A stretch of DNA of 64,000 nucleotides from Fictibacillus arsenicus. Its GTDB lineage: Bacteria; Bacillota; Bacilli; Bacillales; Fictibacillaceae. The position numbers and the translations under genes are program-made. Each line of letters begins with the position of its first letter. The first letter of the stretch is position 1. Shown in pieces: positions 1 to 64,000 of this stretch. Below the pieces are notes generated by a model. The model was not told where the DNA came from and ran no database searches. It saw only the letters and a list, made by a program, of their open reading frames with translations. The stretch is from contig NZ_CP016761.1 in the NCBI RefSeq assembly GCF_001642935.1, positions 2,480,001 through 2,544,000 on the forward strand, read 5' to 3'.

Positions 1-84
1 TTTTTCGCTCATAACTTTCCGATCATTTGCTTCCATAGAGATTAATAAGTTTTTAATTTTTTTTCGCCATTCTGACTTCGTCAT
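1..84 (-). CDS. N-terminal fragment of a probable 5-formyltetrahydrofolate cyclo-ligase (YqgN type)
   Basis: Only the first 28 codons lie in the window; the gene runs off the left edge. The start ATG has a good ribosome binding site (AGAGGTG) 5 bases upstream. The fragment begins MTKSEWRKKIKNLL and continues with charged helical residues (...DRKVMSEK), which resembles the N-terminal helix of this folate enzyme. Its place just beyond rpmG fits the B. subtilis order rpmGA-yqgN. The family converts 5-formyl-THF to 5,10-methenyl-THF with ATP. The identification rests on 28 residues and synteny, so it is moderate. Confidence 0.5.
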   Translation of the reverse strand, partial: MTKSEWRKKIKNLLISMEANDRKVMSEK

Positions 85-201
85 ATGCAGCACCTCTTAT
101 GAATTGAATTATGCCTTAATCATAGCATGTGTCTCGCACCTTACACTACAATTAACCTGTCAATGAAATGAAGAAAGAAAATGACCCAAAAGCAACAATC
201 C

Positions 202-903
202 TTAGATATGAGCCTTTTTCAAAAAACGAATTAAGCTGTCTACGTGAATTGCTGCAGTATTAAATAATGTAATATCATCCCAATCATCTTGTTCAAGAAA
301 GATTGGAAGTTCAGTACACCCTAGAATCAATCCATTGATATTATATTTACTTTTCAATTGATGAATCATGTTCCCTACAGCCGTTATATCATCTTCAATA
401 AAAATGCCTCTGGAAAATTGTTTAAAAATCTTCTCCTGCAGGAAATCTTGCTGTGTTATTTCAGGAACAAAAATTTGGATTTCAGTGTTTATAAAAGGTT
501 TTTTGTATAGATCGCTCTGCATAGTTGGAATCGTACCTAACAGGCCTATCCGGTTCTTTTTGCTTTTCATTACTTCATTATAGGTCACATCTACAATGCT
601 GATCACTGGAACACCAACATTCCTTGTAATATCTTCATAAAAGAGATGAGGAGTATTTGAAGCTATAAGGATGACATCTGAGCCAGCTTTCATAAGATTA
701 TTCATGGATTCAGATAAATATTGTATAAGCTGCTGAAATTTCTTTCCCATTGTTAAATGATGCACTTTACTGACATCTACACTTTCAATAACCATTTCTG
801 GAAATACAGCGGAGTCAATTTTATTATGATATTGGCTGATTATCAGCTTGTAATACTCTATTGTAGCCTGTGGGGTCAAACCGCCTAAAATTCCAATTTT
901 CAT
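202..903 (-). CDS. Aspartate/glutamate racemase family protein
   Basis: A 233-residue protein of the cofactor-independent Asp/Glu racemase superfamily, which epimerises amino acids using a pair of acid/base residues, one from each half of the molecule. Visible motifs are the N-terminal GGLTPQATIEYY, the first catalytic loop ASNTPH (residues 81-86) and the second loop LGCTELP (C196). The usual first cysteine is replaced by S82, as in members with a one-cysteine active site such as E. coli YgeA, which has Thr there. It sits between a yqgN-like gene and rpmG and seems to be an accessory insertion in the conserved gene order. The substrate cannot be told from sequence. Confidence 0.85.
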   Translation of the reverse strand: MKIGILGGLTPQATIEYYKLIISQYHNKIDSAVFPEMVIESVDVSKVHHLTMGKKFQQLIQYLSESMNNLMKAGSDVILIASNTPHLFYEDITRNVGVPVISIVDVTYNEVMKSKKNRIGLLGTIPTMQSDLYKKPFINTEIQIFVPEITQQDFLQEKIFKQFSRGIFIEDDITAVGNMIHQLKSKYNINGLILGCTELPIFLEQDDWDDITLFNTAAIHVDSLIRFLKKAHI

Positions 904-948
904 TCTATCCGCTCCCCAATCATTAGCACTGATTTATTTTTATGTACG

Positions 949-989
949 AAAAAACGCCTGATTCCTCATTCTCATGGGAGTCAGGCGTT
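949..989 (-). terminator. Rho-independent terminator after rpmG
   Basis: Arms AACGCCTGATTCC (953-965) and GGAGTCAGGCGTT (977-989) form a stem, followed on the minus strand by a run of six T. It would end rpmG transcription before the racemase gene. Confidence 0.85.
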
Positions 990-1000
990 CTTAAGTGAAA

Positions 1001-1150
1001 TTACTTAGTTTCACGGTGAACTGTGTATTTCTTTAAACGCGGGCTGTATTTTTTAAGCTCTAAACGGTCTGGATTTGTACGCTTGTTTTTAGTAGTGATG
1101 TAGTTACGATCACCAGTCTCAGTACAAGCTAAAGTAATGTTTACACGCAT
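1001..1150 (-). CDS. rpmG: 50S ribosomal protein L33, cysteine-poor form
   Basis: A 49-codon gene that translates as [20 protein letters not shown]... and ends in VHRETK, diagnostic for bacterial L33 of the large ribosomal subunit. The start has GGAGGGAAACAAC upstream. Zinc-binding L33 forms carry two CxxC pairs; here only C9 remains, with T at the second position of the first pair and no cysteine at the second pair (KKYSPRLKK). This is therefore a zinc-independent (C-) paralogue. It lies in the position of B. subtilis rpmGA and has its own terminator. Confidence 0.95.
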
Positions 1151-1250
1151 TGTTGTTTCCCTCCACATCTTTACCAAAGTACATATTAATGGTTACTAAC
1201 AGTCATTATTCTCTATTAAACCATACTTTAACATGATAACAAATTCTTAT

Positions 1251-3233
1251 CTAACGGGCAAGAGAGTTTTGTGAAAGTTTCTGATATACGGTCGTATATT
1301 CTTTTAGAACATCGACAAAAGTAGCATGTGACCATGTTAAAGGAGCAACTGATAATGCTTCACCTGTGAAGGGATGGAGCTGTTCTGGCAATACACCTGT
1401 TGAAAAACTATGCTCTTGAATCCATCGAAGAATTTCATGCGGCCGTTCTAAATCATGTACTATTTTTGCCTTTTGAATGTACCATTTTGCAACCCAAAGT
1501 GTACAAATCAGCCATGGATTGCCTGGAACCCTTGCAACTTCATGTGTTTGCTGAAAATAGTAATCATTTGTGTACCTTGCTATTCCACCGACACTCGTTT
1601 TTATACTTAAATCTTCTTCCATCTGATGCATCGTACGGATAACTCTTTCATCATCTGCTGAAAATACACCAAAGGCAAATAGGGCATACATGCTTGATTC
1701 CATCGTAAAATCTTTTTTATAAGCGTTATCATCTAATAAATAGATGCCTCTGATGAATCTGCCCGCGCCTTCATCATAGAGGTGTTTTTCCATTCCTGCT
1801 TTAATGCGTTCAGCACCTTTTTTATATCGTTCTGCCCGATCGTCTTCACCAAACAGCGTAGCAAATGAATATGCTGCCATCAGTCCCCCATACACACTGC
1901 TTGCTGTAAATGTAAATATTCCTCTTCTTTCCTCCCAAAGATCATAAGATTGCAGAGGAAGGTCAAGTTCACTATGCATGTATTGGAGCAAAAATCTAGC
2001 ACTTGGTCTGACAAGGGAGCGATAAAGAGATTGAGCAAATTCAATATCACCGGTTTCTTTGTAGTGCTCCCAGAAGGCCCACAAAACGAGTGCAGTTTCA
2101 TCTTCTTGGATAGGCAGCTGGCTTGCTCCACCTTTATCGATCATAGGGTGCCAGGAAGATCCAATCGAACCATCTGGATTATATTTATGATGCAAGTACC
2201 CTTCTTTCGTTAGAACATCAGCACATCGTCGATAAAAATTTTTAACCATGCCATGAAACCCTGCTTTCGATACAGCAGCAGCTATTAAAGCTCCGTCTCT
2301 TGGCCACATATAACTGTAATGATCGCGGTTATATTGCTGTATATCAGAGTCATTTGCTGCGATTATATAGCCATTCTCATTCGTTTGCGTACGTATTATA
2401 AGCAGACTTCGATTATATAGGTCTAGAAGTTCGTCTGAAAGATTGCATGGGTCAATCTTCGTTTTATTAACCCACCTCCGCCAATAAACATCGATTTTGT
2501 CCAGGGTTAAGGATGGACCGATCTCCATCAGATAATCAAATAGAGAAAAAACCTCTTCTCTGCTTTTACCAACTGTTGATGAATAAAATGCTTCTCTCGT
2601 TTCATTCGGCGGTATGACTCCAGTGACGGAGAATGTACTGTCTACCGATCCTTGAGCAATTGGATTCACATGCAGATGGCCATCTTCAGCATCTTTCCAT
2701 GTTCCTTCTGCGCTTAAAAATCGTTTTATACCTGTCGTGTATTGATCCATTCCTTTTCCTTCAAAAGAAGCATGGAACAAAAAATATCGATTCTTTTTAT
2801 AATGGATAATGACTGACTTATGAGGATCGTAATAGGCAGTATCACCAACCTCGGTCTCGTATATAGAAAGATCTTGATGAAAGAAAAGCTTAATCCTCTT
2901 TTCCTCATCTGTTTCATTGATAATACTTATTCTCCTCATAAACATGTTTTCTCTTTGATGTACAGCATCTTCAATCTTTAGACATACACCTTCTTTTTTG
3001 TTCCTGGCAAATGACTGAGTGACTAATGAATCGCTGCGGTAACCTGGTTCGATCATCCATTCTTTAGAGGAAAGCCAAGAAAAGGAGCCATTGATACTGG
3101 CTCCCAAACGGTTTACATGTCCCTGTACATGATTTTGCTGACCAACATAGGGAAAATATATATCTCTAATCTGTAAAAACTCGTCTAAGTTGATAAGTAA
3201 ATTTCCGTTGCCTAAAGCTAAATGTCTTGGCAT
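1251..3233 (-). CDS. Glycoside hydrolase family 15 protein (glucoamylase-like)
   Basis: A 660-residue protein with an N-terminal beta-rich domain (about 1-250) and an (alpha/alpha)6 barrel typical of GH15 enzymes, which release glucose from non-reducing ends of alpha-glucans by inversion. Catalytic landmarks are YMWPRDG (308-314), the general-acid region DLWEERRG (E434/E435) and the general-base region GVLPEQ near residue 620. No signal peptide is visible, so it should act in the cytoplasm. It is the last gene of a four-gene operon, starting 3 bases after the stop of the preceding gene with AGGTG as ribosome binding site inside that gene's end. The context suggests trimming or mobilising the glucan made by the upstream synthase. 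Trehalase-type activity is also possible within GH15. Confidence 0.88.
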   Translation of the reverse strand: MPRHLALGNGNLLINLDEFLQIRDIYFPYVGQQNHVQGHVNRLGASINGSFSWLSSKEWMIEPGYRSDSLVTQSFARNKKEGVCLKIEDAVHQRENMFMRRISIINETDEEKRIKLFFHQDLSIYETEVGDTAYYDPHKSVIIHYKKNRYFLFHASFEGKGMDQYTTGIKRFLSAEGTWKDAEDGHLHVNPIAQGSVDSTFSVTGVIPPNETREAFYSSTVGKSREEVFSLFDYLMEIGPSLTLDKIDVYWRRWVNKTKIDPCNLSDELLDLYNRSLLIIRTQTNENGYIIAANDSDIQQYNRDHYSYMWPRDGALIAAAVSKAGFHGMVKNFYRRCADVLTKEGYLHHKYNPDGSIGSSWHPMIDKGGASQLPIQEDETALVLWAFWEHYKETGDIEFAQSLYRSLVRPSARFLLQYMHSELDLPLQSYDLWEERRGIFTFTASSVYGGLMAAYSFATLFGEDDRAERYKKGAERIKAGMEKHLYDEGAGRFIRGIYLLDDNAYKKDFTMESSMYALFAFGVFSADDERVIRTMHQMEEDLSIKTSVGGIARYTNDYYFQQTHEVARVPGNPWLICTLWVAKWYIQKAKIVHDLERPHEILRWIQEHSFSTGVLPEQLHPFTGEALSVAPLTWSHATFVDVLKEYTTVYQKLSQNSLAR

Positions 3234-3236
3234 ACT

Positions 3237-5648
3237 TTACACCTGCTGATAAAGCTGGATTTTTTCGATGTACTGTGATGCAGCCTGTTTTGCTTGTTCA
3301 GGGTTCGTGTTTTGAGAGTAAACCGTAAATACAGGTTGTTCCACATCAGGCAAAATTAATGTCCAGCCGCCTTCTGGATGAAATACCTTGATTCCATCAA
3401 GCAACTCTACATTGTTATCCCTTATATCTTCCATTAACCTTCGCATCACACGGCCTTTTTTATCCTTTGGACATGGTACATATTCTCTCAGCATATGAAC
3501 ATCAGGCAGCATTTTTACGAGTTCTGAAAGTGTGATTTGCTGCATCGCCATCACTTCCAGGATATGAACAAATGCATATTGTGCATCGTATTGATAGTTT
3601 AGTACACCTTCGCCAACTTCCATTATGGACCTTGGGTTAGCTTTTGTGCGGATCAGCTTCCCTTTCAGCCGTTCTGCGATTGAATCTAAAGCAGAAGAGC
3701 CATACACAGGAATAGCCATTTCCTTTTGCTTGCCTTGAGAGAAAGCTGTGAAAACGTAAAGAGCGAGCATGGTTTCATCGTCTAAAACCTCACCAGTTTC
3801 TGTAATCAATCGCAATGTTTCTCCTGCCTCTCCTATCAGAACACCTATATTGGCATTTGTTACTCTAACAAAAGAAGCCATCTCTTCAGGCTTTGTCTGA
3901 TACGGGGCAGTAAGAATTTCACAGTTAAGTCGGTTATAGAGATTCGGAATAAAATTTAAATAAGGCTGATGATTATAATTTACGACTACCCTGAATTTTG
4001 CCTCTTGTATTCTTTTTTCCTGTATTTCTTCAAGCAATGCAGAAATATAATCCTCATGCTTATTCGCCTGTACCGTACCTTTTCCAATTCTATCAAACGA
4101 TGCCCGTCTATAATCTTCCTGCCAGTATGCATTTTCAATCTTTCTTTCAAGATCTGAGTGAATCGGCAAGCCTTTGTTATCATAAAACTCGATTATTAAT
4201 TGTTTTTCGCCAGTAGGGTTTGAGAAACGGACGTAGACCCCGCCTTCCAAACGTTCTTCCTCAATAGAAAATCTGACAACCGGTGCCACTGTCGGACTGA
4301 TATCAAGTGTATGTACACCTGAAGAATGAAGTCCTTGTATAAAGGATTGCTTGATCATTACAGAAAAATCATGTGAATCACTTGCGATCAGAATCTGTGA
4401 ACCATATGGAAGAACCGCTCCGTATGCAGAGGCTATTCTCGCGATGTAATCTGGAGTGATTTCAACATTAGCTATGCCGGAAACTCCCCGTGATCCAAAT
4501 AAGGACTTGGTCGCTTTTTTTCCCCAAACGATGGACGTATGAACAAGTGCATCTTCAAAGATTTCTTTTTCCGGCCATATTTTCACATCAGGTTTTAAAG
4601 TAGCATTTTTACCGATCGTACAATGATTTCCAACTACTGCATGCTCAAAAATCGATGCATCTTTCTCAACTTTTGTTCCATTCGCAATAGTAGCACCTCT
4701 TAGCTCACATTGATCGCCAACAAAAACGTCATTCCATAGCACTGTTTTTTTCAATGAGCTACCAGAACTCACAACGCTGTTTTTCCCAACAACAGACAGT
4801 TTGCCAACGTGAGCTCCCTTTCGAATTACAGCGCCATCTGCAATACTTACAGGACCCTCAATCTTAGCTCCTTCTTCGATAAATACGTTCTCACCAATCC
4901 AAATTCCAGGTTCATGCTCTTTTCCGGCAAAAGGAAGATTGACAAGGCCATTTAGCATATCATAGTGAGACTGGCGATACTGCTGCAGACTTCCGATATC
5001 CGACCAGTAACCATCTGCTTGATATCCGAACAAATTTTTGTCTTCTTTCATTATTAAAGGAAAGAGGTCTTTACTGAAATCTACAGGTACATCTTTTTCG
5101 ATATATTGGAAAACTTCGGGCTCAAGAACATATATACCTGTATTCACTGTATCGCTGAAAACTTCATTCCAACTTGGTTTTTCTAAGAATCGGATGATCT
5201 TTCCTTCCTGATTCGTCATGATCACACCATATTCCAGTGGTGATTCAACTTGTTTCATAAAAATGGTTACTAGTGAATCCTTTTCTTCATGAAAATTAAT
5301 CCCTTTTTCAAGGTCAAAATCAGTTAAAGCATCTCCGCTAATAACAATAAACCGTTCATCTAAAAACTCTTCAGCATTTTTAATTGAACCTGCTGTTCCA
5401 AGTGGAGAATCTTCAACGAAATAATGAAGATTAACACCAAAATTCCGACCATCGCCAAAATAATTCTTGATGACATCAGGGAGATAATGTACTGTAACAG
5501 CAATATCAGTTATTCCATACCTTTTTAACAGCTCAATGCCGTATTCCATAACTGGCTTGTGAAGCATGGGCACCATAGGTTTTGGCATGTTGCATGTAAG
5601 AGGTCTTAAACGTGTTCCTTTTCCGCCAGCCATGATTACACCTTTCAT
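3237..5648 (-). CDS. Sugar-1-phosphate nucleotidyltransferase fused to a degenerate phosphohexomutase domain
   Basis: An 803-residue fusion. Residues 1-235 are a nucleotidyltransferase with GGKGTRLRPLT (8-18), PKPM, GDALTDFD (105-112) and EKPSW (156-160). Residues 245-375 are a left-handed beta-helix hexapeptide region. Residues 380-803 have the fold order of phosphomannomutase/phosphoglucomutase, starting LFGSRGVSG. The mutase motifs are lost: the TASHNP loop reads VRFSNP (473-478), the metal loop DGDADR reads GEAGETLR (606-613), and the phosphate loop RPSGTEP reads LPDVEQP (766-772). It would make an NDP-sugar from a sugar-1-phosphate but is unlikely to do mutase chemistry. Annotation pipelines may call it mannose-1-phosphate guanylyltransferase; the operon context suggests a glucose nucleotide for glucan synthesis. 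Its ATG overlaps the upstream stop by one base. Confidence 0.82.
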   Translation of the reverse strand: MKGVIMAGGKGTRLRPLTCNMPKPMVPMLHKPVMEYGIELLKRYGITDIAVTVHYLPDVIKNYFGDGRNFGVNLHYFVEDSPLGTAGSIKNAEEFLDERFIVISGDALTDFDLEKGINFHEEKDSLVTIFMKQVESPLEYGVIMTNQEGKIIRFLEKPSWNEVFSDTVNTGIYVLEPEVFQYIEKDVPVDFSKDLFPLIMKEDKNLFGYQADGYWSDIGSLQQYRQSHYDMLNGLVNLPFAGKEHEPGIWIGENVFIEEGAKIEGPVSIADGAVIRKGAHVGKLSVVGKNSVVSSGSSLKKTVLWNDVFVGDQCELRGATIANGTKVEKDASIFEHAVVGNHCTIGKNATLKPDVKIWPEKEIFEDALVHTSIVWGKKATKSLFGSRGVSGIANVEITPDYIARIASAYGAVLPYGSQILIASDSHDFSVMIKQSFIQGLHSSGVHTLDISPTVAPVVRFSIEEERLEGGVYVRFSNPTGEKQLIIEFYDNKGLPIHSDLERKIENAYWQEDYRRASFDRIGKGTVQANKHEDYISALLEEIQEKRIQEAKFRVVVNYNHQPYLNFIPNLYNRLNCEILTAPYQTKPEEMASFVRVTNANIGVLIGEAGETLRLITETGEVLDDETMLALYVFTAFSQGKQKEMAIPVYGSSALDSIAERLKGKLIRTKANPRSIMEVGEGVLNYQYDAQYAFVHILEVMAMQQITLSELVKMLPDVHMLREYVPCPKDKKGRVMRRLMEDIRDNNVELLDGIKVFHPEGGWTLILPDVEQPVFTVYSQNTNPEQAKQAASQYIEKIQLYQQV

Positions 5649-8446
5649 TACACCATTCCTCCTACTTTTGCGGTATTATTTTGAATTTTGTTATATAAGT
5701 CAACTGTTCTTTCTGCAATTGAATCCCAGCTAAAAATAGTTCTAGCTGTTTCTTCACCTTTACGAGCCATTTCTTTGCAATGTTCACGATTAGCAAACAT
5801 ATATTCTACTGCCCAAACTATGCTGTGAGGATCGTTTGGAAAGACCTTCAGGCCGGTTTTCTCATGCTCTATAATCTCTTTTAATCCTCCGGTGTCTGAG
5901 ACAATCGTTAATTTCCCTGCAGCCATCCCTTCAAGTGCAACAATTCCAAAAGGCTCATAATGACTTGGAAAGAGAGCCGCATCCGCTTTTGCAAACCACA
6001 CATTTCTCTCCTCATCACTGACAAAACCAGCTAAGTGAACATAACGTTCTAATTGTTTTTTTCTCACCATTTCATTTAATTCATCAAATAAAGGTCCTTT
6101 TCCGGCAATCACAAATCTCACTTGAAGCCCTTTATTTCTTAAAATATCTGCAGCTTCAACAATAGTTTGAAAGCCTTTTTCTTTTACGAGTCTTCCTACC
6201 GAAAAAAGCAATAGTTCATTCTCAGAGCGATTTTCATCATTACGTTCTTCATTCAATTCAGCTATTATCTGTTGTGGATCTATGCCATTAGGCAAGATCG
6301 AAATTTTATCTTCAGGAATTTGAAAAACATCGGTAAGTTCTTTTTTCATGTAAGTACTGCAGACAATGAGGCTATCAGAACCGTTCATAAGCTCCCATTC
6401 TTTTTGATTAATCTCATATTGAAGAGGTGAAGTGATTCCGTTGTTTCTTCCATGTTCAGTGGCATGTATAGTCGTAATTAACGGTAGTTCTAATTCTTTT
6501 TTTACGGCTAGCGCTGCAACGGATACGAGCCAATCATGGGCATGGATACAATCAAACTTAATTTTCTTGGATAGCTCAACAGCATAATCGGCCATTGCTA
6601 AATTCAGGCTGCCGGTCCAATGAAAGAAAGATTCAAAAGATGGCTGTTTTCCTTTGAGCCTATATACGTGAACGCCATTATTTATTTCGTAGTCTGGATA
6701 GCCCTCTACTGCAGAAGTTAGCACATACACTTCATGCCCCTGGTCGGTTAATTTACGCGATAAATCAAATACATGCCTTGATAGCCCGCCAACAACCATC
6801 GGCGGAAATTCCCAAGAGAGCATCAGTATTTTTTTGCTTTTATTGTTTTGGTTTGTATATTGCATATTCACATATAAATCATGCTGATTTTTAAAGTAAT
6901 GCCATAAATTTACCATGATAAATGGATAATCATTTTCATATTCTGAGATTTCATTAATGTTATAACTTCCATTTTGAATAGCCTCATATAATGTATGAAA
7001 CCTTTCGATATGTTCTTGAAATCTATCTTTTGCATATTGTGAAGCACTATTGCCTTCAATAATAAAAGCCCAATCAGAACTTGCTGCAAGCATCCATTCT
7101 CTTACCATTTGGTTAGCATAACGTTCTGTCACAATATTCACTTTTTCTTTTGAAAGCTTGGCGGCTAATTCCACTAATTTCTCTTCACAGTAATGAAGAT
7201 GACGATACATCCATGCATTTGCATGGTTTAGCCAAACTTCGCCCGTCCCATTCCTTCCCCATGTAGAAAAGCAAGGTCTTACGGTTTCAAGATCTTGATA
7301 ATGTCTGTGTAAAAATTCTTGTGGTGTGATCCAGCTGATGTTTTGTTCAATCGAAACTTCCATGGATTGAAGTAAGAATTCTGGTCCTTCAAACCACCAG
7401 TGTCCAAAAAGTTCTGCGTCAAAAGGTGCTGTAATAAGTTGAGGAGGAAAAGATTGTTTGTTGTTATGTAAGTAGTCTTCGATGCGAATAGTAAAATCTC
7501 TAGAGTGCTGTTTTATTTTTTCTTCAGCATACGTTCTGTTATACCAGTCTTTATTTTCGGTTTCACCTGTAATTCGCCAATATTTTAGCGAGGTATCTAC
7601 TTTGATCCCGTCAGGATGAATAAATCCTTTAATATAATCAAAGTCACGTTCATAAGCAACGTCGCGATAAAACTCTCTGTAATCGAAATCACCCGGATAT
7701 CCAACAGAAGAATTCCATATGGTCTCAGAAATAACCTGATTTCTCGGGAATAAAGCTACCCCATGCGGCGAATAAACGGGTGCTCCTATTCCTTTCTTTG
7801 GAACAGGTTTGCTCTTAAGAAGTGTTTGTTCATCAACAAACGTGTAGCGGATTCCTGCATCAGCTAATATTTTGTCTATCCCAGGAGAATACGCACATTC
7901 CGGAAGCCAAAATCCTGTTGGTTTATTCCCGAAATATTTCTCATACGTATTTATACCTGCAAGAATTTGCGCTTTTACTCCTTGCTCAGTCTGAACATAT
8001 GGCAAGAACGCGTGAGTTGCCGCAGATGTAATGCATGTAATTTTCCCTTCATTCATAAAGGTTTTAAATGCTTTGATAATCTGACAGTCATGATTCTGAT
8101 ACGTATCCATAATCTTTTTATAGCGTGTTTCGTAAAAACTGATAATTTCTTTTTCTTGTTTGTTTTTTGAAAAGTTTTTTTCTTTTTTGATGAGTTTTAA
8201 GGTGGAATCGAGATGCTCTAAATAGCGTTTTTGAATAACTGGATCATTCAATAGTTCAAGTAATGGAGGGGAAAATGATAAAGTCCAAGATAAGGATTCA
8301 GGCTGTTCTTCGAGAACCCATAATAACGGGATATATGACTCAGTAAGTGCCTCAAAAACCCATCTTTCCTCTAATCGATTTGCTTCATTATGTCTCACAT
8401 AAGGAAGGTGAGCGTGCAAAACCAATGCGAAATACCCGTTAGACAT
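5648..8446 (-). CDS. GH57 alpha-glucan branching enzyme fused to GT4 glucan (glycogen) synthase
   Basis: A 932-residue bifunctional protein. The N-terminal half (about 1-530) is GH57 of the branching-enzyme type: LVLHAHLPYVRH (9-19), GFWLPECAYSPG (178-189) with nucleophile E183, and APFDAELFGHWWFEG (340-354) with acid/base D343. The C-terminal half (about 538-932) is a GT4 glycosyltransferase: WEFPPMVVGGLSRH, the HAHDW motif, SVGRLVKEKG, and EPFGIVALEGMAAG carrying the E-x7-E pair. It would elongate an alpha-1,4-glucan from an NDP-glucose and branch it, replacing separate GlgA and GlgB. No signal peptide is seen. The start follows AGGAGAG by 5 bases. It overlaps the next gene by one base (TAATG), which suggests translational coupling. 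Confidence 0.9.
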   Translation of the reverse strand: MSNGYFALVLHAHLPYVRHNEANRLEERWVFEALTESYIPLLWVLEEQPESLSWTLSFSPPLLELLNDPVIQKRYLEHLDSTLKLIKKEKNFSKNKQEKEIISFYETRYKKIMDTYQNHDCQIIKAFKTFMNEGKITCITSAATHAFLPYVQTEQGVKAQILAGINTYEKYFGNKPTGFWLPECAYSPGIDKILADAGIRYTFVDEQTLLKSKPVPKKGIGAPVYSPHGVALFPRNQVISETIWNSSVGYPGDFDYREFYRDVAYERDFDYIKGFIHPDGIKVDTSLKYWRITGETENKDWYNRTYAEEKIKQHSRDFTIRIEDYLHNNKQSFPPQLITAPFDAELFGHWWFEGPEFLLQSMEVSIEQNISWITPQEFLHRHYQDLETVRPCFSTWGRNGTGEVWLNHANAWMYRHLHYCEEKLVELAAKLSKEKVNIVTERYANQMVREWMLAASSDWAFIIEGNSASQYAKDRFQEHIERFHTLYEAIQNGSYNINEISEYENDYPFIMVNLWHYFKNQHDLYVNMQYTNQNNKSKKILMLSWEFPPMVVGGLSRHVFDLSRKLTDQGHEVYVLTSAVEGYPDYEINNGVHVYRLKGKQPSFESFFHWTGSLNLAMADYAVELSKKIKFDCIHAHDWLVSVAALAVKKELELPLITTIHATEHGRNNGITSPLQYEINQKEWELMNGSDSLIVCSTYMKKELTDVFQIPEDKISILPNGIDPQQIIAELNEERNDENRSENELLLFSVGRLVKEKGFQTIVEAADILRNKGLQVRFVIAGKGPLFDELNEMVRKKQLERYVHLAGFVSDEERNVWFAKADAALFPSHYEPFGIVALEGMAAGKLTIVSDTGGLKEIIEHEKTGLKVFPNDPHSIVWAVEYMFANREHCKEMARKGEETARTIFSWDSIAERTVDLYNKIQNNTAKVGGMV

Positions 8447-8457
8447 TGTGTACTCTC

Positions 8458-9108
8458 CTATCTGATTTTTTGATAGTATGAATAAGTTGAAAAATTCTCA
8501 AGCCATTCAGGCTGTGTTATATTCTGCTGTTTCCATCGTTCTATCTTTTCATCGTAAGAACTGCTCATTTCGGCTGCTCCAGTCTCAGCTGGATTTGTCC
8601 GCAACAATGTAAAAAAGCTGCCGTCAAATGTGCGGGTTCCAATATCAGCAATGTACGTCCGGTCAGGTTCTAACGAATGCAGGAACCAGTTGTTTGTCAT
8701 AGGAGGAAGATCTATTTCAAATGTTCTGTGTGCATTGTGCCCGAAAAATAAGATATCCGTGACATCGTATATTTTTAATACACCTGGAAGCTCTTCCCAC
8801 TTTGTACGGAAGTGGTGTTCAGCCATATTCTTGATAGCTTCCGAGAAACTCCAATATACATACAAACTCTCTGGAGTCCTCGGCATAAGACAAGCATTTG
8901 CTTTCTTATATTCAAACGGCATTGACCATTTTTCTTTTTTTATTTCTTCCGATGGAGCAGAAATTTCTGCGGGCGGCGATTGCTGCTGCCGGTATTTATT
9001 CCAGCGGTACTGAACCTTGCCTAAAGACATATTCATTCTTTCAGCTATTTCTTGCAGCGTAAGTCCTCTTTCCTTTAACTTCACAATATCTTCGATCAAG
9101 TTCATCAC
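8458..9108 (-). CDS. DUF4912 domain protein, first gene of the glucan operon
   Basis: A 216-residue protein with a short N-terminal helix-turn-helix-like segment (GLTLQEIAERMNMSLGKVQYRW, about 15-36), a charged linker, and a DUF4912 domain (about 65-190) with PESLYVYWSFSE and the beta-rich stretch ending in RTFDGSFFTLLRT. DUF4912 has no established biochemical role that I know of; the fold looks carbohydrate-module-like, which is inference. The furthest-upstream start codons (GTG/ATG at 9108/9105) sit too close to the GAGG ribosome binding site, while TTG at 9099 has ideal 8-base spacing, so the true start may be three codons in. It leads the operon, 11 bases before the GH57-GT4 gene, so a regulatory or glucan-binding partner role is plausible. 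Confidence 0.75.
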   Translation of the reverse strand: MMNLIEDIVKLKERGLTLQEIAERMNMSLGKVQYRWNKYRQQQSPPAEISAPSEEIKKEKWSMPFEYKKANACLMPRTPESLYVYWSFSEAIKNMAEHHFRTKWEELPGVLKIYDVTDILFFGHNAHRTFEIDLPPMTNNWFLHSLEPDRTYIADIGTRTFDGSFFTLLRTNPAETGAAEMSSSYDEKIERWKQQNITQPEWLENFSTYSYYQKIR

Positions 9109-9170
9109 CTCATCTTAATCAATTATTCTAGTAAACTTATACTTATTCTTAGATTTTAAATAATCGTATC

Positions 9171-9199
9171 ACTAGATATTTTTATGTACAATGTGTCAA
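9171..9199 (-). promoter_or_regulatory. Candidate sigma-A promoter of the glucan operon
   Basis: The minus strand reads a perfect -35 TTGACA (9199-9194), a 17-base spacer and TCTAGT (9176-9171) as -10. The -10 is imperfect. It lies about 65 bases upstream of the DUF4912 gene. Confidence 0.5.
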
Positions 9200-9257
9200 A
9201 AAAGTCGAAAATTGGCGGTTCCAACTCCTGCTTGAGGTTACAGTTTATGTAAAGATT

Positions 9258-9272
9258 TTGAAACCGGTTGCT
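9258..9272. promoter_or_regulatory. Candidate catabolite-responsive element (CcpA site)
   Basis: TTGAAACCGGTTGCT matches every fixed position of the B. subtilis cre consensus WTGNAANCGNWNNCW. It lies about 60 bases upstream of the -35 of the glucan operon promoter and about 200 bases upstream of the divergent gene. An upstream position is where CcpA activates genes such as ackA; the direction of control here is inference. Confidence 0.55.
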
Positions 9273-9472
9273 TCATCAGATTATTCTGAAATTAAGACAT
9301 AATCACACAAAAAACGCATTTTTTTCTAATTTATGGAATTTATAATTTTATTAATACATGAATATAGTCGAATTGTCGTATTTTGTGTAAACTTTTGTGA
9401 AAAAACCTATACCACAAATAGATACTATGTTATAAAAGTAAAGGGTATAGCTTTATTTATAGGGAGGATATT

Positions 9473-9664
9473 ATGGAGTTTGCAATTTTTGGATTATTGC
9501 TAGTTGGTATTATTCTTTTGATTCTTTCCTTTCGAAAAAATCGTGAAAACTCAGTTGAAACACAGCTTGAAAACTTTACGATTCAATTAATGAAAGAAAT
9601 CTATCAAATTAAAAAGAAGTTAAAAGTTCTTGAAGATGAAATGATGATTAACGATAAGAACTAA
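9473..9664 (+). CDS. Small membrane-anchored protein of unknown function
   Basis: A 63-residue protein with one N-terminal membrane segment (AIFGLLLVGIILLILSF, about 4-20), then a basic stretch and an amphipathic, probably coiled-coil tail rich in Lys and Glu (about 30-60). The ribosome binding site GGGAGG is 5 bases upstream of the ATG. It is followed 20 bases later by another small gene on the same strand, so the two are probably co-transcribed. In B. subtilis two small genes of unknown function (yqzC, yqzD) also occur near the pst operon; I cannot prove this is one of them. Confidence 0.75.
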   Translation: MEFAIFGLLLVGIILLILSFRKNRENSVETQLENFTIQLMKEIYQIKKKLKVLEDEMMINDKN

Positions 9665-9684
9665 ATTTGTAAGGGGAAATTAGT

Positions 9685-10149
9685 ATGACAAGCAAAAACC
9701 TTCGCGGATTTTCAGCTGGTATTATAATTTCTACTGGAATATTGGCTGGTGTATACTACACAGCGGACACAGAAAACCGTTCTGAATTAACGGATACTGC
9801 AGTGGAACAATATCTTTCTGAAAAAGGCGAGTTGGCAATTTCAAAAGAGGAATATACTTCTTTAACAGAAGCGGAAAGTGCAGCGGCTGCTCCTGCAAAA
9901 GAAGAAGTCGAAGCTGAACCTGAAAAAGAAGAAGAGAAAGTCTTTCAAATGACGTTAACGATCACACAAGGTATGAGTACCGGCGAAGTGTGTGACCTTC
10001 TTCAAAAAGGAAACATTATCAAGGACAGCAAAGAATTCTTAAAGTTTTTAAGGTCCAATAATCTTGAAGGTGCTGTCAGAGCTGAATCTCATCAGGTGAA
10101 CAGCAACATGAACTTTGATGAATTAGCTAAAGAAATTACAAGTTCATAA
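9685..10149 (+). CDS. Membrane-anchored protein with MltG/YceG-like N-terminal subdomain
   Basis: A 154-residue protein with an N-terminal membrane segment (FSAGIIISTGILAGVYY, about 9-25), an acidic Glu/Ala-rich linker (about 60-90) and a C-terminal segment (about 92-154) with ITQGMSTGEVCDLLQKGNIIKD and a closing MNFDELAKEI. That last part resembles the LysM-like module at the start of MltG-type lytic transglycosylases (GMTSGQIADLL...VIKS), but no catalytic transglycosylase domain follows. It therefore looks like an envelope protein carrying only the accessory module. Start ATG with AGGGGAA upstream. It is followed by a terminator and converges on phoU. Confidence 0.75.
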   Translation: MTSKNLRGFSAGIIISTGILAGVYYTADTENRSELTDTAVEQYLSEKGELAISKEEYTSLTEAESAAAAPAKEEVEAEPEKEEEKVFQMTLTITQGMSTGEVCDLLQKGNIIKDSKEFLKFLRSNNLEGAVRAESHQVNSNMNFDELAKEITSS

Positions 10150-10167
10150 ATTTTTATTACATAAAAA

Positions 10168-10192
10168 GAGCAGGCGTATCTCACGCCTGCTC
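10168..10192 (+). terminator. Terminator after the small membrane protein pair
   Basis: GAGCAGGCG and CGCCTGCTC form a 9-bp stem with a 7-base loop, followed by a T-rich stretch. Confidence 0.75.
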
Positions 10193-10260
10193 TCTTTGTT
10201 TAACTTTCTTTTCCAAAAGATTGTTGCTACTGAGAGATTTTGACAAAGTGCTTCAATGAA

Positions 10261-10399
10261 AAGTTACTTGGAGTGGAAGGGCGAGACTCCTGCAGGATGA
10301 GTGTGACAGGAGAGACCATTCAATGTCGCAAGGCGACGAATGGGCTCGCCGCACACCCTGAGGAAAGCGAGTCCTGCAACGGAAATTAACCACTTCCAA
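10261..10399 (+). repeat. Structured intergenic repeat, copy A
   Basis: First of four related noncoding repeats in the window. It has the conserved segments GACTCCTGCAGGA, GTCGCAAGGCGAC (hairpin) and CGGAAATTAACCACTTCC. Compared with copies B and D its left end is degenerate (AAGTTACTTGGAG in place of ACTAGTTGATTGGAG). It lies between two convergent genes. Confidence 0.8.
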
Positions 10400-10431
10400 G
10401 AGCAACAATGCTTGTGTAAAAACAGCCTTGT

Positions 10432-11091
10432 TTAATCATTCAAGCCGTATCGTTTGCCTTTTACTAAGAAAATAATACTTTCAGCAATGTTCGTTGCATG
10501 GTCCGCTGTACGTTCGATGTATCTGCATACAAACAACAATTGGCTAATCTGTGAGAGGTGATCTGGATTTTTGGTCATTAACTCTAAAAGCTCTTTAATA
10601 ATTTTTCCATACGTTTCATCAACATAGTCATCCATATCAGCAAGTTCTTTTGCAAGAGCAACGTCTTCTTCCACGTAAGCTTTCGTAGCTGCAGTCAGCA
10701 TCTTAATAGCATGATGCGCCATTTTCGGAAGTTCTTCAAGGGGTTTTATCAATTCCTGCTTGCCGATTCGAATCGTTGATTTTGCAATATTTACTGCAAA
10801 ATCAGCCATTCTTTCAATATCAGATGAAATTTTAATAGCTGCAATAATACGTCTTAAATCTGACGCTACAGGAGCTTGTTTTGCGATTAAGAGAATGGCC
10901 ATATCATTGATCTCATCTTCTAAGACATTGATTCTGTTATCATTTTCAATTACTTCTAATGCTTTATCAAGATCTTGATTTTTTAGTGCTTCAACAGATT
11001 CGATCAAAGCTTCCTCAGTTAGCTTCGATATCTGAATAATAGCATTTTTCATTTCTTCTAATTGAAGCTGAAAATTTTCACGAACAACCAT
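10432..11091 (-). CDS. phoU: Phosphate signalling protein PhoU
   Basis: A 219-residue all-helical protein with two PhoU three-helix repeats, recognised by DIERMADFAVNIAKS (about 92-106) and IERTADHATNIAES near the C-terminus; the acidic/Asp clusters bind metal. PhoU dampens PstSCAB transport and, in many bacteria, signalling by the Pho two-component system. It is the last gene of the pst operon, 25 bases after pstB. B. subtilis itself has a different arrangement, with two pstB genes in this operon. Confidence 0.95.
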   Translation of the reverse strand: MVVRENFQLQLEEMKNAIIQISKLTEEALIESVEALKNQDLDKALEVIENDNRINVLEDEINDMAILLIAKQAPVASDLRRIIAAIKISSDIERMADFAVNIAKSTIRIGKQELIKPLEELPKMAHHAIKMLTAATKAYVEEDVALAKELADMDDYVDETYGKIIKELLELMTKNPDHLSQISQLLFVCRYIERTADHATNIAESIIFLVKGKRYGLND

Positions 11092-11116
11092 TTATCCCAC
11101 TCCTATTCCCTTTTTA

Positions 11117-11929
11117 TTAGCCAAAACGTCCTGTAATATAATCTTCTGTTCGTTTATCAGATGGATTAGAGAACAATGTGCTAGTATCTGTGTACTCTAC
11201 AACTTCCCCACTAAGGAAGAATGCTGTGCGATCTGAAATACGCGCTGCTTGCTGCATGTTATGTGTAACGATAACAATGCTATAATCCTTTTTCAATTCT
11301 TGAACAAGTTCTTCAACTTTTAAAGTTGAGATTGGATCAAGTGCAGATGTTGGTTCATCCATCAATATTACGTCTGGTTCAATCGCAAGACAACGTGCAA
11401 TGCATAGACGCTGCTGTTGACCGCCTGACAACCCATATGCATTTTCGTTTAAACGGTCTTTAACTTCATCCCAGATAGCCGCACCTCTTAAACTTTTTTC
11501 AACAACTTCATCTAAAACTTTTTTATTTTTGATGCCATGGATACGAGGTCCATATGCTACATTATCATAGATCGATTTTGGGAACGGATTTGGTTTTTGA
11601 AACACCATGCCCACTTGTGTACGAAGTTCTTCTACTCCGTACTTCGGATCAAAAATATTTTTTTCTCTGTAAACAATTTCTCCTGACATGCGAACGATTG
11701 GAACCATTTCAACCATTCTGTTCAATGTCTTAATGAATGTTGATTTACCGCAGCCAGACGGCCCAATGATTGCTGTAACTTGCTTTTCAGGAATATCAAA
11801 CTTGATGTCTTTTAAGGCATGATCTTGTCCGTACCATAAGTTCAAATTATTTATTTTGAAAACAGGTGTGAACTGCTCTTGCTTTTCATTATCCTTTTGT
11901 ACCAATTGTTTATTAATTGTAATATCCAT
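11117..11929 (-). CDS. pstB: Phosphate ABC transporter ATP-binding protein PstB
   Basis: A 270-residue ABC ATPase with Walker [10 protein letters not shown] (about 56-64), Q-loop [16 protein letters not shown], signature [15 protein letters not shown] and Walker [15 protein letters not shown], followed by the switch [13 protein letters not shown]. The [19 protein letters not shown] segment is typical of PstB. It powers high-affinity phosphate import through PstC and PstA. Only one pstB is present. The gene lies 22 bases after pstA and 25 before phoU. Confidence 0.97.
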
Positions 11930-11951
11930 TTTTTTGTCCTCCTTCTCTCTG

Positions 11952-12830
11952 TTAGAAGCGTTTGTGAAATTTATTTCGAATGTATACAGCGATTGAATTC
12001 ATGATGAGCAAGATAATCATCAAGATGATAATTCCGCTTGCTGCAAGCATATGGAAGTCTTCTTGAGGTCTGCTCGTCCAGTTATATAGCTGTATCGGAA
12101 GCACAGTAAACTGCGAAAATAGATTTTCTGGTACAAACGCTACATACGCTAATGCCCCTAATACCAATAAAGGAGCAGTTTCCCCTACTGCACGTGATAA
12201 AGCTAAGATTGTACCTGTGAGAATTCCAGGAAGTGCGGCAGGGAATACAATTCTTCTGATGGTTTGCCATTTTGTTGCTCCCATTCCGAAAGAAGCTTCC
12301 CTAATTTCTCTTGGTACGGTTCTGATTGCCTCTTGAGATGCAACTACGATGACAGGGAGAATTAATAAACTCATTGTCAAACCACCTGCAAGTACACTTG
12401 AACCTAATCCCGCTAATCTAACAAAAATCGTTAGTCCCAAAAGACCAAAAACAATAGATGGTACGCCAGCTAAGTTAGCAATATTTACTTGAATAAATTT
12501 TGTAAATGCATTTTTCTTTGCATATTCTTCTAGATAAATTGCTGTTCCGACTCCAAGAATAAACGAAACAGGAGCCGTAACGGCCATAATCCATATGGTA
12601 CCTACAAGTGCTGCCCATATACCAGCACGTTCAGGCATTCTTGAAGCAAAATTTGTAATAAAATCCAGACTTAAATATGGCAATCCTTCTGCTAAAATTC
12701 TATAGATCAATACGCCTAAAACAAGTAAAGAAAAACTAGTTGCAAGAATAAAAAGAAACTTGGCAAACCCGTTGGCAGCAACTCTGCTCCCCATTCTTTT
12801 CTTAACCGATTCTTTATTAATTAAACTCAT
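11952..12830 (-). CDS. pstA: Phosphate ABC transporter permease PstA
   Basis: A 292-residue inner-membrane permease with about six transmembrane segments and the EAA-type cytoplasmic loop ([26 protein letters not shown]). [16 protein letters not shown] and [12 protein letters not shown] are characteristic PstA stretches. It pairs with PstC to form the phosphate channel. The ATG overlaps the pstC stop by one base (TAATG) and the ribosome binding site GGGAGGAA lies within the end of pstC, so translation is probably coupled. Confidence 0.97.
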
Positions 12831-13789
12831 TAATATTCCTCCCTAAACTTGCGGGAAATAAACTGAGCAAGTAAATTCATGATTAACGTGAACACAAACA
12901 ATGTCATCCCTACCGCATATATACTGTAATAAATTGTCGTCCCATAGCCAGTATCTCCTTGGCTTACTTGGACGATATACGCAGTCATTGTCTGAATAGA
13001 TTCTGTAACATCAATATCTGCTGTAGGTCTAGAACCACCAGCAATCGTAACGATCATCGTTTCACCGATTGCACGGGAAATTCCTAATACGAATGATGCG
13101 ATTACCCCTGAAAGAGCAGCTGGGAGTACGACTTTCATTGCAACTTCAAAACGTGTTGCTCCAAGTGCCAAAGCACCTTCTCGCATCGAATTCGGAACAG
13201 CATTCATTGCATCCTCTGATAGAGAAGCGATCATCGGAATAATCATAATTCCAACCACAATACCGGGACTTAACGCATTAAAAATCGAGATTCCCCCAGG
13301 AATAATGCTATCCAATAATGGAGTAACAAAAGTAAGAGCAAAAAATCCGTATACAATTGTAGGTATACCTGCTAAAACTTCTAATATAGGTTTAATAAAT
13401 TTCCGTGTTTTTGCTGAAGCATATTCACTTAAATAAATCGCAGCGGCAAGACCAACTGGAATTGCAACTACCATTGCGATAGCCGTTACTGTAAGAGTAC
13501 CCATTACAAGTGCGAGAATACCGTAATCAGCATTTTTATCCGCCGTGAAAGGAAACCAGTGTGTATTCGTGAAAAATTCGACTATTGAGATTCGGTTAAA
13601 AAATGTAAAAGTTTCTGTTAACAGTGTAAAAACGATACCTAATGTTGTGAAAATAGATATAACTGCACATATCAAAAATATTTTTGGTACTACCTTTTCC
13701 ATTACCGCAGATTGACTTCTAGTGGATTTATTCTCCTGAATCATAGAGCGGATGGATTTTTGGTTTGATTTCTCTCTTGACACCAACAA
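12830..13789 (-). CDS. pstC: Phosphate ABC transporter permease PstC
   Basis: A 319-residue permease with a long cytoplasmic N-terminus (about 35 residues), then a first membrane segment (IFLICAVISIFTTLGIVFTLL) and further segments carrying the EAA loop LGATRFEVAMKVVLPAALSGVIA and the GISRAIGETMIV motif. WFPFTADKNADYGILALVMGTL is typical of PstC. It lies about 95 bases after pstS, from which it is separated by a hairpin. Confidence 0.97.
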   Translation of the reverse strand: MLVSREKSNQKSIRSMIQENKSTRSQSAVMEKVVPKIFLICAVISIFTTLGIVFTLLTETFTFFNRISIVEFFTNTHWFPFTADKNADYGILALVMGTLTVTAIAMVVAIPVGLAAAIYLSEYASAKTRKFIKPILEVLAGIPTIVYGFFALTFVTPLLDSIIPGGISIFNALSPGIVVGIMIIPMIASLSEDAMNAVPNSMREGALALGATRFEVAMKVVLPAALSGVIASFVLGISRAIGETMIVTIAGGSRPTADIDVTESIQTMTAYIVQVSQGDTGYGTTIYYSIYAVGMTLFVFTLIMNLLAQFISRKFREEY

Positions 13790-13825
13790 AACCTCCTATA
13801 AATCGCCAATACTAAACAGGTCAAA

Positions 13826-13849
13826 GGTGAGGAGATTTCACTCCTCACC
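13826..13849 (-). other. Intercistronic hairpin between pstS and pstC
   Basis: GGTGAGGAG and CTCCTCACC form a perfect 9-bp stem with a 6-base loop, without a proper T-run after it (TTTGACC). It fits an attenuator or an mRNA-stabilising/processing site that would keep pstS mRNA in excess over the permease genes, as known for periplasmic/lipoprotein binding-protein operons. Confidence 0.65.
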
Positions 13850-13885
13850 CTGTATTATTATTTTAAGTTATTCTTTATCAGGTAA

Positions 13886-14845
13886 TTACTTACCTGCTAG
13901 TTCATCCAGTTTTTTAAGCTGCTCTTCATATTTTTCTTTTGGCAGAGATACATATCCGATCGTGTCAGATGATGCCAGCTCACCAGCATTTTCTAGAGCA
14001 AACTTCATATACTCATATACCGCTTCGTTTTCTTTAATTGACTTGTTAGCAGCGTAAGTGAACAACGGACGTGATAGTGGAGCATACTCACCAGATTCGA
14101 TTGTTTCAGGAGTTGGCTCAACAGGGCCGTTGCCTCCATCAATTGGAACAGCTTTTAACTTATCCTTATTTGCTTGATAGTATGCATAACCGAAGAATCC
14201 GATCGCATCTTCAGAACCAGATACACCTTGAACGAGTACATTGTCGTCCTCTGATAGCTGAGCATCACGACGCATAGGCTCTTCTTCAAGAATCACTTCG
14301 TTCCAGTAGTCGTAAGTACCAGAGTCAGTTCCTGGTGAAAATACTTCAATTTTCTTTTTAGGCCATCCTTCACGAACGTCAGCCCAAGTTTTTGCTGCAT
14401 CTTTTTCAAGGTAAATCTTTTTTAGTTCATCGACTGTCAGGTGATCGATAAAGTCGTTATCTTTACTTACAACTACAGATAATCCGTCTTTTGCAAGTTC
14501 AAATTCAGTAAATTCAATACCTTTTTCTTTTGCTGCTGTTTTTTCTTCTTCTTTAATTGGGCGAGAAGCATTAGAAAGGTCCAGCTCACCACGAACAAAC
14601 TTTTCGAATCCGCCGCCAGAACCAGAAACTCCAACTGGTGCTTGCACATCAGGATTCGCAGCTTGGAATTCTTCAGAAACAGCTTCCATGATTGGGAATA
14701 CTGTGGATGATCCATCAATTTTAATTTTTCCGCTTAGATCTCCGCCGCCAGCTGCACCTTCTTCACTTTTATTTCCGCATGCTGCTGCGAAAACTAAAAG
14801 TAGTGACATTACAGCTAATAGGTAAACAGACTTCATTTTCTTCAT
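13886..14845 (-). CDS. pstS: Phosphate-binding lipoprotein PstS
   Basis: A 319-residue lipoprotein with signal peptide and lipobox (LLLVFAAAC, Cys 23) and the binding-protein motif IDGSSTVFPIMEAVSEEF, plus the phosphate-contact stretch GVSGSGGGFEKFVRGELDLSNASRPIK and PGTDSGTYDYWNEVIL. It captures phosphate outside the membrane for PstCAB. It is the first gene of the operon, preceded by a PhoP box, so it should be induced on phosphate starvation. Ribosome binding site AGGGGGA. Confidence 0.97.
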   Translation of the reverse strand: MKKMKSVYLLAVMSLLLVFAAACGNKSEEGAAGGGDLSGKIKIDGSSTVFPIMEAVSEEFQAANPDVQAPVGVSGSGGGFEKFVRGELDLSNASRPIKEEEKTAAKEKGIEFTEFELAKDGLSVVVSKDNDFIDHLTVDELKKIYLEKDAAKTWADVREGWPKKKIEVFSPGTDSGTYDYWNEVILEEEPMRRDAQLSEDDNVLVQGVSGSEDAIGFFGYAYYQANKDKLKAVPIDGGNGPVEPTPETIESGEYAPLSRPLFTYAANKSIKENEAVYEYMKFALENAGELASSDTIGYVSLPKEKYEEQLKKLDELAGK

Positions 14846-14960
14846 CTTGATAGGTCCCCCTAAATGTAATTTTCAACTTTTCATGTTAGAGATTGTTATC
14901 TCGGGTCATGAATCCCTTAAAGCTTCTTTCTTTCTTACACTTACTACAATAAACCTGGAA

Positions 14961-14999
14961 TATTAATTAGGTTTTAATGAATTGTAAAGAGATTGTTAA
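14961..14999 (-). promoter_or_regulatory. PhoP (Pho) box of the pst operon
   Basis: On the minus strand four hexamers TTAACA, TTTACA, TTAAAA and TTAATA are spaced exactly 11 bases apart (14999, 14988, 14977, 14966 as first bases). Three match the B. subtilis PhoP consensus TT(A/T/C)A(C/T)A and one differs at a single position. A -10-like TATTGT follows 9 bases later. The ATG of pstS is about 115 bases downstream. Confidence 0.8.
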
Positions 15000-15051
15000 G
15001 ACTGAATGTAATTGAATATAATCCTATTCTTTTACTGAATGCTTAAAACTA

Positions 15052-15085
15052 TACAAAAAAAGAACCGCGCTGATTAGCGCGGTTC
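15052..15085 (-). terminator. Terminator of pbpA, enclosing its stop codon
   Basis: GAACCGCGCT and AGCGCGGTTC form a 10-bp stem with a GATT loop, followed on the minus strand by seven T. The pbpA stop codon (15074-15076) lies at the loop. Confidence 0.92.
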
Positions 15086-17128
15086 GTTGTTCTCGTTTGT
15101 TTGTTTAGATTCGGGTTCTGTTGGTATACCTTCTTTTTTCAATGAAAAATATGCGTCCAGAACACCTTCTGCAATTTCATTGTTAGTGTACCCTTCTCGT
15201 ATATCAGGTACAACTACCGCAAACGCCACTTCAGGGTTCTCATATGGTGCATAGCCGACTAGTGTTTTGTTGACTAAACCAGTTTCTTTGTCCACTTCTG
15301 CCGTACCGGTCTTCCCTGCAGGATTGTATTCTTTGTCTTTAAAAATCCAAGCTGCTGTTCCGTTAGATCCATGCATGACTTCGTAAAAACCTTTTTGAAC
15401 GACTTCGATGTGATTCGGTTTCATTTCAATCTTGTTCATAACGTTTGGTTCAAAACGATATAATAGTTTACCTAATTTATTTGGATTTACAGAGGGCTCT
15501 CTAATCTCTTTTAATAGATGAGGCTGCATCCTTAAACCGCCATTCGCAATTGTTGAAACGTATTGAGCCAGCTGCATAGGTGTATAAGTGTCAAATTGCC
15601 CAATGGAGAAGAACATTGCTTGGAACAGTTCATTGCTCATTCCTGTATTATAGCCTGTTGCTTCAGATGGCAAGTCAATACCAGTAGGAACACCAAGCCC
15701 AAATTGACTATAAGAATTTCTTAGAATATCAAAAGCTTCTTTAACTTTATGATCATTAAATCGTTTGTTTGTATAATCATAGCCTGAAAGACGCATCGCA
15801 ATGTGCCACATAAAAATGTTCGAAGATCCTTCCAATGCTTCAACTGCATCAACAGGCCCCATGTTCGCATGTGATTTTAATTGTCTTCCATCACCAAATT
15901 TGAGAGGTGCATCATTGATTACGGTATTTCGTTCAATTACACCTTCATGTAAACCAGTTAAAACTGTAGCTCCTTTTACAGTTGACCCCATCGCATACGA
16001 ATGATAGATGTTGCCGAATGGAATATCATTAAATTTACCTGACTTCCGATTGTACTCTTTACCAGCCATGGATAAGATTTCGCCTGTATTCGGATCCATC
16101 ATAACAACATAAGCATTTTTTAGTTCCTTGTTATCATAAGCATACTTTCCTCGGATGGCTTCTTTTAATTCTTCTTCAATTACTTTTTCGACTTCTTGCT
16201 GAAGTTCCATATCTACAGTTAATACAAGATCGCTTCCTCTTGCACCATCTTCTTCGACGGGATCCCCTACTGGATTTCCGACTTTATCCGTAACATATTT
16301 GATTTTTGTTTTCGTTCCGCGAAGAACCGATTCGTATTGTTCTTCCAGAAAACTCGTACCAACCATATCATTTCGGTCATTACCTCTCGATGTGTAATAA
16401 TCCATTTTTGACTTTGGTATTTGTTTTACTTGGCCGAATATATCCCTGAATGAATCCTTAAATGGATAAGAACGTTCTGCATCAGGTTTAATATCAACAC
16501 CCTCTAGTTCCGGAAGATGTTCACTGATCAAAGCGATTTCTTCTTTGGTTGCACCAATTTTTATTCTTTGAGGAGAAAGTGTATAGCCTCTATCCATTTC
16601 ACTTTTAATCGACAGCACTTCTAGCTGCTGTTTCGTTAATGATTCAATGTCTTCCTGAGTTACTTTTTCCAGCATCAAATCATAAAGCTCTTCTGGAGGA
16701 GTGCTCTCTTTTTCAGCAGCTGATATTCTCTTTTCCACTTCTTCTTCATTTAAAAAGATAAAATAATCCTTTTTATCACGTTCTGTTAATTCCTCCGAGT
16801 CTTTATCGATCAACTCAGCCATTTTTTTTGCAATTTCATGTCTTTTTACAGTATCAGCTTCACGTGTTCTTGTATACGTTATCGAAAATACTGGCTCATT
16901 ATCTACTACTACTCGATAATTAGCATCAAACATTTTTCCGCGCGGGGCATCAAGCTTTGTTGTCACATTTTCCGTCAAATAGGCAGTCCGTTTGTACTCT
17001 TCACCTTTTACAATTTGTATGTAGCCTAATCTTAGAACAAGCACTGAAAAGAGAAAAAATACCGATAAAAACAAGGCATTCATCCGAATCGGTACATGAT
17101 TTTTCTTTTTATTTGATTTTGTTTTCAT
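15074..17128 (-). CDS. pbpA: Class B penicillin-binding protein (PBP2A-like transpeptidase)
   Basis: A 684-residue peptidoglycan transpeptidase. It has a short basic cytoplasmic N-terminus, one membrane anchor (ALFLSVFFLFSVLVLRLGY, about 18-36), a PBP dimer/pedestal domain, then the penicillin-binding domain with active-site SxxK (GSTVKGA), SxN (GSSNIFMW) and KTG (AGKTGTAEV). It cross-links side-wall peptidoglycan on the outer membrane face. Position next to yqgE and pst matches pbpA of B. subtilis. Start ATG is preceded by AAGGGAGA. Confidence 0.93.
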   Translation of the reverse strand: MKTKSNKKKNHVPIRMNALFLSVFFLFSVLVLRLGYIQIVKGEEYKRTAYLTENVTTKLDAPRGKMFDANYRVVVDNEPVFSITYTRTREADTVKRHEIAKKMAELIDKDSEELTERDKKDYFIFLNEEEVEKRISAAEKESTPPEELYDLMLEKVTQEDIESLTKQQLEVLSIKSEMDRGYTLSPQRIKIGATKEEIALISEHLPELEGVDIKPDAERSYPFKDSFRDIFGQVKQIPKSKMDYYTSRGNDRNDMVGTSFLEEQYESVLRGTKTKIKYVTDKVGNPVGDPVEEDGARGSDLVLTVDMELQQEVEKVIEEELKEAIRGKYAYDNKELKNAYVVMMDPNTGEILSMAGKEYNRKSGKFNDIPFGNIYHSYAMGSTVKGATVLTGLHEGVIERNTVINDAPLKFGDGRQLKSHANMGPVDAVEALEGSSNIFMWHIAMRLSGYDYTNKRFNDHKVKEAFDILRNSYSQFGLGVPTGIDLPSEATGYNTGMSNELFQAMFFSIGQFDTYTPMQLAQYVSTIANGGLRMQPHLLKEIREPSVNPNKLGKLLYRFEPNVMNKIEMKPNHIEVVQKGFYEVMHGSNGTAAWIFKDKEYNPAGKTGTAEVDKETGLVNKTLVGYAPYENPEVAFAVVVPDIREGYTNNEIAEGVLDAYFSLKKEGIPTEPESKQTNENNEPR

Positions 17129-17158
17129 AATATTGTAAATCTCCCTTTAAAACAGCAG

Positions 17159-17180
17159 AGACACCTTATGAAAGGTGTCT
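17159..17180 (-). terminator. Hairpin between yqgE and pbpA
   Basis: AGACACCTT and AAGGTGTCT pair as a 9-bp stem. The T-run on the minus strand is delayed (CTCTGCTGTTTT), so it may be a weak terminator or a leader structure of pbpA. Confidence 0.5.
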
Positions 17181-17249
17181 TGAAGCCAACCGGTTATTAT
17201 CTTTACATAACAATAGTATCCTTACACCTGTTAGTATGTCAAAAGTTAA

Positions 17250-18527
17250 TTATTGTTTATTTGGATTATTGCCATCTTGCTGTGTTTCAGCAAGTTCTAT
17301 TGTTTGATCAGTTGTACTGGTTGGTACAGATACGTTTCTTAAACAGAAGTATATCAGGAAATGCCCTGCCCCCAATATTGGCAATATTATCGGAATACCG
17401 TTTTCTTCTGAAAGAAAATTTATGACAAACAAGAATATAAGAATTGAAAATATTCTTCCCGCGTTAAGGAAAAATTCACGAACTACAATATACTCAATCC
17501 TTTTTTCATAAATCCCCCGGCATTTACCGATAATGTCATAAGTTAATGAAACATAAGGAACAAGGAGTAACGGATACGCTATAGATACTGATATGCCATA
17601 TATAATAAGCAGAGTAAAAGAAACAGGTACAAGAAGCATAAATGGAGAGATGAACAATAATAAACCGCCCGCGAAGATCCCTTTTTTCCTATGCCATGGC
17701 TTTAAATAATGAGAAACGATATAGTACCCAATAAAAGATACAACTGATTGAACAAATCCGAATGTTCCAAGAGCAAATTCGCTCTTTGAGGTGGTATAAA
17801 CCCAGATTACGATTAAAAAAATAAACGTCCCTTCCCGCAAACCTTGAAAGAAATGAGCATTCAACAATTGGAACCAAGCTTTATTTTCTTTTCTTTCTTG
17901 AAAAACTTCTTTTAAGCCAAAATATCCATCGGCTTTTCTTCTTTTTAAAAAGAAACTGATCACGACAGCAACTAAGAATAAAATCATTGAAATTGTAAAA
18001 ATGGTTTCATATCCTAAATGTTTGTCCATCCTTGTGATAATAAAGCCTGCACTTAGAGGACCAATCATACCGGACAATGAATTCAATACACCCAGGTAAC
18101 CATTGAAAAAATCTCTAGTCTCGGGTTCAGTCACTTCTAATGTCAGAACATTAAAGGCAAGCCAATAAAATCCCAAACCAAAACCTAACATTGCCCCTAA
18201 CGCAAACAAGTAATGACTTGCAAGTGAACCCATAAAAAGAACACCTATATAAAACAACGCAAGAATGACAACACCAATCCTTAACACAATAACCCGGTCA
18301 ATTTTCTTAGCAAACCAACCTGCCAAATAAAATGCAACAGGCTGCATGACTACAATAGATAGATTATATAAAGCGATATCTGTCAGTTCGCCGGACTGCT
18401 TCCACAAAAAAATGTTAACAAATGTATTTGATAAAGCAGTACTTAATGTAAATAAGCCACCGACAAATAGAAGTAAAAAAAGATCTCTAGGGTATTGGTC
18501 GTCTTCCATGAATTTTTTCCATATCAT
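17250..18527 (-). CDS. yqgE: Major facilitator superfamily transporter (YqgE-like)
   Basis: A 425-residue protein with about twelve predicted membrane segments in two halves, for example FLLLFVGGLFTLSTALSNTFVNIFLW at the start and FILLLPVSF-type segments in the second half; no water-soluble domain. Short basic loops such as RRKADGYFG between the halves fit the MFS fold. The substrate is unknown. Order and orientation relative to pbpA and sodA match B. subtilis yqgE. Ribosome binding site AGGGG upstream of the ATG. Confidence 0.82.
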   Translation of the reverse strand: MIWKKFMEDDQYPRDLFLLLFVGGLFTLSTALSNTFVNIFLWKQSGELTDIALYNLSIVVMQPVAFYLAGWFAKKIDRVIVLRIGVVILALFYIGVLFMGSLASHYLFALGAMLGFGLGFYWLAFNVLTLEVTEPETRDFFNGYLGVLNSLSGMIGPLSAGFIITRMDKHLGYETIFTISMILFLVAVVISFFLKRRKADGYFGLKEVFQERKENKAWFQLLNAHFFQGLREGTFIFLIVIWVYTTSKSEFALGTFGFVQSVVSFIGYYIVSHYLKPWHRKKGIFAGGLLLFISPFMLLVPVSFTLLIIYGISVSIAYPLLLVPYVSLTYDIIGKCRGIYEKRIEYIVVREFFLNAGRIFSILIFLFVINFLSEENGIPIILPILGAGHFLIYFCLRNVSVPTSTTDQTIELAETQQDGNNPNKQ

Positions 18528-18627
18528 GTTATTCGCCCCTTTACATATCGTCGTTAGTGTCTTTCAAGAGTAATAGGGCTATTCATTATTTAACTAATTG
18601 GCTTTAATTGTATAAGGAGACATAAAT

Positions 18628-18900
18628 ATGTTTGAATATTGGATTTATCATGATCAGGGCTTTGGTATACCCTTGGTTTTAGAAGATGATTATTCACGGA
18701 AAAATGCAGATTCCTTAGAGACTTATGGGGATCATATCTGGTTTTTCAAAGCAAGAAACCTTTTTGTTATTCAGTCTAATGTTCCTTTTGGAGATGGCAA
18801 TTTATTACTTGATGACTTACTAATAAAATTAGCAAAAAATTATGAGATTCATGACAAAGGCATAATAAAAAGCTGCTGGGATGCCAGCAGCTTTCATTAA
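18628..18900 (+). CDS. Small hypothetical protein, convergent with sodA
   Basis: A 90-residue unrecognised protein beginning MFEYWIYHDQGFGIPLVLEDDY. It has AAGGAGA 8 bases before the ATG, which supports translation. There is no membrane segment or known motif; it is aromatic- and acidic-rich. Its stop codon abuts the stop of sodA, and its last ten codons (KSCWDASSFH) are written across the sodA terminator hairpin. It is the only plus-strand gene here between minus-strand yqgE and sodA. Confidence comes from the ribosome binding site and length only. Confidence 0.55.
   Translation: MFEYWIYHDQGFGIPLVLEDDYSRKNADSLETYGDHIWFFKARNLFVIQSNVPFGDGNLLLDDLLIKLAKNYEIHDKGIIKSCWDASSFH
18868..18894 (-). terminator. 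Terminator of sodA
   Basis: AAAGCTGCTGG and CCAGCAGCTTT form an 11-bp stem with a short loop, followed on the minus strand by TTTTATTATG. It overlaps the end of the convergent 90-codon gene. Confidence 0.85.
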
Positions 18901-18901
18901 A

Positions 18902-19513
18902 CTATTTTGCTTCGTTATAACGCTTTTCAACTTCATCCCAGTTTACTACATTCCAGAACGCAGCAATGTAATCAGGACGCTTGTTTTGATACTTCAAATA
19001 ATAAGCATGTTCCCAAACATCCAAACCAAGGATAGGTGTCTTACCTTCCATAACTGGGTTGTCTTGGTTTGGAGTGCTTGTAACCTCAAGCTCACCATTG
19101 TTTACAACTAACCAAGCCCAGCCAGATCCAAATCTTGTTTTACCTGCGTTTGCAAATTCCTCTTTAAACGCTTCAAGGCTTCCAAACTTGCTGTTGATTT
19201 TATCAGCAAGCTCGCCAGATGGAGAGTTCGCTCCGCCTGGTGCGATTACTTCCCAGAAAAGACTATGGTTCGCATGTCCGCCGCCATTATTTCTTACAGC
19301 TGTTTGAATGTTTTGCGGAAGAGAATCAAGGTTTGAAAGAATGTCTTCTAATGACTTATTTTCAAATTCTGATTGACCCTCAAGTGCAGCATTCAGGTTA
19401 TCAACATATGTTTTGTGGTGACGACCGTGGTGGATCTCCATTGTTTCTTTGTCAATATGCGGTTCAAGTGCGTTTGATTCATAAGGTAATGCAGGCAGTT
19501 CAAATTTAGCCAT
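18902..19513 (-). CDS. sodA: Superoxide dismutase (Mn)
   Basis: A 203-residue cytoplasmic enzyme that dismutates superoxide. Sequence landmarks are [18 protein letters not shown] with metal ligand His27 in the HHGRHH region, [14 protein letters not shown], and the C-terminal [18 protein letters not shown] with ligands Asp and His. The GGGHANH and [11 protein letters not shown] patterns suit manganese cofactor use. The start chosen is ATG GCT at 19513, 7 bases after AAGGAGG; longer open frames upstream are not supported. Confidence 0.97.
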
Positions 19514-19683
19514 GTTCATTTCCTCCTTATAATATGTAGTGTTTTTATTTTCATTTTCAAGGGTTATCTTGAAAAGTGAAACCATTTAATCAACTTACTT
19601 GTTTAAAAAGTGATTTAACAATTTTACCTTATCAAATTTAGTCTAAACTTTCAATTCTTAAACACTGTATCCTTTTATAAAAC

Positions 19684-19713
19684 AAAAAAACCTTACGATT
19701 AACATAAGGTTTT
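19684..19713 (-). terminator. Terminator of the tRNA operon
   Basis: AAACCTTA and TAAGGTTT pair around a 9-base loop; the minus strand continues TTTTTTTG. It lies just after tRNA-Phe. Confidence 0.9.
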
Positions 19714-19727
19714 AGTATGTATACATA

Positions 19728-19803
<76 letters not shown>

Positions 19804-19861
19804 AAGATATTTAACTGTCCTTCGGCACCCTGTCTCTTCCTCTAAAAGAAATGACTATATG

Positions 19862-19919
19862 ATAATCCGTCGAGACAACCCGCAGCTAATTAGTGCTGTT
19901 ATGCTCTTAGCTATCGAGC
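19862..19919 (-). pseudogene. Possible decayed tRNA remnant
   Basis: Between tRNA-Ser and tRNA-Phe the minus strand carries GCTCGATAGCT, identical to the start of the neighbouring tRNA-Phe, then GAGC in D-arm position and later GCGGGTTGTC resembling a T-arm. No anticodon arm can be drawn. It may be a decayed tRNA or chance resemblance within a processing spacer. Confidence 0.3.
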
Positions 19920-19928
19920 AAAAAAATA

Positions 19929-20021
19929 TGGAGGAGGTAGAGGGATTCGAACCCCCGCGGGCTGTTACACCCCTGTCGGTTTTCAAGACCGATCCCTTCA
20001 GCCGGACTTGGGTATACCTCC
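19929..20021 (-). tRNA. tRNA-Ser (TGA)
   Basis: A 93-base class II tRNA with long variable arm and encoded CCA. Acceptor GGAGGTA pairs with TACCTCC, the anticodon loop CTTGAAA gives TGA, and the T-arm has GGTTCGAATCC. Confidence 0.98.
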
Positions 20022-20028
20022 TCGACTT

Positions 20029-20105
20029 TGGTGGACCCTGTAGGACTCGAACCTACGACCAATCGGTTATGAGCCGACCGCTCTGACCAACTGAGCTAAG
20101 GGTCC
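20029..20105 (-). tRNA. tRNA-Ile2 (CAT, lysidine type)
   Basis: A 77-base cloverleaf with acceptor GGACCCT and encoded CCA. The anticodon is CAT in the loop CTCATAA. The body closely resembles the minor Ile tRNA of B. subtilis rather than elongator or initiator Met, so it is probably read as Ile after TilS modification of C34. tRNA finders often call it Met. Confidence 0.9.
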
Positions 20106-20135
20106 ATGTGAAATATAGGTTATGTAAGTAAGAAA

Positions 20136-20212
20136 TGGGGCGGACGAGGGGAATCGAACCCCCGAATGTCGGAACCACAATCCGATGCGTTAACCACTTC
20201 GCCACGACCGCC
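20136..20212 (-). tRNA. tRNA-His (GTG)
   Basis: Anticodon loop TTGTGGT gives GTG. An extra 5' G faces the discriminator C as required for His tRNA, and CCA is encoded. The acceptor stem shows a U-U mismatch at one pair (GGCGGTCG against CGTCCGCC). Confidence 0.95.
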
Positions 20213-20232
20213 ATCGTGAACAAAAAACATTT

Positions 20233-20309
20233 TGGTAGCGGCGGAGGGAGTCGAACCCACGACCTCACGGGTATGAACCGTACGCTCTAGCCAGCTGAGC
20301 TACACCGCC
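20233..20309 (-). tRNA. tRNA-Met (CAT, elongator)
   Basis: A 77-base cloverleaf with acceptor GGCGGTG, the anticodon loop TTCATAC, and encoded CCA. It lacks the initiator features (C1-A72 mismatch, three anticodon-stem G-C pairs), so it is elongator Met. Confidence 0.95.
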
Positions 20310-20313
20310 AAAA

Positions 20314-20388
20314 TGGCTCCACAGGTAGGACTCGAACCTACGACCGATCGGTTAACAGCCGATAGCTCTACCACTGAGCTACTGTGGA
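20314..20388 (-). tRNA. tRNA-Asn (GTT)
   Basis: A 75-base cloverleaf, first in the operon. Acceptor TCCACAG pairs with CTGTGGA, the anticodon loop CTGTTAA gives GTT, and CCA is encoded. Confidence 0.98.
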
Positions 20389-20421
20389 ATAATGAATTAA
20401 CATTATTTAAGGACAAGAACT

Positions 20422-20451
20422 ACTATAGCATGTTGTCTTTATTAATGTCAA
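20422..20451 (-). promoter_or_regulatory. Promoter of the tRNA operon
   Basis: The minus strand reads TTGACA (20451-20446), an 18-base spacer and TATAGT (20427-20422). It is about 34 bases before tRNA-Asn. Confidence 0.8.
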
Positions 20452-20540
20452 TAACATTTTAAAAGTTATTCAAACGAACACATGTACTTTTTTAGAACAA
20501 AAATAATATAGCATGCATAAGCGGATTAAGCAAGGTCGAT

Positions 20541-21023
20541 TTATAGGACTTGGTAATAAAAATAACCTATCATTAAAGCCTGAGTAAATACTTTTATAAT
20601 AGTCGTTCCTACAAAAGCAAGAACAGTCCCTATACCAATCGACACTGAAGACTTAAAACCTGTTTTATGAAAGATCAATTCAGCAAGAACAGCACCTAAA
20701 AAAGGACCTATTAGCATCCCTGCTACTGGTATAACGAATGGACCTGCGATCAGTCCTATCGTACTTCCCCATAACGCTGCTTTAGAGCCGCCTTTCTTTT
20801 TTACTGCATATGCATTACCAGCATAATCTACAACAAACAAGCTGATAAACAATAAAACCTGGATGATGATGAATAATGGCGAAAATGGTTCAAAAGAAAA
20901 AGCAAATCCATAAATTAAAAATCCAGCTGCTAAAAATAATACACCCGGCAGGATCGGATAAATCAGTGCTAAAAAACTGATAACAAATACTACAGCAATT
21001 AAGACCCAATAAACAGTTTCCAA
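20541..21023 (-). CDS. yqgC: DUF456 membrane protein (YqgC-like)
   Basis: A small hydrophobic protein with about four to five membrane segments and glycine-rich turns (IYPILPGVLFLAAGFLIYG, GLIAGPFVIPVAGMLIGPFLGAVLAE) typical of DUF456. I chose the TTG at 21023, giving 160 residues, because AAAGGTGAT is 6-10 bases upstream, the length equals the B. subtilis protein, and the longer frame from 21089 would run through the terminator of the preceding gene. Function is unknown. Confidence 0.85.
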   Translation of the reverse strand: METVYWVLIAVVFVISFLALIYPILPGVLFLAAGFLIYGFAFSFEPFSPLFIIIQVLLFISLFVVDYAGNAYAVKKKGGSKAALWGSTIGLIAGPFVIPVAGMLIGPFLGAVLAELIFHKTGFKSSVSIGIGTVLAFVGTTIIKVFTQALMIGYFYYQVL

Positions 21024-21053
21024 ATCACCATCACCTTTCAAAATAATGCCAAC

Positions 21054-21086
21054 TAAAAACCCAGAAGAAAAAAATCTCCTGGGTTT
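21054..21086 (-). terminator. Terminator of the Na/Pi cotransporter gene
   Basis: AAACCCAG (21057-21064) and CTGGGTTT (21079-21086) pair around an A-rich loop; the minus strand continues TTTTAGTTGG. Confidence 0.7.
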
Positions 21087-21090
21087 CATT

Positions 21091-22710
21091 TTACTTCTCT
21101 AATACCGCTTCTGCAATATTTACTGCGTGGTCCCCTATTCGCTCTAGATTACTAATAATATCGACGAATACGATACCTGCATTTCCATCACATGCGCCTT
21201 CATTCATTCTAATTATATGCTGTTTGCGAAGGGTGCGCTCCATTTTATCAATTTTATCTTCCTGACTAAGAACTTCTTTGGCAAGATCGATGTTGTTTCC
21301 TTCTAAAGCCTTTACCGCTTTATCCACTGTAGATACAGTTAAAGTAAACATCTCATCTAAATCCTGTTTAGCAGTGTCAGTAAGACGCACGTTATTTCGC
21401 AGCTGATAATCAACTAGTTCAATAATGTTTTCCATATGATCACCAATACGTTCAATATCACGTGACGTATCAAGAAGCATAGAATGTTCACTTGATTCTT
21501 GCGGTGTTAATGGATGTGCAGATAGTTTAACGAGATAAGATGTAATTTGACGATCTAAATTATTGATTGCTTCTTCATATTGAAGAGCTAAATCAGAATT
21601 CTTTTTGTCTTTTTTATTTAAATAATCTATTGCTTCTTTTAAACCGGCCTGTGAGTAGTTAGCCATTCGTATAATTTCTTGTTTAGCTTGGCTGATCGCC
21701 ATTGCTGGAGATGTCTCTAGAACGATTTCATCAAGATGTTTAGCTTTATATTCAATTAAAGTATCTTCACCTTTAATAATTTTTGTAACAATTAATGCAA
21801 GCAATCCAATAAACCAGAACTGAATCAATACGTTTGCAAGGTTGAATGTACCATGCGCGAAAGCAATCTGCATAGCTGGTTCTAAGTCGAGTTTTCCGGA
21901 TAAAAATTCAATATAGTGTCTGAAAGGAACAAGTAAGATTAAAAAGATGACTGTTCCAAGTAAGTTAAAGATTACATGTGTTAAAGCAGCACGTCTTGCT
22001 GCAACAGTAGTTCCTATTGCTGCTAAAATTGCAGTGATTGTCGTTCCGATGTTATCACCAAATAAAACAGGCAATGCAGCTTTAAGATCAATCATGTTTT
22101 GTGAATATAGTTCTTGTAAAATACCAATCGTTGCACTTGAAGATTGAACTACTACCGTAAATAAAGTACCAATAACAACACCAAGAATTGGGTTATCACT
22201 CATTGAAACTGTTAATTCCTGGAATGCTCCAAGGCTTCTCAATGGCTTCATTCCGTCACCCATGAGTTCAAGACCTAAGAAAAGCGCACCAAATCCAAAT
22301 GTGATCTGACCGAAGTAATTATACTTAGGATTCTTGAAAAAGAAAATCAATATAGAACCGACAGCAATTATAGGTAAAGCATATTCACCTACATCAAAAC
22401 CAATAATGAACGAGGTTACTGTAGTTCCGATGTTCGCTCCCATAATTACTCCAATAGCTTGGCGCAATGTTAAAAATCCAGCATTAACAAGTCCAACAGT
22501 CAGTACAGTTGTACCAGAACTACTCTGAATTAAAACTGTAACAAATATTCCCGCTAAAACTCCCATAAAAGGATTTGTCGTTAATTTATCAAGTATTTCC
22601 CGTAATCGGTCTCCAGCAGAGTTTTGAAGACCATCTCCCATATACTTAATACCGAATAAGAAGATCCCCAGTCCTCCGATAAATTGAAATAACATTTCTT
22701 GATAATTCAA
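21091..22710 (-). CDS. Na/phosphate cotransporter family protein with PhoU-like C-terminal domain
   Basis: A 539-residue protein. The membrane part (about 1-320) has two inverted PNaS repeats marked by the QSSS motifs TVLIQSSSGTTVLTVGLVNAG and VVVQSSSATIGILQ, and GANIGTT/GDNIGTT. The C-terminal part (about 340-539) is a PhoU-like helical domain with DIERIGDHMENI and LERIGDHAVNIAEAV. It is predicted to carry phosphate with sodium, with the PhoU domain as a control element. It is an accessory insertion between yqgC and yqgB relative to B. subtilis. The strong terminator after it separates it from yqgC. Confidence 0.9.
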   Translation of the reverse strand: MNYQEMLFQFIGGLGIFLFGIKYMGDGLQNSAGDRLREILDKLTTNPFMGVLAGIFVTVLIQSSSGTTVLTVGLVNAGFLTLRQAIGVIMGANIGTTVTSFIIGFDVGEYALPIIAVGSILIFFFKNPKYNYFGQITFGFGALFLGLELMGDGMKPLRSLGAFQELTVSMSDNPILGVVIGTLFTVVVQSSSATIGILQELYSQNMIDLKAALPVLFGDNIGTTITAILAAIGTTVAARRAALTHVIFNLLGTVIFLILLVPFRHYIEFLSGKLDLEPAMQIAFAHGTFNLANVLIQFWFIGLLALIVTKIIKGEDTLIEYKAKHLDEIVLETSPAMAISQAKQEIIRMANYSQAGLKEAIDYLNKKDKKNSDLALQYEEAINNLDRQITSYLVKLSAHPLTPQESSEHSMLLDTSRDIERIGDHMENIIELVDYQLRNNVRLTDTAKQDLDEMFTLTVSTVDKAVKALEGNNIDLAKEVLSQEDKIDKMERTLRKQHIIRMNEGACDGNAGIVFVDIISNLERIGDHAVNIAEAVLEK

Positions 22711-22884
22711 TATTTACAGCTCCTTATAACTATCTTTTATCGACCTTTGCCATTATCTCGATTTGTGTAGTTTATGTAAATGAAAAATTGGGATTTGTAA
22801 CATTTCCTTTACAATTAATTAAATATTGTCGGATTTTCATGCTTCATGTACACTAAAAAAGCCATACTGCAAAGGAGCTTTCAA

Positions 22885-23427
22885 ATGAAATTACATATCC
22901 GATTTTTAAAAAGTTTATTTTCCGCAAAAGCAATTTCAAACTTCCGATTATTTGGTGTAGGAAGCACCATTATATACGTATTATCCATAACTTTTGTCTG
23001 CATGTTGCCTGTACTTTTAATATTTATTTTCAATATGTTTAATAAAGAAGATCACCCGATGGACAATTTTCAAAACTACGGTCTCAATCCTGAACAGATG
23101 CAGGACTTTGCTTCCTCTGTAAACGGTGTTTTACCTATCATATTAATTGTCGTTTACGCAGCTATGTATATTCTATTTTCAGGTCTATTGTTTTCAGGGG
23201 TTTCCGTTTTATCCGGGATCGGCCTTCCTGTATCTAAGATTCTAAATAAGAAACTTTCATACCGTCATTTATGGGTAATGTCTTGTTATTCAATTACCCT
23301 GCCTGTGATATTATTAACAATCATCTTTTTAATGAATGTGCATATCCCTTATTCTTATTTCTTATTCTGGGTTCTCACTTTTATTATTTTGACTGCAGCC
23401 ATTTATAAGTCTCCAGATAAAAAATAA
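22885..23427 (+). CDS. yqgB: DUF1189 membrane protein (YqgB-like)
   Basis: A 180-residue protein with about four membrane segments (STIIYVLSITFVCMLPVLLIFIF, ILIVVYAAMYILFSGLLFSG, the LPVILLTIIFLMNV region and the last FWVLTFIILTAAIY). The N-terminal LHIRFLKSLFSAKAISNFR is characteristic of DUF1189. Start chosen at the ATG preceded by AAAGGAGC with 7-base spacing. It is divergent from the Na/Pi carrier and convergent with the DUF1002 gene, sharing a terminator. Function unknown. Confidence 0.82.
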   Translation: MKLHIRFLKSLFSAKAISNFRLFGVGSTIIYVLSITFVCMLPVLLIFIFNMFNKEDHPMDNFQNYGLNPEQMQDFASSVNGVLPIILIVVYAAMYILFSGLLFSGVSVLSGIGLPVSKILNKKLSYRHLWVMSCYSITLPVILLTIIFLMNVHIPYSYFLFWVLTFIILTAAIYKSPDKK

Positions 23428-23451
23428 AAAGCGGCTACTCAGCCGCTTTTT
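23426..23451. terminator. Bidirectional terminator
   Basis: AAAAAGCGGCT-ACTC-AGCCGCTTTTT is a perfect inverted repeat with T-runs on both strands, between the convergent yqgB and DUF1002 genes. Confidence 0.92.
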
Positions 23452-23460
23452 ATAATGTCA

Positions 23461-24336
23461 TTATTTGAATAGTGATTTAATCGCCTCAATTATTGCGCTA
23501 AGAAATTCGAGAATTTTTTGAATAAAAGATTGTGTTTCTTCTTTATTTAAAAAATCACCTAAATTTTCACTAATGTTCTTCAAATCACTTTGAAGCTGAT
23601 CCCAATCAATATTTAAGTCTTTCATTTTATTAAACAGAGCAATCAACCCGTTTAATTCTTCTTGTGTAAGTTCAATTCCCATGTCTTTCGCAACTTTTTC
23701 AATCAATGCTCGAAGATCGTCTTCAGACTGTACCGGATTTTTTGCGATTTCTTCTTTTACTCGAGTCATGAGTTCAGTTGCTTCTTTTGCACCAATTCTT
23801 TCTCCAAGTTCTGCAGTTTTGACCATCTCTTCATTGGCTACTTGCTTTTGAGCTTCTGGTATTTCGATTTGTGCGGTGGTTTCGTATGCTTTAAGAATCC
23901 CAGTTAATGCAGCTGTTCCAGACACTTCAAATGGGGCTGTTACATAGATTTCAGCATCTGTAACACCTGCTGTAGTCAATGCATTCATGTACATTTCTTC
24001 AGTTACCCAGTTGATATTGTTCGTTTTTACAGATAGCCCCTGATCTTTTTCACCTACTGTAATTTTAGAAGATGATATAGCCTTCGAACCAATTTGGGCC
24101 TTTGATATATAATCACCTAAGTACTTGTGTTCTTCTTCGTTTGTTACCGTTACGGTTTGGACATCAGCTGATACTTCCATCTCTTTTAAAAGAGAATTTT
24201 TCTGTTCATCTGTAAGATTTTGTCCAAGCGTGACAATTACGTCTCCTGGAGCTGCATCTGCAAACATCTTTAATGGAGCTATAAGTAGAGCAGCAGCCAT
24301 GATTGACAGCAATGCAAATATTTTTGCCTTTTTCAT
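23461..24336 (-). CDS. DUF1002 secreted protein (YpuA-like)
   Basis: A 291-residue exported protein with a signal peptide (KIFALLSIMAAALLIAPLKMFADA, cleavage likely after ADA). The N-terminal half has the DUF1002 features VTLGQNLTDEQKNSLLKEM and ITAPFEVSGTAALTGILKAYE-like stretches; the C-terminal half is helical and acidic, ending in a hydrophobic amphipathic helix. B. subtilis YpuA belongs here. The function is unknown; it is extracytoplasmic. It ends at the shared bidirectional terminator. Confidence 0.85.
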   Translation of the reverse strand: MKKAKIFALLSIMAAALLIAPLKMFADAAPGDVIVTLGQNLTDEQKNSLLKEMEVSADVQTVTVTNEEEHKYLGDYISKAQIGSKAISSSKITVGEKDQGLSVKTNNINWVTEEMYMNALTTAGVTDAEIYVTAPFEVSGTAALTGILKAYETTAQIEIPEAQKQVANEEMVKTAELGERIGAKEATELMTRVKEEIAKNPVQSEDDLRALIEKVAKDMGIELTQEELNGLIALFNKMKDLNIDWDQLQSDLKNISENLGDFLNKEETQSFIQKILEFLSAIIEAIKSLFK

Positions 24337-24503
24337 ACAGTTAACCTCTCCCCTCGGTACAACTACATAGATACGTATGAAAATTTATTTTGTGTCCATC
24401 ACACCTTTCCATTTTACACCAATGCTCGTATCAAAGTCACTTTTAACTTGTCATAAAACAATAGGACAAGCATATAGTTCAATATGAGAAAGGAGAGGGA
24501 AAA

Positions 24504-24824
24504 ATGAAACGTTTTTTGACAGGCTGTTCAATTCTTCTAATCCTATATGTGGTTGCTTACGATCTTAAAATTGGTACACTCCCTCAAACTCAGCCGGTGA
24601 ACGCAGAAATTCAAACAACGGAAAAAAATAATAATTATAAACCTTATGAAGCTGGCCCTGGAGATACATTAATTTCAGTAGTAGAGGAATTAAATTCTCA
24701 TGGCGGGTATACCATCACAACTATGATAAAAGACTTTAAATCCCTGAACCCAGGAGTCAATCCTGAAAACATTCAATTAGGAAAAACGTATAAATTTCCT
24801 ATATATAAAAAGGCAGAAAGGTAA
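24504..24824 (+). CDS. yqfZ: LysM-like membrane-anchored protein (YqfZ-like)
   Basis: A 106-residue protein with an N-terminal membrane segment (LTGCSILLILYVVAYDL) and a LysM-type module (about 48-103): YEAGPGDTLISVVEEL... ending LNPGVNPENIQLGKTYKFP. LysM binds peptidoglycan glycan strands, so it should sit on the outer membrane face. Ribosome binding site AAAGGAGAGG. It lies about 90 bases before ispG, as yqfZ does in B. subtilis, where it is described as forespore-associated. Confidence 0.8.
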   Translation: MKRFLTGCSILLILYVVAYDLKIGTLPQTQPVNAEIQTTEKNNNYKPYEAGPGDTLISVVEELNSHGGYTITTMIKDFKSLNPGVNPENIQLGKTYKFPIYKKAER

Positions 24825-24917
24825 CAATACTTGTCAAAACAAAATAATCCCTGCTAAAATGAACTGATGATAGGACAGAATAATACTGTCAATTTGATAA
24901 AAGGAGCGATTCACCAA

Positions 24918-26018
24918 ATGAGTGAAATCACCCACCGTTCTAAAACAAGACCTGTAAAAGTCGGACCTTTAACAATTGGAGGGACTGACCAGGTTATCGT
25001 ACAAAGTATGACGACTACAAAAACACACGATGTTGAAGCTACAGTCGCTGAAATAAAACGTTTAGAAGAAGCCGGCTGCCAGATTGTCCGGGTTGCATGT
25101 CCGGATATGCGTGCTGCCGAAGCAATTGCAGATATTAAAAAGCAGATCAGCATACCTTTAGTTGTTGATATTCATTTTGATTATAAGCTTGCTCTAAAAG
25201 CAATTGAAGGCGGAGCTGATAAAATCAGAATTAATCCGGGGAACATTGGAAGAAGAGAAAAAGTTGAAGCCGTTGTTAAAGCTGCAAAAGCAAAAGGAAT
25301 TCCAATCCGGATTGGCGTAAATGCTGGGTCATTAGAAAAGAAATATCTTGAAAAATACGGGTATCCTACTGCAGATGGTATGGTAGAAAGTGCTCTCGAA
25401 CACATCCGGATCTTAGAAGAACTGGACTTTCACGATATTATCGTTTCGATGAAAGCATCTGATGTTAATTTAGCTATTGAAGCATATGAAAAGGCATCTA
25501 AAGCATTTAATTATCCATTGCACCTTGGAATAACTGAATCAGGCACACTTTTCGCAGGAACTGTAAAAAGTGCAGCAGGCCTGGGAGTAATCCTCCATAA
25601 AGGTATCGGTAATACGGTCCGCATTTCACTAAGTGCAGATCCTGTTGAAGAAGTAAAAGTTGCCCGGGAATTATTAAAATCCTTTGGTCTTCTTTCAGAC
25701 GCTGCAACATTAATTTCATGTCCAACATGCGGGCGTATAGAAATAGATCTTATTTCTATCGCAAATGAAGTCGAAGAGTACATCTCAAAGGTACGCGCAC
25801 CGATCAAAGTAGCCGTATTAGGATGTGCAGTTAACGGTCCTGGTGAAGCAAGAGAAGCGGATATCGGCATTGCCGGTGCTCGCGGAGAAGGATTGCTTTT
25901 CCGACATGGCGAGATCATACGAAAGATTCCAGAGGATCAGTTGCTGGATGAACTGAAAAAAGAAGTAGATATTTTAGCCAAAGCACATGCAGAAAAATTA
26001 AAAGCACAGCAAGCATAA
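24918..26018 (+). CDS. ispG: 4-hydroxy-3-methylbut-2-enyl diphosphate synthase
   Basis: A 366-residue [4Fe-4S] enzyme of the MEP isoprenoid pathway, converting MEcPP to HMBPP. It begins [14 protein letters not shown], carries [16 protein letters not shown], and has the cluster cysteines in SCPTCGR and [11 protein letters not shown] near the C-terminus. I chose the ATG at 24918, which has AAAAGGAGC upstream; the longer frame starts without a ribosome binding site. It works with IspH, encoded at 37.8 kb in this window. Confidence 0.97.
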
Positions 26019-26020
26019 AG

Positions 26021-26048
26021 AAAAAGCTCCCATCATGGGGGCTTTTTT
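26021..26048 (+). terminator. Terminator of ispG
   Basis: AAAAAGCTCCC and GGGGGCTTTTTT form a strong stem with T6, three bases after the stop. Confidence 0.93.
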
Positions 26049-26207
26049 ATGCTTAAAATAAGAAAGGATACAGTGTACAATATTTAATTTAGTTTGTATG
26101 TAAAGAACAGTTTTATCAAGGAAAAAATTAATCCCGCGGTAATGCGAAAAAATCGCACGTTAATTTACATTTATCGAATTTTCGACAAAACGCGGCAATC
26201 AATGAGC

Positions 26208-26242
26208 AAAAAAAAGAAGAAGCAGCAGCTTCTTCTTTGCTC
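26208..26242 (-). terminator. Terminator of the yqfX-like gene
   Basis: AAAGAAGAAGC and GCTTCTTCTTT pair around a short loop; flanking GAGC/GCTC also pair. The minus strand follows with eight T. The upstream bases 26050-26207 hold nothing I can identify. Confidence 0.85.
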
Positions 26243-26251
26243 CTTTTTACG

Positions 26252-26620
26252 TTAAAAGAATGGTGCGAAAAATAAGGAAATAATTATGGAAACGATACCG
26301 AGTCCAATTGCCCAATTCCCGAGTGTATGGGCACCTTGTCTTCTGGCTACAAATCCAACGATAATACCTGCTACCCCAAACAAAACTGGAGCAATAAACA
26401 AAGAAAGAACAGAAAGGATTAAAGCGATAACACCTGTCGCTTTTCCGCCTTCTCTTTCGCGTTCCTCTTCATGCCCGCGTCTATGGTCCCTGTCTGCAAA
26501 ACGCGGGCGTTCGCTTTCAGGATAAACCATATCACTTTTTACTGGTACAGCTTCAGCTGCCATCTCTTCCCGATAGTCAGCTTCATTTATATTACGTTCA
26601 TATCTGTCATCTGCCATCAT
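26252..26620 (-). CDS. yqfX: DUF4190-type small membrane protein (YqfX-like)
   Basis: A 122-residue protein with a very hydrophilic N-terminal half (acidic, then HRRGHEEEREREGGK) and two C-terminal membrane segments (TGVIALILSVLSLFIAPVLFGVAGIIVGFVA and NWAIGLGIVSIIISLFFAPFF) with the DUF4190-like small-residue pattern between them. Ribosome binding site AGGGGGA precedes ATGATG. Position beside ispG and zur matches yqfX. Function unknown. Confidence 0.82.
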   Translation of the reverse strand: MMADDRYERNINEADYREEMAAEAVPVKSDMVYPESERPRFADRDHRRGHEEEREREGGKATGVIALILSVLSLFIAPVLFGVAGIIVGFVARRQGAHTLGNWAIGLGIVSIIISLFFAPFF

Positions 26621-26713
26621 GTTTCCCCCTCTTTTAGTCTTAAGGAGCGTTCTTATTATGGCATTAATTGAGTCATTTCATAGATGTTAAGTTATGGACA
26701 TTTCGTTCAATGG

Positions 26714-26740
26714 AAAAAGAGGCCTATTTAGCAGGCCCCC
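26714..26740 (-). terminator. Terminator of the DUF1540 gene
   Basis: GGCCT and AGGCC pair around TGCTAAAT-type loop sequence, with TTTTT following on the minus strand. Confidence 0.7.
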
Positions 26741-26744
26741 ATCC

Positions 26745-26957
26745 TTAATGCTTTGATTTAAAAGTATGACAGCACGTTTCTGCTGGATCATGTGCATGAT
26801 CTTTGTGAGCAGCATCTCCAACTAGTTCACCATTGGCACTCATGTCATAAGAATTATTTGCATGTCTGTCAATTTCAACAAGGATCGCATCAGCGATACA
26901 ATTGTTTCCTTCACCCCAATATGTGCAATTTGATACATTACATTTAACATCAGGCAT
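26745..26957 (-). CDS. DUF1540 cysteine-rich small protein
   Basis: A 70-residue protein, MPDVKCNVSNCTYWGEGNNC..., with two short C-x-V-x-x-C-type cysteine clusters and the closing ETCCHTF pair, the pattern of DUF1540, thought to bind metal. The start at 26957 is set by AAAGGAGG 6 bases upstream; longer frames are unsupported. It stands directly upstream of zur on the same strand order but has its own terminator. A link to metal homeostasis is inference from neighbours. Confidence 0.85.
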   Translation of the reverse strand: MPDVKCNVSNCTYWGEGNNCIADAILVEIDRHANNSYDMSANGELVGDAAHKDHAHDPAETCCHTFKSKH

Positions 26958-27026
26958 AAAATAACCTCCTTTACTTATAGCTTGGCTAAAATAAAGGAGG
27001 AGCATACTTAAAAAAATATCTTAATT

Positions 27027-27452
27027 TCATTCTTTGCAATCTCTGCAATAACCATAGATCTCGAATTTATGACCAGTCACATCAAACCCATTCAATTCAC
27101 TGTTTAACACTTCCATCGGACACGTATGAATGGACTTTGTGCTTCCGCAAGTTAAACAAATTAAATGATGATGATGTTCATTATGGGAACAAGTGAACCG
27201 GAATTTTCGTTCGCCTTCCCATTCTGTTTCTTCAAGCAATCCAAGTTCCACGAATGTTGTTAAGTTTCTGTAGATCGTATCAAAACTTAATCCAGGATAT
27301 TGATTCTTTAGGGATTCCTGAACATCTTTTGCAGAAAGATATCTTTTTTCACGAGCAAAGAGGGTTAGAAGATCTTTTCGTTTTTCTGTGTATTTGTATC
27401 CTTTTTCTTTTAACAAATCCATTGCATCTTCAATTGTTAATGTGAATCTCAC
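27027..27452 (-). CDS. zur: Zinc uptake regulator Zur (Fur family)
   Basis: A 141-residue Fur-family repressor: winged helix at about 1-80 (YKYTEKRKDLLTLF, LSFDTIYRNLTTFVELGLLEE), then the metal-sensing dimerisation domain with HNEHHHHLICLTCGS and the structural-zinc pair closed by CRDCKE. It follows znuC-znuB by two bases and should repress them when zinc is plentiful. B. subtilis zur (yqfV) is at the same place. PerR and Fur are less likely because of the operon with znuCB. Confidence 0.92.
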   Translation of the reverse strand: MRFTLTIEDAMDLLKEKGYKYTEKRKDLLTLFAREKRYLSAKDVQESLKNQYPGLSFDTIYRNLTTFVELGLLEETEWEGERKFRFTCSHNEHHHHLICLTCGSTKSIHTCPMEVLNSELNGFDVTGHKFEIYGYCRDCKE

Positions 27453-27454
27453 AG

Positions 27455-28297
27455 TTACCCCGCCTTTCGTGAACCCATAAGCTTCTTATAGAATATAGAC
27501 AAGCTCAAAATAATGATCAGGCATACTACAATTGTACCACCAGAAGCAAGATCCAGATAATATGATAAAAACATACCAGCAATAACCGCAGTTTCGCCAA
27601 ATAGAACTGAAAGCCATATCGTTTGTTTAAATCCAGTAGCTATTCTAATGCTTGCCGCTACCGGCAAAGTCATGAGAGAAGAAACTAAGAGGATTCCTAC
27701 AATTTTCATGGATGCAGCAATGACTAACGCTGTGATAGCCATAAATGCAATCAATATCCAGTTGCTTCTGATTCCTGAAAGCTTACCCTGTTCTTCATCA
27801 AATGAAAGTACAAACAATTCTTTGTACATAAAGAAAACAAATGCGAGTACAACCACTAATATTGCAAATACTGTCCAAACGTCCGATTGCTTAACCGCAA
27901 TAATACTGCCGAATAAATAATTAAACAGATCTGTATTGAATCCATCCGCCATTGAAATAAAAATAACACTTAAACCTATTCCAGCTGACATGATAATCGG
28001 GATTGCTAATTCTTCATAATGCTTATAAACCTTTCGCAGCTGTTCAATAAAAACAGCACCGCCAACAGAGAAAGCCATGCCCATATATACCGGATTAGCT
28101 CCCGCGAATACTGCAAACCACTTTCCGAGTAACAGGTTCGCTGCAATTCCAGCCAGGGTTATATGTGAAAGAGCATCTGCTATTAGAGCTTGACGTCTGA
28201 CAACAATAAATACCCCTAACACAGGAGCTAACAGACCGACCATAATGCCTGTTAAAAAGGCATTTTGTAAAAATTCATATTTTAAAAAAGGTAACAT
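27455..28297 (-). CDS. znuB: Zinc ABC transporter permease ZnuB
   Basis: A 280-residue ABC-3 type permease with about eight membrane segments; the coupling stretch VVRRQALIADALSHITLAGIAA and the MKIVGILLVSSLMTLPVAASIRIATGF segment are typical. It pairs with the adjacent ATPase for zinc import. It starts 12 bases after znuC and ends 2 bases before zur, so the three genes form one operon. Confidence 0.93.
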   Translation of the reverse strand: MLPFLKYEFLQNAFLTGIMVGLLAPVLGVFIVVRRQALIADALSHITLAGIAANLLLGKWFAVFAGANPVYMGMAFSVGGAVFIEQLRKVYKHYEELAIPIIMSAGIGLSVIFISMADGFNTDLFNYLFGSIIAVKQSDVWTVFAILVVVLAFVFFMYKELFVLSFDEEQGKLSGIRSNWILIAFMAITALVIAASMKIVGILLVSSLMTLPVAASIRIATGFKQTIWLSVLFGETAVIAGMFLSYYLDLASGGTIVVCLIIILSLSIFYKKLMGSRKAG

Positions 28298-28309
28298 CCA
28301 TTCATCCCC

Positions 28310-29086
28310 TTACTCGTGATCATGGTCATGATGAATGACATGAACATGATGCCCATAAAAAGCAGACATTTTTTCTGAAGAACTTTCTTCAAATTCTTTT
28401 GTATTCCCATGAAAATGTATTTGCTTATTTAAACAAGCTACATCTGTAACATAATTCGTCATAACGCCAACATCATGTGTAACTAAAACGAGTGTCATTT
28501 TATTTTCACGATGTAAATTCTTCAGCATTTTATAAAATGACTCTGAAGATTCGATATCAACACCAACTGTAGGCTCATCTAGAATAAGAAGTTCGGGATC
28601 ACTGACTAAAGCACGAGCAATAAAGATGCGCTGCTGCTGGCCACCGGAGAGTTCCCCTATATTTCTATTCGCAAAATCTTCCATATTGACAGCTTTTAAA
28701 GCATCCCACACCTTTTGCTTATCAGAAGATTTTAAAAAGCGGAATAACCCAACCTTACCAAACAATCCCATTGAAACCACTTCAAATGCAGTGGCTGGAA
28801 ATGCGGTATTAAAGCTATTTGCTTTTTGGGAAACATAGCCGACTTTTTCCCACTTATGAAATTTTTGAACTTTTTCACCAAAAAGAGAGACGCTGCCTTG
28901 CTGTGGTTTCAATAGACCTAGAATACATTTTATGAGTGTTGATTTCCCTGATCCATTTGGACCTACAAGTCCCAAGAAAGAACCTTGTTTAACTTCCATC
29001 GTTACATGTTCAAGAACGTTTTTCTCTCCATAATGGAAGGATAAATCATTCACAAGAATCGCTGGATTATTTATTTTTTTCTCCAC
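28310..29086 (-). CDS. znuC: Zinc ABC transporter ATP-binding protein ZnuC
   Basis: A 258-residue ABC ATPase with Walker A GPNGSGKST, Q-loop GYVSQKA, signature [16 protein letters not shown] and Walker B LLILDEPTVGVD. The C-terminus is His-rich (GHHVHVIHHDHDHE), common in zinc-type members. The start is GTG at 29086 with GGGAGGATTATT upstream. No zinc-binding lipoprotein gene lies in this operon; the solute-binding protein must be encoded elsewhere or shared. Confidence 0.93.
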   Translation of the reverse strand: MEKKINNPAILVNDLSFHYGEKNVLEHVTMEVKQGSFLGLVGPNGSGKSTLIKCILGLLKPQQGSVSLFGEKVQKFHKWEKVGYVSQKANSFNTAFPATAFEVVSMGLFGKVGLFRFLKSSDKQKVWDALKAVNMEDFANRNIGELSGGQQQRIFIARALVSDPELLILDEPTVGVDIESSESFYKMLKNLHRENKMTLVLVTHDVGVMTNYVTDVACLNKQIHFHGNTKEFEESSSEKMSAFYGHHVHVIHHDHDHE

Positions 29087-29110
29087 AATAATCCTCCCTG
29101 TAAAAATTAT

Positions 29111-29131
29111 AAGTAGTAATGAGTACGATTT
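29111..29131 (-). promoter_or_regulatory. Candidate Zur operator upstream of znuC
   Basis: The minus strand reads AAATCGTACT-C-ATTACTACTT, agreeing at about 17 of 20 positions with the B. subtilis Zur box AAATCGTAAT-N-ATTACGATTT. It lies about 25 bases upstream of the znuC start codon. Confidence 0.75.
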
Positions 29132-29226
29132 AAAACTGTCTCATAGTATACACGAAAAAAATAGAAAGTAAAACAACATGCCTGTTCATTCAGCATGCTG
29201 CATCACTTTCATATTCATTACTTTCC

Positions 29227-29877
29227 TCAGTCTGCACTTAATAATCCTTTCACGGTCAGTTCTAATCGTGAGGGTGAAACAATCACATCAGCCTTCGTTA
29301 AATATTTTTCTTCAAGTGTCGTTTCAACTGCTAGACAAAAAGCTCCGGCTTGTTTTGCCGAATCTATTCCAAGCGGAGCGTTTTCAATTACGAGCCATTC
29401 TGAAGGATCAAAAGAAAGTTTAGTCATTGCTTTCAAATATGGTTCTGGTGACGGTTTCCCCTCTTTTACATCGTCACCTGTTATAACAGAATTAAATTCT
29501 ACAGGAAGCTTTTCAAGTACTTCATCGACGAATTCTCTTCTGCTTCCTGTTACTAATGAGATTGGAATTTCTTTTTTATATAGGTATTCTAAAAGAGATA
29601 AAGTCTCTTTAATAAATGTATACTTTGCGTTTTCTTTAAAATAATTTCTTTTTATTACATAAATATCTTCAATATCTTCTTCGGTTACCGGCAGTTGAGA
29701 GGATTTGAAAATATCCATTATTGTTTTTCGGCCAGGCATCCCTTCTCTTAAATAAAACTCCAGCTCATTATGATCGTATCCTTTTTCCTTGAATGCAAAG
29801 CGCCATGCTTCTACATGTTGCGGCATAGTATGGACGACAACTCCATCCATATCAAAACAAACTGCTTTAATACTCAT
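29227..29877 (-). CDS. HAD-superfamily hydrolase, beta-phosphoglucomutase-like
   Basis: A 216-residue HAD hydrolase of subfamily I with alpha-helical cap. Motif I is CFDMDGVVVHT (Asp 8 and Asp 10), motif II LVTGSRREF, motif III Lys in EGKPSPEPY, and motif IV VIENAPLGIDSAKQAG. The GKPSPEPYLKA and APLGI stretches are shared with phosphoglycolate phosphatases and beta-phosphoglucomutases; the substrate is not determined. The start at 29877 follows AAGGAAGG. It stands alone between the znu and mnt operons. Confidence 0.85.
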   Translation of the reverse strand: MSIKAVCFDMDGVVVHTMPQHVEAWRFAFKEKGYDHNELEFYLREGMPGRKTIMDIFKSSQLPVTEEDIEDIYVIKRNYFKENAKYTFIKETLSLLEYLYKKEIPISLVTGSRREFVDEVLEKLPVEFNSVITGDDVKEGKPSPEPYLKAMTKLSFDPSEWLVIENAPLGIDSAKQAGAFCLAVETTLEEKYLTKADVIVSPSRLELTVKGLLSAD

Positions 29878-29956
29878 ATTTCCAACCTTCCTTTTATGTA
29901 TAAATCCAATTTTCAATGAGCCATATTTCATTATTATAGAACAAAATGCCCTAGAA

Positions 29957-29997
29957 TAAATAAACAGAAGCTGAAATTTAGATTCAGCTTCTGTTTA
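29957..29997 (-). terminator. Terminator of the mnt operon
   Basis: TAAACAGAAGCTGAA and TTCAGCTTCTGTTTA form a perfect 15-bp stem with a 7-base loop, followed by TTTATTC on the minus strand. Confidence 0.88.
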
Positions 29998-30005
29998 TTA
30001 ACTAT

Positions 30006-30926
30006 TTATTGTATTCCCTCAATAACAGTCTTCGTGTTCCATTCCATCATTTCTTTGTATGAATCTCCATCTTCACCTGGCTTGCCTAAAGAATCAGTAA
30101 AGACTTTTCCTTTAATAGGTACCCCGGTTTCTTTAGATACAGTTTCCATACTTCTTGGATCAACACTTGTTTCTACAAATAGAGCGGAAACATTTCCTTG
30201 TTTAATAAAGTCAACGAGGCTTTTAATTTGCTGTGGCGTACCTTGGTTTTCAGAGTTTATCTCCCAAACGTATGCTGTGTTCATATTGTATGCTTCCCCA
30301 AAATACTTGAAAGCACCTTCACTAGTGATAAGAACACGTTTTTCTTCTGGAATCTTTGCAATTTCACTTAAAGTTTCATCGTGCAGTTCCTTTAATTCCG
30401 ATATATATTTTTCTGCGTTTTGTTCATAATACTTTTTGTTATCTGGATCTTCTTTTATGAGTGCATCTCTAATGTTTTCAACGTAGATGATTCCATTATT
30501 GATATTCATCCATGCATGAGGGTCAGGTTCTTTCTCCAACCCTTTTGATTCAAGATGAATGGCTTTTACGCCTTCGCTTACCCGATAAACAGGTGCATCT
30601 TTTCCATCTTTATCTGCAGTCTTTAAAAGCTTTTTAAACCACGAATTACCTTCTTCAAGATTCAGTCCGTTATAAAATACAACATCCGCATCAGTGGTTT
30701 TTAAAACGTCTTCAGGAAGCGGATCATATTCGTGAGGGTTAGAGCCAATAGGTACCATACTGTGTACATCTACTTTATCTCCGCCTACATTTTTTACTAA
30801 ATCATAGATAATGGAATAGGTCGTAACTACTTCTACCTTTTCAGATTCATCTTTCCCTGAACTGCATCCTGCAGATGCCGCTAATAATACTCCTGCTAAA
30901 AAAATACTTGCTGCTTTTTTAAACAT
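30006..30926 (-). CDS. mntA: Manganese (metal) ABC transporter substrate-binding lipoprotein
   Basis: A 306-residue lipoprotein with signal and lipobox (LLAASAGC, Cys about 21), family A-1 metal binding. Metal-ligand regions are GSNPHEYDPLPED (His), EPDPHAWMN (His), the Glu in ITSEGAFKYFGEAY, and VFTDSLGKPGEDGDSY (Asp). The His-rich loop typical of zinc ZnuA proteins is absent, which favours manganese. Start at 30926 with GGGAGGAA. It is the last of three co-transcribed genes. Confidence 0.87.
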   Translation of the reverse strand: MFKKAASIFLAGVLLAASAGCSSGKDESEKVEVVTTYSIIYDLVKNVGGDKVDVHSMVPIGSNPHEYDPLPEDVLKTTDADVVFYNGLNLEEGNSWFKKLLKTADKDGKDAPVYRVSEGVKAIHLESKGLEKEPDPHAWMNINNGIIYVENIRDALIKEDPDNKKYYEQNAEKYISELKELHDETLSEIAKIPEEKRVLITSEGAFKYFGEAYNMNTAYVWEINSENQGTPQQIKSLVDFIKQGNVSALFVETSVDPRSMETVSKETGVPIKGKVFTDSLGKPGEDGDSYKEMMEWNTKTVIEGIQ

Positions 30927-30943
30927 ATATTTATTCCTCCCTT

Positions 30944-31813
30944 TTATCGCATCAGCTCGGCTCTGTTCTTTCTCGCTTTTAGCGTTTTCCACACTAATCC
31001 TTGAGAAGGGGAAAAGAAGAATGCCATTGCAAACATTGATGCAGAAACCAAAACGATCGTAGCACCTGATGCAAGATTATAAATAAAACTAAAGTACAAT
31101 CCGAGCACAGAAGCGATTATCCCAAAGAATGCCGCAAGATAAATCATGACTGACAATCTATTTGTAAGCAGATAAGCAGTTGCTGCCGGAGTAATTAACA
31201 TTGCCACTACTAAAACGATCCCTACTGTTTGAAGAGAAGCTACTGTGACCATTGTTAGGACCACCATAAGTGCATAATGAATCCATTTATTCGGAAGACC
31301 ATAGCTTTGAGCCATTGTCGGATCAAATGTTGAAACAAGCAGTTCCTTATAAAATAAAGTAACGAGTCCTATTACTAAAACTCCAATTCCAACTGTTATC
31401 CACATATCACTCATTCGTACTGCCAGAACATTTCCAAACAAGATGTGATACAAATCTGCACTGCTCTTCATGAGAGTGATGATTACGATCCCTACTGCAA
31501 ACATACTCGTGAACATAATACCGATCGCCATATCATGCTTAATCCGACTGTTTTGACTGACATAACCAATTCCAATTGCAGTTAATACTCCAGTAATAAC
31601 TGCTCCAAAGAAAAAGCTGATTCCAAGCATATAGCTGATTGCAACTCCAGGTAAAACAGCGTGGGAGATTGCATCCCCCATTAATGACATGCCTCTTAAA
31701 ATGATAAAACATCCTACGATTCCGCATATGACACCGACCATTACAGAAGTAAATAACGCTTTTTGAAGAAATTCATATTGAAATAGCGCTTCAAAAAAAT
31801 CGATCATATTCAT
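30944..31813 (-). CDS. mntC: Manganese ABC transporter permease
   Basis: A 289-residue ABC-3 permease with about eight membrane segments. The coupling loop region reads ILRGMSLMGDAISHAVLPGVAISY, and VGIVLVVAMLITPAATAYLL is a family signature. Its ATG overlaps the stop of the ATPase gene by four bases (ATGA), and it ends 17 bases before the lipoprotein gene. Only one permease gene is present, against two in B. subtilis mntABCD. Confidence 0.87.
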   Translation of the reverse strand: MNMIDFFEALFQYEFLQKALFTSVMVGVICGIVGCFIILRGMSLMGDAISHAVLPGVAISYMLGISFFFGAVITGVLTAIGIGYVSQNSRIKHDMAIGIMFTSMFAVGIVIITLMKSSADLYHILFGNVLAVRMSDMWITVGIGVLVIGLVTLFYKELLVSTFDPTMAQSYGLPNKWIHYALMVVLTMVTVASLQTVGIVLVVAMLITPAATAYLLTNRLSVMIYLAAFFGIIASVLGLYFSFIYNLASGATIVLVSASMFAMAFFFSPSQGLVWKTLKARKNRAELMR

Positions 31814-32559
31814 GATGTAACATTCACCCCTTTTGGCTGAAGAAATGAAAATTGATTGGCGTACGCTTTCGTAATCACTTCCGGCTGAAGCACTTCTTCA
31901 GATGCACCATAGTGGATCATGTACTGATTTAATAAAAGCAGATGGTCAAAATAAGATTCCGCTTTGCTTAAATCATGGTGTACGACAAGAATTGTCTTTC
32001 CTTCTTTTTTTAAATCTCGAAGAATATTAATGATGGTTTCTTCACTAGCTACATCAATACCAACAAAAGGTTCATCGAGAAAAAATAATTCTGCTTTTTG
32101 AGCAAGAGCTCTCGCCAGAAAAACCCTTTGCTGCTGTCCTCCTGAAAGTTCACCGATCTGACGGCCGCTGAAATTCTCCATCCCGACCGTTTTCAGACAT
32201 TCTTGCGCCCACTCTCTATCATTTTTGGAAGGTCTTCTAAATAAACCTAGTTTAGGATAGGTACCCAGAAGCACAACATCAATTACTGTTATTGGAAAAT
32301 CCCAGTCAATATCTGAACGCTGAGGCACATAAGCAATATTCTTTTTCCACTTCTTTAACGGTTCACCAAATATTTTTATATCGCCTTTATCTTTTGAAAT
32401 TAAGTTTAAAGCTGCCTTCATTAAGGTAGATTTACCTGCCCCGTTTGGCCCGATAATACCGACAAGACTTCCTTTTTTCACAGAAAACGTAATATCTTTC
32501 ACAACTTGATTTCCTAAATATGAGACGAACAATTGCTCGATCTCTAATGCATGTTCCAT
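31810..32559 (-). CDS. mntB: Manganese ABC transporter ATP-binding protein
   Basis: A 249-residue ABC ATPase with Walker A GPNGAGKST, Q-loop YVPQRSDIDWDFP, signature [16 protein letters not shown] and Walker B LFFLDEPFVGID. The QRSDIDWDFPI segment is common to manganese/iron family transporters. The start at 32559 follows AAAGGAGG; further upstream codons would lie within the regulatory region. First gene of the mnt operon, with an MntR-like operator upstream. Confidence 0.88.
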   Translation of the reverse strand: MEHALEIEQLFVSYLGNQVVKDITFSVKKGSLVGIIGPNGAGKSTLMKAALNLISKDKGDIKIFGEPLKKWKKNIAYVPQRSDIDWDFPITVIDVVLLGTYPKLGLFRRPSKNDREWAQECLKTVGMENFSGRQIGELSGGQQQRVFLARALAQKAELFFLDEPFVGIDVASEETIINILRDLKKEGKTILVVHHDLSKAESYFDHLLLLNQYMIHYGASEEVLQPEVITKAYANQFSFLQPKGVNVTS

Positions 32560-32686
32560 AGAAAAAAGACCTCCTTTTTCGCTTGGCAACCTCTTTTGCC
32601 TTCGTGCAACTTTTAATTAAAAAAATAATCCCTTCACAATGTATGTGTCGAAATGGATGAAAGTGACTAAATTTGAATGAAAGGAA

Positions 32687-32706
32687 ATGTTTCCTTTAGG
32701 CAACTT
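32687..32706 (-). promoter_or_regulatory. Candidate MntR operator and mnt promoter
   Basis: The minus strand reads AAGTTGCCTAAAGGAAACAT, very close to B. subtilis MntR sites such as AATTTGCCTTAAGGAAACT. A -35-like TTGACT lies at 32721-32716, and the site covers the expected spacer/-10 position, fitting repression by manganese-loaded MntR. A second half-site-like TTTTGCCTT occurs near 32592. Confidence 0.7.
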
Positions 32707-32781
32707 TTTTACTTAAGTCAAATTATATAGTGTGGACACAAGATTGTAAATGATTTTTTCTAGCCATATTTCTACATTTGC

Positions 32782-32789
32782 TATATAAT
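32782..32789 (+). promoter_or_regulatory. Candidate -10 of the NCS2 permease gene
   Basis: TGCTATATAAT at 32779-32789 contains an extended -10 (TGnTATATA or TATAAT). The -35 is weak. The 60-base leader contains a small GGCAG/CTGCT hairpin; it has none of the conserved cores of a purine riboswitch. Confidence 0.4.
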
Positions 32790-32852
32790 CATCTCTGGCA
32801 GGCAACTGCTGGGTGGGAGAGGGTTTGTTTTTTAGTTTTAAGAGAGGAATAC

Positions 32853-34112
32853 ATGAAACAAAATCGAGTTTCCATTAAAAAAGAAATGCTCGCAGGTATA
32901 ACGTCATTTTTCACGATCGCCTATATTATTATTGTAAACCCATTAATATTAGCCGATGCTGGAATGCCTTATGAGGGTGTTGTACTAGCGACAATTCTTA
33001 CTTCTGTAGTTGGGTGTTTAATTATGGGACTGTATGCAAATGCTCCTATTATTCTTACACCAGGTATGGGTGTGAACGCTTTTTTCACTTATACGATTGT
33101 TCAAGGAATGAATTTAAGCTGGCAAGAAGCACTCGCCGCTGTTGTTTTATCAGGTATTTTATTTTTAATTGTTGCTTCTACCCCTTTAAAGGACATACTT
33201 TCTAAAAGTATCCCACAATCTTTAAAGCATAGCATTACTGTAGGTATTGGTTTATTTTTGACATTTATCGGACTTCAAAAAGGCGGTATTATTGAAGCCA
33301 GCTCTGATACTTTTGTTAAATTAGGACATTTAGACCGTCCTGATGCTATTCTCACTATGGCTGGCCTGGCAATAACGCTTGCTTTGTTCTTAAAAAACGT
33401 TAAAGGTAGTTTCCTGATTGGTATTGCTTTAACAACAATGATTGGTTTCATGATGGGGCATACTCAAGAAGTTAAAAGAATGTCTGAAGGATTTTCATTC
33501 AAGCCTTTTGGTGAATTGCTGTTCTCTTTTGATTTTTCTGGAATTACGGAATTATCTTTCTGGATTGCAACTTTTTCACTCACCATGATCATTACTTTTG
33601 AAAACATGGGATTGTTATACGGATTGCTGCCAGATCAGAAAAAGTTTCCTAAAGCGTTTCAAGCTAACGCTGCCTCGTCTATCGTATCTGGATTATTTGG
33701 AACAAGTCCGACTATTTCGACGGTAGAAAGTGCATCTGGAATAACAGAAGGCGGAAGAACTGGAATAACAAGTATTACAGTTGCAGTTCTATTTATTGGA
33801 TCTATTTTTGCAGCTCCATTCATTGCTTATATTCCCGATGGAGCCATCGCGCCTGTTCTGATCATAATTGGCGGCCTGATGGTTCAGCAGATTCAGCATA
33901 TTCCATTAGCGGACTTCACTGAAATGTTTCCATCATTTTTAATTATTGCTTTGATTCCATTAACATACAGTATTGTTGATGGTCTTGCTTTTGGATTTAT
34001 TGCCTATCCTTTGATTAAATGGATGTCTGGTCAGAAAAAGCAAGTTCCCGTTACAATGTATGTAATTGCGTTCTTATTTTTTATGAACTTTGTACTTCAC
34101 ACCATCATCTAA
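32853..34112 (+). CDS. NCS2-family nucleobase permease (AzgA/PbuG-like)
   Basis: A 419-residue membrane protein with about twelve to fourteen segments. It begins KKEMLAGITSFFTIAYIIIVNPLILADAGMP and has LTPGMGVNAFFTYTIV and the substrate-loop TFENMGLLYG, followed by GTSPTISTVESASGITEGGRTG, the signature of the hypoxanthine/guanine/adenine branch of NCS2. It imports purine bases with protons. The ATG at 32853 has AGAGAGGA upstream. It is an accessory gene between mnt and yqfT. Confidence 0.9.
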   Translation: MKQNRVSIKKEMLAGITSFFTIAYIIIVNPLILADAGMPYEGVVLATILTSVVGCLIMGLYANAPIILTPGMGVNAFFTYTIVQGMNLSWQEALAAVVLSGILFLIVASTPLKDILSKSIPQSLKHSITVGIGLFLTFIGLQKGGIIEASSDTFVKLGHLDRPDAILTMAGLAITLALFLKNVKGSFLIGIALTTMIGFMMGHTQEVKRMSEGFSFKPFGELLFSFDFSGITELSFWIATFSLTMIITFENMGLLYGLLPDQKKFPKAFQANAASSIVSGLFGTSPTISTVESASGITEGGRTGITSITVAVLFIGSIFAAPFIAYIPDGAIAPVLIIIGGLMVQQIQHIPLADFTEMFPSFLIIALIPLTYSIVDGLAFGFIAYPLIKWMSGQKKQVPVTMYVIAFLFFMNFVLHTII

Positions 34113-34122
34113 AAGTAAATTT

Positions 34123-34155
34123 AAAGACTCTGGATATTTTCCAGAGTCTTTTTTA
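34123..34155 (+). terminator. Terminator of the NCS2 permease gene
   Basis: AAAGACTCTGGA and TCCAGAGTCTTT pair around a short T-rich loop, ending in T6. Confidence 0.92.
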
Positions 34156-34208
34156 GCACTTTCTCAGCTCCTGCCTCATACAATGAAAAAGTCAGGAGGG
34201 AGTTCTTT

Positions 34209-34469
34209 ATGAATCCAATTATTGTGCACTTTGTTAACCAAAAACTGAATACCATCAGCCCAAACGAATTAATATCTCTTGCAGCACAATATCAGCTTCC
34301 CATTTCTCAAAGCGAAGCCGTTCAAATCGTAAACATATTACGCCGGCAGACTATTGATATAAAAAGCCTTAGTCAGCGTAAACAAATTATTGCAACGATC
34401 GCAAAAGAAGTGAGTCCTGAAAAAGCGAACTATATTCAGTACTTAATCCAGACATACATTGACAGATAA
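34209..34469 (+). CDS. yqfT: DUF2624 family protein (YqfT-like)
   Basis: An 86-residue soluble helical protein, NPIIVHFVNQKLNTISPNEL..., with the repeated hydrophobic pattern of DUF2624. Ribosome binding site AGGAGGG 8 bases before the ATG. Its place next to nfo equals yqfT in B. subtilis. No function is known. Confidence 0.85.
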   Translation: MNPIIVHFVNQKLNTISPNELISLAAQYQLPISQSEAVQIVNILRRQTIDIKSLSQRKQIIATIAKEVSPEKANYIQYLIQTYIDR

Positions 34470-34505
34470 AAAGACCGCACAGCTGCAGCTGTGCGGTCTT
34501 TTTTA
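34468..34505 (+). terminator. Terminator of yqfT
   Basis: AAGACCGCACAGC and GCTGTGCGGTCTT form a perfect 13-bp stem with TGCA in the loop, followed by T6. Confidence 0.95.
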
Positions 34506-34559
34506 TAGCTTATTTCAAAAGATTGTGCTTTGAACATTTTTTGTCCATTCTCTTCCCTC

Positions 34560-34700
34560 GACTAGTTGATTGGAGTGCAAGGTCCGAGACTCCTGTGGGA
34601 TCAGCGGGACAGGTGAGACCATTCATGTCGCAAAGCGACGAGTGGGATCACCGCACGCCCCACGGAAAGCGAGCACCTGGAACGGAAATCAACTACTTCC
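34560..34700 (+). repeat. Structured intergenic repeat, copy B
   Basis: A near full-length copy from ACTAGTTGATTGGAG to CGGAAATCAACTACTTCC. The ends are inverted repeats of each other (TAGTTGATT and AATCAACTA). The core holds nested complementary segments GGTGA/TCACC, CCATTC/GAGTGG and GTCGC/GCGAC. It lies between yqfT and nfo, which converge. Confidence 0.85.
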
Positions 34701-34731
34701 AAACAACAGAGTTTGCTCTATAAATGCCCTT

Positions 34732-35625
34732 TTATTGAGCTAGAAGTTTGTTCTGAAGATCGGGATCAAACTCTTTTGCTTTAATCATCTCAATTTCTAA
34801 TTGATAAGGCGGTTTCTTATTATTCTTATCTGTACCAACATATGGTGTTTCAAGAATTTTTGGAATATCCTTAAACGATTCATGATGGACAATATAGCTT
34901 AAAGCATCAAATCCGATATGACCAAAACCAATGTTTTCATGTCTGTCTTTTGATGCACCGCAAATATTTTTGCTGTCGTTAATATGAAAGACTTTAATCC
35001 GGTCCTTGCCGATAATTTTATCGAATTGATTCATTACCCCATCAAAATCATTTACAATATCATAACCTGCATCATGTGTATGACACGTATCAAAACATAC
35101 AGAAAGTTTCTCGTTAAGGGTAACCCCATCAATGATCTGTGCTAATTCTTCAAAAGTTCTTCCACATTCGGATCCTTTACCTGCCATCGTTTCCAAAGCG
35201 ATTTGAACGTTTTGTTCTTTAGTTAACACTTCATTGAGACCTTCAATAATTTTTTTAATTCCAGTTTCTGAGCCTTCACCAACATGTGCACCCGGATGCA
35301 AAACAATCTGTCTTGCACCTAACGCTTCTGTTCGTTCAATCTCTCTTCTTAAGAAGTCAACACCCAGTTCAAAAGTTTCAGGCTTTACTGCATTACCTAT
35401 ATTAATAATATAAGGTGCATGGACGACAATATCAGCGATGCCGTTTTCAATCATGTGTTTCGTTCCAGCTTCAATATTAAGGTCTTCAATCTTTTTTCGT
35501 CTCGTGTTTTGAGGTGCTCCTGTATAGATCATAAAAGTGTTTGCACCATAAGAAACAGCCTCTTCACTGGCAGCTAAGAGCATTTTCTTGCCGCTCATTG
35601 AGACGTGTGAACCGATTTTAATCAT
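34732..35625 (-). CDS. nfo: Endonuclease IV (AP endonuclease)
   Basis: A 297-residue TIM-barrel enzyme that cuts DNA at abasic sites using three zinc ions. It begins [15 protein letters not shown] and shows the zinc-ligand motifs [44 protein letters not shown] and [11 protein letters not shown]. It follows cshB by 29 bases, as yqfS follows yqfR in B. subtilis. Confidence 0.96.
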
Positions 35626-35654
35626 ACTTTCCCCTCTTCTCCACGCATTAATCT

Positions 35655-36938
35655 CTATCTTTGATTTCTTCTTTTCTTTTTCATTAACTTTTTCTTTTGC
35701 TCATCCATCTTCTTTTTATAGCCCGGTTTAACTTTACGAGGTTTAGGTACATAAATACCATCCTGCTCCTTGGAAGCTGTACTCTTTTCTCTTTGCTTTA
35801 CAGGCACCCACTCACCGTTCTTATATTGTTCATACGTGAAACTGATTTTTTTCTCTTTCAGTTTTTGTACAGAATGCTGATCCGTTTGTTCAAACAGAGA
35901 GGCACAGATACCTGACATGCCTGCGCGGCCTGTCCGGCCGGCTCTATGGATATAAAAATCAAGATCCTTTGGAAACTCATAGTTAATAATGTGGCTGACA
36001 CCTTTAATATCAATACCTCGAGCAGCTAGGTCAGTTGCAACTAAGAATTGAAATTCCGCCTTTTGTACACGCTTCATGATGTTCTTTCTCGTTCGAGGAG
36101 GTATATCACCATGTAAACGCTCTACACTCAATCCTTCAGCAGCCATCGCATCTGCAATTTCATCTACTGTTTTTTTGGTGTTGGCAAAAATAATAGCAAA
36201 ATACGGATTATAGTTCGTTGCAGTTTTAATCAGCATAGGAAGCTTATCATTATGTTTTGTCTGGATGAGAACATGCTTTATATCTTTAGCTGTAATATGC
36301 TGAGGTTCCACATGAACATGTTTTGGATTCTTCATGTATTTTTTCAAGAAAGGCTGCAGCTTCTCTGGCACTGTTGCTGAGAAAACCATCATCTGAAGTT
36401 CATTAGCCATGCGGGATGCGATCATATCAACATCTTCAATAAAGCCCATGTCCAGCATCTGGTCAGCCTCGTCGACTACGAGCATGTTTGCAGTATAAAC
36501 CACTAGTTCTTGTGCGTTCACTAAGTCTTTAATCCGACCAGGCGTACCTATAACAAGCTGAGGAACTGTCTTAAGTTTTTCTGACATCCTTTTTCTGTCG
36601 GTTCCCCCGACAATTGCTTTTGCTTTAATTTGTTTATCTTCAGGCATATGCTCTGAGATTTTCAAAAATTCATTATAGATCTGCTGTGCTAACTCGCGTG
36701 TAGGTGCTGTAATTACAGCTTGAACCTCTTCTTTTTGGATATCGATCCTGTGCATTAACGGAAGCAAAAATGCAAATGTTTTCCCAGATCCAGTTTGGGA
36801 TTGGCCGATCATGTCTTGTCCATTAATGATTCCTGGAATTACACGTTCTTGAATATCAGTTGGTTTTTCAAATCCAATACCGCTTAATGCGGCTTGGAGC
36901 GATTCATTTATTTTTAACCGTTCAAACGGAGACTTCAT
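35655..36938 (-). CDS. cshB: DEAD-box RNA helicase CshB
   Basis: A 427-residue helicase with Q-motif [14 protein letters not shown], Walker [30 protein letters not shown] in [15 protein letters not shown], and [10 protein letters not shown], followed by a basic C-terminal tail rich in Lys. It unwinds RNA in cold adaptation and ribosome/mRNA turnover. The ATG at 36938 has AAAGGTGA upstream; a longer frame to 37055 lacks one. Confidence 0.94.
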
Positions 36939-37117
36939 ACGCTCACCTTTTCTTTTTTCAAATATAAATCTATTCACTTTTAGTATTATAGAGTAAGTTT
37001 TGTATTTCCGCCAATCATCCTTGAATTTCGTTAAGAAAACAGGGATAAATATCACACATGTTTTCTTGAATTCATATTCTGTTTATGAGCGTATTATTTT
37101 GGAAAGGAGGGGGAATT

Positions 37118-37720
37118 ATGCAGCCTTTTTACAGATACCCCACTCAGCCTCAGCATCCAATGCAGCCATTTCAGGTAAATCCTCATATGCAAAATATGAA
37201 CGGCATGCATGGAATGCCGCGTCATGCAGGGTCTGTTGACCGTTTCTTAGGGACCATTGGGAGCGGAGGAAGTGTAACTGGCGGAACAAGTATTTTCACT
37301 ATGTTGAACAATGTGCAAAAGGTTTTAAAAGTTGCTGAAACTATGGGACCCATGATCAAACAGTATGGACCGGCAATGAGAAACCTGCCATCCATAATGA
37401 CAGCATTAAAAGACTTTCAAAGCGGTGGTTCAGAAACTAAAGCCGAGAACAGTGCTGAGGCAGATACCTCCAAGAAAGCGGATAAACAAGAAAAAAGTGC
37501 TGAAGTGAAAGAAAATACAGAACCAAAAAAGAAGGAAAAGAGAAAGAAAGATACAGAAGAAAAAGCAACTGCATCAGGTCCAAAATCCTCAAAAACAAAT
37601 AAGCAGCCGCAAGCTCAAAAAATAAAAAAGGCACCAGCTAATACCAAGCTGGTACCTGCCGCGCCAAAAACAAATATGCCCAAAGGTTATCACCTCTCAG
37701 GACCAAAGCTATACGTATAA
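37118..37720 (+). CDS. yqfQ: YqfQ/VrrA-like protein
   Basis: A 200-residue low-complexity protein: a Pro/Gln/Met-rich N-terminus (MQPFYRYPTQPQHPMQPF), a glycine-rich short hydrophobic section with MLNNVQKVLKVAETMGPMIKQYGPAMRNLPSIM, then a long Lys/Glu-rich disordered tail. This order is that of the YqfQ (VrrA) family. AAAGGAGGGGG 5 bases before the ATG sets the start; the open frame starts eleven codons earlier without support. It is divergent from cshB. Function unknown, possibly spore-related. Confidence 0.82.
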   Translation: MQPFYRYPTQPQHPMQPFQVNPHMQNMNGMHGMPRHAGSVDRFLGTIGSGGSVTGGTSIFTMLNNVQKVLKVAETMGPMIKQYGPAMRNLPSIMTALKDFQSGGSETKAENSAEADTSKKADKQEKSAEVKENTEPKKKEKRKKDTEEKATASGPKSSKTNKQPQAQKIKKAPANTKLVPAAPKTNMPKGYHLSGPKLYV

Positions 37721-37783
37721 GTATAGTGTTTGAGTTCTTTTGTTCTCTCCTTTATAATAAAGGAATACAGAAGTAAATCTCCC

Positions 37784-37814
37784 AAGACAGCATAGACATC
37801 TGTGCTGTCTTTTA
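37784..37814 (+). terminator. Terminator of yqfQ, in the ispH leader
   Basis: AAGACAGCA and TGCTGTCTT pair around a loop of 10 bases, followed by TTTAT. It lies 25 bases before ispH, so read-through may feed ispH. Confidence 0.75.
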
Positions 37815-37837
37815 TATGAATAAAGGAGAGGTCCAAT

Positions 37838-38782
37838 ATGGAAATTATTAAAATATCTCCCCGTGGATATTGTTATGGAGTCGTAGATGCTATGGTAATG
37901 GCTCGTCAGGCAGCAAACGATCCAACCCTGCCAAGACCTATTTATATTCTTGGAATGATTGTCCATAACAAACACGTAACAGATGCCTTTGAAGACGAAG
38001 GAATCATTACACTTGATGGAAACAATCGATTAGATATCATTCGAAACATTGAATCAGGAACGGTAATTTATACAGCGCACGGCGTCTCTCCAGAAGTCAG
38101 ACGCATCGCTCACGAAAAAGGACTCTATGAAATAGATGCAACATGTCCGGATGTTACAAAAACACATGACTTGATCAGAGAAAAAGAAAAAGAAGGCTAT
38201 GAAATAATTTATATTGGGAAAAAAGGTCATCCAGAGCCTGAAGGGGCAATAGGAATTGCACCTCATATCGTTCATCTTGTTGAAAATCAAGAAGACTTGG
38301 AATCATTAAATGTACAAAGTGAAAAGATTCTTATTACTAATCAAACAACAATGAGCCAATGGGATGTTGCAGAACTTATCAAACAGCTGTTAATTCGTTA
38401 TCCAAATGCTGAAGTCCATAAAGAAATCTGCTTAGCCACACAAGTCCGTCAAGAGGCAGTTGCAAATCAAGCTGGTGACTGTGACTTAGTACTTGTAGTG
38501 GGTGACCCTCGAAGCAACAACTCTAATCGTCTCGCCCAGGTCTCAGAAGAGATTGCTGGGACAAAAGCTTATCGAATTTCTGATGTATCTGAGATCGATT
38601 TAGAGTGGTTAGAGGGAGTTAAAAAAGTTGGGGTTACGTCTGGTGCGTCTACGCCAACACCGATTACTAAAGAAGTTATCGATTTTCTTAAAAATTATGA
38701 TGACAAGAATCAAGAAACTTGGAAAAAAGAACGCAAGGTTCAGTTAAACCGTATCCTTCCAAAAGTAAAAGAGAAAAAATAA
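37838..38782 (+). CDS. ispH: 4-hydroxy-3-methylbut-2-enyl diphosphate reductase
   Basis: A 314-residue [4Fe-4S] enzyme, the last step of the MEP pathway, making IPP and DMAPP. Cluster cysteines are seen in [25 protein letters not shown] and [10 protein letters not shown]; active-site motifs [18 protein letters not shown] and SGASTPTP are present. AAAGGAGAGG precedes the ATG. An insertion sequence sits in its terminator immediately downstream. Confidence 0.97.
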
Positions 38783-38787
38783 CAAAA

Positions 38788-38817
38788 AAGCAAAGCTGGT
38801 TTCGTCCAGCTTTGCTT
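38788..38817. repeat. Left 30-bp target duplication, carrying the ispH terminator hairpin
   Basis: AAGCAAAGCTGG, TTTCGT and CCAGCTTTGCTT form a palindromic hairpin, duplicated exactly at 40342-40371. On the plus strand this copy has lost its T-run (TTCAG follows); on the minus strand it keeps T6, so it terminates transcripts leaving the transposase. Confidence 0.9.
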
Positions 38818-38827
38818 CAGAACGTAG

Positions 38828-38865
38828 ACAAACCCCATCTCAAATTGATTTGAGATGGGGTTTGT
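38828..38865. terminator. Internal hairpin at the left end of the insertion sequence
   Basis: ACAAACCCCATCTCAAAT and its exact complement form an 18-bp stem with a 2-base loop; the plus strand follows with TCATTTTTTC. It may insulate the transposase from ispH read-through and end the transposase mRNA. Confidence 0.75.
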
Positions 38866-38904
38866 TCATTTTTTCTAGGTTTTCCAAAGGAATTCTAGCT
38901 TAAC

Positions 38905-39648
38905 TTACACTGGACATGGACCTCGCCATGTCCAGTTTGCCAGTTTTTTAAGATTCATGGCAGCGAAAGTAAGCATCGCGTGCGCGGAAACTTTTTTAAG
39001 CCCTCTCAGCTTCGTCCAACGCATACCATGCTTTTCTTTTGCATCAGCGAAGACACGTTCAATCGTTTCTTTTCGCTGTGCATATATTTTTTTATTCTCC
39101 TCCGTATGACGAAGGTGATCGGCTTCCTCCAAGTACTCCTCCCAGATGTGCCGGTGGATCATCTTGATGTGCTGTTTACTCTGCGTACATTGAGAAAGCA
39201 AAGGACACTGTTTGCACTTCAAAGGATTGGAAGCGTATTGACGATAGCCCTCGCGGGTCGTCGTTCTATAGGGTAACGTTTCGCCTTGCGGACATATGTA
39301 TTGATCGTAATGTTCATCGTAAACATATTCGTACTTCTTCATGTATCCATCTTTGGTTTTCGGTCGTGTGTAAGGCATTACTGGGCGAATTTCCTGGTCC
39401 ATCAAAAACTTGGCAATCGGCGGTGTTTTATATCCTGCATCTACAGCTAAGGCGTTCGGTTTTCCTACGTTTTCTAACAACTGATTTACAAGTGGCTCGA
39501 GCATTCTACTGTCATGAACATTGGCTCCGGTGACGAGACTTCCAAGAATAAAACCTCTTGAATCACTGGCGGTGTGAAAAGAGTACGCAAACAGCTTTTC
39601 CCGTTCGTCCTTTACATAGTAGCCACTCTCCGGATCCGTAGTGCTCAC
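38905..39648 (-). CDS. IS1182-type transposase, C-terminal part
   Basis: A 247-residue piece beginning STTDPESGYYVKDEREK, with the second catalytic Asp in LAVDAGYKTPP, a Cys cluster (YICPQGE, LKCKQCPLLSQC) and the catalytic Glu in RKETIERVFADAKEKHGMRW. It is in the -1 frame relative to the N-terminal part. A GTG could start it, but its frame continues upstream without a stop to the slippery site, so it is probably made as a frameshift fusion or is the remnant of a broken gene. Confidence 0.88.
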   Translation of the reverse strand: MSTTDPESGYYVKDEREKLFAYSFHTASDSRGFILGSLVTGANVHDSRMLEPLVNQLLENVGKPNALAVDAGYKTPPIAKFLMDQEIRPVMPYTRPKTKDGYMKKYEYVYDEHYDQYICPQGETLPYRTTTREGYRQYASNPLKCKQCPLLSQCTQSKQHIKMIHRHIWEEYLEEADHLRHTEENKKIYAQRKETIERVFADAKEKHGMRWTKLRGLKKVSAHAMLTFAAMNLKKLANWTWRGPCPV

Positions 39649-39683
39649 TTTAACTTCTTTCGTATCTTCTTTTGTTTGAGGGG

Positions 39684-40277
39684 TTAGTGCTTTTTTCCGT
39701 GTGCCTCACGGTCGATATTGATTTCTTCTTCAAGTTTGTTTTGATAGCTGCGCGTTTCCACACGTACTATCTTCTTATCAAACTTCTTCTTATTGGCATT
39801 GGCTTTCACATGCGTGGAATCGATAAAAGCAATAGTGGGATCAACCAGACCATAATTCGTAGCTTCACGTAGAATCCGATAGAAGATCTGTTCGAAAAGA
39901 TCACTATCATGGAAACGACGTGCGTAATTCTTCCCGAACGTTGAAAAATGAGGTATCTTCTCGCTGAAGTCATAGCCTAAAAACCAACGATAAGCGACAT
40001 TCGTTTCAATCTCTTTTATCGTTTGGCGCATTGATCGAATACCAAATAAATATTGAAGGAGCACCATTTTGACTAAAACAACAGGGTCCACGCTCGGTCT
40101 GCCATTATCCAAAGAATATGTATGTTTTACGGCATCATAAATAAAGTCAAAATCCATGACTTGATCAATTTTTCGTACCAAATGATCCTGAGGTACAAGC
40201 TCGTCAAGAGCTGCTAGAGTAACTTGGTGACGTCCTTCAGTAGAATGCTTAGATAACATGTAAATTTCTCCCCTCAA
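39684..40277 (-). CDS. IS1182-type transposase, N-terminal part
   Basis: A 197-residue piece with the family's N-terminal domain (HLVRKIDQVMDFDFIYD, SVDPVVLVKMVLLQYLFGIRSMRQTIKEIE, LGYDFSEKIPHFSTFGKN) and the first catalytic Asp in TIAFIDSTHVKANANKKK. It ends at TAA two codons after the heptamer A_AAA_AAG. A normal family member continues for about 250 more residues. Ribosome binding site GGGGAGAAATTTAC upstream of the start. Confidence 0.88.
   Translation of the reverse strand: MRGEIYMLSKHSTEGRHQVTLAALDELVPQDHLVRKIDQVMDFDFIYDAVKHTYSLDNGRPSVDPVVLVKMVLLQYLFGIRSMRQTIKEIETNVAYRWFLGYDFSEKIPHFSTFGKNYARRFHDSDLFEQIFYRILREATNYGLVDPTIAFIDSTHVKANANKKKFDKKIVRVETRSYQNKLEEEINIDREAHGKKH
39690..39696 (-). 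other. A_AAA_AAG slippery heptamer in the transposase
   Basis: The minus strand reads GGA AAA AAG CAC TAA in the N-terminal frame, so the heptamer A AAA AAG is in the exact phase for -1 frameshifting. Slipping by one base continues as GCA CTA ACC CCT into the C-terminal frame without a stop. Confidence 0.75.
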
Positions 40278-40341
40278 ACATTATCTAATTTAATTCTACA
40301 ATAAAAAAAGCTTGTAGACATCTGACTTTGTCTACAAGCTG

Positions 40342-40371
40342 AAGCAAAGCTGGTTTCGTCCAGCTTTGCTT
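40342..40371. repeat. Right 30-bp target duplication with intact ispH terminator
   Basis: An exact copy of 38788-38817. Here the plus strand continues with TTTTTTAC, giving the complete T-run of the original ispH terminator, now 1.55 kb away from ispH. Confidence 0.9.
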
Positions 40372-40410
40372 TTTTTACATGGCTTCTTTTCGGAAATTGC
40401 AGCTATGAGA

Positions 40411-40641
40411 AGTGGCTGATTTCCGCTCCAGTTGGAAAAACGGAAGCGTCGTTCTATCCCCGTTCTCCGGTCCTTGTAGATGTAATATACGGTACGTGTT
40501 CTTTTAATTATTACACGTTCGCTCAAAGTGACTAGAAACGAGGGAGGAACTCAAGGGACTCACTACCAGATCCGCGAAAAGGTTTCTGTCCTGCTGTTCA
40601 CAAGCCGTAGTCTCGCGCCTTATGCTCCGATTAACTAGTCC
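40411..40641 (-). repeat. Structured intergenic repeat, copy C with replaced core
   Basis: In repeat orientation (minus strand) it starts ACTAGTTAATCGGAGCATAAG and ends CTGGAGCGGAAATCAGCCACTT, as in copies B and D, but about 170 bases of core do not match the others and make the unit 231 bp. The core has its own inverted segments such as ACGTGT/ACACGT. It lies outside the insertion sequence. Confidence 0.7.
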
Positions 40642-40651
40642 ATAAAGGGTC

Positions 40652-41782
40652 TTACATAAACGTAAAAGGCTCTGTTTGAATAGTGGATTCTATAACGGCT
40701 GTATCGTACTTTCTCTCTGAAAGTTCCTTTTCAAGCATGTTTTTGAGTTTCCTTTTCATTATTTCTTCAATATGATGACCTGCATCAATTATGGTCAGAC
40801 CCTCTGCTTGAGCATCATGAGCGTTATGGTAGTATATATCCCCAGTCACTAAAACATCTGCTCCTTTTCTGACAGCAGGATAAATGTATTTATTGCCATC
40901 TCCGCCAACAACCGCGACTTTTTTTATAAGGTGATTGTGCCCTTTAATCACCCGAACGCACGAGATTCCAAAAACATGTTTAACATGCTGAACAAATTCT
41001 TCAATACTCATCTCTTTATTCAGCTTTCCGATCTTTCCAATTCCAAGTTCGTTTCCTTTGTTAAGCAGAGGATAAAGATCAAAAGCTACTTCTTCGTATG
41101 GGTGAGCTTTTTTCATTGCTGATAAAACTGCATTCTGGATAGAAACCGGAAAAACAGATTCGATTTTCACTTCTTCTGTTCGCTCTAGTTTTCCTTGCTC
41201 TCCAACGTATGGATTCGTCCCTTCTAGCGGTGTAAATGTCCCCCATCCGCTTGATGAAAAGCTACAATGACTATAGTTTCCGATATGGCCGGCACCCGCA
41301 TCGCCCAGAGCTTGTCTCACAGCTTCTTCATGCGAAGATGGGACAAAAACGGAAAGCTTAACAAGCTGTTCCTCATATGTAGGTGCTAACACCTCAGTTT
41401 GACTAAGTTCTAATCGCTCTGAGAGCCATTCGTTGACTCCTGAAGCCGTTACATCGAGGTTCGTATGAGCAGCATAAACTGTAATATCGTTCTTGATCAG
41501 CTTTTCAATAACTCTTCCTTTTGAAGTACTGGTATCAATTTTCTTTAATGCCCGATACAGCAGGGGGTGATGAGCTATAATCAGATCTACTTCATTTTCA
41601 ATTGCTTCATCTACAACATTCTCAAGAACATCCAGGGCTATCATTACTTTTTTGACCGGACGGTTTAATGACCCAATTTGCAATCCGATTGGGTCACCTT
41701 CGACTGCCAGCTTTTTAGGTGCGAAGCTTTCTAAAAGTGAAATAACAAACTGTCCGTTTGCTGCTTTGCTCAATCGATCCAC
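40652..41782 (-). CDS. yqfO: Nif3-like dinuclear metal protein (YqfO)
   Basis: A 376-residue Nif3/GTP-cyclohydrolase I type 2-like protein. Metal ligands are visible in IIAHHPLLYRALK, AAHTNLDV, and C-terminal DAGHHIEE. About 130 residues (VFVPSSHEEAVRQALGDAGAGHIGNYSHCSF... to PYEEVAFDLYPL) are an inserted PII/CutA-like domain, which lengthens Bacillus members compared with E. coli YbgI. Function is unclear. It overlaps trmK by 13 bases and is probably translated with it. Confidence 0.93.
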   Translation of the reverse strand: MDRLSKAANGQFVISLLESFAPKKLAVEGDPIGLQIGSLNRPVKKVMIALDVLENVVDEAIENEVDLIIAHHPLLYRALKKIDTSTSKGRVIEKLIKNDITVYAAHTNLDVTASGVNEWLSERLELSQTEVLAPTYEEQLVKLSVFVPSSHEEAVRQALGDAGAGHIGNYSHCSFSSSGWGTFTPLEGTNPYVGEQGKLERTEEVKIESVFPVSIQNAVLSAMKKAHPYEEVAFDLYPLLNKGNELGIGKIGKLNKEMSIEEFVQHVKHVFGISCVRVIKGHNHLIKKVAVVGGDGNKYIYPAVRKGADVLVTGDIYYHNAHDAQAEGLTIIDAGHHIEEIMKRKLKNMLEKELSERKYDTAVIESTIQTEPFTFM

Positions 41783-42474
41783 TCCTCTGCAAGATTAATA
41801 TTGTCTAAAAGTTCTTTTCTTTTTGTTTCAGCAGCTGTCCCTTGGCTTTTTTCCATTTGAGACAAAATTGCCTTCCATTGCTTGACTTCCCCAGCCCATT
41901 TTTCCTTAAACGCTTCATTTTGAACTTTTAATAAGAATGGGCCAAATAGCAGTTCCGCTTCGATATTATTATTTGAATAAGGGTATTCACCAGACCGATC
42001 TGCAACGAGAATTTCATAAATTTTACCATCTTCTTTTATTATTTCTTCAGCAGAAAGTATCCAATTTTCTTTTAAAAGCCACTTTCTTACTGTTTTAGCT
42101 CCTACGTTTGGCTGCAGAACTAATCGTTTTGTATTCCCTAGTTTACCCTTGCCTTTCTCGAGGATTGAAGTAATAAGAGATCCGCCCATGCCGCAAATTG
42201 TTACAACTTCTGCTTCATTTTCTTTAAGAACGGAAAGTCCATCCCCTTTTCTTACTTCAATAATATCGGATAATCCATCTAGTACTACTTGCTCTTTTGC
42301 TGATAAATATGGACCTTCTGTAATCTCGCCCGCAATTCCTTTTTTGATTTTTTTGTTCAGACCTAAATAACAAGGCAGGTAGGCGTGATCTGATCCGATA
42401 TCAGCAAGTACTGACCCCTGCAATACATAATTTGAGACTTTCTCAAGCCTTTGAGATAGTTTTTCAGAATTCAT
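41770..42474 (-). CDS. trmK: tRNA (adenine(22)-N1)-methyltransferase
   Basis: A 234-residue class I SAM methyltransferase: SAM motif VLADIGSDHAYLPCYL (about 22-37), IEVRKGDGLSVL, and VTICGMGGSLI, with a helical C-terminal region. It methylates A22 of class II tRNAs such as tRNA-Ser. Position before yqfO and beside cccA/sigA matches B. subtilis yqfN (trmK). Confidence 0.94.
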   Translation of the reverse strand: MNSEKLSQRLEKVSNYVLQGSVLADIGSDHAYLPCYLGLNKKIKKGIAGEITEGPYLSAKEQVVLDGLSDIIEVRKGDGLSVLKENEAEVVTICGMGGSLITSILEKGKGKLGNTKRLVLQPNVGAKTVRKWLLKENWILSAEEIIKEDGKIYEILVADRSGEYPYSNNNIEAELLFGPFLLKVQNEAFKEKWAGEVKQWKAILSQMEKSQGTAAETKRKELLDNINLAEEWID

Positions 42475-42548
42475 ATTTTATCACCGCTTTAATTTTCGAT
42501 AGTATAGTATTTGTCTTCCTCAGTATTTATTGCAAAGCTGAATGAAAA

Positions 42549-42580
42549 AAAGCTTCTTGTCCAAAAAACAAGAAGCTCTT
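42549..42580 (-). terminator. Terminator of cccA
   Basis: AGCTTCTTGT and ACAAGAAGCT form a 10-bp stem around CCAAAAA; A/T runs on both sides could make it bidirectional. It lies just after the cccA stop codon. Confidence 0.88.
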
Positions 42581-42587
42581 TTTTATT

Positions 42588-42932
42588 TTATTTTTTTTCT
42601 GCGAGCCATTTCACTACTATTTTAGCTTCTTCACCCTTAACAACACCAGCAGGCATTCCACCAGGCTTACCATTTTTTACGATATCGGCAATCTCTTCTT
42701 CTGAGTATTTTCCGCCAATTTTATCAAGTGCCGGACCCGATGCGCCTTCAAGATTTTGCCCGTGGCATGAAGCACAGTTCTGTTTGAAAATAGCTTCAGG
42801 ATCCATAGCAGCCTTTTCTTTATCCTGGCTTGCTTGATGGATCTTGTTGATACCATATCCGCCCATTGTTAGCATAAGAACAATTCCAATAACTCCTATA
42901 ATGGCAAAAGGAATGAGTGGATTACGTTTCAT
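42588..42932 (-). CDS. cccA: Membrane-anchored cytochrome c550
   Basis: A 114-residue protein with one N-terminal membrane anchor ([21 protein letters not shown]) and a small class I cytochrome c domain: heme motif CASCHG and axial Met in GGMPAG. It carries electrons on the outer face of the membrane toward cytochrome oxidase. AAGGAGGA precedes the ATG. B. subtilis cccA also lies between trmK and sigA. Confidence 0.95.
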
Positions 42933-43103
42933 TCAAATTCCTCCTTCTTCTGTACAGCACATTTGTTGTTTGTCTTCAAAACTTACTATGTATTGGTTAA
43001 CAATCCATAACCTATTGTACTTTAAAAGCGTTTACTTGGGAAGGGCAAACTATATTTTTCCCAGTTTTGTCACAAGATATTACAGAATTTATAAAGATAA
43101 TAA

Positions 43104-43135
43104 AGTAAAAAATAGCCACACTACTGGTGGCTATT
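43104..43135 (-). terminator. Terminator of the acyl-CoA ligase gene
   Basis: AATAGCCAC and GTGGCTATT form a stem around ACTACTG, followed on the minus strand by T6. The stop codon of the gene lies within it. Confidence 0.9.
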
Positions 43136-44747
43136 CATGGGTTACAGATAGAGCCTCTAATGCTTGTTCTCTAAGTTTGTATTTTTGTATTTTCCCTGAA
43201 GCTGTCATCGGATACTCATTAACAAATAAAAAGTATTCAGGTATCTTAAAATTAGCTATTTGGCCTTTGCAATAATTTTTCAGTTCATCAGATGATAGTG
43301 ATTGCCCTTCTTTTAACTGTATACAAGCAGCTACTTTTTCACCAAACTTTTTATCGGGCACTCCAATTACTTGCACATCTAAGATTGCAGGGTGAGAATA
43401 AAGAAACTCTTCAACTTCCCTTGGATAGACATTTTCTCCACCACGGATAATCATGTCTTTTAAGCGCCCGGTTATTCTGTAATAGCCATCTTCATCTACA
43501 GTGGCTAAATCCCCCGTATGCAGCCATCCATCACTGTCTATAGCTTCTTTCGTCGCTTCAGGCATTTTGTAATACCCTTTCATAACGTGATAGCCTCTTG
43601 TGCAAAGCTCTCCTTGTTCACCTGCTTTTACTTCATCGTTAGTTACCGGATTAACGATTTTTGCTTCTACCTGTGTATGCTTCTTACCTACAGTTTCTAC
43701 TCTTCGTTCGATTGGATCATCAGTTCTTGTTTGTGTGATAACAGGAGAAGATTCAGTTTGACCATAAGCAATTGTTATCTCACTCATACCCATTTTATCG
43801 ATCACTTTCTTCATCACTTCAATCGGACAAGGCGATCCTGCCATTATTCCAGTTCTAAGTGTACTAAGATTAAAAGTGTCGAAGTCAGGGAGATTAAGCT
43901 CTGCTATGAACATCGTAGGAACACCGTGCAAACCTGTACATTTTTCTATTTCTACAGTCTCTAAAACTTCTTTAGGATCAAATTGGACGATTGGAACCAT
44001 CGTCGCACCAACGGAAACAGCTGCCATCGTTCCAAGAACACATCCAAAACAATGGAAGAACGGAACAGGTATACATAATCTGTCAGCATTTGTTAAATTC
44101 ATGCTCTCTGCAATCTGGCGCGCGTTGTTCACAATGTTATAATGCGTAAGCATCACACCTTTAGGAAACCCTGTTGTTCCAGAGGTATATTGCATATTTA
44201 TAACATCATTAAAGTGAAGAGAGTCCTCTCTTTCCTGAAGCTCTTCATCAGAGATAACGTCACCTGCTGCTAACATTTCCTGAAACGTATCGTAAGTTGA
44301 AGAATGAATATTATCGATTTGGACAAAATGTTTCAATTCCGGAAACTCTTTCATTCTTTCCTTAACAGAGTCAACCATTTTTCTGTAAGAAGTTGATCGA
44401 AATTCTTCTATGAAAAATAAAGCTTTTGTGTCAGATTGTTTAAGCAGATAGTCCAGTTCTGCACTTTGATAATTTGTGTTCACCGTTACCAAAACAGCTC
44501 CAGCCCTTGCAGAACCAAATTGCAGAAGCAGCCATTCAGGAACATTTGTAGCCCACACAGCAATATGATCGCCTTTTTTGATTCCCATAGCCATTAAGCC
44601 TTTTGCAACTTTAGATGTAAGTTCATAAAATTCCTGATAGGTATAGCGAATTCCAAGTTTACTGTAAACAATGGCTTCTTGGGCCTTGTTCTTCTGCGCC
44701 TGTTTCTTTAAACACTCTCCAACAGTTACTTTCATTAATTCAGCCAT
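43131..44747 (-). CDS. AMP-dependent fatty acyl-CoA ligase
   Basis: A 538-residue adenylate-forming enzyme: P-loop-like YTSGTTGFPKG, VPFFHCFG, AYGQTESSP, DGWLHTGDL, YYRITGRLKDMIIRGGENVYP and the C-terminal catalytic Lys in TASGKIQKYKLR. It activates a fatty or other carboxylic acid to its CoA ester. It lies 30 bases after an acyl-CoA dehydrogenase gene on the same strand, so the pair probably feeds acid degradation. It is inserted between cccA and sigA relative to B. subtilis. Confidence 0.93.
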   Translation of the reverse strand: MAELMKVTVGECLKKQAQKNKAQEAIVYSKLGIRYTYQEFYELTSKVAKGLMAMGIKKGDHIAVWATNVPEWLLLQFGSARAGAVLVTVNTNYQSAELDYLLKQSDTKALFFIEEFRSTSYRKMVDSVKERMKEFPELKHFVQIDNIHSSTYDTFQEMLAAGDVISDEELQEREDSLHFNDVINMQYTSGTTGFPKGVMLTHYNIVNNARQIAESMNLTNADRLCIPVPFFHCFGCVLGTMAAVSVGATMVPIVQFDPKEVLETVEIEKCTGLHGVPTMFIAELNLPDFDTFNLSTLRTGIMAGSPCPIEVMKKVIDKMGMSEITIAYGQTESSPVITQTRTDDPIERRVETVGKKHTQVEAKIVNPVTNDEVKAGEQGELCTRGYHVMKGYYKMPEATKEAIDSDGWLHTGDLATVDEDGYYRITGRLKDMIIRGGENVYPREVEEFLYSHPAILDVQVIGVPDKKFGEKVAACIQLKEGQSLSSDELKNYCKGQIANFKIPEYFLFVNEYPMTASGKIQKYKLREQALEALSVTHE

Positions 44748-44777
44748 AATTCACCCCATCATATATTATTATGAAAA

Positions 44778-45917
44778 TCAGCAGCCAATCTCTCTAGCGA
44801 TTACGATACGCTGAACCTCAGATGTTCCTTCTCCGATCTCAAGAAGCTTAGCATCTCTGAAGTACCGTTCAACATGATAATCTCTCATATATCCATTTCC
44901 GCCATGAATTTGTACGGATTCGGAACAAATTTGCATACAGGCTTCAGAAGCATATAATTTTGCCATAGACGCTTCTTTTGAAAACTTCTTTCCTTGGTCT
45001 TTCAGCCATGCAGCTTTATACACCATCATTCTTGCCAGTTCAATTTTCATAGCCATATCTGCAAGCTTGAATTGAATCGCCTGAAACTTTGAGATCGATC
45101 TTCCAAACTGCTTGCGTTCCTTTGCATATGCCAGCGCCTTCTCATAGGCAGCTTGAGCGATTCCTACCGCCATAGCACCAATCCCTATTCTTCCCCCATC
45201 AAGAGTTACCAGGAACTGTTTAAACCCATCTCCGCGCTTCCCTAACATATTTCCTTCAGGAACTCTTACATCTTCCATAAAAAGTTCGGTTGTGTTTGAA
45301 GAATGAAGTCCCATTTTTTCGTAGTTGTCTATTACTTTAAAGCCTTTTGCATCCGTAGGAACGATAATCGCAGAGATTTCTTTATCACTGCCATTTCTAT
45401 TAGTGATTGCTGTTAAAGCCAAATGTTTTGCATAACTTGCATTCGTTATATAGCACTTGCTTCCGTTAATTACCCAGTCCCCATTTTCCAAGACAGCTGT
45501 AGTTTCAGTACCTCCTGCATCAGATCCTGCGTTTGGCTCTGTCAGTCCGAATGCGCCGAACGATTCACCAGTACAAATTGGGGTTAAATATTTTTCCTTT
45601 TGTTCATGTGTACCAAATAAATTTAATGGTGCTCCCCCTAAAGAAACATGTGCAGAATATGTAATACCAGTAGAACCGCAAGCACGGCTTAATTCTTCAA
45701 CGGCGATCGCAAAACTAATTGTATCAGCTCCGCCTCCCCCATACTCCTCCGGAAAAGGAAGTCCCATCATACCAAGCTTAGAAAGTTTTTGAAAAATCTC
45801 TACTGGGAACTCTTTATTTTTGTCCCTTGCTTCTGCACCCGGTGCTACCACTTCGTCAGCAAATTCCCTCATCATTTTCTGAATCATCAATTGCTCTTCT
45901 GTTAAAGTAAAATTCAT
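44778..45917 (-). CDS. Acyl-CoA dehydrogenase
   Basis: A 379-residue flavoenzyme of the short/branched-chain acyl-CoA dehydrogenase type. Motifs are [31 protein letters not shown], the [19 protein letters not shown] stretch, [40 protein letters not shown] with catalytic Glu in IGEGTSEVQ region. It introduces the alpha-beta double bond, passing electrons to ETF. The ATG at 45917 gives the usual family length; the longer frame is unsupported. First of two genes with the acyl-CoA ligase. Confidence 0.94.
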
Positions 45918-46140
45918 GGTTGTATCCCACCCTTTTAAGATTAATTTACCCTCTATTGTATACGCTTTCATATTTATTATAGATATAAAGGCTGAATTTT
46001 TACAAGATTTAAACGATTTTAAATTTAATAATGAGCAGAATACATAAGGAAATGTTAGTAATAGCGAGCAAACTAAAGCAATAATTGAGATTTTGGGATG
46101 TTTGCATTGAGGTGGAATAATCAGTAAAATAAAATCAAAT

Positions 46141-46167
46141 AAAAAAGCCTGCCAAAAATGGCAAGCT
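46141..46167 (-). terminator. Terminator of sigA
   Basis: AGCCTGCCA and TGGCAAGCT pair (one mismatch) around an A-rich loop, followed by T6 on the minus strand. Confidence 0.88.
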
Positions 46168-46169
46168 TT

Positions 46170-47300
46170 CTATTCTAGAAAATCTTTTAAACGTTTGCTT
46201 CTGCTTGGATGACGCAGCTTACGAAGTGCTTTTGCTTCGATCTGACGGATACGCTCACGCGTAACTCCGAACACTTTACCTACTTCTTCCAGAGTGCGTG
46301 TGCGTCCATCATCTAAGCCAAAACGTAGTCTTAGAACGTTTTCTTCACGGTCTGTAAGAGTGTCTAGAACATCCTCTAGCTGTTCTTTCAGTAACTCATA
46401 CGCCGCTGCTTCTGATGGGGCAAGTGCATCCTGATCTTCAATAAAATCACCTAAGTGGGAGTCATCTTCTTCACCAATTGGTGTTTCTAATGAAACTGGC
46501 TCTTGTGCGATCTTTAAGATTTCACGGACTTTTTCTGGCGTAAGCTCCATTTCTGCCCCAATTTCTTCAGGAGAAGGTTCCCGGCCTAAGTCTTGGAGAA
46601 GCTGGCGCTGAACACGAATCAATTTGTTGATTGTCTCAACCATATGAACCGGAATACGAATAGTACGAGCTTGGTCAGCTATTGCACGTGTGATAGCCTG
46701 TCTTATCCACCATGTTGCATACGTACTGAATTTAAATCCTTTATCATAATCGAATTTTTCAACGGCTTTGATTAATCCCATGTTTCCTTCTTGGATCAGG
46801 TCCAGGAACAGCATTCCGCGTCCGACATAACGTTTTGCGATACTTACAACAAGTCGCAAATTTGCTTCTGCCAAACGGCGTTTTGCTTCTTCATCGCCAT
46901 TTTCAATTCTTTTCGCGAGTTCAATCTCTTCATCTGCAGAAAGCAGGTCAACCCGGCCGATTTCTTTTAGATACATACGTACTGGGTCATTGATTTTGAC
47001 ACCTGGAGGAACACTTAGATCATTTAAATCAAATTCTTCCTCATCTTTTTCCATTTCGAACTTTGGATCATCTTCATCATCTGAATCTTCTGATGCTTCT
47101 GCTACCTCAACACCTTGTTCTTCAAGATAATGATAGAATTCATCCATTTGATCTGAATCTTGTTCAAATGGAGCAAGTTTGCCTGTGATTTCTGTATATG
47201 TCAGCCGACCTCGCTTCTTACCGGCTTCTACTAATTGTTCTTTAACTTGATCGATGGTTAATTCGCCTTCCGTCCCTTGACGGTTTGGTTTCTCAGCCAT
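46170..47300 (-). CDS. sigA: RNA polymerase primary sigma factor SigA
   Basis: A 376-residue sigma-70. Region 1.1 (about 12-75) is followed by an acidic stretch, region 1.2 [13 protein letters not shown], region 2 with [63 protein letters not shown]-type core (cited in parts), and region 4 [23 protein letters not shown]. The start at 47300 has GGAAGGAGGGG; it follows dnaG by 42 bases in the conserved macromolecular synthesis operon. Confidence 0.97.
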
Positions 47301-47342
47301 TCGATCCCCTCCTTCCAAAACTTCAACCATCCTGATTCCCGA

Positions 47343-49151
47343 TTATTTTAGAGATCTTTTCATTCTCATAATTTCTTGGGCAATTTGGGCTGCCAGTTTT
47401 ATTTCATTCCTTCTTATTGCGTCTTCCTGCTGTTTCTCTTTTTCTTGTATTTCCCGCAATAATGGATAGCTAGAAATAATTCGAATATAATCTGCAAGCT
47501 CGACTTCGTTCATTTCTTCACTGATCGTGAGCATTGCTAATTCTGATGCTAGTTTTCTTAATTTGTCATCGTCAATTCGCTGCATGAACAACCCTACATT
47601 GGGTTTATTTCCTTCTTCATAAAAGGCATACAGGTACGCAGCGATTGCATTATGTTCTTCTACATTAAAGCCAGTTTCAAGCTTTTCCTGAATTAAAAAA
47701 GCTGTCTCTTCGCTTTTAAGCATGTGAGCTAGAACAATTCTTTCAGCATTTAAATTTTTGGGCAATAAAGACTTCTGCAAAAGTGTTTGTATTCTAAAAT
47801 TATTATCCCGCTTTTTTGGGCCGTTATCCTTTGACTTTTGCTGCTGCTTGAAAGTCTGTATTTGCTGCTGTTTTAATGCGTCTAATGACAAATTAAACTC
47901 TGAAGCGATCTGACGGAGATAATGATCTCTTTCAACCGCTTTTGGAAGACGGGCTATTTCGTTGATAATCTCTTCGATATAGATCATCCGTTCTCCTTCA
48001 TCACGAAGGTTTTTACCGCGTCTATAGTATTGTATTTTAAATGCCATTACTGTAAGACTAGCCCCTATTATATCCTTTTGGAATGATTCGCCTCCAAATT
48101 TGGAGATATAGTCATCGGGGTCCATTCCGTCTGGCATCTGCGAAATTTTAACTGTACACCCTTGTTTCGTCAGTATTTCTGATGCACGAAAAGCGGCTTC
48201 AACACCTGCTCTATCTGAATCGTAACAGATTGTGACAGATTGAACATTTCTTCTCAATATTGCAGCATGATCCTCTGTTAATGAAGTACCTAGCGTTGCA
48301 ACGCCATTTGTAACACCAGCTCTGAAAGCGGCAATGGTATCTACATAGCCTTCAAAAACAACAGCATGCTGTTTTTGTCTGATATCTGCTCTGGAGAGAT
48401 TCAAACCGTAGAGGGTTTTACCTTTTTGAAAGATTTTTGATTCTGGGCTGTTTAAGTACTTCGGTTCATCGTTCCCATCTAAAACTCTTCCTCCAAAGGC
48501 AACAACAGTTCCAGTACGATCCCATATCGGGAACATGATCCTGTTTCGAAAACGGTCATAAGGTTTTCCATCTGATTGCCGCTTTCCGATCAAACCCGCT
48601 TTTTCGGCAAGGTTAATATCCAATTCCCGCTTTTGAATAAATTGTGAAGCTGTTTCCCATGAATCAGGAGCAAAGCCTATTTGAAAGCGTTCGATGGACT
48701 CTCTTGTAAACCCTCTGTTTTCCAGATAGTCCAACGCTGGTCTACCCTGCTTTGTATGGAGAAGGCAATGATGGTACAGCTTAGCCAGCAACTCATGAAT
48801 ATCAGCCATTTTTCTTTTTTCGTCAGTACTTTTTAAGGAGTAATTTTGCTGTTGCATTTGAGGCAGTTCGATCGAACTCTTTTTCCCAAGCTGAGTTACG
48901 GCTTCAATGAATGAATATCCTTCGATATTCATTAAAAATGAAAATACATTTCCACCTGCTCCGCATCCGAAACAGTGGTAGATCTGTTTTTCCGGCGATA
49001 CAGAAAATGAAGGTGATTTCTCGCCATGAAATGGGCATAAACCAAAATAATTTCGTCCTTGCTTTTTTAAGGGAACATAATCACTTATTACATCTACAAT
49101 ATCATTTGATGACCTGACTTTTTCTATTAATTCTTCTGGTATGCGTTCCAT
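47343..49151 (-). CDS. dnaG: DNA primase
   Basis: A 602-residue primase that lays RNA primers for replication. The N-terminal zinc finger has CPFHGEKSPSFSVSPEKQ and CFGCGAGG; the TOPRIM region has VFEGYVDTIA and CYDSDRAGVEAAFRA with DPDDY; the C-terminal helicase-binding domain is more divergent (about 450-602). Located upstream of sigA as in Bacillus. Confidence 0.96.
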   Translation of the reverse strand: MERIPEELIEKVRSSNDIVDVISDYVPLKKQGRNYFGLCPFHGEKSPSFSVSPEKQIYHCFGCGAGGNVFSFLMNIEGYSFIEAVTQLGKKSSIELPQMQQQNYSLKSTDEKRKMADIHELLAKLYHHCLLHTKQGRPALDYLENRGFTRESIERFQIGFAPDSWETASQFIQKRELDINLAEKAGLIGKRQSDGKPYDRFRNRIMFPIWDRTGTVVAFGGRVLDGNDEPKYLNSPESKIFQKGKTLYGLNLSRADIRQKQHAVVFEGYVDTIAAFRAGVTNGVATLGTSLTEDHAAILRRNVQSVTICYDSDRAGVEAAFRASEILTKQGCTVKISQMPDGMDPDDYISKFGGESFQKDIIGASLTVMAFKIQYYRRGKNLRDEGERMIYIEEIINEIARLPKAVERDHYLRQIASEFNLSLDALKQQQIQTFKQQQKSKDNGPKKRDNNFRIQTLLQKSLLPKNLNAERIVLAHMLKSEETAFLIQEKLETGFNVEEHNAIAAYLYAFYEEGNKPNVGLFMQRIDDDKLRKLASELAMLTISEEMNEVELADYIRIISSYPLLREIQEKEKQQEDAIRRNEIKLAAQIAQEIMRMKRSLK

Positions 49152-49209
49152 ATTACCACCACAAAATCTCTGTTTCTATTGACACTTGATATATATTCGT
49201 GCCGCAAGT

Positions 49210-49677
49210 CTATTTTCCTTCAACATTCGACAGGATTTCACAAAAAACTGAACCGAATCTTTCTGCATCCTCCTTTGTGAATTTAGCAGGTCCTTTAGAA
49301 TGTTTTCCTGAACGCCTTGCTTTTGCAGACAGATAGCGTTCATGAAGCACTCTTTCCATTTCATTCTCTTGAAAATGTTTCCCTCTAGGGGTGATAACAT
49401 AAACCCCTTTTGGAATGAGCAGACTCGCAAGAGCGTGATCCTGGGTTACCACAATGTCATTACTCTTAGAATGATTATGTATGTACATGTCAACTTCCTC
49501 TGGTCTGGCATCTACAAGAATCCAGCGTCCAGGTTGGTCTGTGTTGCTTGCATGCGCAAATGAAGTCACAAAGATTGGTTCGAATCGATACATTTTTGAA
49601 TATTTATTAATCTCTTCTTTTATCACTACAGGACAAGCATCTGCATCCACGTATATATCCGCTTTGAATTTTTCCAT
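49210..49677 (-). CDS. yqxD: YaiI/YqxD family protein (DUF188)
   Basis: A 155-residue protein with a PIN-like/NYN fold signature: IYVDADACPVVIKEEI at the N-terminus, NDIVVTQDHALASLLIPKGVYVITPRG, and a C-terminal stretch AKARRSGKHSKGPAKFTKEDAERF. Conserved aspartates suggest nuclease-like metal binding, but activity is unproven. It lies upstream of dnaG as yqxD does in B. subtilis. Confidence 0.9.
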   Translation of the reverse strand: MEKFKADIYVDADACPVVIKEEINKYSKMYRFEPIFVTSFAHASNTDQPGRWILVDARPEEVDMYIHNHSKSNDIVVTQDHALASLLIPKGVYVITPRGKHFQENEMERVLHERYLSAKARRSGKHSKGPAKFTKEDAERFGSVFCEILSNVEGK

Positions 49678-49840
49678 ATTTTTATGTTCTACTTTTACAG
49701 TGATTCTCCTTCATTTGCTGGCATTTACATAAAAATTGCATTCTGAACGTATCACTATTTTAGTCAAACTTTTTATTTTTAATCACAATGTAATATTATA
49801 ATAAAAACGGAATGATTTTACCAGTAAAAAGATTGAAATT

Positions 49841-49866
49841 AAAAAAGCGCAGAAATTTGCGCTTTT
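49841..49866 (-). terminator. Terminator of the yqfL gene
   Basis: AAAAGCGCA and TGCGCTTTT form a 9-bp stem, followed by T6 on the minus strand; it touches the stop codon. Confidence 0.88.
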
Positions 49867-50680
49867 ATTTATAAGATTTACCTTGGAAAAGATTGTAAAT
49901 AACGTTAGCTGATTCCTCAACAGCCTTATTTGAAACCTCTACTACTCTGCATCCTATGCGGTCTACAATTTCATTAAAATAAACGAGTTCTTGTTTTATT
50001 CTTTCCATGTTTGCATAGTTTGCTTCTGAATTCAGTCCTAATGCTTTTAAGCGTTCTCTGCGAATATCATTTAACTTTTCCGGAGTGATCTTCAGCCCAA
50101 AACACTTATTTGGTGAAACTTTAAATAATTCTTCAGGCGGTTCCACTTCGGGAACGATAGGTACGTTAGCTACTTTCAAGCGCTTATGTGCAAGGTATTG
50201 AGAGAGCGGTGTTTTTGATGTTCTTGAAACACCAATTAGTACAACATCCGCTTTTAATATTCCCCGCGGATCTCTCCCGTCATCATACTTGACTGCAAAT
50301 TCTATAGCTTCAACTTTTCTGAAGTATTCATCATCCAGTTTATGTACAACTCCAGGTTCATATCTCGGTACCTGGTTAAGCCTGGATTGAAGCTGATTCA
50401 TTATAGGTCCCATAATATCCACTGTTGGTATTCCGTTAGCTGCAGCCTGCTTAGCTACATATTCACTGATTTCGGGAACAACCAAAGTATATGCAATAAT
50501 TCCATTGTGATCCTTTGCTAATGAAATAACTTCATCGATTGTTTCTTTGTCTTCTACGTAGGGAACCCTCTTTATCTCTATTCCATTTGAATTAAATTGG
50601 CTCGCAGCCGCTTTTACAACCAGTTCTGCCGTTTCTCCAACTGAGTCTGAAACGACATATACGATTGGACGTCCTGTCAT
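49865..50680 (-). CDS. yqfL: Pyruvate, phosphate dikinase / PEP synthase regulatory protein
   Basis: A 271-residue DUF299 protein, a bifunctional ADP-dependent kinase/Pi-dependent phosphorylase that switches PPDK off and on. Motifs are [14 protein letters not shown] at the N-terminus, the P-loop-like [18 protein letters not shown] (about 147-164) and the [12 protein letters not shown] stretch. It follows ccpN by 17 bases; in B. subtilis the ccpN-yqfL pair links gluconeogenic gene control. Confidence 0.93.
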
Positions 50681-50697
50681 AATGACCTCCCCATTTT

Positions 50698-51357
50698 TTA
50701 AAGTATTTCGTCGTGAGCAAGCTCCACAAAAGCCTTAGTAATATTGGTCTTTGTAATTCTTCCAACTACCTCTAGTCCGCTTTCATTCTGAGAACGTTTA
50801 ACTACCGGAAGCCCGTCAATTTGCTTTTCAATTAGAATGTGGGCAATATCCAGCAGGAAGTCTTCTTTATAACAATACGTGATATTAGGCATTCTTGTCA
50901 TGATAATATTTATAGGAATACTATTTATCTCTTGTTTTCCCATACTTGCCCTCAATAAATCTTTTCGTGAAGCAACTCCTGCAAGATGTCCGTTTTTATT
51001 AATAATGAACAGTGTTCCTACATCTTCTAAGAACATGGTACAGATTGCTTCGTATACTGTTGCAGAGTCCTGTACGACTACTGGCATAGAAGTAAATTCA
51101 GCTACTTTAATTTTCTTCACTTTTTCTGTCAGTAACTGTGAACCTGTTTTGCCCGTATAAAAATAGCCCACTCTCGGTCTGGCATCCAAATAACCTGCCA
51201 TCGTTAAAATTGCAAGATCTGGTCGAAGTGTCGCCCGGGTTAAATCAAGCTGGTCAGCAATTTGTTCTCCCGTTATAGGTCCGTGATCCTTGACGATCTC
51301 AATAATCTTCTGCTGCCTTTTGTTTAGTTCGATTTTGTACACCACCTTTTGCTGCAT
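50698..51357 (-). CDS. ccpN: Transcriptional repressor CcpN (HTH-CBS)
   Basis: A 219-residue repressor of gluconeogenic genes: N-terminal winged helix ([57 protein letters not shown]) and two CBS domains ([40 protein letters not shown]...VVGRITKTN). B. subtilis CcpN senses ATP/ADP. The first ATG lacks a clear ribosome binding site; AAAGGTGG sits inside codons 3-6, so a slightly later or weakly initiated start is possible. Confidence 0.92.
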
Positions 51358-51412
51358 CCAATGTGTTATACTTATTTTTCATTATTATAACTCATTAAGT
51401 GGAAAATGCGAA

Positions 51413-51442
51413 CAAAAAAACTGTAAAGATAGTCTTCACAGT
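51413..51442 (-). terminator. Terminator of recO
   Basis: AACTGTGAAGA and TCTTTACAGTT pair with one mismatch, followed by T7 on the minus strand. Confidence 0.88.
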
Positions 51443-51447
51443 TGAAT

Positions 51448-52191
51448 TCACGTTATATCATCAAGTTGCTTTAAAAACTTCTTTGATTTTATAAATACCC
51501 CCGAATACTCTTCCATGTAAGCATCAAACAGCATTCTCAATTCTCTTTTTGTTTCTTTTTTTAATGATACGTTTCCAAGTCTGGCAAGATCGAGATGATA
51601 AAACATATTTAACAGCCTTGCAGCTCCTTTAGAGATATTCAATCTATAAGGATCTTTATAGGCACATCTCTCACAGAGAAAACCACCTTCTCGGATAGAA
51701 AAAGAAAAATTCCCTTCAGCTGCATGACATGATACACATCTGCTTAGCTCTGGAACTATGCCAGCTGTTTTCATCATTTTCATTTCGAATAAAAAGGTAA
51801 TAACCTCTGGATCAGTTCCATGGTTTATATATTCTAAAGCCTGCTTCAGCCAGCCATACAAGTCGGGTTTCATTTCTTCCTCAGATGTAAAACGATCAAG
51901 AAGCTCCGCCAGATAAGCGGCATAGGCAGTCTTAACCAAGTCTTCGCGTATATGCCTGAAGGAAGACAATGCCTCTCCTTGCTGCAAAGTCCCCAGTCCT
52001 CTTCCTCTTTGAAACACAAATATTCCATATGTAAAAAGCTGCGTAATGGAAGTGAAGCGGCTTTTAGGCTTTTTCGCTCCTCTTGCCATCACGCCAATTT
52101 TTCCAAGTTCCTTCGTGTACAGAGTAATAATCGTATTCGATTCTCCATACGGAACGGTTTTAATGACTATTCCTTCCACTTTATAAAGCAA
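51448..52191 (-). CDS. recO: DNA repair protein RecO
   Basis: A 247-residue recombination mediator: an OB-fold N-terminal domain (VEGIVIKTVPYGESNTIITLYTKELGKIGVMARGAKKPKS) and a helical part with a four-Cys zinc site (CVSCHAAEGNFSF, GGFLCERCAY). It helps load RecA with RecR. The start is TTG at 52191, preceded by AGGGTGGTGAT. It closes the long yqfC-to-recO series. Confidence 0.95.
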   Translation of the reverse strand: MLYKVEGIVIKTVPYGESNTIITLYTKELGKIGVMARGAKKPKSRFTSITQLFTYGIFVFQRGRGLGTLQQGEALSSFRHIREDLVKTAYAAYLAELLDRFTSEEEMKPDLYGWLKQALEYINHGTDPEVITFLFEMKMMKTAGIVPELSRCVSCHAAEGNFSFSIREGGFLCERCAYKDPYRLNISKGAARLLNMFYHLDLARLGNVSLKKETKRELRMLFDAYMEEYSGVFIKSKKFLKQLDDIT

Positions 52192-52232
52192 GGTATATCA
52201 CCACCCTCTCGTCAAGAAGGCACCTTAGTTAA

Positions 52233-52376
52233 TTAATGAAATGGAGGTTCCTCTAGAGACTCTTCATAAGGAATAACTGCTGATAATGCTGTTATTTCAT
52301 GGTCAAGCTCTTTGTATAACAAATAGGTATCAATATTGCCCGTTTCACAGAATACTTTCCAAGTAAATTCTTTCAT
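52233..52376 (-). CDS. yqzL: YqzL-like small protein
   Basis: A 47-residue protein MKEFTWKVFCETGNIDTYLLYKELDHE..., which matches the short YqzL family that lies between era and recO in Bacillus. The ATG at 52376 has AAAGGTG upstream and gives the family length; the frame could extend to 52445 without support. Function unknown. Confidence 0.88.
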   Translation of the reverse strand: MKEFTWKVFCETGNIDTYLLYKELDHEITALSAVIPYEESLEEPPFH

Positions 52377-52474
52377 GGTTTGGACACACCTTTCTATTTG
52401 TTTTTCTCCTGATATAACTAGGTTCACCTTAAACAATGTTTTCATGTGAAAGAAATATTAACAGTTTTTTACTA

Positions 52475-53789
<1,315 letters not shown>

Positions 53790-54161
53790 TTAACTTTCTA
53801 TGCTTCTTAATAGAGGTTCTATAAAGAGCAGTATACCGATTATAACAGCAAATATCGAAAAAACCAAAACTGCACCTGCAGCAGCATCTTTTGCTTCTTT
53901 TGCCAACGGATGACGTTCCAAAGTCATTAAATCAACTGTTTTTTCAACAGCAGTATTCATAAGTTCTAATGCAAGCACAATTCCGATAACAATCAGCAAA
54001 ACTGCCATTCGCAACGACGAAAAATCAAGTGTAACCGCTGTTAAGATAACGATTACACTTATCATGATGTGTATTTTGAAATTTTGCTCGCTCTTAAATG
54101 TCTTTATTATCCCTGTAAAAGCAAATATAAAGCTATTGAATAACTTTTTCCATGCGATCAT
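53790..54161 (-). CDS. dgkA: Diacylglycerol/undecaprenol kinase
   Basis: A 123-residue membrane kinase with three membrane segments and the family motif [15 protein letters not shown] (catalytic Glu). In Gram-positives the lipid substrate is mainly undecaprenol. Its ATG overlaps the ybeY stop by four bases, and it ends 15 bases before cdd. Confidence 0.94.
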
Positions 54162-54625
54162 CTTTTCAATCCGTACTGCTCCAAAATTTCTTCTTGTCTG
54201 CCAAACATTGCTTTTTCATCTTTTTCATTCAAATGATCATAACCTAAAAGATGAAGGAATCCGTGAACAGCAAGGAATCCCATTTCCCGCTCAATAGAGT
54301 GTCCATATTCTTCTGCTTGTTCTTTTGCAACGTCTAAACAGATGATTATGTCCCCTAGGAACCTGGTTTCTTCACCGCCGATAATCTCTGTTTCATCTTC
54401 GCCCATTTCTTCCATGGCAAAAGAAATTACATCTGTCACGGCATCTTTTTGTCTGTATTCACTATTAATTTCTTGAATTCTTTCTTTCGTAACGATTGTC
54501 ACAGATACTTCTGCAGATCCCGTTTTTTCCATCTCTGCGGCCTTCTGCAGCACATTGGCTAATAACTCTTGGAACTCTTCACTGTTTTCGTCGATTTCAT
54601 TTAAATACTCAACATGTAATGTCAT
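54158..54625 (-). CDS. ybeY: Endoribonuclease YbeY (rRNA maturation)
   Basis: A 155-residue zinc metalloprotein needed for 16S rRNA 3' processing. The zinc motif [11 protein letters not shown] is complete, preceded by [10 protein letters not shown]. The ATG at 54625 has AAAAGGTGG upstream and overlaps the pgpH stop by four bases; the longer frame from 54742 lies inside pgpH and is rejected. Confidence 0.95.
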
Positions 54626-56742
54626 TGTTTTTCCACCTTTTTCGTTTCTTCTGGATACTCGATTCTGGAATGAAATATTCCTTGAAGTGTTTCTGTTAAA
54701 GTTTTTGCTACGGTATCCAACTCTTTTAGTGTAAGATCGCATTCATCAAACTGGCCATCTTCAAGTCTGTCATTAATTATTTTTCGTATGATCTGGTCTA
54801 TTTTTATTGGTGTGGGCTTTGATAAAGATCTAACTGCAGCTTCTACTGCATCTGAAATACCTATGATTGCTACTTCTTTTGTTTGTGCTTTTGGTCCAGG
54901 GTAACGGAAATCTGATTCAGCAACTTCTTTTTCCGTTAACTGAGTAGCCTTATGATAGAAAAATTTCAGCAGTGTCGTCCCGTGATGCTGCTCCGCAATA
55001 TCGATGATTTCCTTAGGTATTTTGTCTGCACGAAGCATGTCCGCTCCATCATAAGGATGAGCCGTAATGATCGTTTTGCTTAACTGAGGTGCAATCTTAT
55101 CATGCGGATTCTCCATATTCATCTGATTTTCAATGAAAAAGTGAGGCCGTTTTGTCTTTCCAACATCATGATAGTAAGAACCCACCCTTGCCAGGAGCCC
55201 ATTAGCACCGATCGATTCACATGCAGCTTCAGATAAGTTTGCTACCATAATGCTATGATGGTAAGTACCGGGAGCTTCCATAAGGACTTTTCGCAAAATC
55301 GGGTGATTCGGATTTGAAAGCTCGATCAGTTTTGTAACAGATAAAATATTAAAAGATGATTCGATCACCGGCAGCAATCCTAGTGTGAGAACTGCTGATA
55401 TAAAGCCAGATAATGCAGCACAGCCAAGATCTAACCCAATCTGCCAAGATGTGAATTTCCCGTTTTGAAGCAAAAGTACACTTGCTACTGTTAGGATGGC
55501 TATAAACGAAACGAAAAATCCTGCTTGAAGAATTTTAGAACGCTGCTGTGTTTTACCTAAAAAAACGATACCGGAAATTGCATTAAACAAAACGTACAAA
55601 CTCATTATGAAATTAAAGTTCCCTGTTGTTTGTTCATTAAATATCAGTGCAGCACTCAGTGCAAAAATAACAGACGAAACAACAGCAAGTTCTTCATTAA
55701 ACAGCATCTTGATCATCATCGCACCAGCTGCCACTGGAACTAAATACATTAAACTGTTCAATCCAATCTCAGTGCTGATACTAATCAGCTTCATTACCAC
55801 AAGTGTCAGTGTAAACAGCAGTGCATAAATGGTCACATATTTTCTAAAATGCTCTTTCTTCCGTTCTTCTTTCATAAAATAATAAAGCCCTGCCATGACT
55901 AATAAAACAAATAAGAACAACCCATAGTAAGGATATGTTTTCATTTCTTGATCAAGCAGTCCGACCATCTTCAATCTTTCATAGATTTCAGGCGTGATAA
56001 CTGAACCGCTTTTAACTAAAACTTCCCCTTCTCTTATAAACACTTCTTCAACTTTTTCACTAGCTTCTTTACGTTTTTGTCTTGTTTTTTCTGTATCGAG
56101 TGTCCGGTTTGCAATGATAAAAGTTCTTGTTATTTCCTCTGTCGCATTCCTGAGAGAGTAAGACAAATTTCCGTTTTCGCGGATTAATCGAACCGCCTCA
56201 TCTTTTTTTCCATCAACCTCTTCAACCATGATAGGTTCTTCAAGAACACTGTTCACAACATCAGGTCCAAGATTCCTTACATTTGTAAGTTCAGTCTCAC
56301 TCGCCCGAAACAATGTATCAAATGTCTCATCAGAAATCTCTGATGTATCTATGTAATCTTCTAGTTGGTCAATCTTTTGTTCACGTGTTAATAGTGGTTC
56401 ATCATCTTTTTTCTTTTCTTCTGTTTTATTTATTGAAATGATTGTATTAATCAGTATTTTCATCGCATCAGCCTGCTCAAATGCGATGTCGTTATTAAAA
56501 GTGTATTCATTTTTCACATTTTCTTCTGCAAGCCTTTTTCTTGCTTCAGTCTGTTCTTCCAGTGGGATCGTAATAGGAGATTGTATATCGCGAGGAGCAC
56601 GTTCATAGACGTTTACGTCGACGACATTCGGAGTTACATTGCTGACTAATATAGCAAATAAAATGATTCCCATTACGATAAATGATACGGTTGCTACACT
56701 TAAACGAAAATAATTTGAAAGGATGTACCTCAAGTTGGACAA
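54622..56742 (-). CDS. pgpH: Membrane HD-domain phosphodiesterase PgpH (7TM-HD)
   Basis: A 706-residue protein: one N-terminal membrane segment, an extracellular 7TMR-HDED domain (about 50-270), seven membrane segments (about 275-470) and a cytoplasmic HD domain with [27 protein letters not shown] and EQHHG. It degrades the second messenger c-di-AMP. B. subtilis PgpH is yqfF at the same place after phoH. Confidence 0.94.
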
Positions 56743-56817
56743 ACGCTACCACTCCCTAAACTGTGAATCCTATACTAATCTTAGCAAAAGTTGGACAAAT
56801 ATGGTACTTATATAAAG

Positions 56818-56847
56818 TAAAAAAGGGCTCCTGAAATAGGAGTCCTT
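56818..56847 (-). terminator. Hairpin at the end of phoH
   Basis: AGGGCTCCT and AGGAGTCCT pair around GAAAT, with T6 following on the minus strand. It abuts the phoH stop and lies upstream of pgpH, so pgpH probably has its own promoter as well. Confidence 0.85.
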
Positions 56848-57817
56848 ATTTATCATATGTTTCATATGCTTCAATAATCCGCTGAACCAGCGGATGTCTT
56901 ACAACATCTAATTGTTTTAAGTATATAAAATCAATTCCATTAACGCCTTCTAGTCTTTTTTCGGTAACTTTTAATCCGGACTCTTTTCCTCTAGGCAGAT
57001 CAATCTGTGTAAGGTCACCGGTTATCACCATTTTCGACCCAAATCCGAGACGTGTCAGGAACATTTTCATTTGTTCAGGAGATGTATTTTGCGCTTCATC
57101 AAGAATAACGAAGCTTTCATCCAAGGTACGGCCTCTCATGTATGCTAATGGGGCAATTTCAATCGTTCCCCGTTCGATAAGTCTCTCAGTATGTTCTGCA
57201 CCAAGAAGATCATGCAGCGCATCGTAAAGCGGGCGCAAGTAAGGATCAACTTTTTCTTTTAAATCTCCTGGCAAGAAGCCTAAGCTTTCACCAGCTTCCA
57301 CTGCAGGACGTGTCAGGACAATTTTTTTAATCCGGCCGTCTTTTAAGGCATTTACAGCCATGACAACTGCAAGATACGTTTTACCCGTTCCCGCTGGTCC
57401 AATGCCAAACACAAGGTCACGCTTTCTCATAGATTGAACGTAATGTCTTTGCCCAAGTGTTTTAACACGTATCGGCTTACCTTTTGCTGTAACCGCTATA
57501 TCTTCTTCATATAATTCACTTAATTCATCCAGCATGTTCTTTTCTGCGAGCTGAACTGCATAAACAATATCCCTCTCAGATATTTTTATGCCTTTGCGCA
57601 CTAATTTCAATAACACCGAAAGCGTTTCCTCAACCATTTCAGCTTTCGCTAGTTCCCCTGTTACTAAAATTTCTTCTCCGCGGGTGACTATACCTACGTT
57701 GAGCTTGTGTTCAATGACCTTTAAAAAGGCATCGTTCGGCCCAAAGAGTGATGCGGCTTCTGTTGTATTTTCGAGTTGTAATGAATTAAGTCTTTTCGTT
57801 TCTGACAAACTACTCAT
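56846..57817 (-). CDS. phoH: PhoH-like ATPase
   Basis: A 323-residue protein with a KH-like N-terminal part and the PhoH ATPase domain: Walker A GPAGTGKTYLA, Walker B FVILDEAQNTSPEQMKMFLTRLG and the TGDLTQIDLPRG segment. Members act on RNA. It overlaps yqfD by four bases. Confidence 0.94.
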   Translation of the reverse strand: MSSLSETKRLNSLQLENTTEAASLFGPNDAFLKVIEHKLNVGIVTRGEEILVTGELAKAEMVEETLSVLLKLVRKGIKISERDIVYAVQLAEKNMLDELSELYEEDIAVTAKGKPIRVKTLGQRHYVQSMRKRDLVFGIGPAGTGKTYLAVVMAVNALKDGRIKKIVLTRPAVEAGESLGFLPGDLKEKVDPYLRPLYDALHDLLGAEHTERLIERGTIEIAPLAYMRGRTLDESFVILDEAQNTSPEQMKMFLTRLGFGSKMVITGDLTQIDLPRGKESGLKVTEKRLEGVNGIDFIYLKQLDVVRHPLVQRIIEAYETYDK

Positions 57818-59007
57818 TCTCCTTGTTGGATAGGTATAGGTTGTTCAGATGCAATATTTTCAATTACTTGGTAGAGCATCGTTAATTTTACTTTACCATT
57901 CGAGACCTTTTGTTGCCAAACTTTTTCACCTTTAATTTTTGCATCTTCTGGCAGTTTTTTTAGCAATTCTTTTTTTGCCATCTTTTTCCCAACCTCTATA
58001 GCTTCAGCTTTCGTGTAAGACCGTTTTACTCCGTCTGTTTCCCGGATCTCTTTTTTGATATAAGAAACGGGCATCTTCCACTTAGCCAGATAAAGAGGAC
58101 TTTCGTTTAGTGTTTCCGTTTTATCCTGAAATTCTCCATCGGAAAATCCGTAAATCGGAATATCTAATCCAAACAAAGAAACGTAATGTCTATTTTCATA
58201 CTTTCCTGTGTACGTTTGAAAAGAAGTATTTAAAGGGATTTCCACTTTGGTTTCATACCAGACTTCACCTAAGATTTCTCCTTTTGCACTTACAAGTTCC
58301 GGTTTTTTTTCTTTGCCTATATATCCGGACACCAATAAAGATCCTTTCTGCACATAATCATTTACAGTTACTACTGGTTGTCCTTTTTCAACGAATAGAG
58401 AATGGATAACTGCTTGTTTTGTAGCGACGAGATGTCTCGGACCTGTAATTGGTTTTTCCTTTGGTATCTCTTTTTCTACGACTTCAAATCGATACGATGT
58501 TCCATGCTGTGTCACGCCTATCCAAGTGACATTTCCCATTTTTTCTGTAAGCTGCCTTTGTACCTCTCTTACATTCGGCAATAAAAAAATAAACTTTCCT
58601 TTTTTTACTCCTATTTCTAATGCAGCTTTTCTAAGTTCATATTCAGTTTTAGGATTTGCGCCGATGACATTAATATTCCAAATCATATTAGATAATAAAA
58701 ACAGAATGAAAATAAATGAGACCATACCCAATATAAAACCATTTCTTTTCCACATTTTTTTTAGCAGAAACGGCGTTCCTTTTTTTTCCTTAATTCTAAT
58801 TTTCAGCTTGTTTTGTTTTAAAATAGCTTTTGCTCTCTGGACATCTGGAACTGAAATTGACACATGGACACGATCACCATCGAGGGGTTTGATGTCCCAA
58901 ATTTGTATCCCTGACTGGATACAAGTGTTGATGAAGGAGCTGGACTCTTGTCCAATAATTTCAATTCTCACATATCCTTTAAAATTATTGTTCCATTTGC
59001 TTTTCAT
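57814..59007 (-). CDS. yqfD: Sporulation protein YqfD
   Basis: A 397-residue protein with one central membrane segment (GFILGMVSFIFILFLLSNMIW, about 91-111) preceded by a cytoplasmic FKGYVRIEIIGQESSSFIN domain and followed by an extracytoplasmic domain. The TSTG-type domains fit YqfD, a sigma-E-controlled gene for spore formation. It follows yqfC by 26 bases and overlaps phoH. Confidence 0.92.
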   Translation of the reverse strand: MKSKWNNNFKGYVRIEIIGQESSSFINTCIQSGIQIWDIKPLDGDRVHVSISVPDVQRAKAILKQNKLKIRIKEKKGTPFLLKKMWKRNGFILGMVSFIFILFLLSNMIWNINVIGANPKTEYELRKAALEIGVKKGKFIFLLPNVREVQRQLTEKMGNVTWIGVTQHGTSYRFEVVEKEIPKEKPITGPRHLVATKQAVIHSLFVEKGQPVVTVNDYVQKGSLLVSGYIGKEKKPELVSAKGEILGEVWYETKVEIPLNTSFQTYTGKYENRHYVSLFGLDIPIYGFSDGEFQDKTETLNESPLYLAKWKMPVSYIKKEIRETDGVKRSYTKAEAIEVGKKMAKKELLKKLPEDAKIKGEKVWQQKVSNGKVKLTMLYQVIENIASEQPIPIQQGE

Positions 59008-59033
59008 TTTGTCCCTCCATATCCTAGAAACTT

Positions 59034-59315
59034 TTAATCGTTTTCAAAATCCACTGAAGAGATGGTTCCTTCTAATAGAATCTCTTCTGGAAGAATGGTT
59101 TTAATGACAAATTCCCTGCCCGAAATGACGAGAGTGCCTTGCTTCAATTTAAGCTTGAGCTGTTCATTGGAAAAAGCTTTTACGCCCCTGTGATTTTCTA
59201 TATAAATGTGTAGTTGTCCAATCATCGTTATCCGGGGTAAATCCATTACTGCGTCTGCTGGTAATTCAAGGTTCTGCATCATCCATTTGCTTACTTGCTG
59301 CCGCAATTTTCCCAT
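59034..59315 (-). CDS. yqfC: Sporulation protein YqfC
   Basis: A 93-residue small protein, GKLRQQVSKWMMQNLELPADAVMDLPRITMIG-, with the YqfC fold of compact beta strands (IYIENHRGVKAF, LVISGREFVIKTI). Sigma-E-dependent in B. subtilis and co-transcribed with yqfD. The start at 59315 is preceded by AGAGAGGGGGTTTTTTT: the Shine-Dalgarno sequence is the 3' arm of a terminator-like hairpin. Confidence 0.9.
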   Translation of the reverse strand: MGKLRQQVSKWMMQNLELPADAVMDLPRITMIGQLHIYIENHRGVKAFSNEQLKLKLKQGTLVISGREFVIKTILPEEILLEGTISSVDFEND

Positions 59316-59354
59316 AAAAAAACCCCCTCTCTCTATTTTTATGAGAGAAGGGGG
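59316..59354 (-). terminator. Terminator-like hairpin covering the yqfC ribosome binding site
   Basis: CCCCCTTCTCTC and GAGAGAGGGGG pair with one bulged base around ATAAAAATA, followed by seven T and then directly the yqfC ATG. It should end the yqeZ-floA-yqfB transcript and also hide the yqfC ribosome binding site. Confidence 0.85.
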
Positions 59355-59389
59355 CAAACTATCACTTTATTTCTTTGTTTTGCTTTCAG

Positions 59390-59812
59390 TTACATTCGTT
59401 TTTGCAATGCTTTAGGCTTTGAAAGAATTTCTGACCATATAACTGCTTTTTGAAGTTCTTTTTGATCTGCTTTGAATGTTCCTAGGATAGCTTCTTCTTT
59501 ATCCTGATAACGATTCGTGTTGCTTTTATGCTTTAAATCCTCATACCGTTTAGTGATTGCTTCTTTTCTATCGGGTCTCTTTTCCGACGAAATCGTAATC
59601 TCTCTTTCAGGCTGACTAACAGCTTCGCGCGGAAGGCCAAATGGAGAAGCTTGTTGTTTAGGCTGCTCATTCGTCCGCTTTGCAGGTGCAGGTATATTCG
59701 CATTCTTTGTATCGTTCATTCTTTTAAAGAAGCTGTATAACCCGCCAGCAATAATAACAACAAAAGCGATATTTGCAATCAGGATATCAATAATCGCTTC
59801 AATGATATTCAT
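59390..59812 (-). CDS. yqfB: Membrane-anchored protein YqfB
   Basis: A 140-residue protein with one N-terminal membrane segment (AIIDILIANIAFVVIIAGGLYSFF) and a hydrophilic, probably disordered tail rich in Lys, Gln and Pro. It follows floA by two bases, so it belongs to the yqeZ-floA operon. Function unknown. Confidence 0.82.
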   Translation of the reverse strand: MNIIEAIIDILIANIAFVVIIAGGLYSFFKRMNDTKNANIPAPAKRTNEQPKQQASPFGLPREAVSQPEREITISSEKRPDRKEAITKRYEDLKHKSNTNRYQDKEEAILGTFKADQKELQKAVIWSEILSKPKALQKRM

Positions 59813-59814
59813 GA

Positions 59815-60822
59815 TTACATTTTCCGTCCTTTATCATCGTTCTCTTTATCTGGATTAGAAGACTTACTGATCGATTCTCTCATGGTCGTATCTGCCATAA
59901 TGTTCTTCATGTTCATGTAATCCATAAAGCCCATATTGCCTGAACGCAGAGCTTCGGCTAATGCCATCGGTACTTCTGCTTCTGCTTCCACAACTTTTGC
60001 TCTCATCTCCTGGACTCTTGCTTTCATTTCTTGTTCGTTCGCTACTGCCATCGCACGTCTTTCTTCTGCTTTTGCCTGTGCAATATTCTTATCTGCCATC
60101 GCTTGATCTGTTTGCAGTTCTGCACCGATATTCTTTCCGATATCAATATCCGCAATATCAATCGAAAGAATTTCGAAAGCTGTTCCTGCATCTAGACCTT
60201 TTGAAAGGACTGTTTGAGAAATCATATCGGGATTCTCAAGTACTTTTTTATGTGTTTCAGAAGAACCGATTGTACTGACTATTCCTTCACCAACACGAGC
60301 GATGATTGTTTCTTCACCAGCACCACCTACAAGACGGTCAATATTTGCTCTTACTGTAATTCTTGCTTTAGCTTTCACTTCAATACCATCCAAAGCTACA
60401 CCAGCGATAAAAGGAGTTTCGATCACTTTTGGATTAACACTCATCTGTACAGCTTCAAGTACATCACGGCCTGCAAGATCGATTGCTGCCGCTCTTTCAA
60501 AGCTAAGTTCGATGTTAGCTCGGTGTGCAGCAATCAATGCATTTACTACACGGTCAACGTTTCCTCCTGCGAGATAGTGGCTCTCAAGCTGATTTGTACT
60601 TAATTCTAATCCCGCTTTTACTGCTTTAATCAATGGATTTACGACACGGTTTGGAATAACCCTTCTTAATCTCATTCCTACTAAGGTAAAGATGCCTACT
60701 CTTACTCCTGCAGCCAGTGCAGAAATCCAAAGCATTACAGGGACAAAAGTAAACAATACTGCCAAAGCAATTACTATAAGACCAATGATTACAATACTTG
60801 CAATTGAGCTAAGTTCTAACAT
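59815..60822 (-). CDS. floA: Flotillin-like protein FloA
   Basis: A 335-residue membrane scaffold protein of lipid microdomains. It has a hydrophobic hairpin region ([32 protein letters not shown], about 5-36), an SPFH-like central part, and a coiled-coil rich in Ala/Glu ([25 protein letters not shown]). I chose the ATG at 60822 with GGAG upstream; GTG/TTG codons at 60831-60825 are possible. It follows yqeZ by 8-17 bases. Confidence 0.95.
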
Positions 60823-60838
60823 TAACAACACACTCCAT

Positions 60839-62167
60839 TCATTCTTTATTTTCGGCCAGCCTCACTACGACACGGCCTCCGCTAACTTTTACAATTTTAA
60901 CTTTTTCATCTTTTCCAATAAAAGAACCTTCTGATACAACATCAATATACTCGTCATCAATTTTGACACTGCCAGCAGGTCGTAACGGTGTAGCAGTAAT
61001 CCCCATCTTTCCGGTTAGATCAATACGTTCGCTGTGCGAAAGGTACCCTTTTTCAGAACTTGTTGAATCGAAGAGCACTAAACGTTTTAGCGGACCATTG
61101 TAACCAAACGAGCGGATGAAAAAGTATGAGCCAATAATTGTTACAATAATGGCTATCGCAATCGCGATCAGGATTCCTGATAAAGAACCACCTGCAAGTA
61201 TCAAACCAGTTAGCATGGCTACCACCCCAATTATGCCCATAATACCTCCGGGCAAAAATATCTCCATTATGATTAAAATAAATCCTATCACGAACAAAAT
61301 GATTGCTTCCCAGCCTGCTAAACCAGCTATCATATGACCATAGAAAAACAAGAATAATGACAGTGCGCCTATAGATCCTGCTATACCAAACCCTGGTGTA
61401 TATAATTCAAGTACGAGTCCTAAGCTTCCTAAAGAAAGCAGTATCGGCACGATAACTGGATTTGTTACAAAACGGGCTATTTTATCGGCAAAAGTAGGTT
61501 CCGATTCTAAAATCTTAGCATCTTCCAGGTCTAAATAGGCTAATAGTTCCTGTCGATCCTCTGCAATCTTTTCAGCATAACCCACTTTTAAAGCTTCACT
61601 TGCAGTTAATGTCAGAAGATCACCTTTCTTTAACTCAAGCTCAGGAATTTTAACATCAGGGTCGACCATTGCCTCTGCATATAATGGATCACGATCGTTA
61701 AGTTCTGCTGCGGCCAGCATCTCTGCCTTCCATGCTGATTCTGCCTTTTGTCCTGCTGTATTTCCCTGGCTGTCTATAACAGCGGCTGAACCAATCGTAG
61801 TAGAAGGTTTCATAACGATGTCATCAGCATTTAAAGCTATATAAGCACCTGCAGAAAAAGCATTTTTCACAACGTACGCAGTAATTGGTATGTCTGTTTC
61901 CCTCATCAGTTTTGCTATATGTATTGCTGCGTCTACCCGTCCGCCTGGAGTATAGATCTCGAGTACGATATGGTCAGTACCATCCTCTTCAGCTTTTTTA
62001 ATATTTCTTTCTAAAAAAGCCTCAAGACCTCTTTCAACTTCATGCTCAACAGGAATAAATGTTACGGTTTTCCCTTGACCAGCTGAAAAAACTTGCTGGG
62101 TTGATAATAAACCGTAAATTCCCCATATAAAACATATGCTATAGATCAGCAATCGGGTCCTTTTCAC
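60839..62167 (-). CDS. yqeZ: NfeD-like membrane protease (YqeZ)
   Basis: A 442-residue protein with signal-like N-terminal segment, a ClpP-class serine protease domain (nucleophile Ser in [15 protein letters not shown]), four membrane segments (about 230-345) and a C-terminal NfeD OB-fold ([29 protein letters not shown]). It is the partner of FloA, co-transcribed with it. Confidence 0.93.
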
Positions 62168-62290
62168 TAAAATCCCCCCTTCTTCTTCTATTTTACGTTA
62201 ATTTGTGGGAAAAGTTTCAATTAAATGTTGATTAAATAGTCTTTGTAGTTATTTAACAAAGGCTATTTCCGTAACCTTTGTTGCTTTTGG

Positions 62291-62430
62291 AAGTGGTTGA
62301 TTTCCGCTCCAGGATGCTCGCTTTCCGCGGGGCGAGCGGTGAGCCTCTTCGGCAAAATACTGCCTGCGGGATCTCACCTGACCGCTAGTCCCGCAGGAGT
62401 CTGGCACCTTACGCTCCAATCAACTAGTCG
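62291..62430 (-). repeat. Structured intergenic repeat, copy D
   Basis: In repeat orientation (minus strand) it runs from ACTAGTTGATTGGAGCG to CTGGAGCGGAAATCAACC and carries ACTCCTGCGGGAC, GGTGAG/CTCACC and CCCCGCGGAAAGCGAG. Its apical core (GGCAGTATTTTGCC) differs from copies A and B but can still form a hairpin. Confidence 0.85.
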
Positions 62431-62542
62431 AAGAAGCGTACTCCACAAAAATGGTCAAAATCAAACATTTTTTTAGAAATAAGCCTTAACAAAAATGGTC
62501 ATGAATAAAAAAAATCTTTAAAAAAAGTCCCAGAAAATAAGA

Positions 62543-62570
62543 AAACGCCCTGTATAAATACAGAGCGTTT
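62543..62570 (-). terminator. Terminator of rpsU-yqeY
   Basis: AAACGCCCTGTA and TACAGAGCGTTT pair with one mismatch around TAAA; T-rich sequence follows on the minus strand. Confidence 0.85.
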
Positions 62571-62581
62571 GTCAATTTCAA

Positions 62582-63025
62582 TTATGATAATTGTTGCTGC
62601 ACTATACGGTTAACGAGACCGCCATCGGCTTTCCCTTTAACTTTAGGCATAAGTGCACCCATAACTTTACCCATGTCAGCTTTAGAAGCAGCCCCAGTTT
62701 CTGAAATTGTTTGAGCAACAATTTCATGTAGTTCTTCTTCAGTCAACTGTTTAGGAAGATATGGCGTAAGAACAGCAATTTCATCTTGAAGACCAGCGAC
62801 TAAATCTTCGCGGCCAGCTTTTTCGAATTCTTGGAGGGAGTCTTTTCTTTGTTTCATCTCGCGTGCAAGCACAGTGAGCTCTTCTTCCTCATTTAATTCG
62901 CGTCCATGTTTGATGGCCTCATTTTGAAGAGATGCCTTCAACATACGAATTACAGAAAGCTTTTGCTTATCTTTGTTCTTCATCGCTTGCTTCATGTCTT
63001 GATTTAATGTATCAAGAAGACTCAT
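62582..63025 (-). CDS. yqeY: GatB/YqeY domain protein
   Basis: A 147-residue helical protein similar to the tail domain of Gat[38 protein letters not shown]-, ending [21 protein letters not shown]. It probably binds tRNA; its role is unproven. It follows rpsU by 14 bases. Confidence 0.93.
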
Positions 63026-63039
63026 ATCTTACACCTCTC

Positions 63040-63213
63040 TTAGAACTTACGCTTTCTTGCTGCCTCAGCCTTCTTCTTTCGCTTTACGCTTGGCTTTTCA
63101 TAATGCTTGCGCTTTTTAACTTCAGCCAATGTTCCATCTTTGGAAACGGATCTTTTAAAACGACGAAGAGCATCATCAATGGATTCGTTCTTGCGAACAC
63201 GTGTTTCTGCCAT
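63040..63213 (-). CDS. rpsU: 30S ribosomal protein S21
   Basis: A 57-residue basic protein translating as [22 protein letters not shown]... and ending in a run of Lys/Arg (RKRKF), diagnostic for S21. GGAGGGAGGG lies upstream of the ATG. It is the first gene of the rpsU-yqeY operon. Confidence 0.97.
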
Positions 63214-63278
63214 TTGTATTTCCCTCCCTCCAGACCACCCTTACAAAAAACGTAAGAATGCGTCACATATCTTTTGCC

Positions 63279-63307
63279 ATTATAATATATCCTTGTTATG
63301 CGGTCAA
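63279..63307 (-). promoter_or_regulatory. Promoter of rpsU-yqeY
   Basis: The minus strand reads TTGACC (63307-63302), a 17-base spacer and a perfect TATAAT (63284-63279), about 65 bases before rpsU. Confidence 0.85.
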
Positions 63308-63362
63308 CTTAATTTGTACAGGCTGGTTTAGGAGAGTAAAATTAATTATTTTTAGTCTCGGC

Positions 63363-64000
63363 TTAGTAATCAGAAGTAGACGTTCCGCCTTCAACAATAG
63401 CAATCCCTGCACTAGCTCCAATACGCGTTGCACCAGCTTCGATCATTGCTAAGGCTGTCTCGCGGTCTCTGACTGCTCCAGAAGCTTTTACACCAATGTT
63501 TGGTCCGACAGTTTCACGCATAAGTTTAATATCTTCTGCTGTAGCTCCGCCAGTTGAGAAGCCAGTTGATGTTTTAACAAAGTCAATTCCAGCTTTTACA
63601 GCGATCTCACACGCTTTCACTTTTTCTTCGTCAGTTAAAAGAGCAGTTTCAATAATTGCCTTTGTTAATGCCTTGCCTTTTGCAGCTTCAACAACAGCAC
63701 GAACGTCTTGTTCAACAAGCTCGTAGTTGCCATCTTTTAAAGCGCCGATGTTAATTACCATATCAACTTCAGTCGCACCATTTTCAATAGCATTTTTAGT
63801 TTCGAATGCTTTTACTTCAGGAGTGTTTGCACCAAGAGGAAAACCGATAACAGTACATACTGCTACATCAGAATCTTTTAGTTGTTCGAAAGCTGTATAT
63901 ACCCAAGTTGGGTTAACACATACAGAAAAGAAATTATATTTTTTAGCTTCTTCACAAAGAGTCAAAATTTCTTTCTTTGTAGTTTCTGCTTTTAAAGCTG
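63363..64000 (-). CDS. deoC: Deoxyribose-phosphate aldolase, cut by the window edge
   Basis: At least 212 residues; the start lies beyond the right edge. The frame continues to the last base ([19 protein letters not shown]...), so internal Met codons are not the start. Catalytic motifs are SVCVNPTWV, the Schiff-base Lys in [15 protein letters not shown], and KASGAVRD. It cleaves deoxyribose-5-phosphate to acetaldehyde and glyceraldehyde-3-phosphate in nucleoside catabolism. About 15-20 N-terminal residues are missing. Confidence 0.95.

Follow-up and report, generated by a model that had tools for sequence, protein, structure and literature searches.

We consider it probable that four adjacent genes in a 64,000-nucleotide stretch of Fictibacillus arsenicus DNA (hereinafter, the window) constitute an operon that is complete in itself and serves a branched intracellular alpha-glucan of the storage type, and that this operon descends from an old gene cluster of Bacillota and outlived the glg genes in Fictibacillaceae. 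The encoded domain families fit the formation of NDP-glucose and the elongation, branching and hydrolysis of an alpha-glucan, as proposed previously from the sequence alone. Nothing on this operon was found in the open-licence papers searched, nor was an enzyme assay of any member of the cassette; the operon thus appears to be uncharacterized and offers a specific candidate with which GT4-type glycogen synthesis can be tested in bacteria.

Organization of the operon and domain architecture of its products

The four genes are encoded on the minus strand and are tightly packed (gaps of 11, -1 and 3 bases in the ORF calls on the window), which confirms the sequence-only reading. This arrangement is not a chance one because the same order recurs, in the same place, across Fictibacillaceae and in other genera. 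The downstream boundary is rpmG (1001..1150, minus strand), and on the upstream side there is a divergent pair of small genes (9473..10149, plus strand) that matches by position yqzD/yqzC (sweD/sweC) of Bacillus subtilis (names from PMC6705773 and PMC3297567). No export, anchoring, envelope or transporter gene is present among the ORFs within the cassette. All domains assigned below with Pfam score above the respective Pfam cut-offs.

The first gene (8458..9108, minus strand, GTG start) encodes a 216 aa protein that consists of a predicted three-helix HTH (residues 1–45, 8974..9108, minus strand; model helices 4–13, 18–24 and 29–43) and a DUF4912 domain (PF16258, 99.6 bits against a cut-off of 29.4; residues 67–187, 8548..8910, minus strand). 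The N-terminus also shows a weak, below cut-off Pfam match to Sigma70_r4. In the AlphaFold2 model (mean pLDDT 86.7, pTM 0.55), DUF4912 is a fibronectin type III-like beta-sandwich (best Z of 10.5 and rmsd of 2.9 over 94 residues against FN3-type structures, Foldseek and VIA-align); the matches listed in the fold searches are FN3 domains and their receptors, with no known glucan-binding family among them, a listing that does not count against glucan binding. The idea that DUF4912 is a dedicated partner of these enzymes gains support from its adjacency to GH57 in 19 of 20 hand-picked distant loci. The HTH-DUF4912 protein probably acts as a partner that binds either the glucan or the enzymes, and may have an additional role in DNA binding. 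The operon context suggests a function for DUF4912, a search name that retrieved only unrelated work from the open-licence literature.

The second gene (5648..8446, minus strand), delineated by ORF and domain searches, encodes a 932 aa fusion of a GH57 branching enzyme (GH57, 171 bits; BE_C, 90 bits; residues 1–520, 6887..8446, minus strand) with a GT4 glycosyltransferase (Glyco_transf_4, 117 bits; Glycos_transf_1, 142 bits; residues 535–932, 5651..6844, minus strand). In the GH57 part, E183 and D343 align with the catalytic pair of the family, and the catalytic Glu and Asp are retained in all 30 Fictibacillaceae loci and all 15 order-level loci aligned. The closest solved chain, with which the GH57 part shares this pair, is Thermotoga maritima AmyC (2b5d, E 2.7e-123), which according to PMC6616209 is a branching enzyme whose hydrolytic activity reaches up to 30%. 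In the alignment, the segment between the catalytic motifs carries no large insertion relative to AmyC; the solved chain, however, comprises 528 residues without a GT4 domain. Judging from this closest structure alone, the GH57 part is predicted to catalyze branching, with AmyC-like behavior. It scores below the cut-offs of the NCBIfam branching-enzyme equivalogs (315 bits against 1000 and 275 against 920), models that were built for Thermococcales and Thermus.

The GT4 part combines the GT4 domains with the EX7E pair (E831/E839) expected of a GT4 glycogen/maltose-1-phosphate synthase. GlgM (6tvp) and archaeal GlgA (2bis), with which it shares EX7E, are among its five best profile matches; it differs from them in scoring below the glgA_Coryne cut-off (TIGR02149, 148.4 bits against 302.4). 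Chain 6kih (Tll1590 protein) is a marginally better match than either of these, so that the GT4 acceptor is unreadable from the sequence. A review (PMC11046441) describes archaeal GT4 genes located next to GH57 genes (Picrophilus, Methanoculleus) and raises, as a speculation for archaea, an uncharacterized GT4 glycogen synthase; unlike the case reported here, the genes in those archaeal clusters are separate, and the relevant part of the review describes neither DUF4912 nor a nucleotidyltransferase-PGM fusion.

The third gene (3237..5648, minus strand), also defined by ORF and domain searches, encodes an 803 aa protein in which a sugar-1-phosphate nucleotidyltransferase (NTP_transferase, PF00483, 196 bits; residues 1–245, 4914..5648, minus strand) is followed by a left-handed beta-helix hexapeptide region (Hexapep, 47 bits; residues 246–378, 4515..4913, minus strand) and a PGM/PMM-like domain (PGM_PMM_I, 85 bits; residues 379–803, 3240..4514, minus strand). 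The best solved relative of the nucleotidyltransferase is a UTP--glucose-1-phosphate uridylyltransferase (8x7s, E 1.2e-66), compared with E 4.6e-43 for the best mannose-1-phosphate guanylyltransferase structure. A mannose-1-phosphate guanylyltransferase is the top NCBIfam match, at 256 bits and below the cut-off of 440, and the fusion is likewise below the cut-off of the glgC model (122.5 bits against 424.9). UDP-glucose is more likely to be the product than ADP-glucose.

The phosphoserine, metal, sugar and phosphate motifs of the mutases are absent from the PGM domain in 29 aligned sequences, and a pattern search of 53 fusions found none of these four motifs either; on this basis, an active PGM domain supplying glucose-1-phosphate is rejected. 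Nevertheless, this pseudoenzyme domain is strongly conserved in its fusion with the sugar nucleotidyltransferase, and probably serves as a sugar-phosphate sensor or an assembly part of the latter. Two other PGM-family proteins encoded in the genome have intact motifs and, judged by these and by their length, resemble GlmM and PgcA. The sequence-only reading mentioned neither the PGM/PMM-like partner and its missing motifs nor the HTH of the DUF4912 protein.

The last gene (1251..3233, minus strand; ORF and domain searches) encodes a 660 aa GH15 glucoamylase-type hydrolase (101 bits against a Pfam cut-off of 22; 342 bits against a cut-off of 821 for the oligosaccharide amylase model TIGR01577). 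The GT4, nucleotidyltransferase, GH15 and GH57 parts all fall below the cut-offs of their nearest NCBIfam models, which counts against the proposed functions.

Relationship to the classical glg genes and the proposed pathway

The absence of the classical glgBCDAP genes and of a phosphorylase, noted previously for the cluster itself, extends to the whole genome. No GlgC/GalU-type protein was found in F. arsenicus, where PF00483 is present only in the fusion and in GlmU, and none of the seven GH13 proteins (one of them scanned without its end) is listed above a GlgB cut-off. GT5 GlgA (TIGR02095) is above the cut-off in one of the 34 Fictibacillaceae genomes, the F. arsenicus genome not being that one, and glycogen phosphorylase (PF00343) is found in none of the 34, compared with 12 of 14 controls.

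The operon and classical glgBCDAP both cover sugar-nucleotide formation, alpha-1,4 elongation, branching and release, with different parts: GT4 replaces GT5, a GH57 domain fused to the synthase replaces the GH13 branching enzyme, a non-GlgC nucleotidyltransferase with a pseudo-PGM domain is used, GH15 stands in place of GlgP, and there is a dedicated HTH-DUF4912 protein. From gene content, gene order, conservation, motifs and the failed searches for glg genes, we infer the activities, the donor nucleotide, the polymer and the roles of DUF4912 and the pseudo-PGM domain in the following scheme. A phosphoglucomutase would yield glucose-1-phosphate, which the nucleotidyltransferase domain, part of the sole PF00483 protein found besides GlmU, would convert to NDP-glucose. 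The GlgA/GlgM-like GT4 domain would then extend alpha-1,4 chains, and the covalently linked GH57 domain would add alpha-1,6 branches and, like AmyC, cause some hydrolysis. Glucose released by GH15 from the chain ends could be rephosphorylated by a glucokinase, for which a ROK family candidate is encoded in the genome (372 bits against a cut-off of 260), and a type I pullulanase encoded elsewhere (753 bits against 504.5) could debranch the polymer.

Distribution of the cassette and alternative functions

The cassette or a reduced form of it adjoins rpmG in all 40 loci examined, which were picked for a GT4 match (genomes lacking such a match were viewed in three cases only), and the other flank is occupied by pst/phoU or the divergent small-gene pair. 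The four-gene order is found in 23 of 80 GH15 loci. Ten of the 23 lie outside Fictibacillus, and the genera concerned include Brevibacillus, Ammoniphilus and Paenibacillus; together with the order shared across Fictibacillaceae, this demonstrates co-conservation of the four genes. The cassette appears to be of old descent and shared by related bacteria, not recently imported. The earlier suggestion that it interrupts the rpmG-pst order and was gained by transfer is not supported, given the constant slot next to rpmG and the divergent yqgL-yqzDC arrangement in B. subtilis (see below), and transfer is rejected also in view of the recurrence of the order in other genera and of a single loss that left a PGM scar. 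The latter occurred in the one Fictibacillaceae member that has glgBCDA, all four above the curated cut-offs.

Outside Fictibacillaceae, glgP is present in every one of the 125 sampled Bacillales genomes that have a GT4 match, compared with 134 of 256 sampled genomes without one (raw counts that ignore kinship). The confinement of the GT4 match to glgP-bearing genomes ties the locus to glycogen-type metabolism, and the coexistence with glgP implies that it is not simply a glg substitute. The previously suggested role as an alternative to glg is therefore not supported as a general rule. This family is the exception, the phosphorylase being missing in 34 of 34 genomes; two of these lack the fusion as well, along with GlgA above the cut-off and a glgP match, a point against the model.

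The same coexistence, which would otherwise leave a second synthase superfluous, raises an alternative that we regard as unlikely, namely that the operon works beside bulk glycogen and makes a specialized or accessory alpha-glucan, be it a primer, a reserve for the spore or for stress, or a glucan of the envelope; this product would be the only one left in Fictibacillaceae. Of the 40 GT4-bearing loci, 9 have a GH57 active site that is destroyed or missing, whereas the EX7E pair is retained in all 40, which points to GT4 together with DUF4912 as the part that lasts. The lack of export, anchoring or envelope genes, the intact GH57 throughout the 30 Fictibacillaceae loci and the turnover suggested by GH15 within the operon argue against this alternative.

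Among the first 20 order-level loci, no full-length GH15 is found and six encode an N-terminal fragment; GH15 persists alone, with the other parts gone, at the same slot in Pseudalkalibacillus/Alkalihalobacillus records. Late recruitment of GH15 in Fictibacillaceae was considered and dropped given its identical position in Brevibacillus, Ammoniphilus and Paenibacillus. In one Fictibacillaceae genus (g4), the synthetic genes lack an adjoining GH15 in 5 of 5 loci, and two g4 genomes in the order sample have GH15 frames of 351 and 367 residues only, so that the storage model offers no explanation for mobilization in this genus. The solitary GH15 genes and the hydrolytic activity of AmyC would suit a mainly degradative or remodeling system, in which GH57 and GH15 process maltodextrins and the GT4 and nucleotidyltransferase serve some other glycoside; we find this improbable, considering the covalent fusion of GH57 to a GlgA/GlgM-like transferase, the BE_C domain, the nucleotidyltransferase in the same operon and the lack of a transporter. 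Synthesis of GDP-mannose for a GT4 mannosyltransferase, to which the top NCBIfam match of the nucleotidyltransferase would point, is highly improbable given the closer uridylyltransferase structure and the alpha-glucan families GH57 and GH15.

Returning to the storage polymer, a broader interpretation, somewhat less probable than its negation, is that a second, uncharacterized glycogen system, in which a GT4 synthase is partnered by DUF4912 and a uridylyltransferase carries a pseudo-mutase as a sensor, exists beside glg across Bacillota. In Fictibacillaceae, it would be the sole glycogen pathway, with the synthase joined to the branching enzyme in one chain and GH15 taking over from phosphorylase, and DUF4912 would define a previously unrecognized class of proteins, tied to DNA binding, that sense glucan or enzyme.

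A putative reduced form in Bacillus subtilis and candidate regulatory signals

The B. subtilis control genome contains a DUF4912 match (not graded against the cut-off). In this bacterium, yqgL adjoins yqzDC on the opposite strand according to PMC3297567, the same divergent arrangement as that of the DUF4912 gene and the small-gene pair here. By position, yqgL is the likely DUF4912 gene of B. subtilis. The neighboring yqgM we take to be the GT4 gene. Thus, B. subtilis seems to possess a reduced form of the cassette, which makes part of the question testable in a model organism.

Promoter-like sites in the window are fewer than in shuffled sequences (18 observed, 25.9 in shuffles), and terminator-like sites are as many (6 and 5.9, respectively). 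A Cre-like pattern with two mismatches allowed occurs 102 times in the window, against 74 expected by shuffling, and is matched in 13 of 16 regions upstream of DUF4912; the putative site at this position is a weak lead.

The operon and its predicted products

The window (bases 2480001-2544000) is part of a 4.06-Mb single-contig genome of Fictibacillus arsenicus, and ORF calling bore out the four minus-strand genes of the sequence-only reading together with the gaps between them (11, -1 and 3 bases): a DUF4912 gene (8458-9108), a GH57-GT4 fusion (5648-8446), a nucleotidyltransferase-hexapeptide-PGM fusion (NTP-PGM; 3237-5648) and a GH15 gene (1251-3233). The respective Pfam domains (DUF4912; GH57, BE_C and GT4; NTP_transferase, hexapeptide and PGM_PMM_I; GH15) all score over cut-off, and named relatives of the GH15 protein belong to Fictibacillus, at 97% for F. 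arsenicus and 96% for F. sp. BK138. The solved chain nearest to the GH57 part is 2b5d (AmyC; E 2.7e-123), described in the available portion of PMC6616209 as a branching enzyme with hydrolytic activity of up to 30%. The five best profile matches of the GT4 part, namely 6kih (Tll1590 protein), three GlgA glycogen synthase chains and GlgM 6tvp, span at most 9 bits, so that the acceptor cannot be read from the scores. The nucleotidyltransferase is nearest to 8x7s, by name a UTP--glucose-1-phosphate uridylyltransferase and possibly a cyanobacterial CugP-type enzyme. With each catalytic step predicted from sequence, the four genes leave no gap in the building, branching and hydrolysing of an alpha-glucan. 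A Cre-like sequence lies upstream of the DUF4912 gene (9259-9272) and is matched in 13 of 16 upstream regions from Fictibacillaceae, which is weak against chance.

As judged by sequence comparison, the PGM-like domain is under strong constraint. None of the 29 aligned sequences with the domain has the four PGM motifs, and pattern searches found them neither in 39 fusions from GH15 loci (26 outside Fictibacillus; best 80 of 306 loci) nor in 14 distant NTP-PGM fusions; two other PGM-family proteins of the F. arsenicus genome retain them. PF02878 occurs in this genome in the fusion and in these two proteins, whose lengths and motifs resemble those of GlmM and PgcA. In a comparison of the operon parts in which dS was mostly saturated, dN of the domain was lowest or next to lowest against two relatives (0.029 and 0.058); with a third relative, at a greater distance, it reached 0.203 and exceeded the values for the nucleotidyltransferase (0.131) and the hexapeptide (0.189). 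The domain or the entire nucleotidyltransferase gene is missing from some loci. The model of the DUF4912 protein (mean pLDDT 86.7, pTM 0.55, built from 33 sequences) starts with three helices that some members lack, and residues 70-179 resemble an FN3 domain (best Z 10.5, rmsd 2.9 over 94 residues), a likeness of fold that does not reveal a function.

As far as the searched open-licence papers go, this operon is apparently uncharacterised, and DUF4912 is named in a single, unrelated one. GT4, glycosyltransferase and fused are all absent from PMC6037648. In the portions available, PMC6629080 does not mention a GT4 fusion, and the review PMC11046441 discusses archaeal GT4 genes near GH57 genes, does not have a comparable bacterial operon among its topics and contains no occurrence of CugP, sporulation or B. 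subtilis.

Relationship to the classical glycogen genes

The absence of the classical glg genes and of a phosphorylase, noticed in the window, extends to the whole genome as far as profile searches reach. Glycogen phosphorylase (PF00343) was found in none of the 34 Fictibacillaceae genomes (12 of 14 control genomes were positive), and a GT5 GlgA over cut-off in one of them, not F. arsenicus; sub-cut-off matches, including the GT4 part itself, came from all 34. Since only the NTP-PGM fusion and GlmU carry PF00483 in F. arsenicus, the search yielded neither GlgC nor a protein of GalU type. None of its seven GH13 proteins (one scanned incomplete) exceeds a GlgB cut-off among the matches listed; two are of phosphotrehalase type and a third scores as type I pullulanase (753 bits, cut-off 504.5). 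These searches found no other glycogen route in the genome. The genome encodes a glucokinase of the ROK family ~8 kb past rpmG (372 bits, cut-off 260).

Of 397 evenly sampled Bacillales genomes, 140 match the fusion (E <= 1e-60), many through the GT4 part alone, and 259 carry glgP. With the 16 family members left out, glgP is present in 125 of 125 genomes with a fusion match vs 134 of 256 without (Fisher p = 3e-27, kinship among genomes ignored), whereas it is missing from all 15 family members with a match. The locus is thus nested within glgP-bearing genomes and the family is the exception, so that the proposed alternative to the glg pathway fits the F. arsenicus genome but not the order, where the locus accompanies glgP. 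This strict association favours a product that is part of glycogen-type metabolism, and we propose that the glucan would be mobilised by GlgP elsewhere and by GH15 in Fictibacillaceae. Full-length GH15 (at least 60 bits and a frame of at least 600, read by eye) occurs in 13 of the 15 family members vs one of the 125 others, a count that leaves out three of the 125 with 29-35 bits (frames 624-648) and three with 20-23 bits (frames 1138-1139). The weak point is genus g4 of the family, which has the synthetic genes without glgP, and in which full-length GH15 was not found in five loci or in the two genomes examined.

Inheritance and decay beside rpmG

All but three of the 34 family genomes carry the fusion. 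In 20 family and 20 order-level loci, every one chosen for a GT4 match, rpmG lies within ~0.8 kb past the cassette or its remnant in all 40 (on the opposite strand in L075), and the other flank consists of pst/phoU genes, a divergent small gene pair, or both. This pair (window 9473-10149, plus strand) is equivalent in position to yqzD/yqzC (sweD/sweC), which in B. subtilis act as co-factors for FtsEX-CwlO according to the available part of PMC6705773; the layout there, with yqgL on the opposite strand overlapped by the yqzDC 5'-UTR (PMC3297567, in part), is the same as in the window. All three fusion-less family genomes were inspected: two run from the small pair to rpmG without an additional ORF of at least 60 residues, and the third, G030, has beside rpmG a 128-residue ORF (L108:5407-5793) 55% identical to the end of the PGM domain. 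The constant place and these losses point to inheritance and loss, not insertion, contrary to the earlier suggestion that the cassette interrupts the rpmG-pst order after gain by transfer.

On a separate contig, G030 encodes glgB, glgC, glgD and glgA (L100:3446-9127), each over its curated cut-off, and no glgP was found; it is the sole family genome with GT5 GlgA over cut-off, and the operon is lost there. Past rpmG in the window lies an Asp/Glu racemase-family gene (202-903, minus strand), which is shown by only one of the 40 loci (L048) and thus looks like a local insertion.

The EX7E pair of the GT4 part is kept in all 40 loci. Among the same 40, the GH57 part has lost catalytic residues in L067-L071, L073 and L075 and is missing in L072 and L086. 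Alignment shows the GH57 catalytic Glu and Asp intact in all 30 family loci, in all 15 additional loci from the order, and in 61 of the 67 fusions from GH15 loci (best 80 of 306). Six order-level loci have beside rpmG, at the GH15 position, a stand-alone ORF of 200-253 residues whose match is confined to GH15 residues 3-237, the N-terminal region (L067:4741-5385, L068:5428-6183, L071:7570-8172, L079:5276-5902, L082:10510-11256 and L085:12997-13758); the four scanned gave no Pfam match. In Pseudalkalibacillus/Alkalihalobacillus-type records (L157-L166), GH15 is still at the rpmG place without the other three genes.

A wider, probably older cluster

The four genes are co-conserved: among the best 80 of 306 confirmed GH15 stretches (flanks of up to 10 kb, some ended by contig ends), the order DUF4912, GH57-GT4, NTP-PGM, GH15 recurs in 23 (13 Fictibacillus, 6 Brevibacillus, 2 Ammoniphilus and 2 Paenibacillus). 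Two fusion genes plus the nucleotidyltransferase are found in 15 more, GH15 without DUF4912, fusion or NTP-PGM in 29, and other subsets or arrangements in the remaining 13.

DUF4912 itself occurs in 191 of 398 sampled genomes of the phylum. In 20 distant loci chosen among the matches listed, all outside the class (best E 4.8e-44 to 1.6e-28; 16-19 kb read per locus), it directly adjoins GH57 in 19, one of them a GH57-GT4 fusion; 15 have the NTP-PGM fusion (in one, only its later part is within the stretch), 13 have GT4 at 38% or more and five GH15 at 44% or more. The window operon has the appearance of three units joined end to end, DUF4912-GH57, GT4-NTP-PGM and GH15, the first junction being fused. 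Six Paenibacillus loci (L180, L183, L186, L187, L207 and L208) contain two DUF4912/GH57-GT4 units each, with the catalytic Asp lost in the first GH57 copy and kept in the second.
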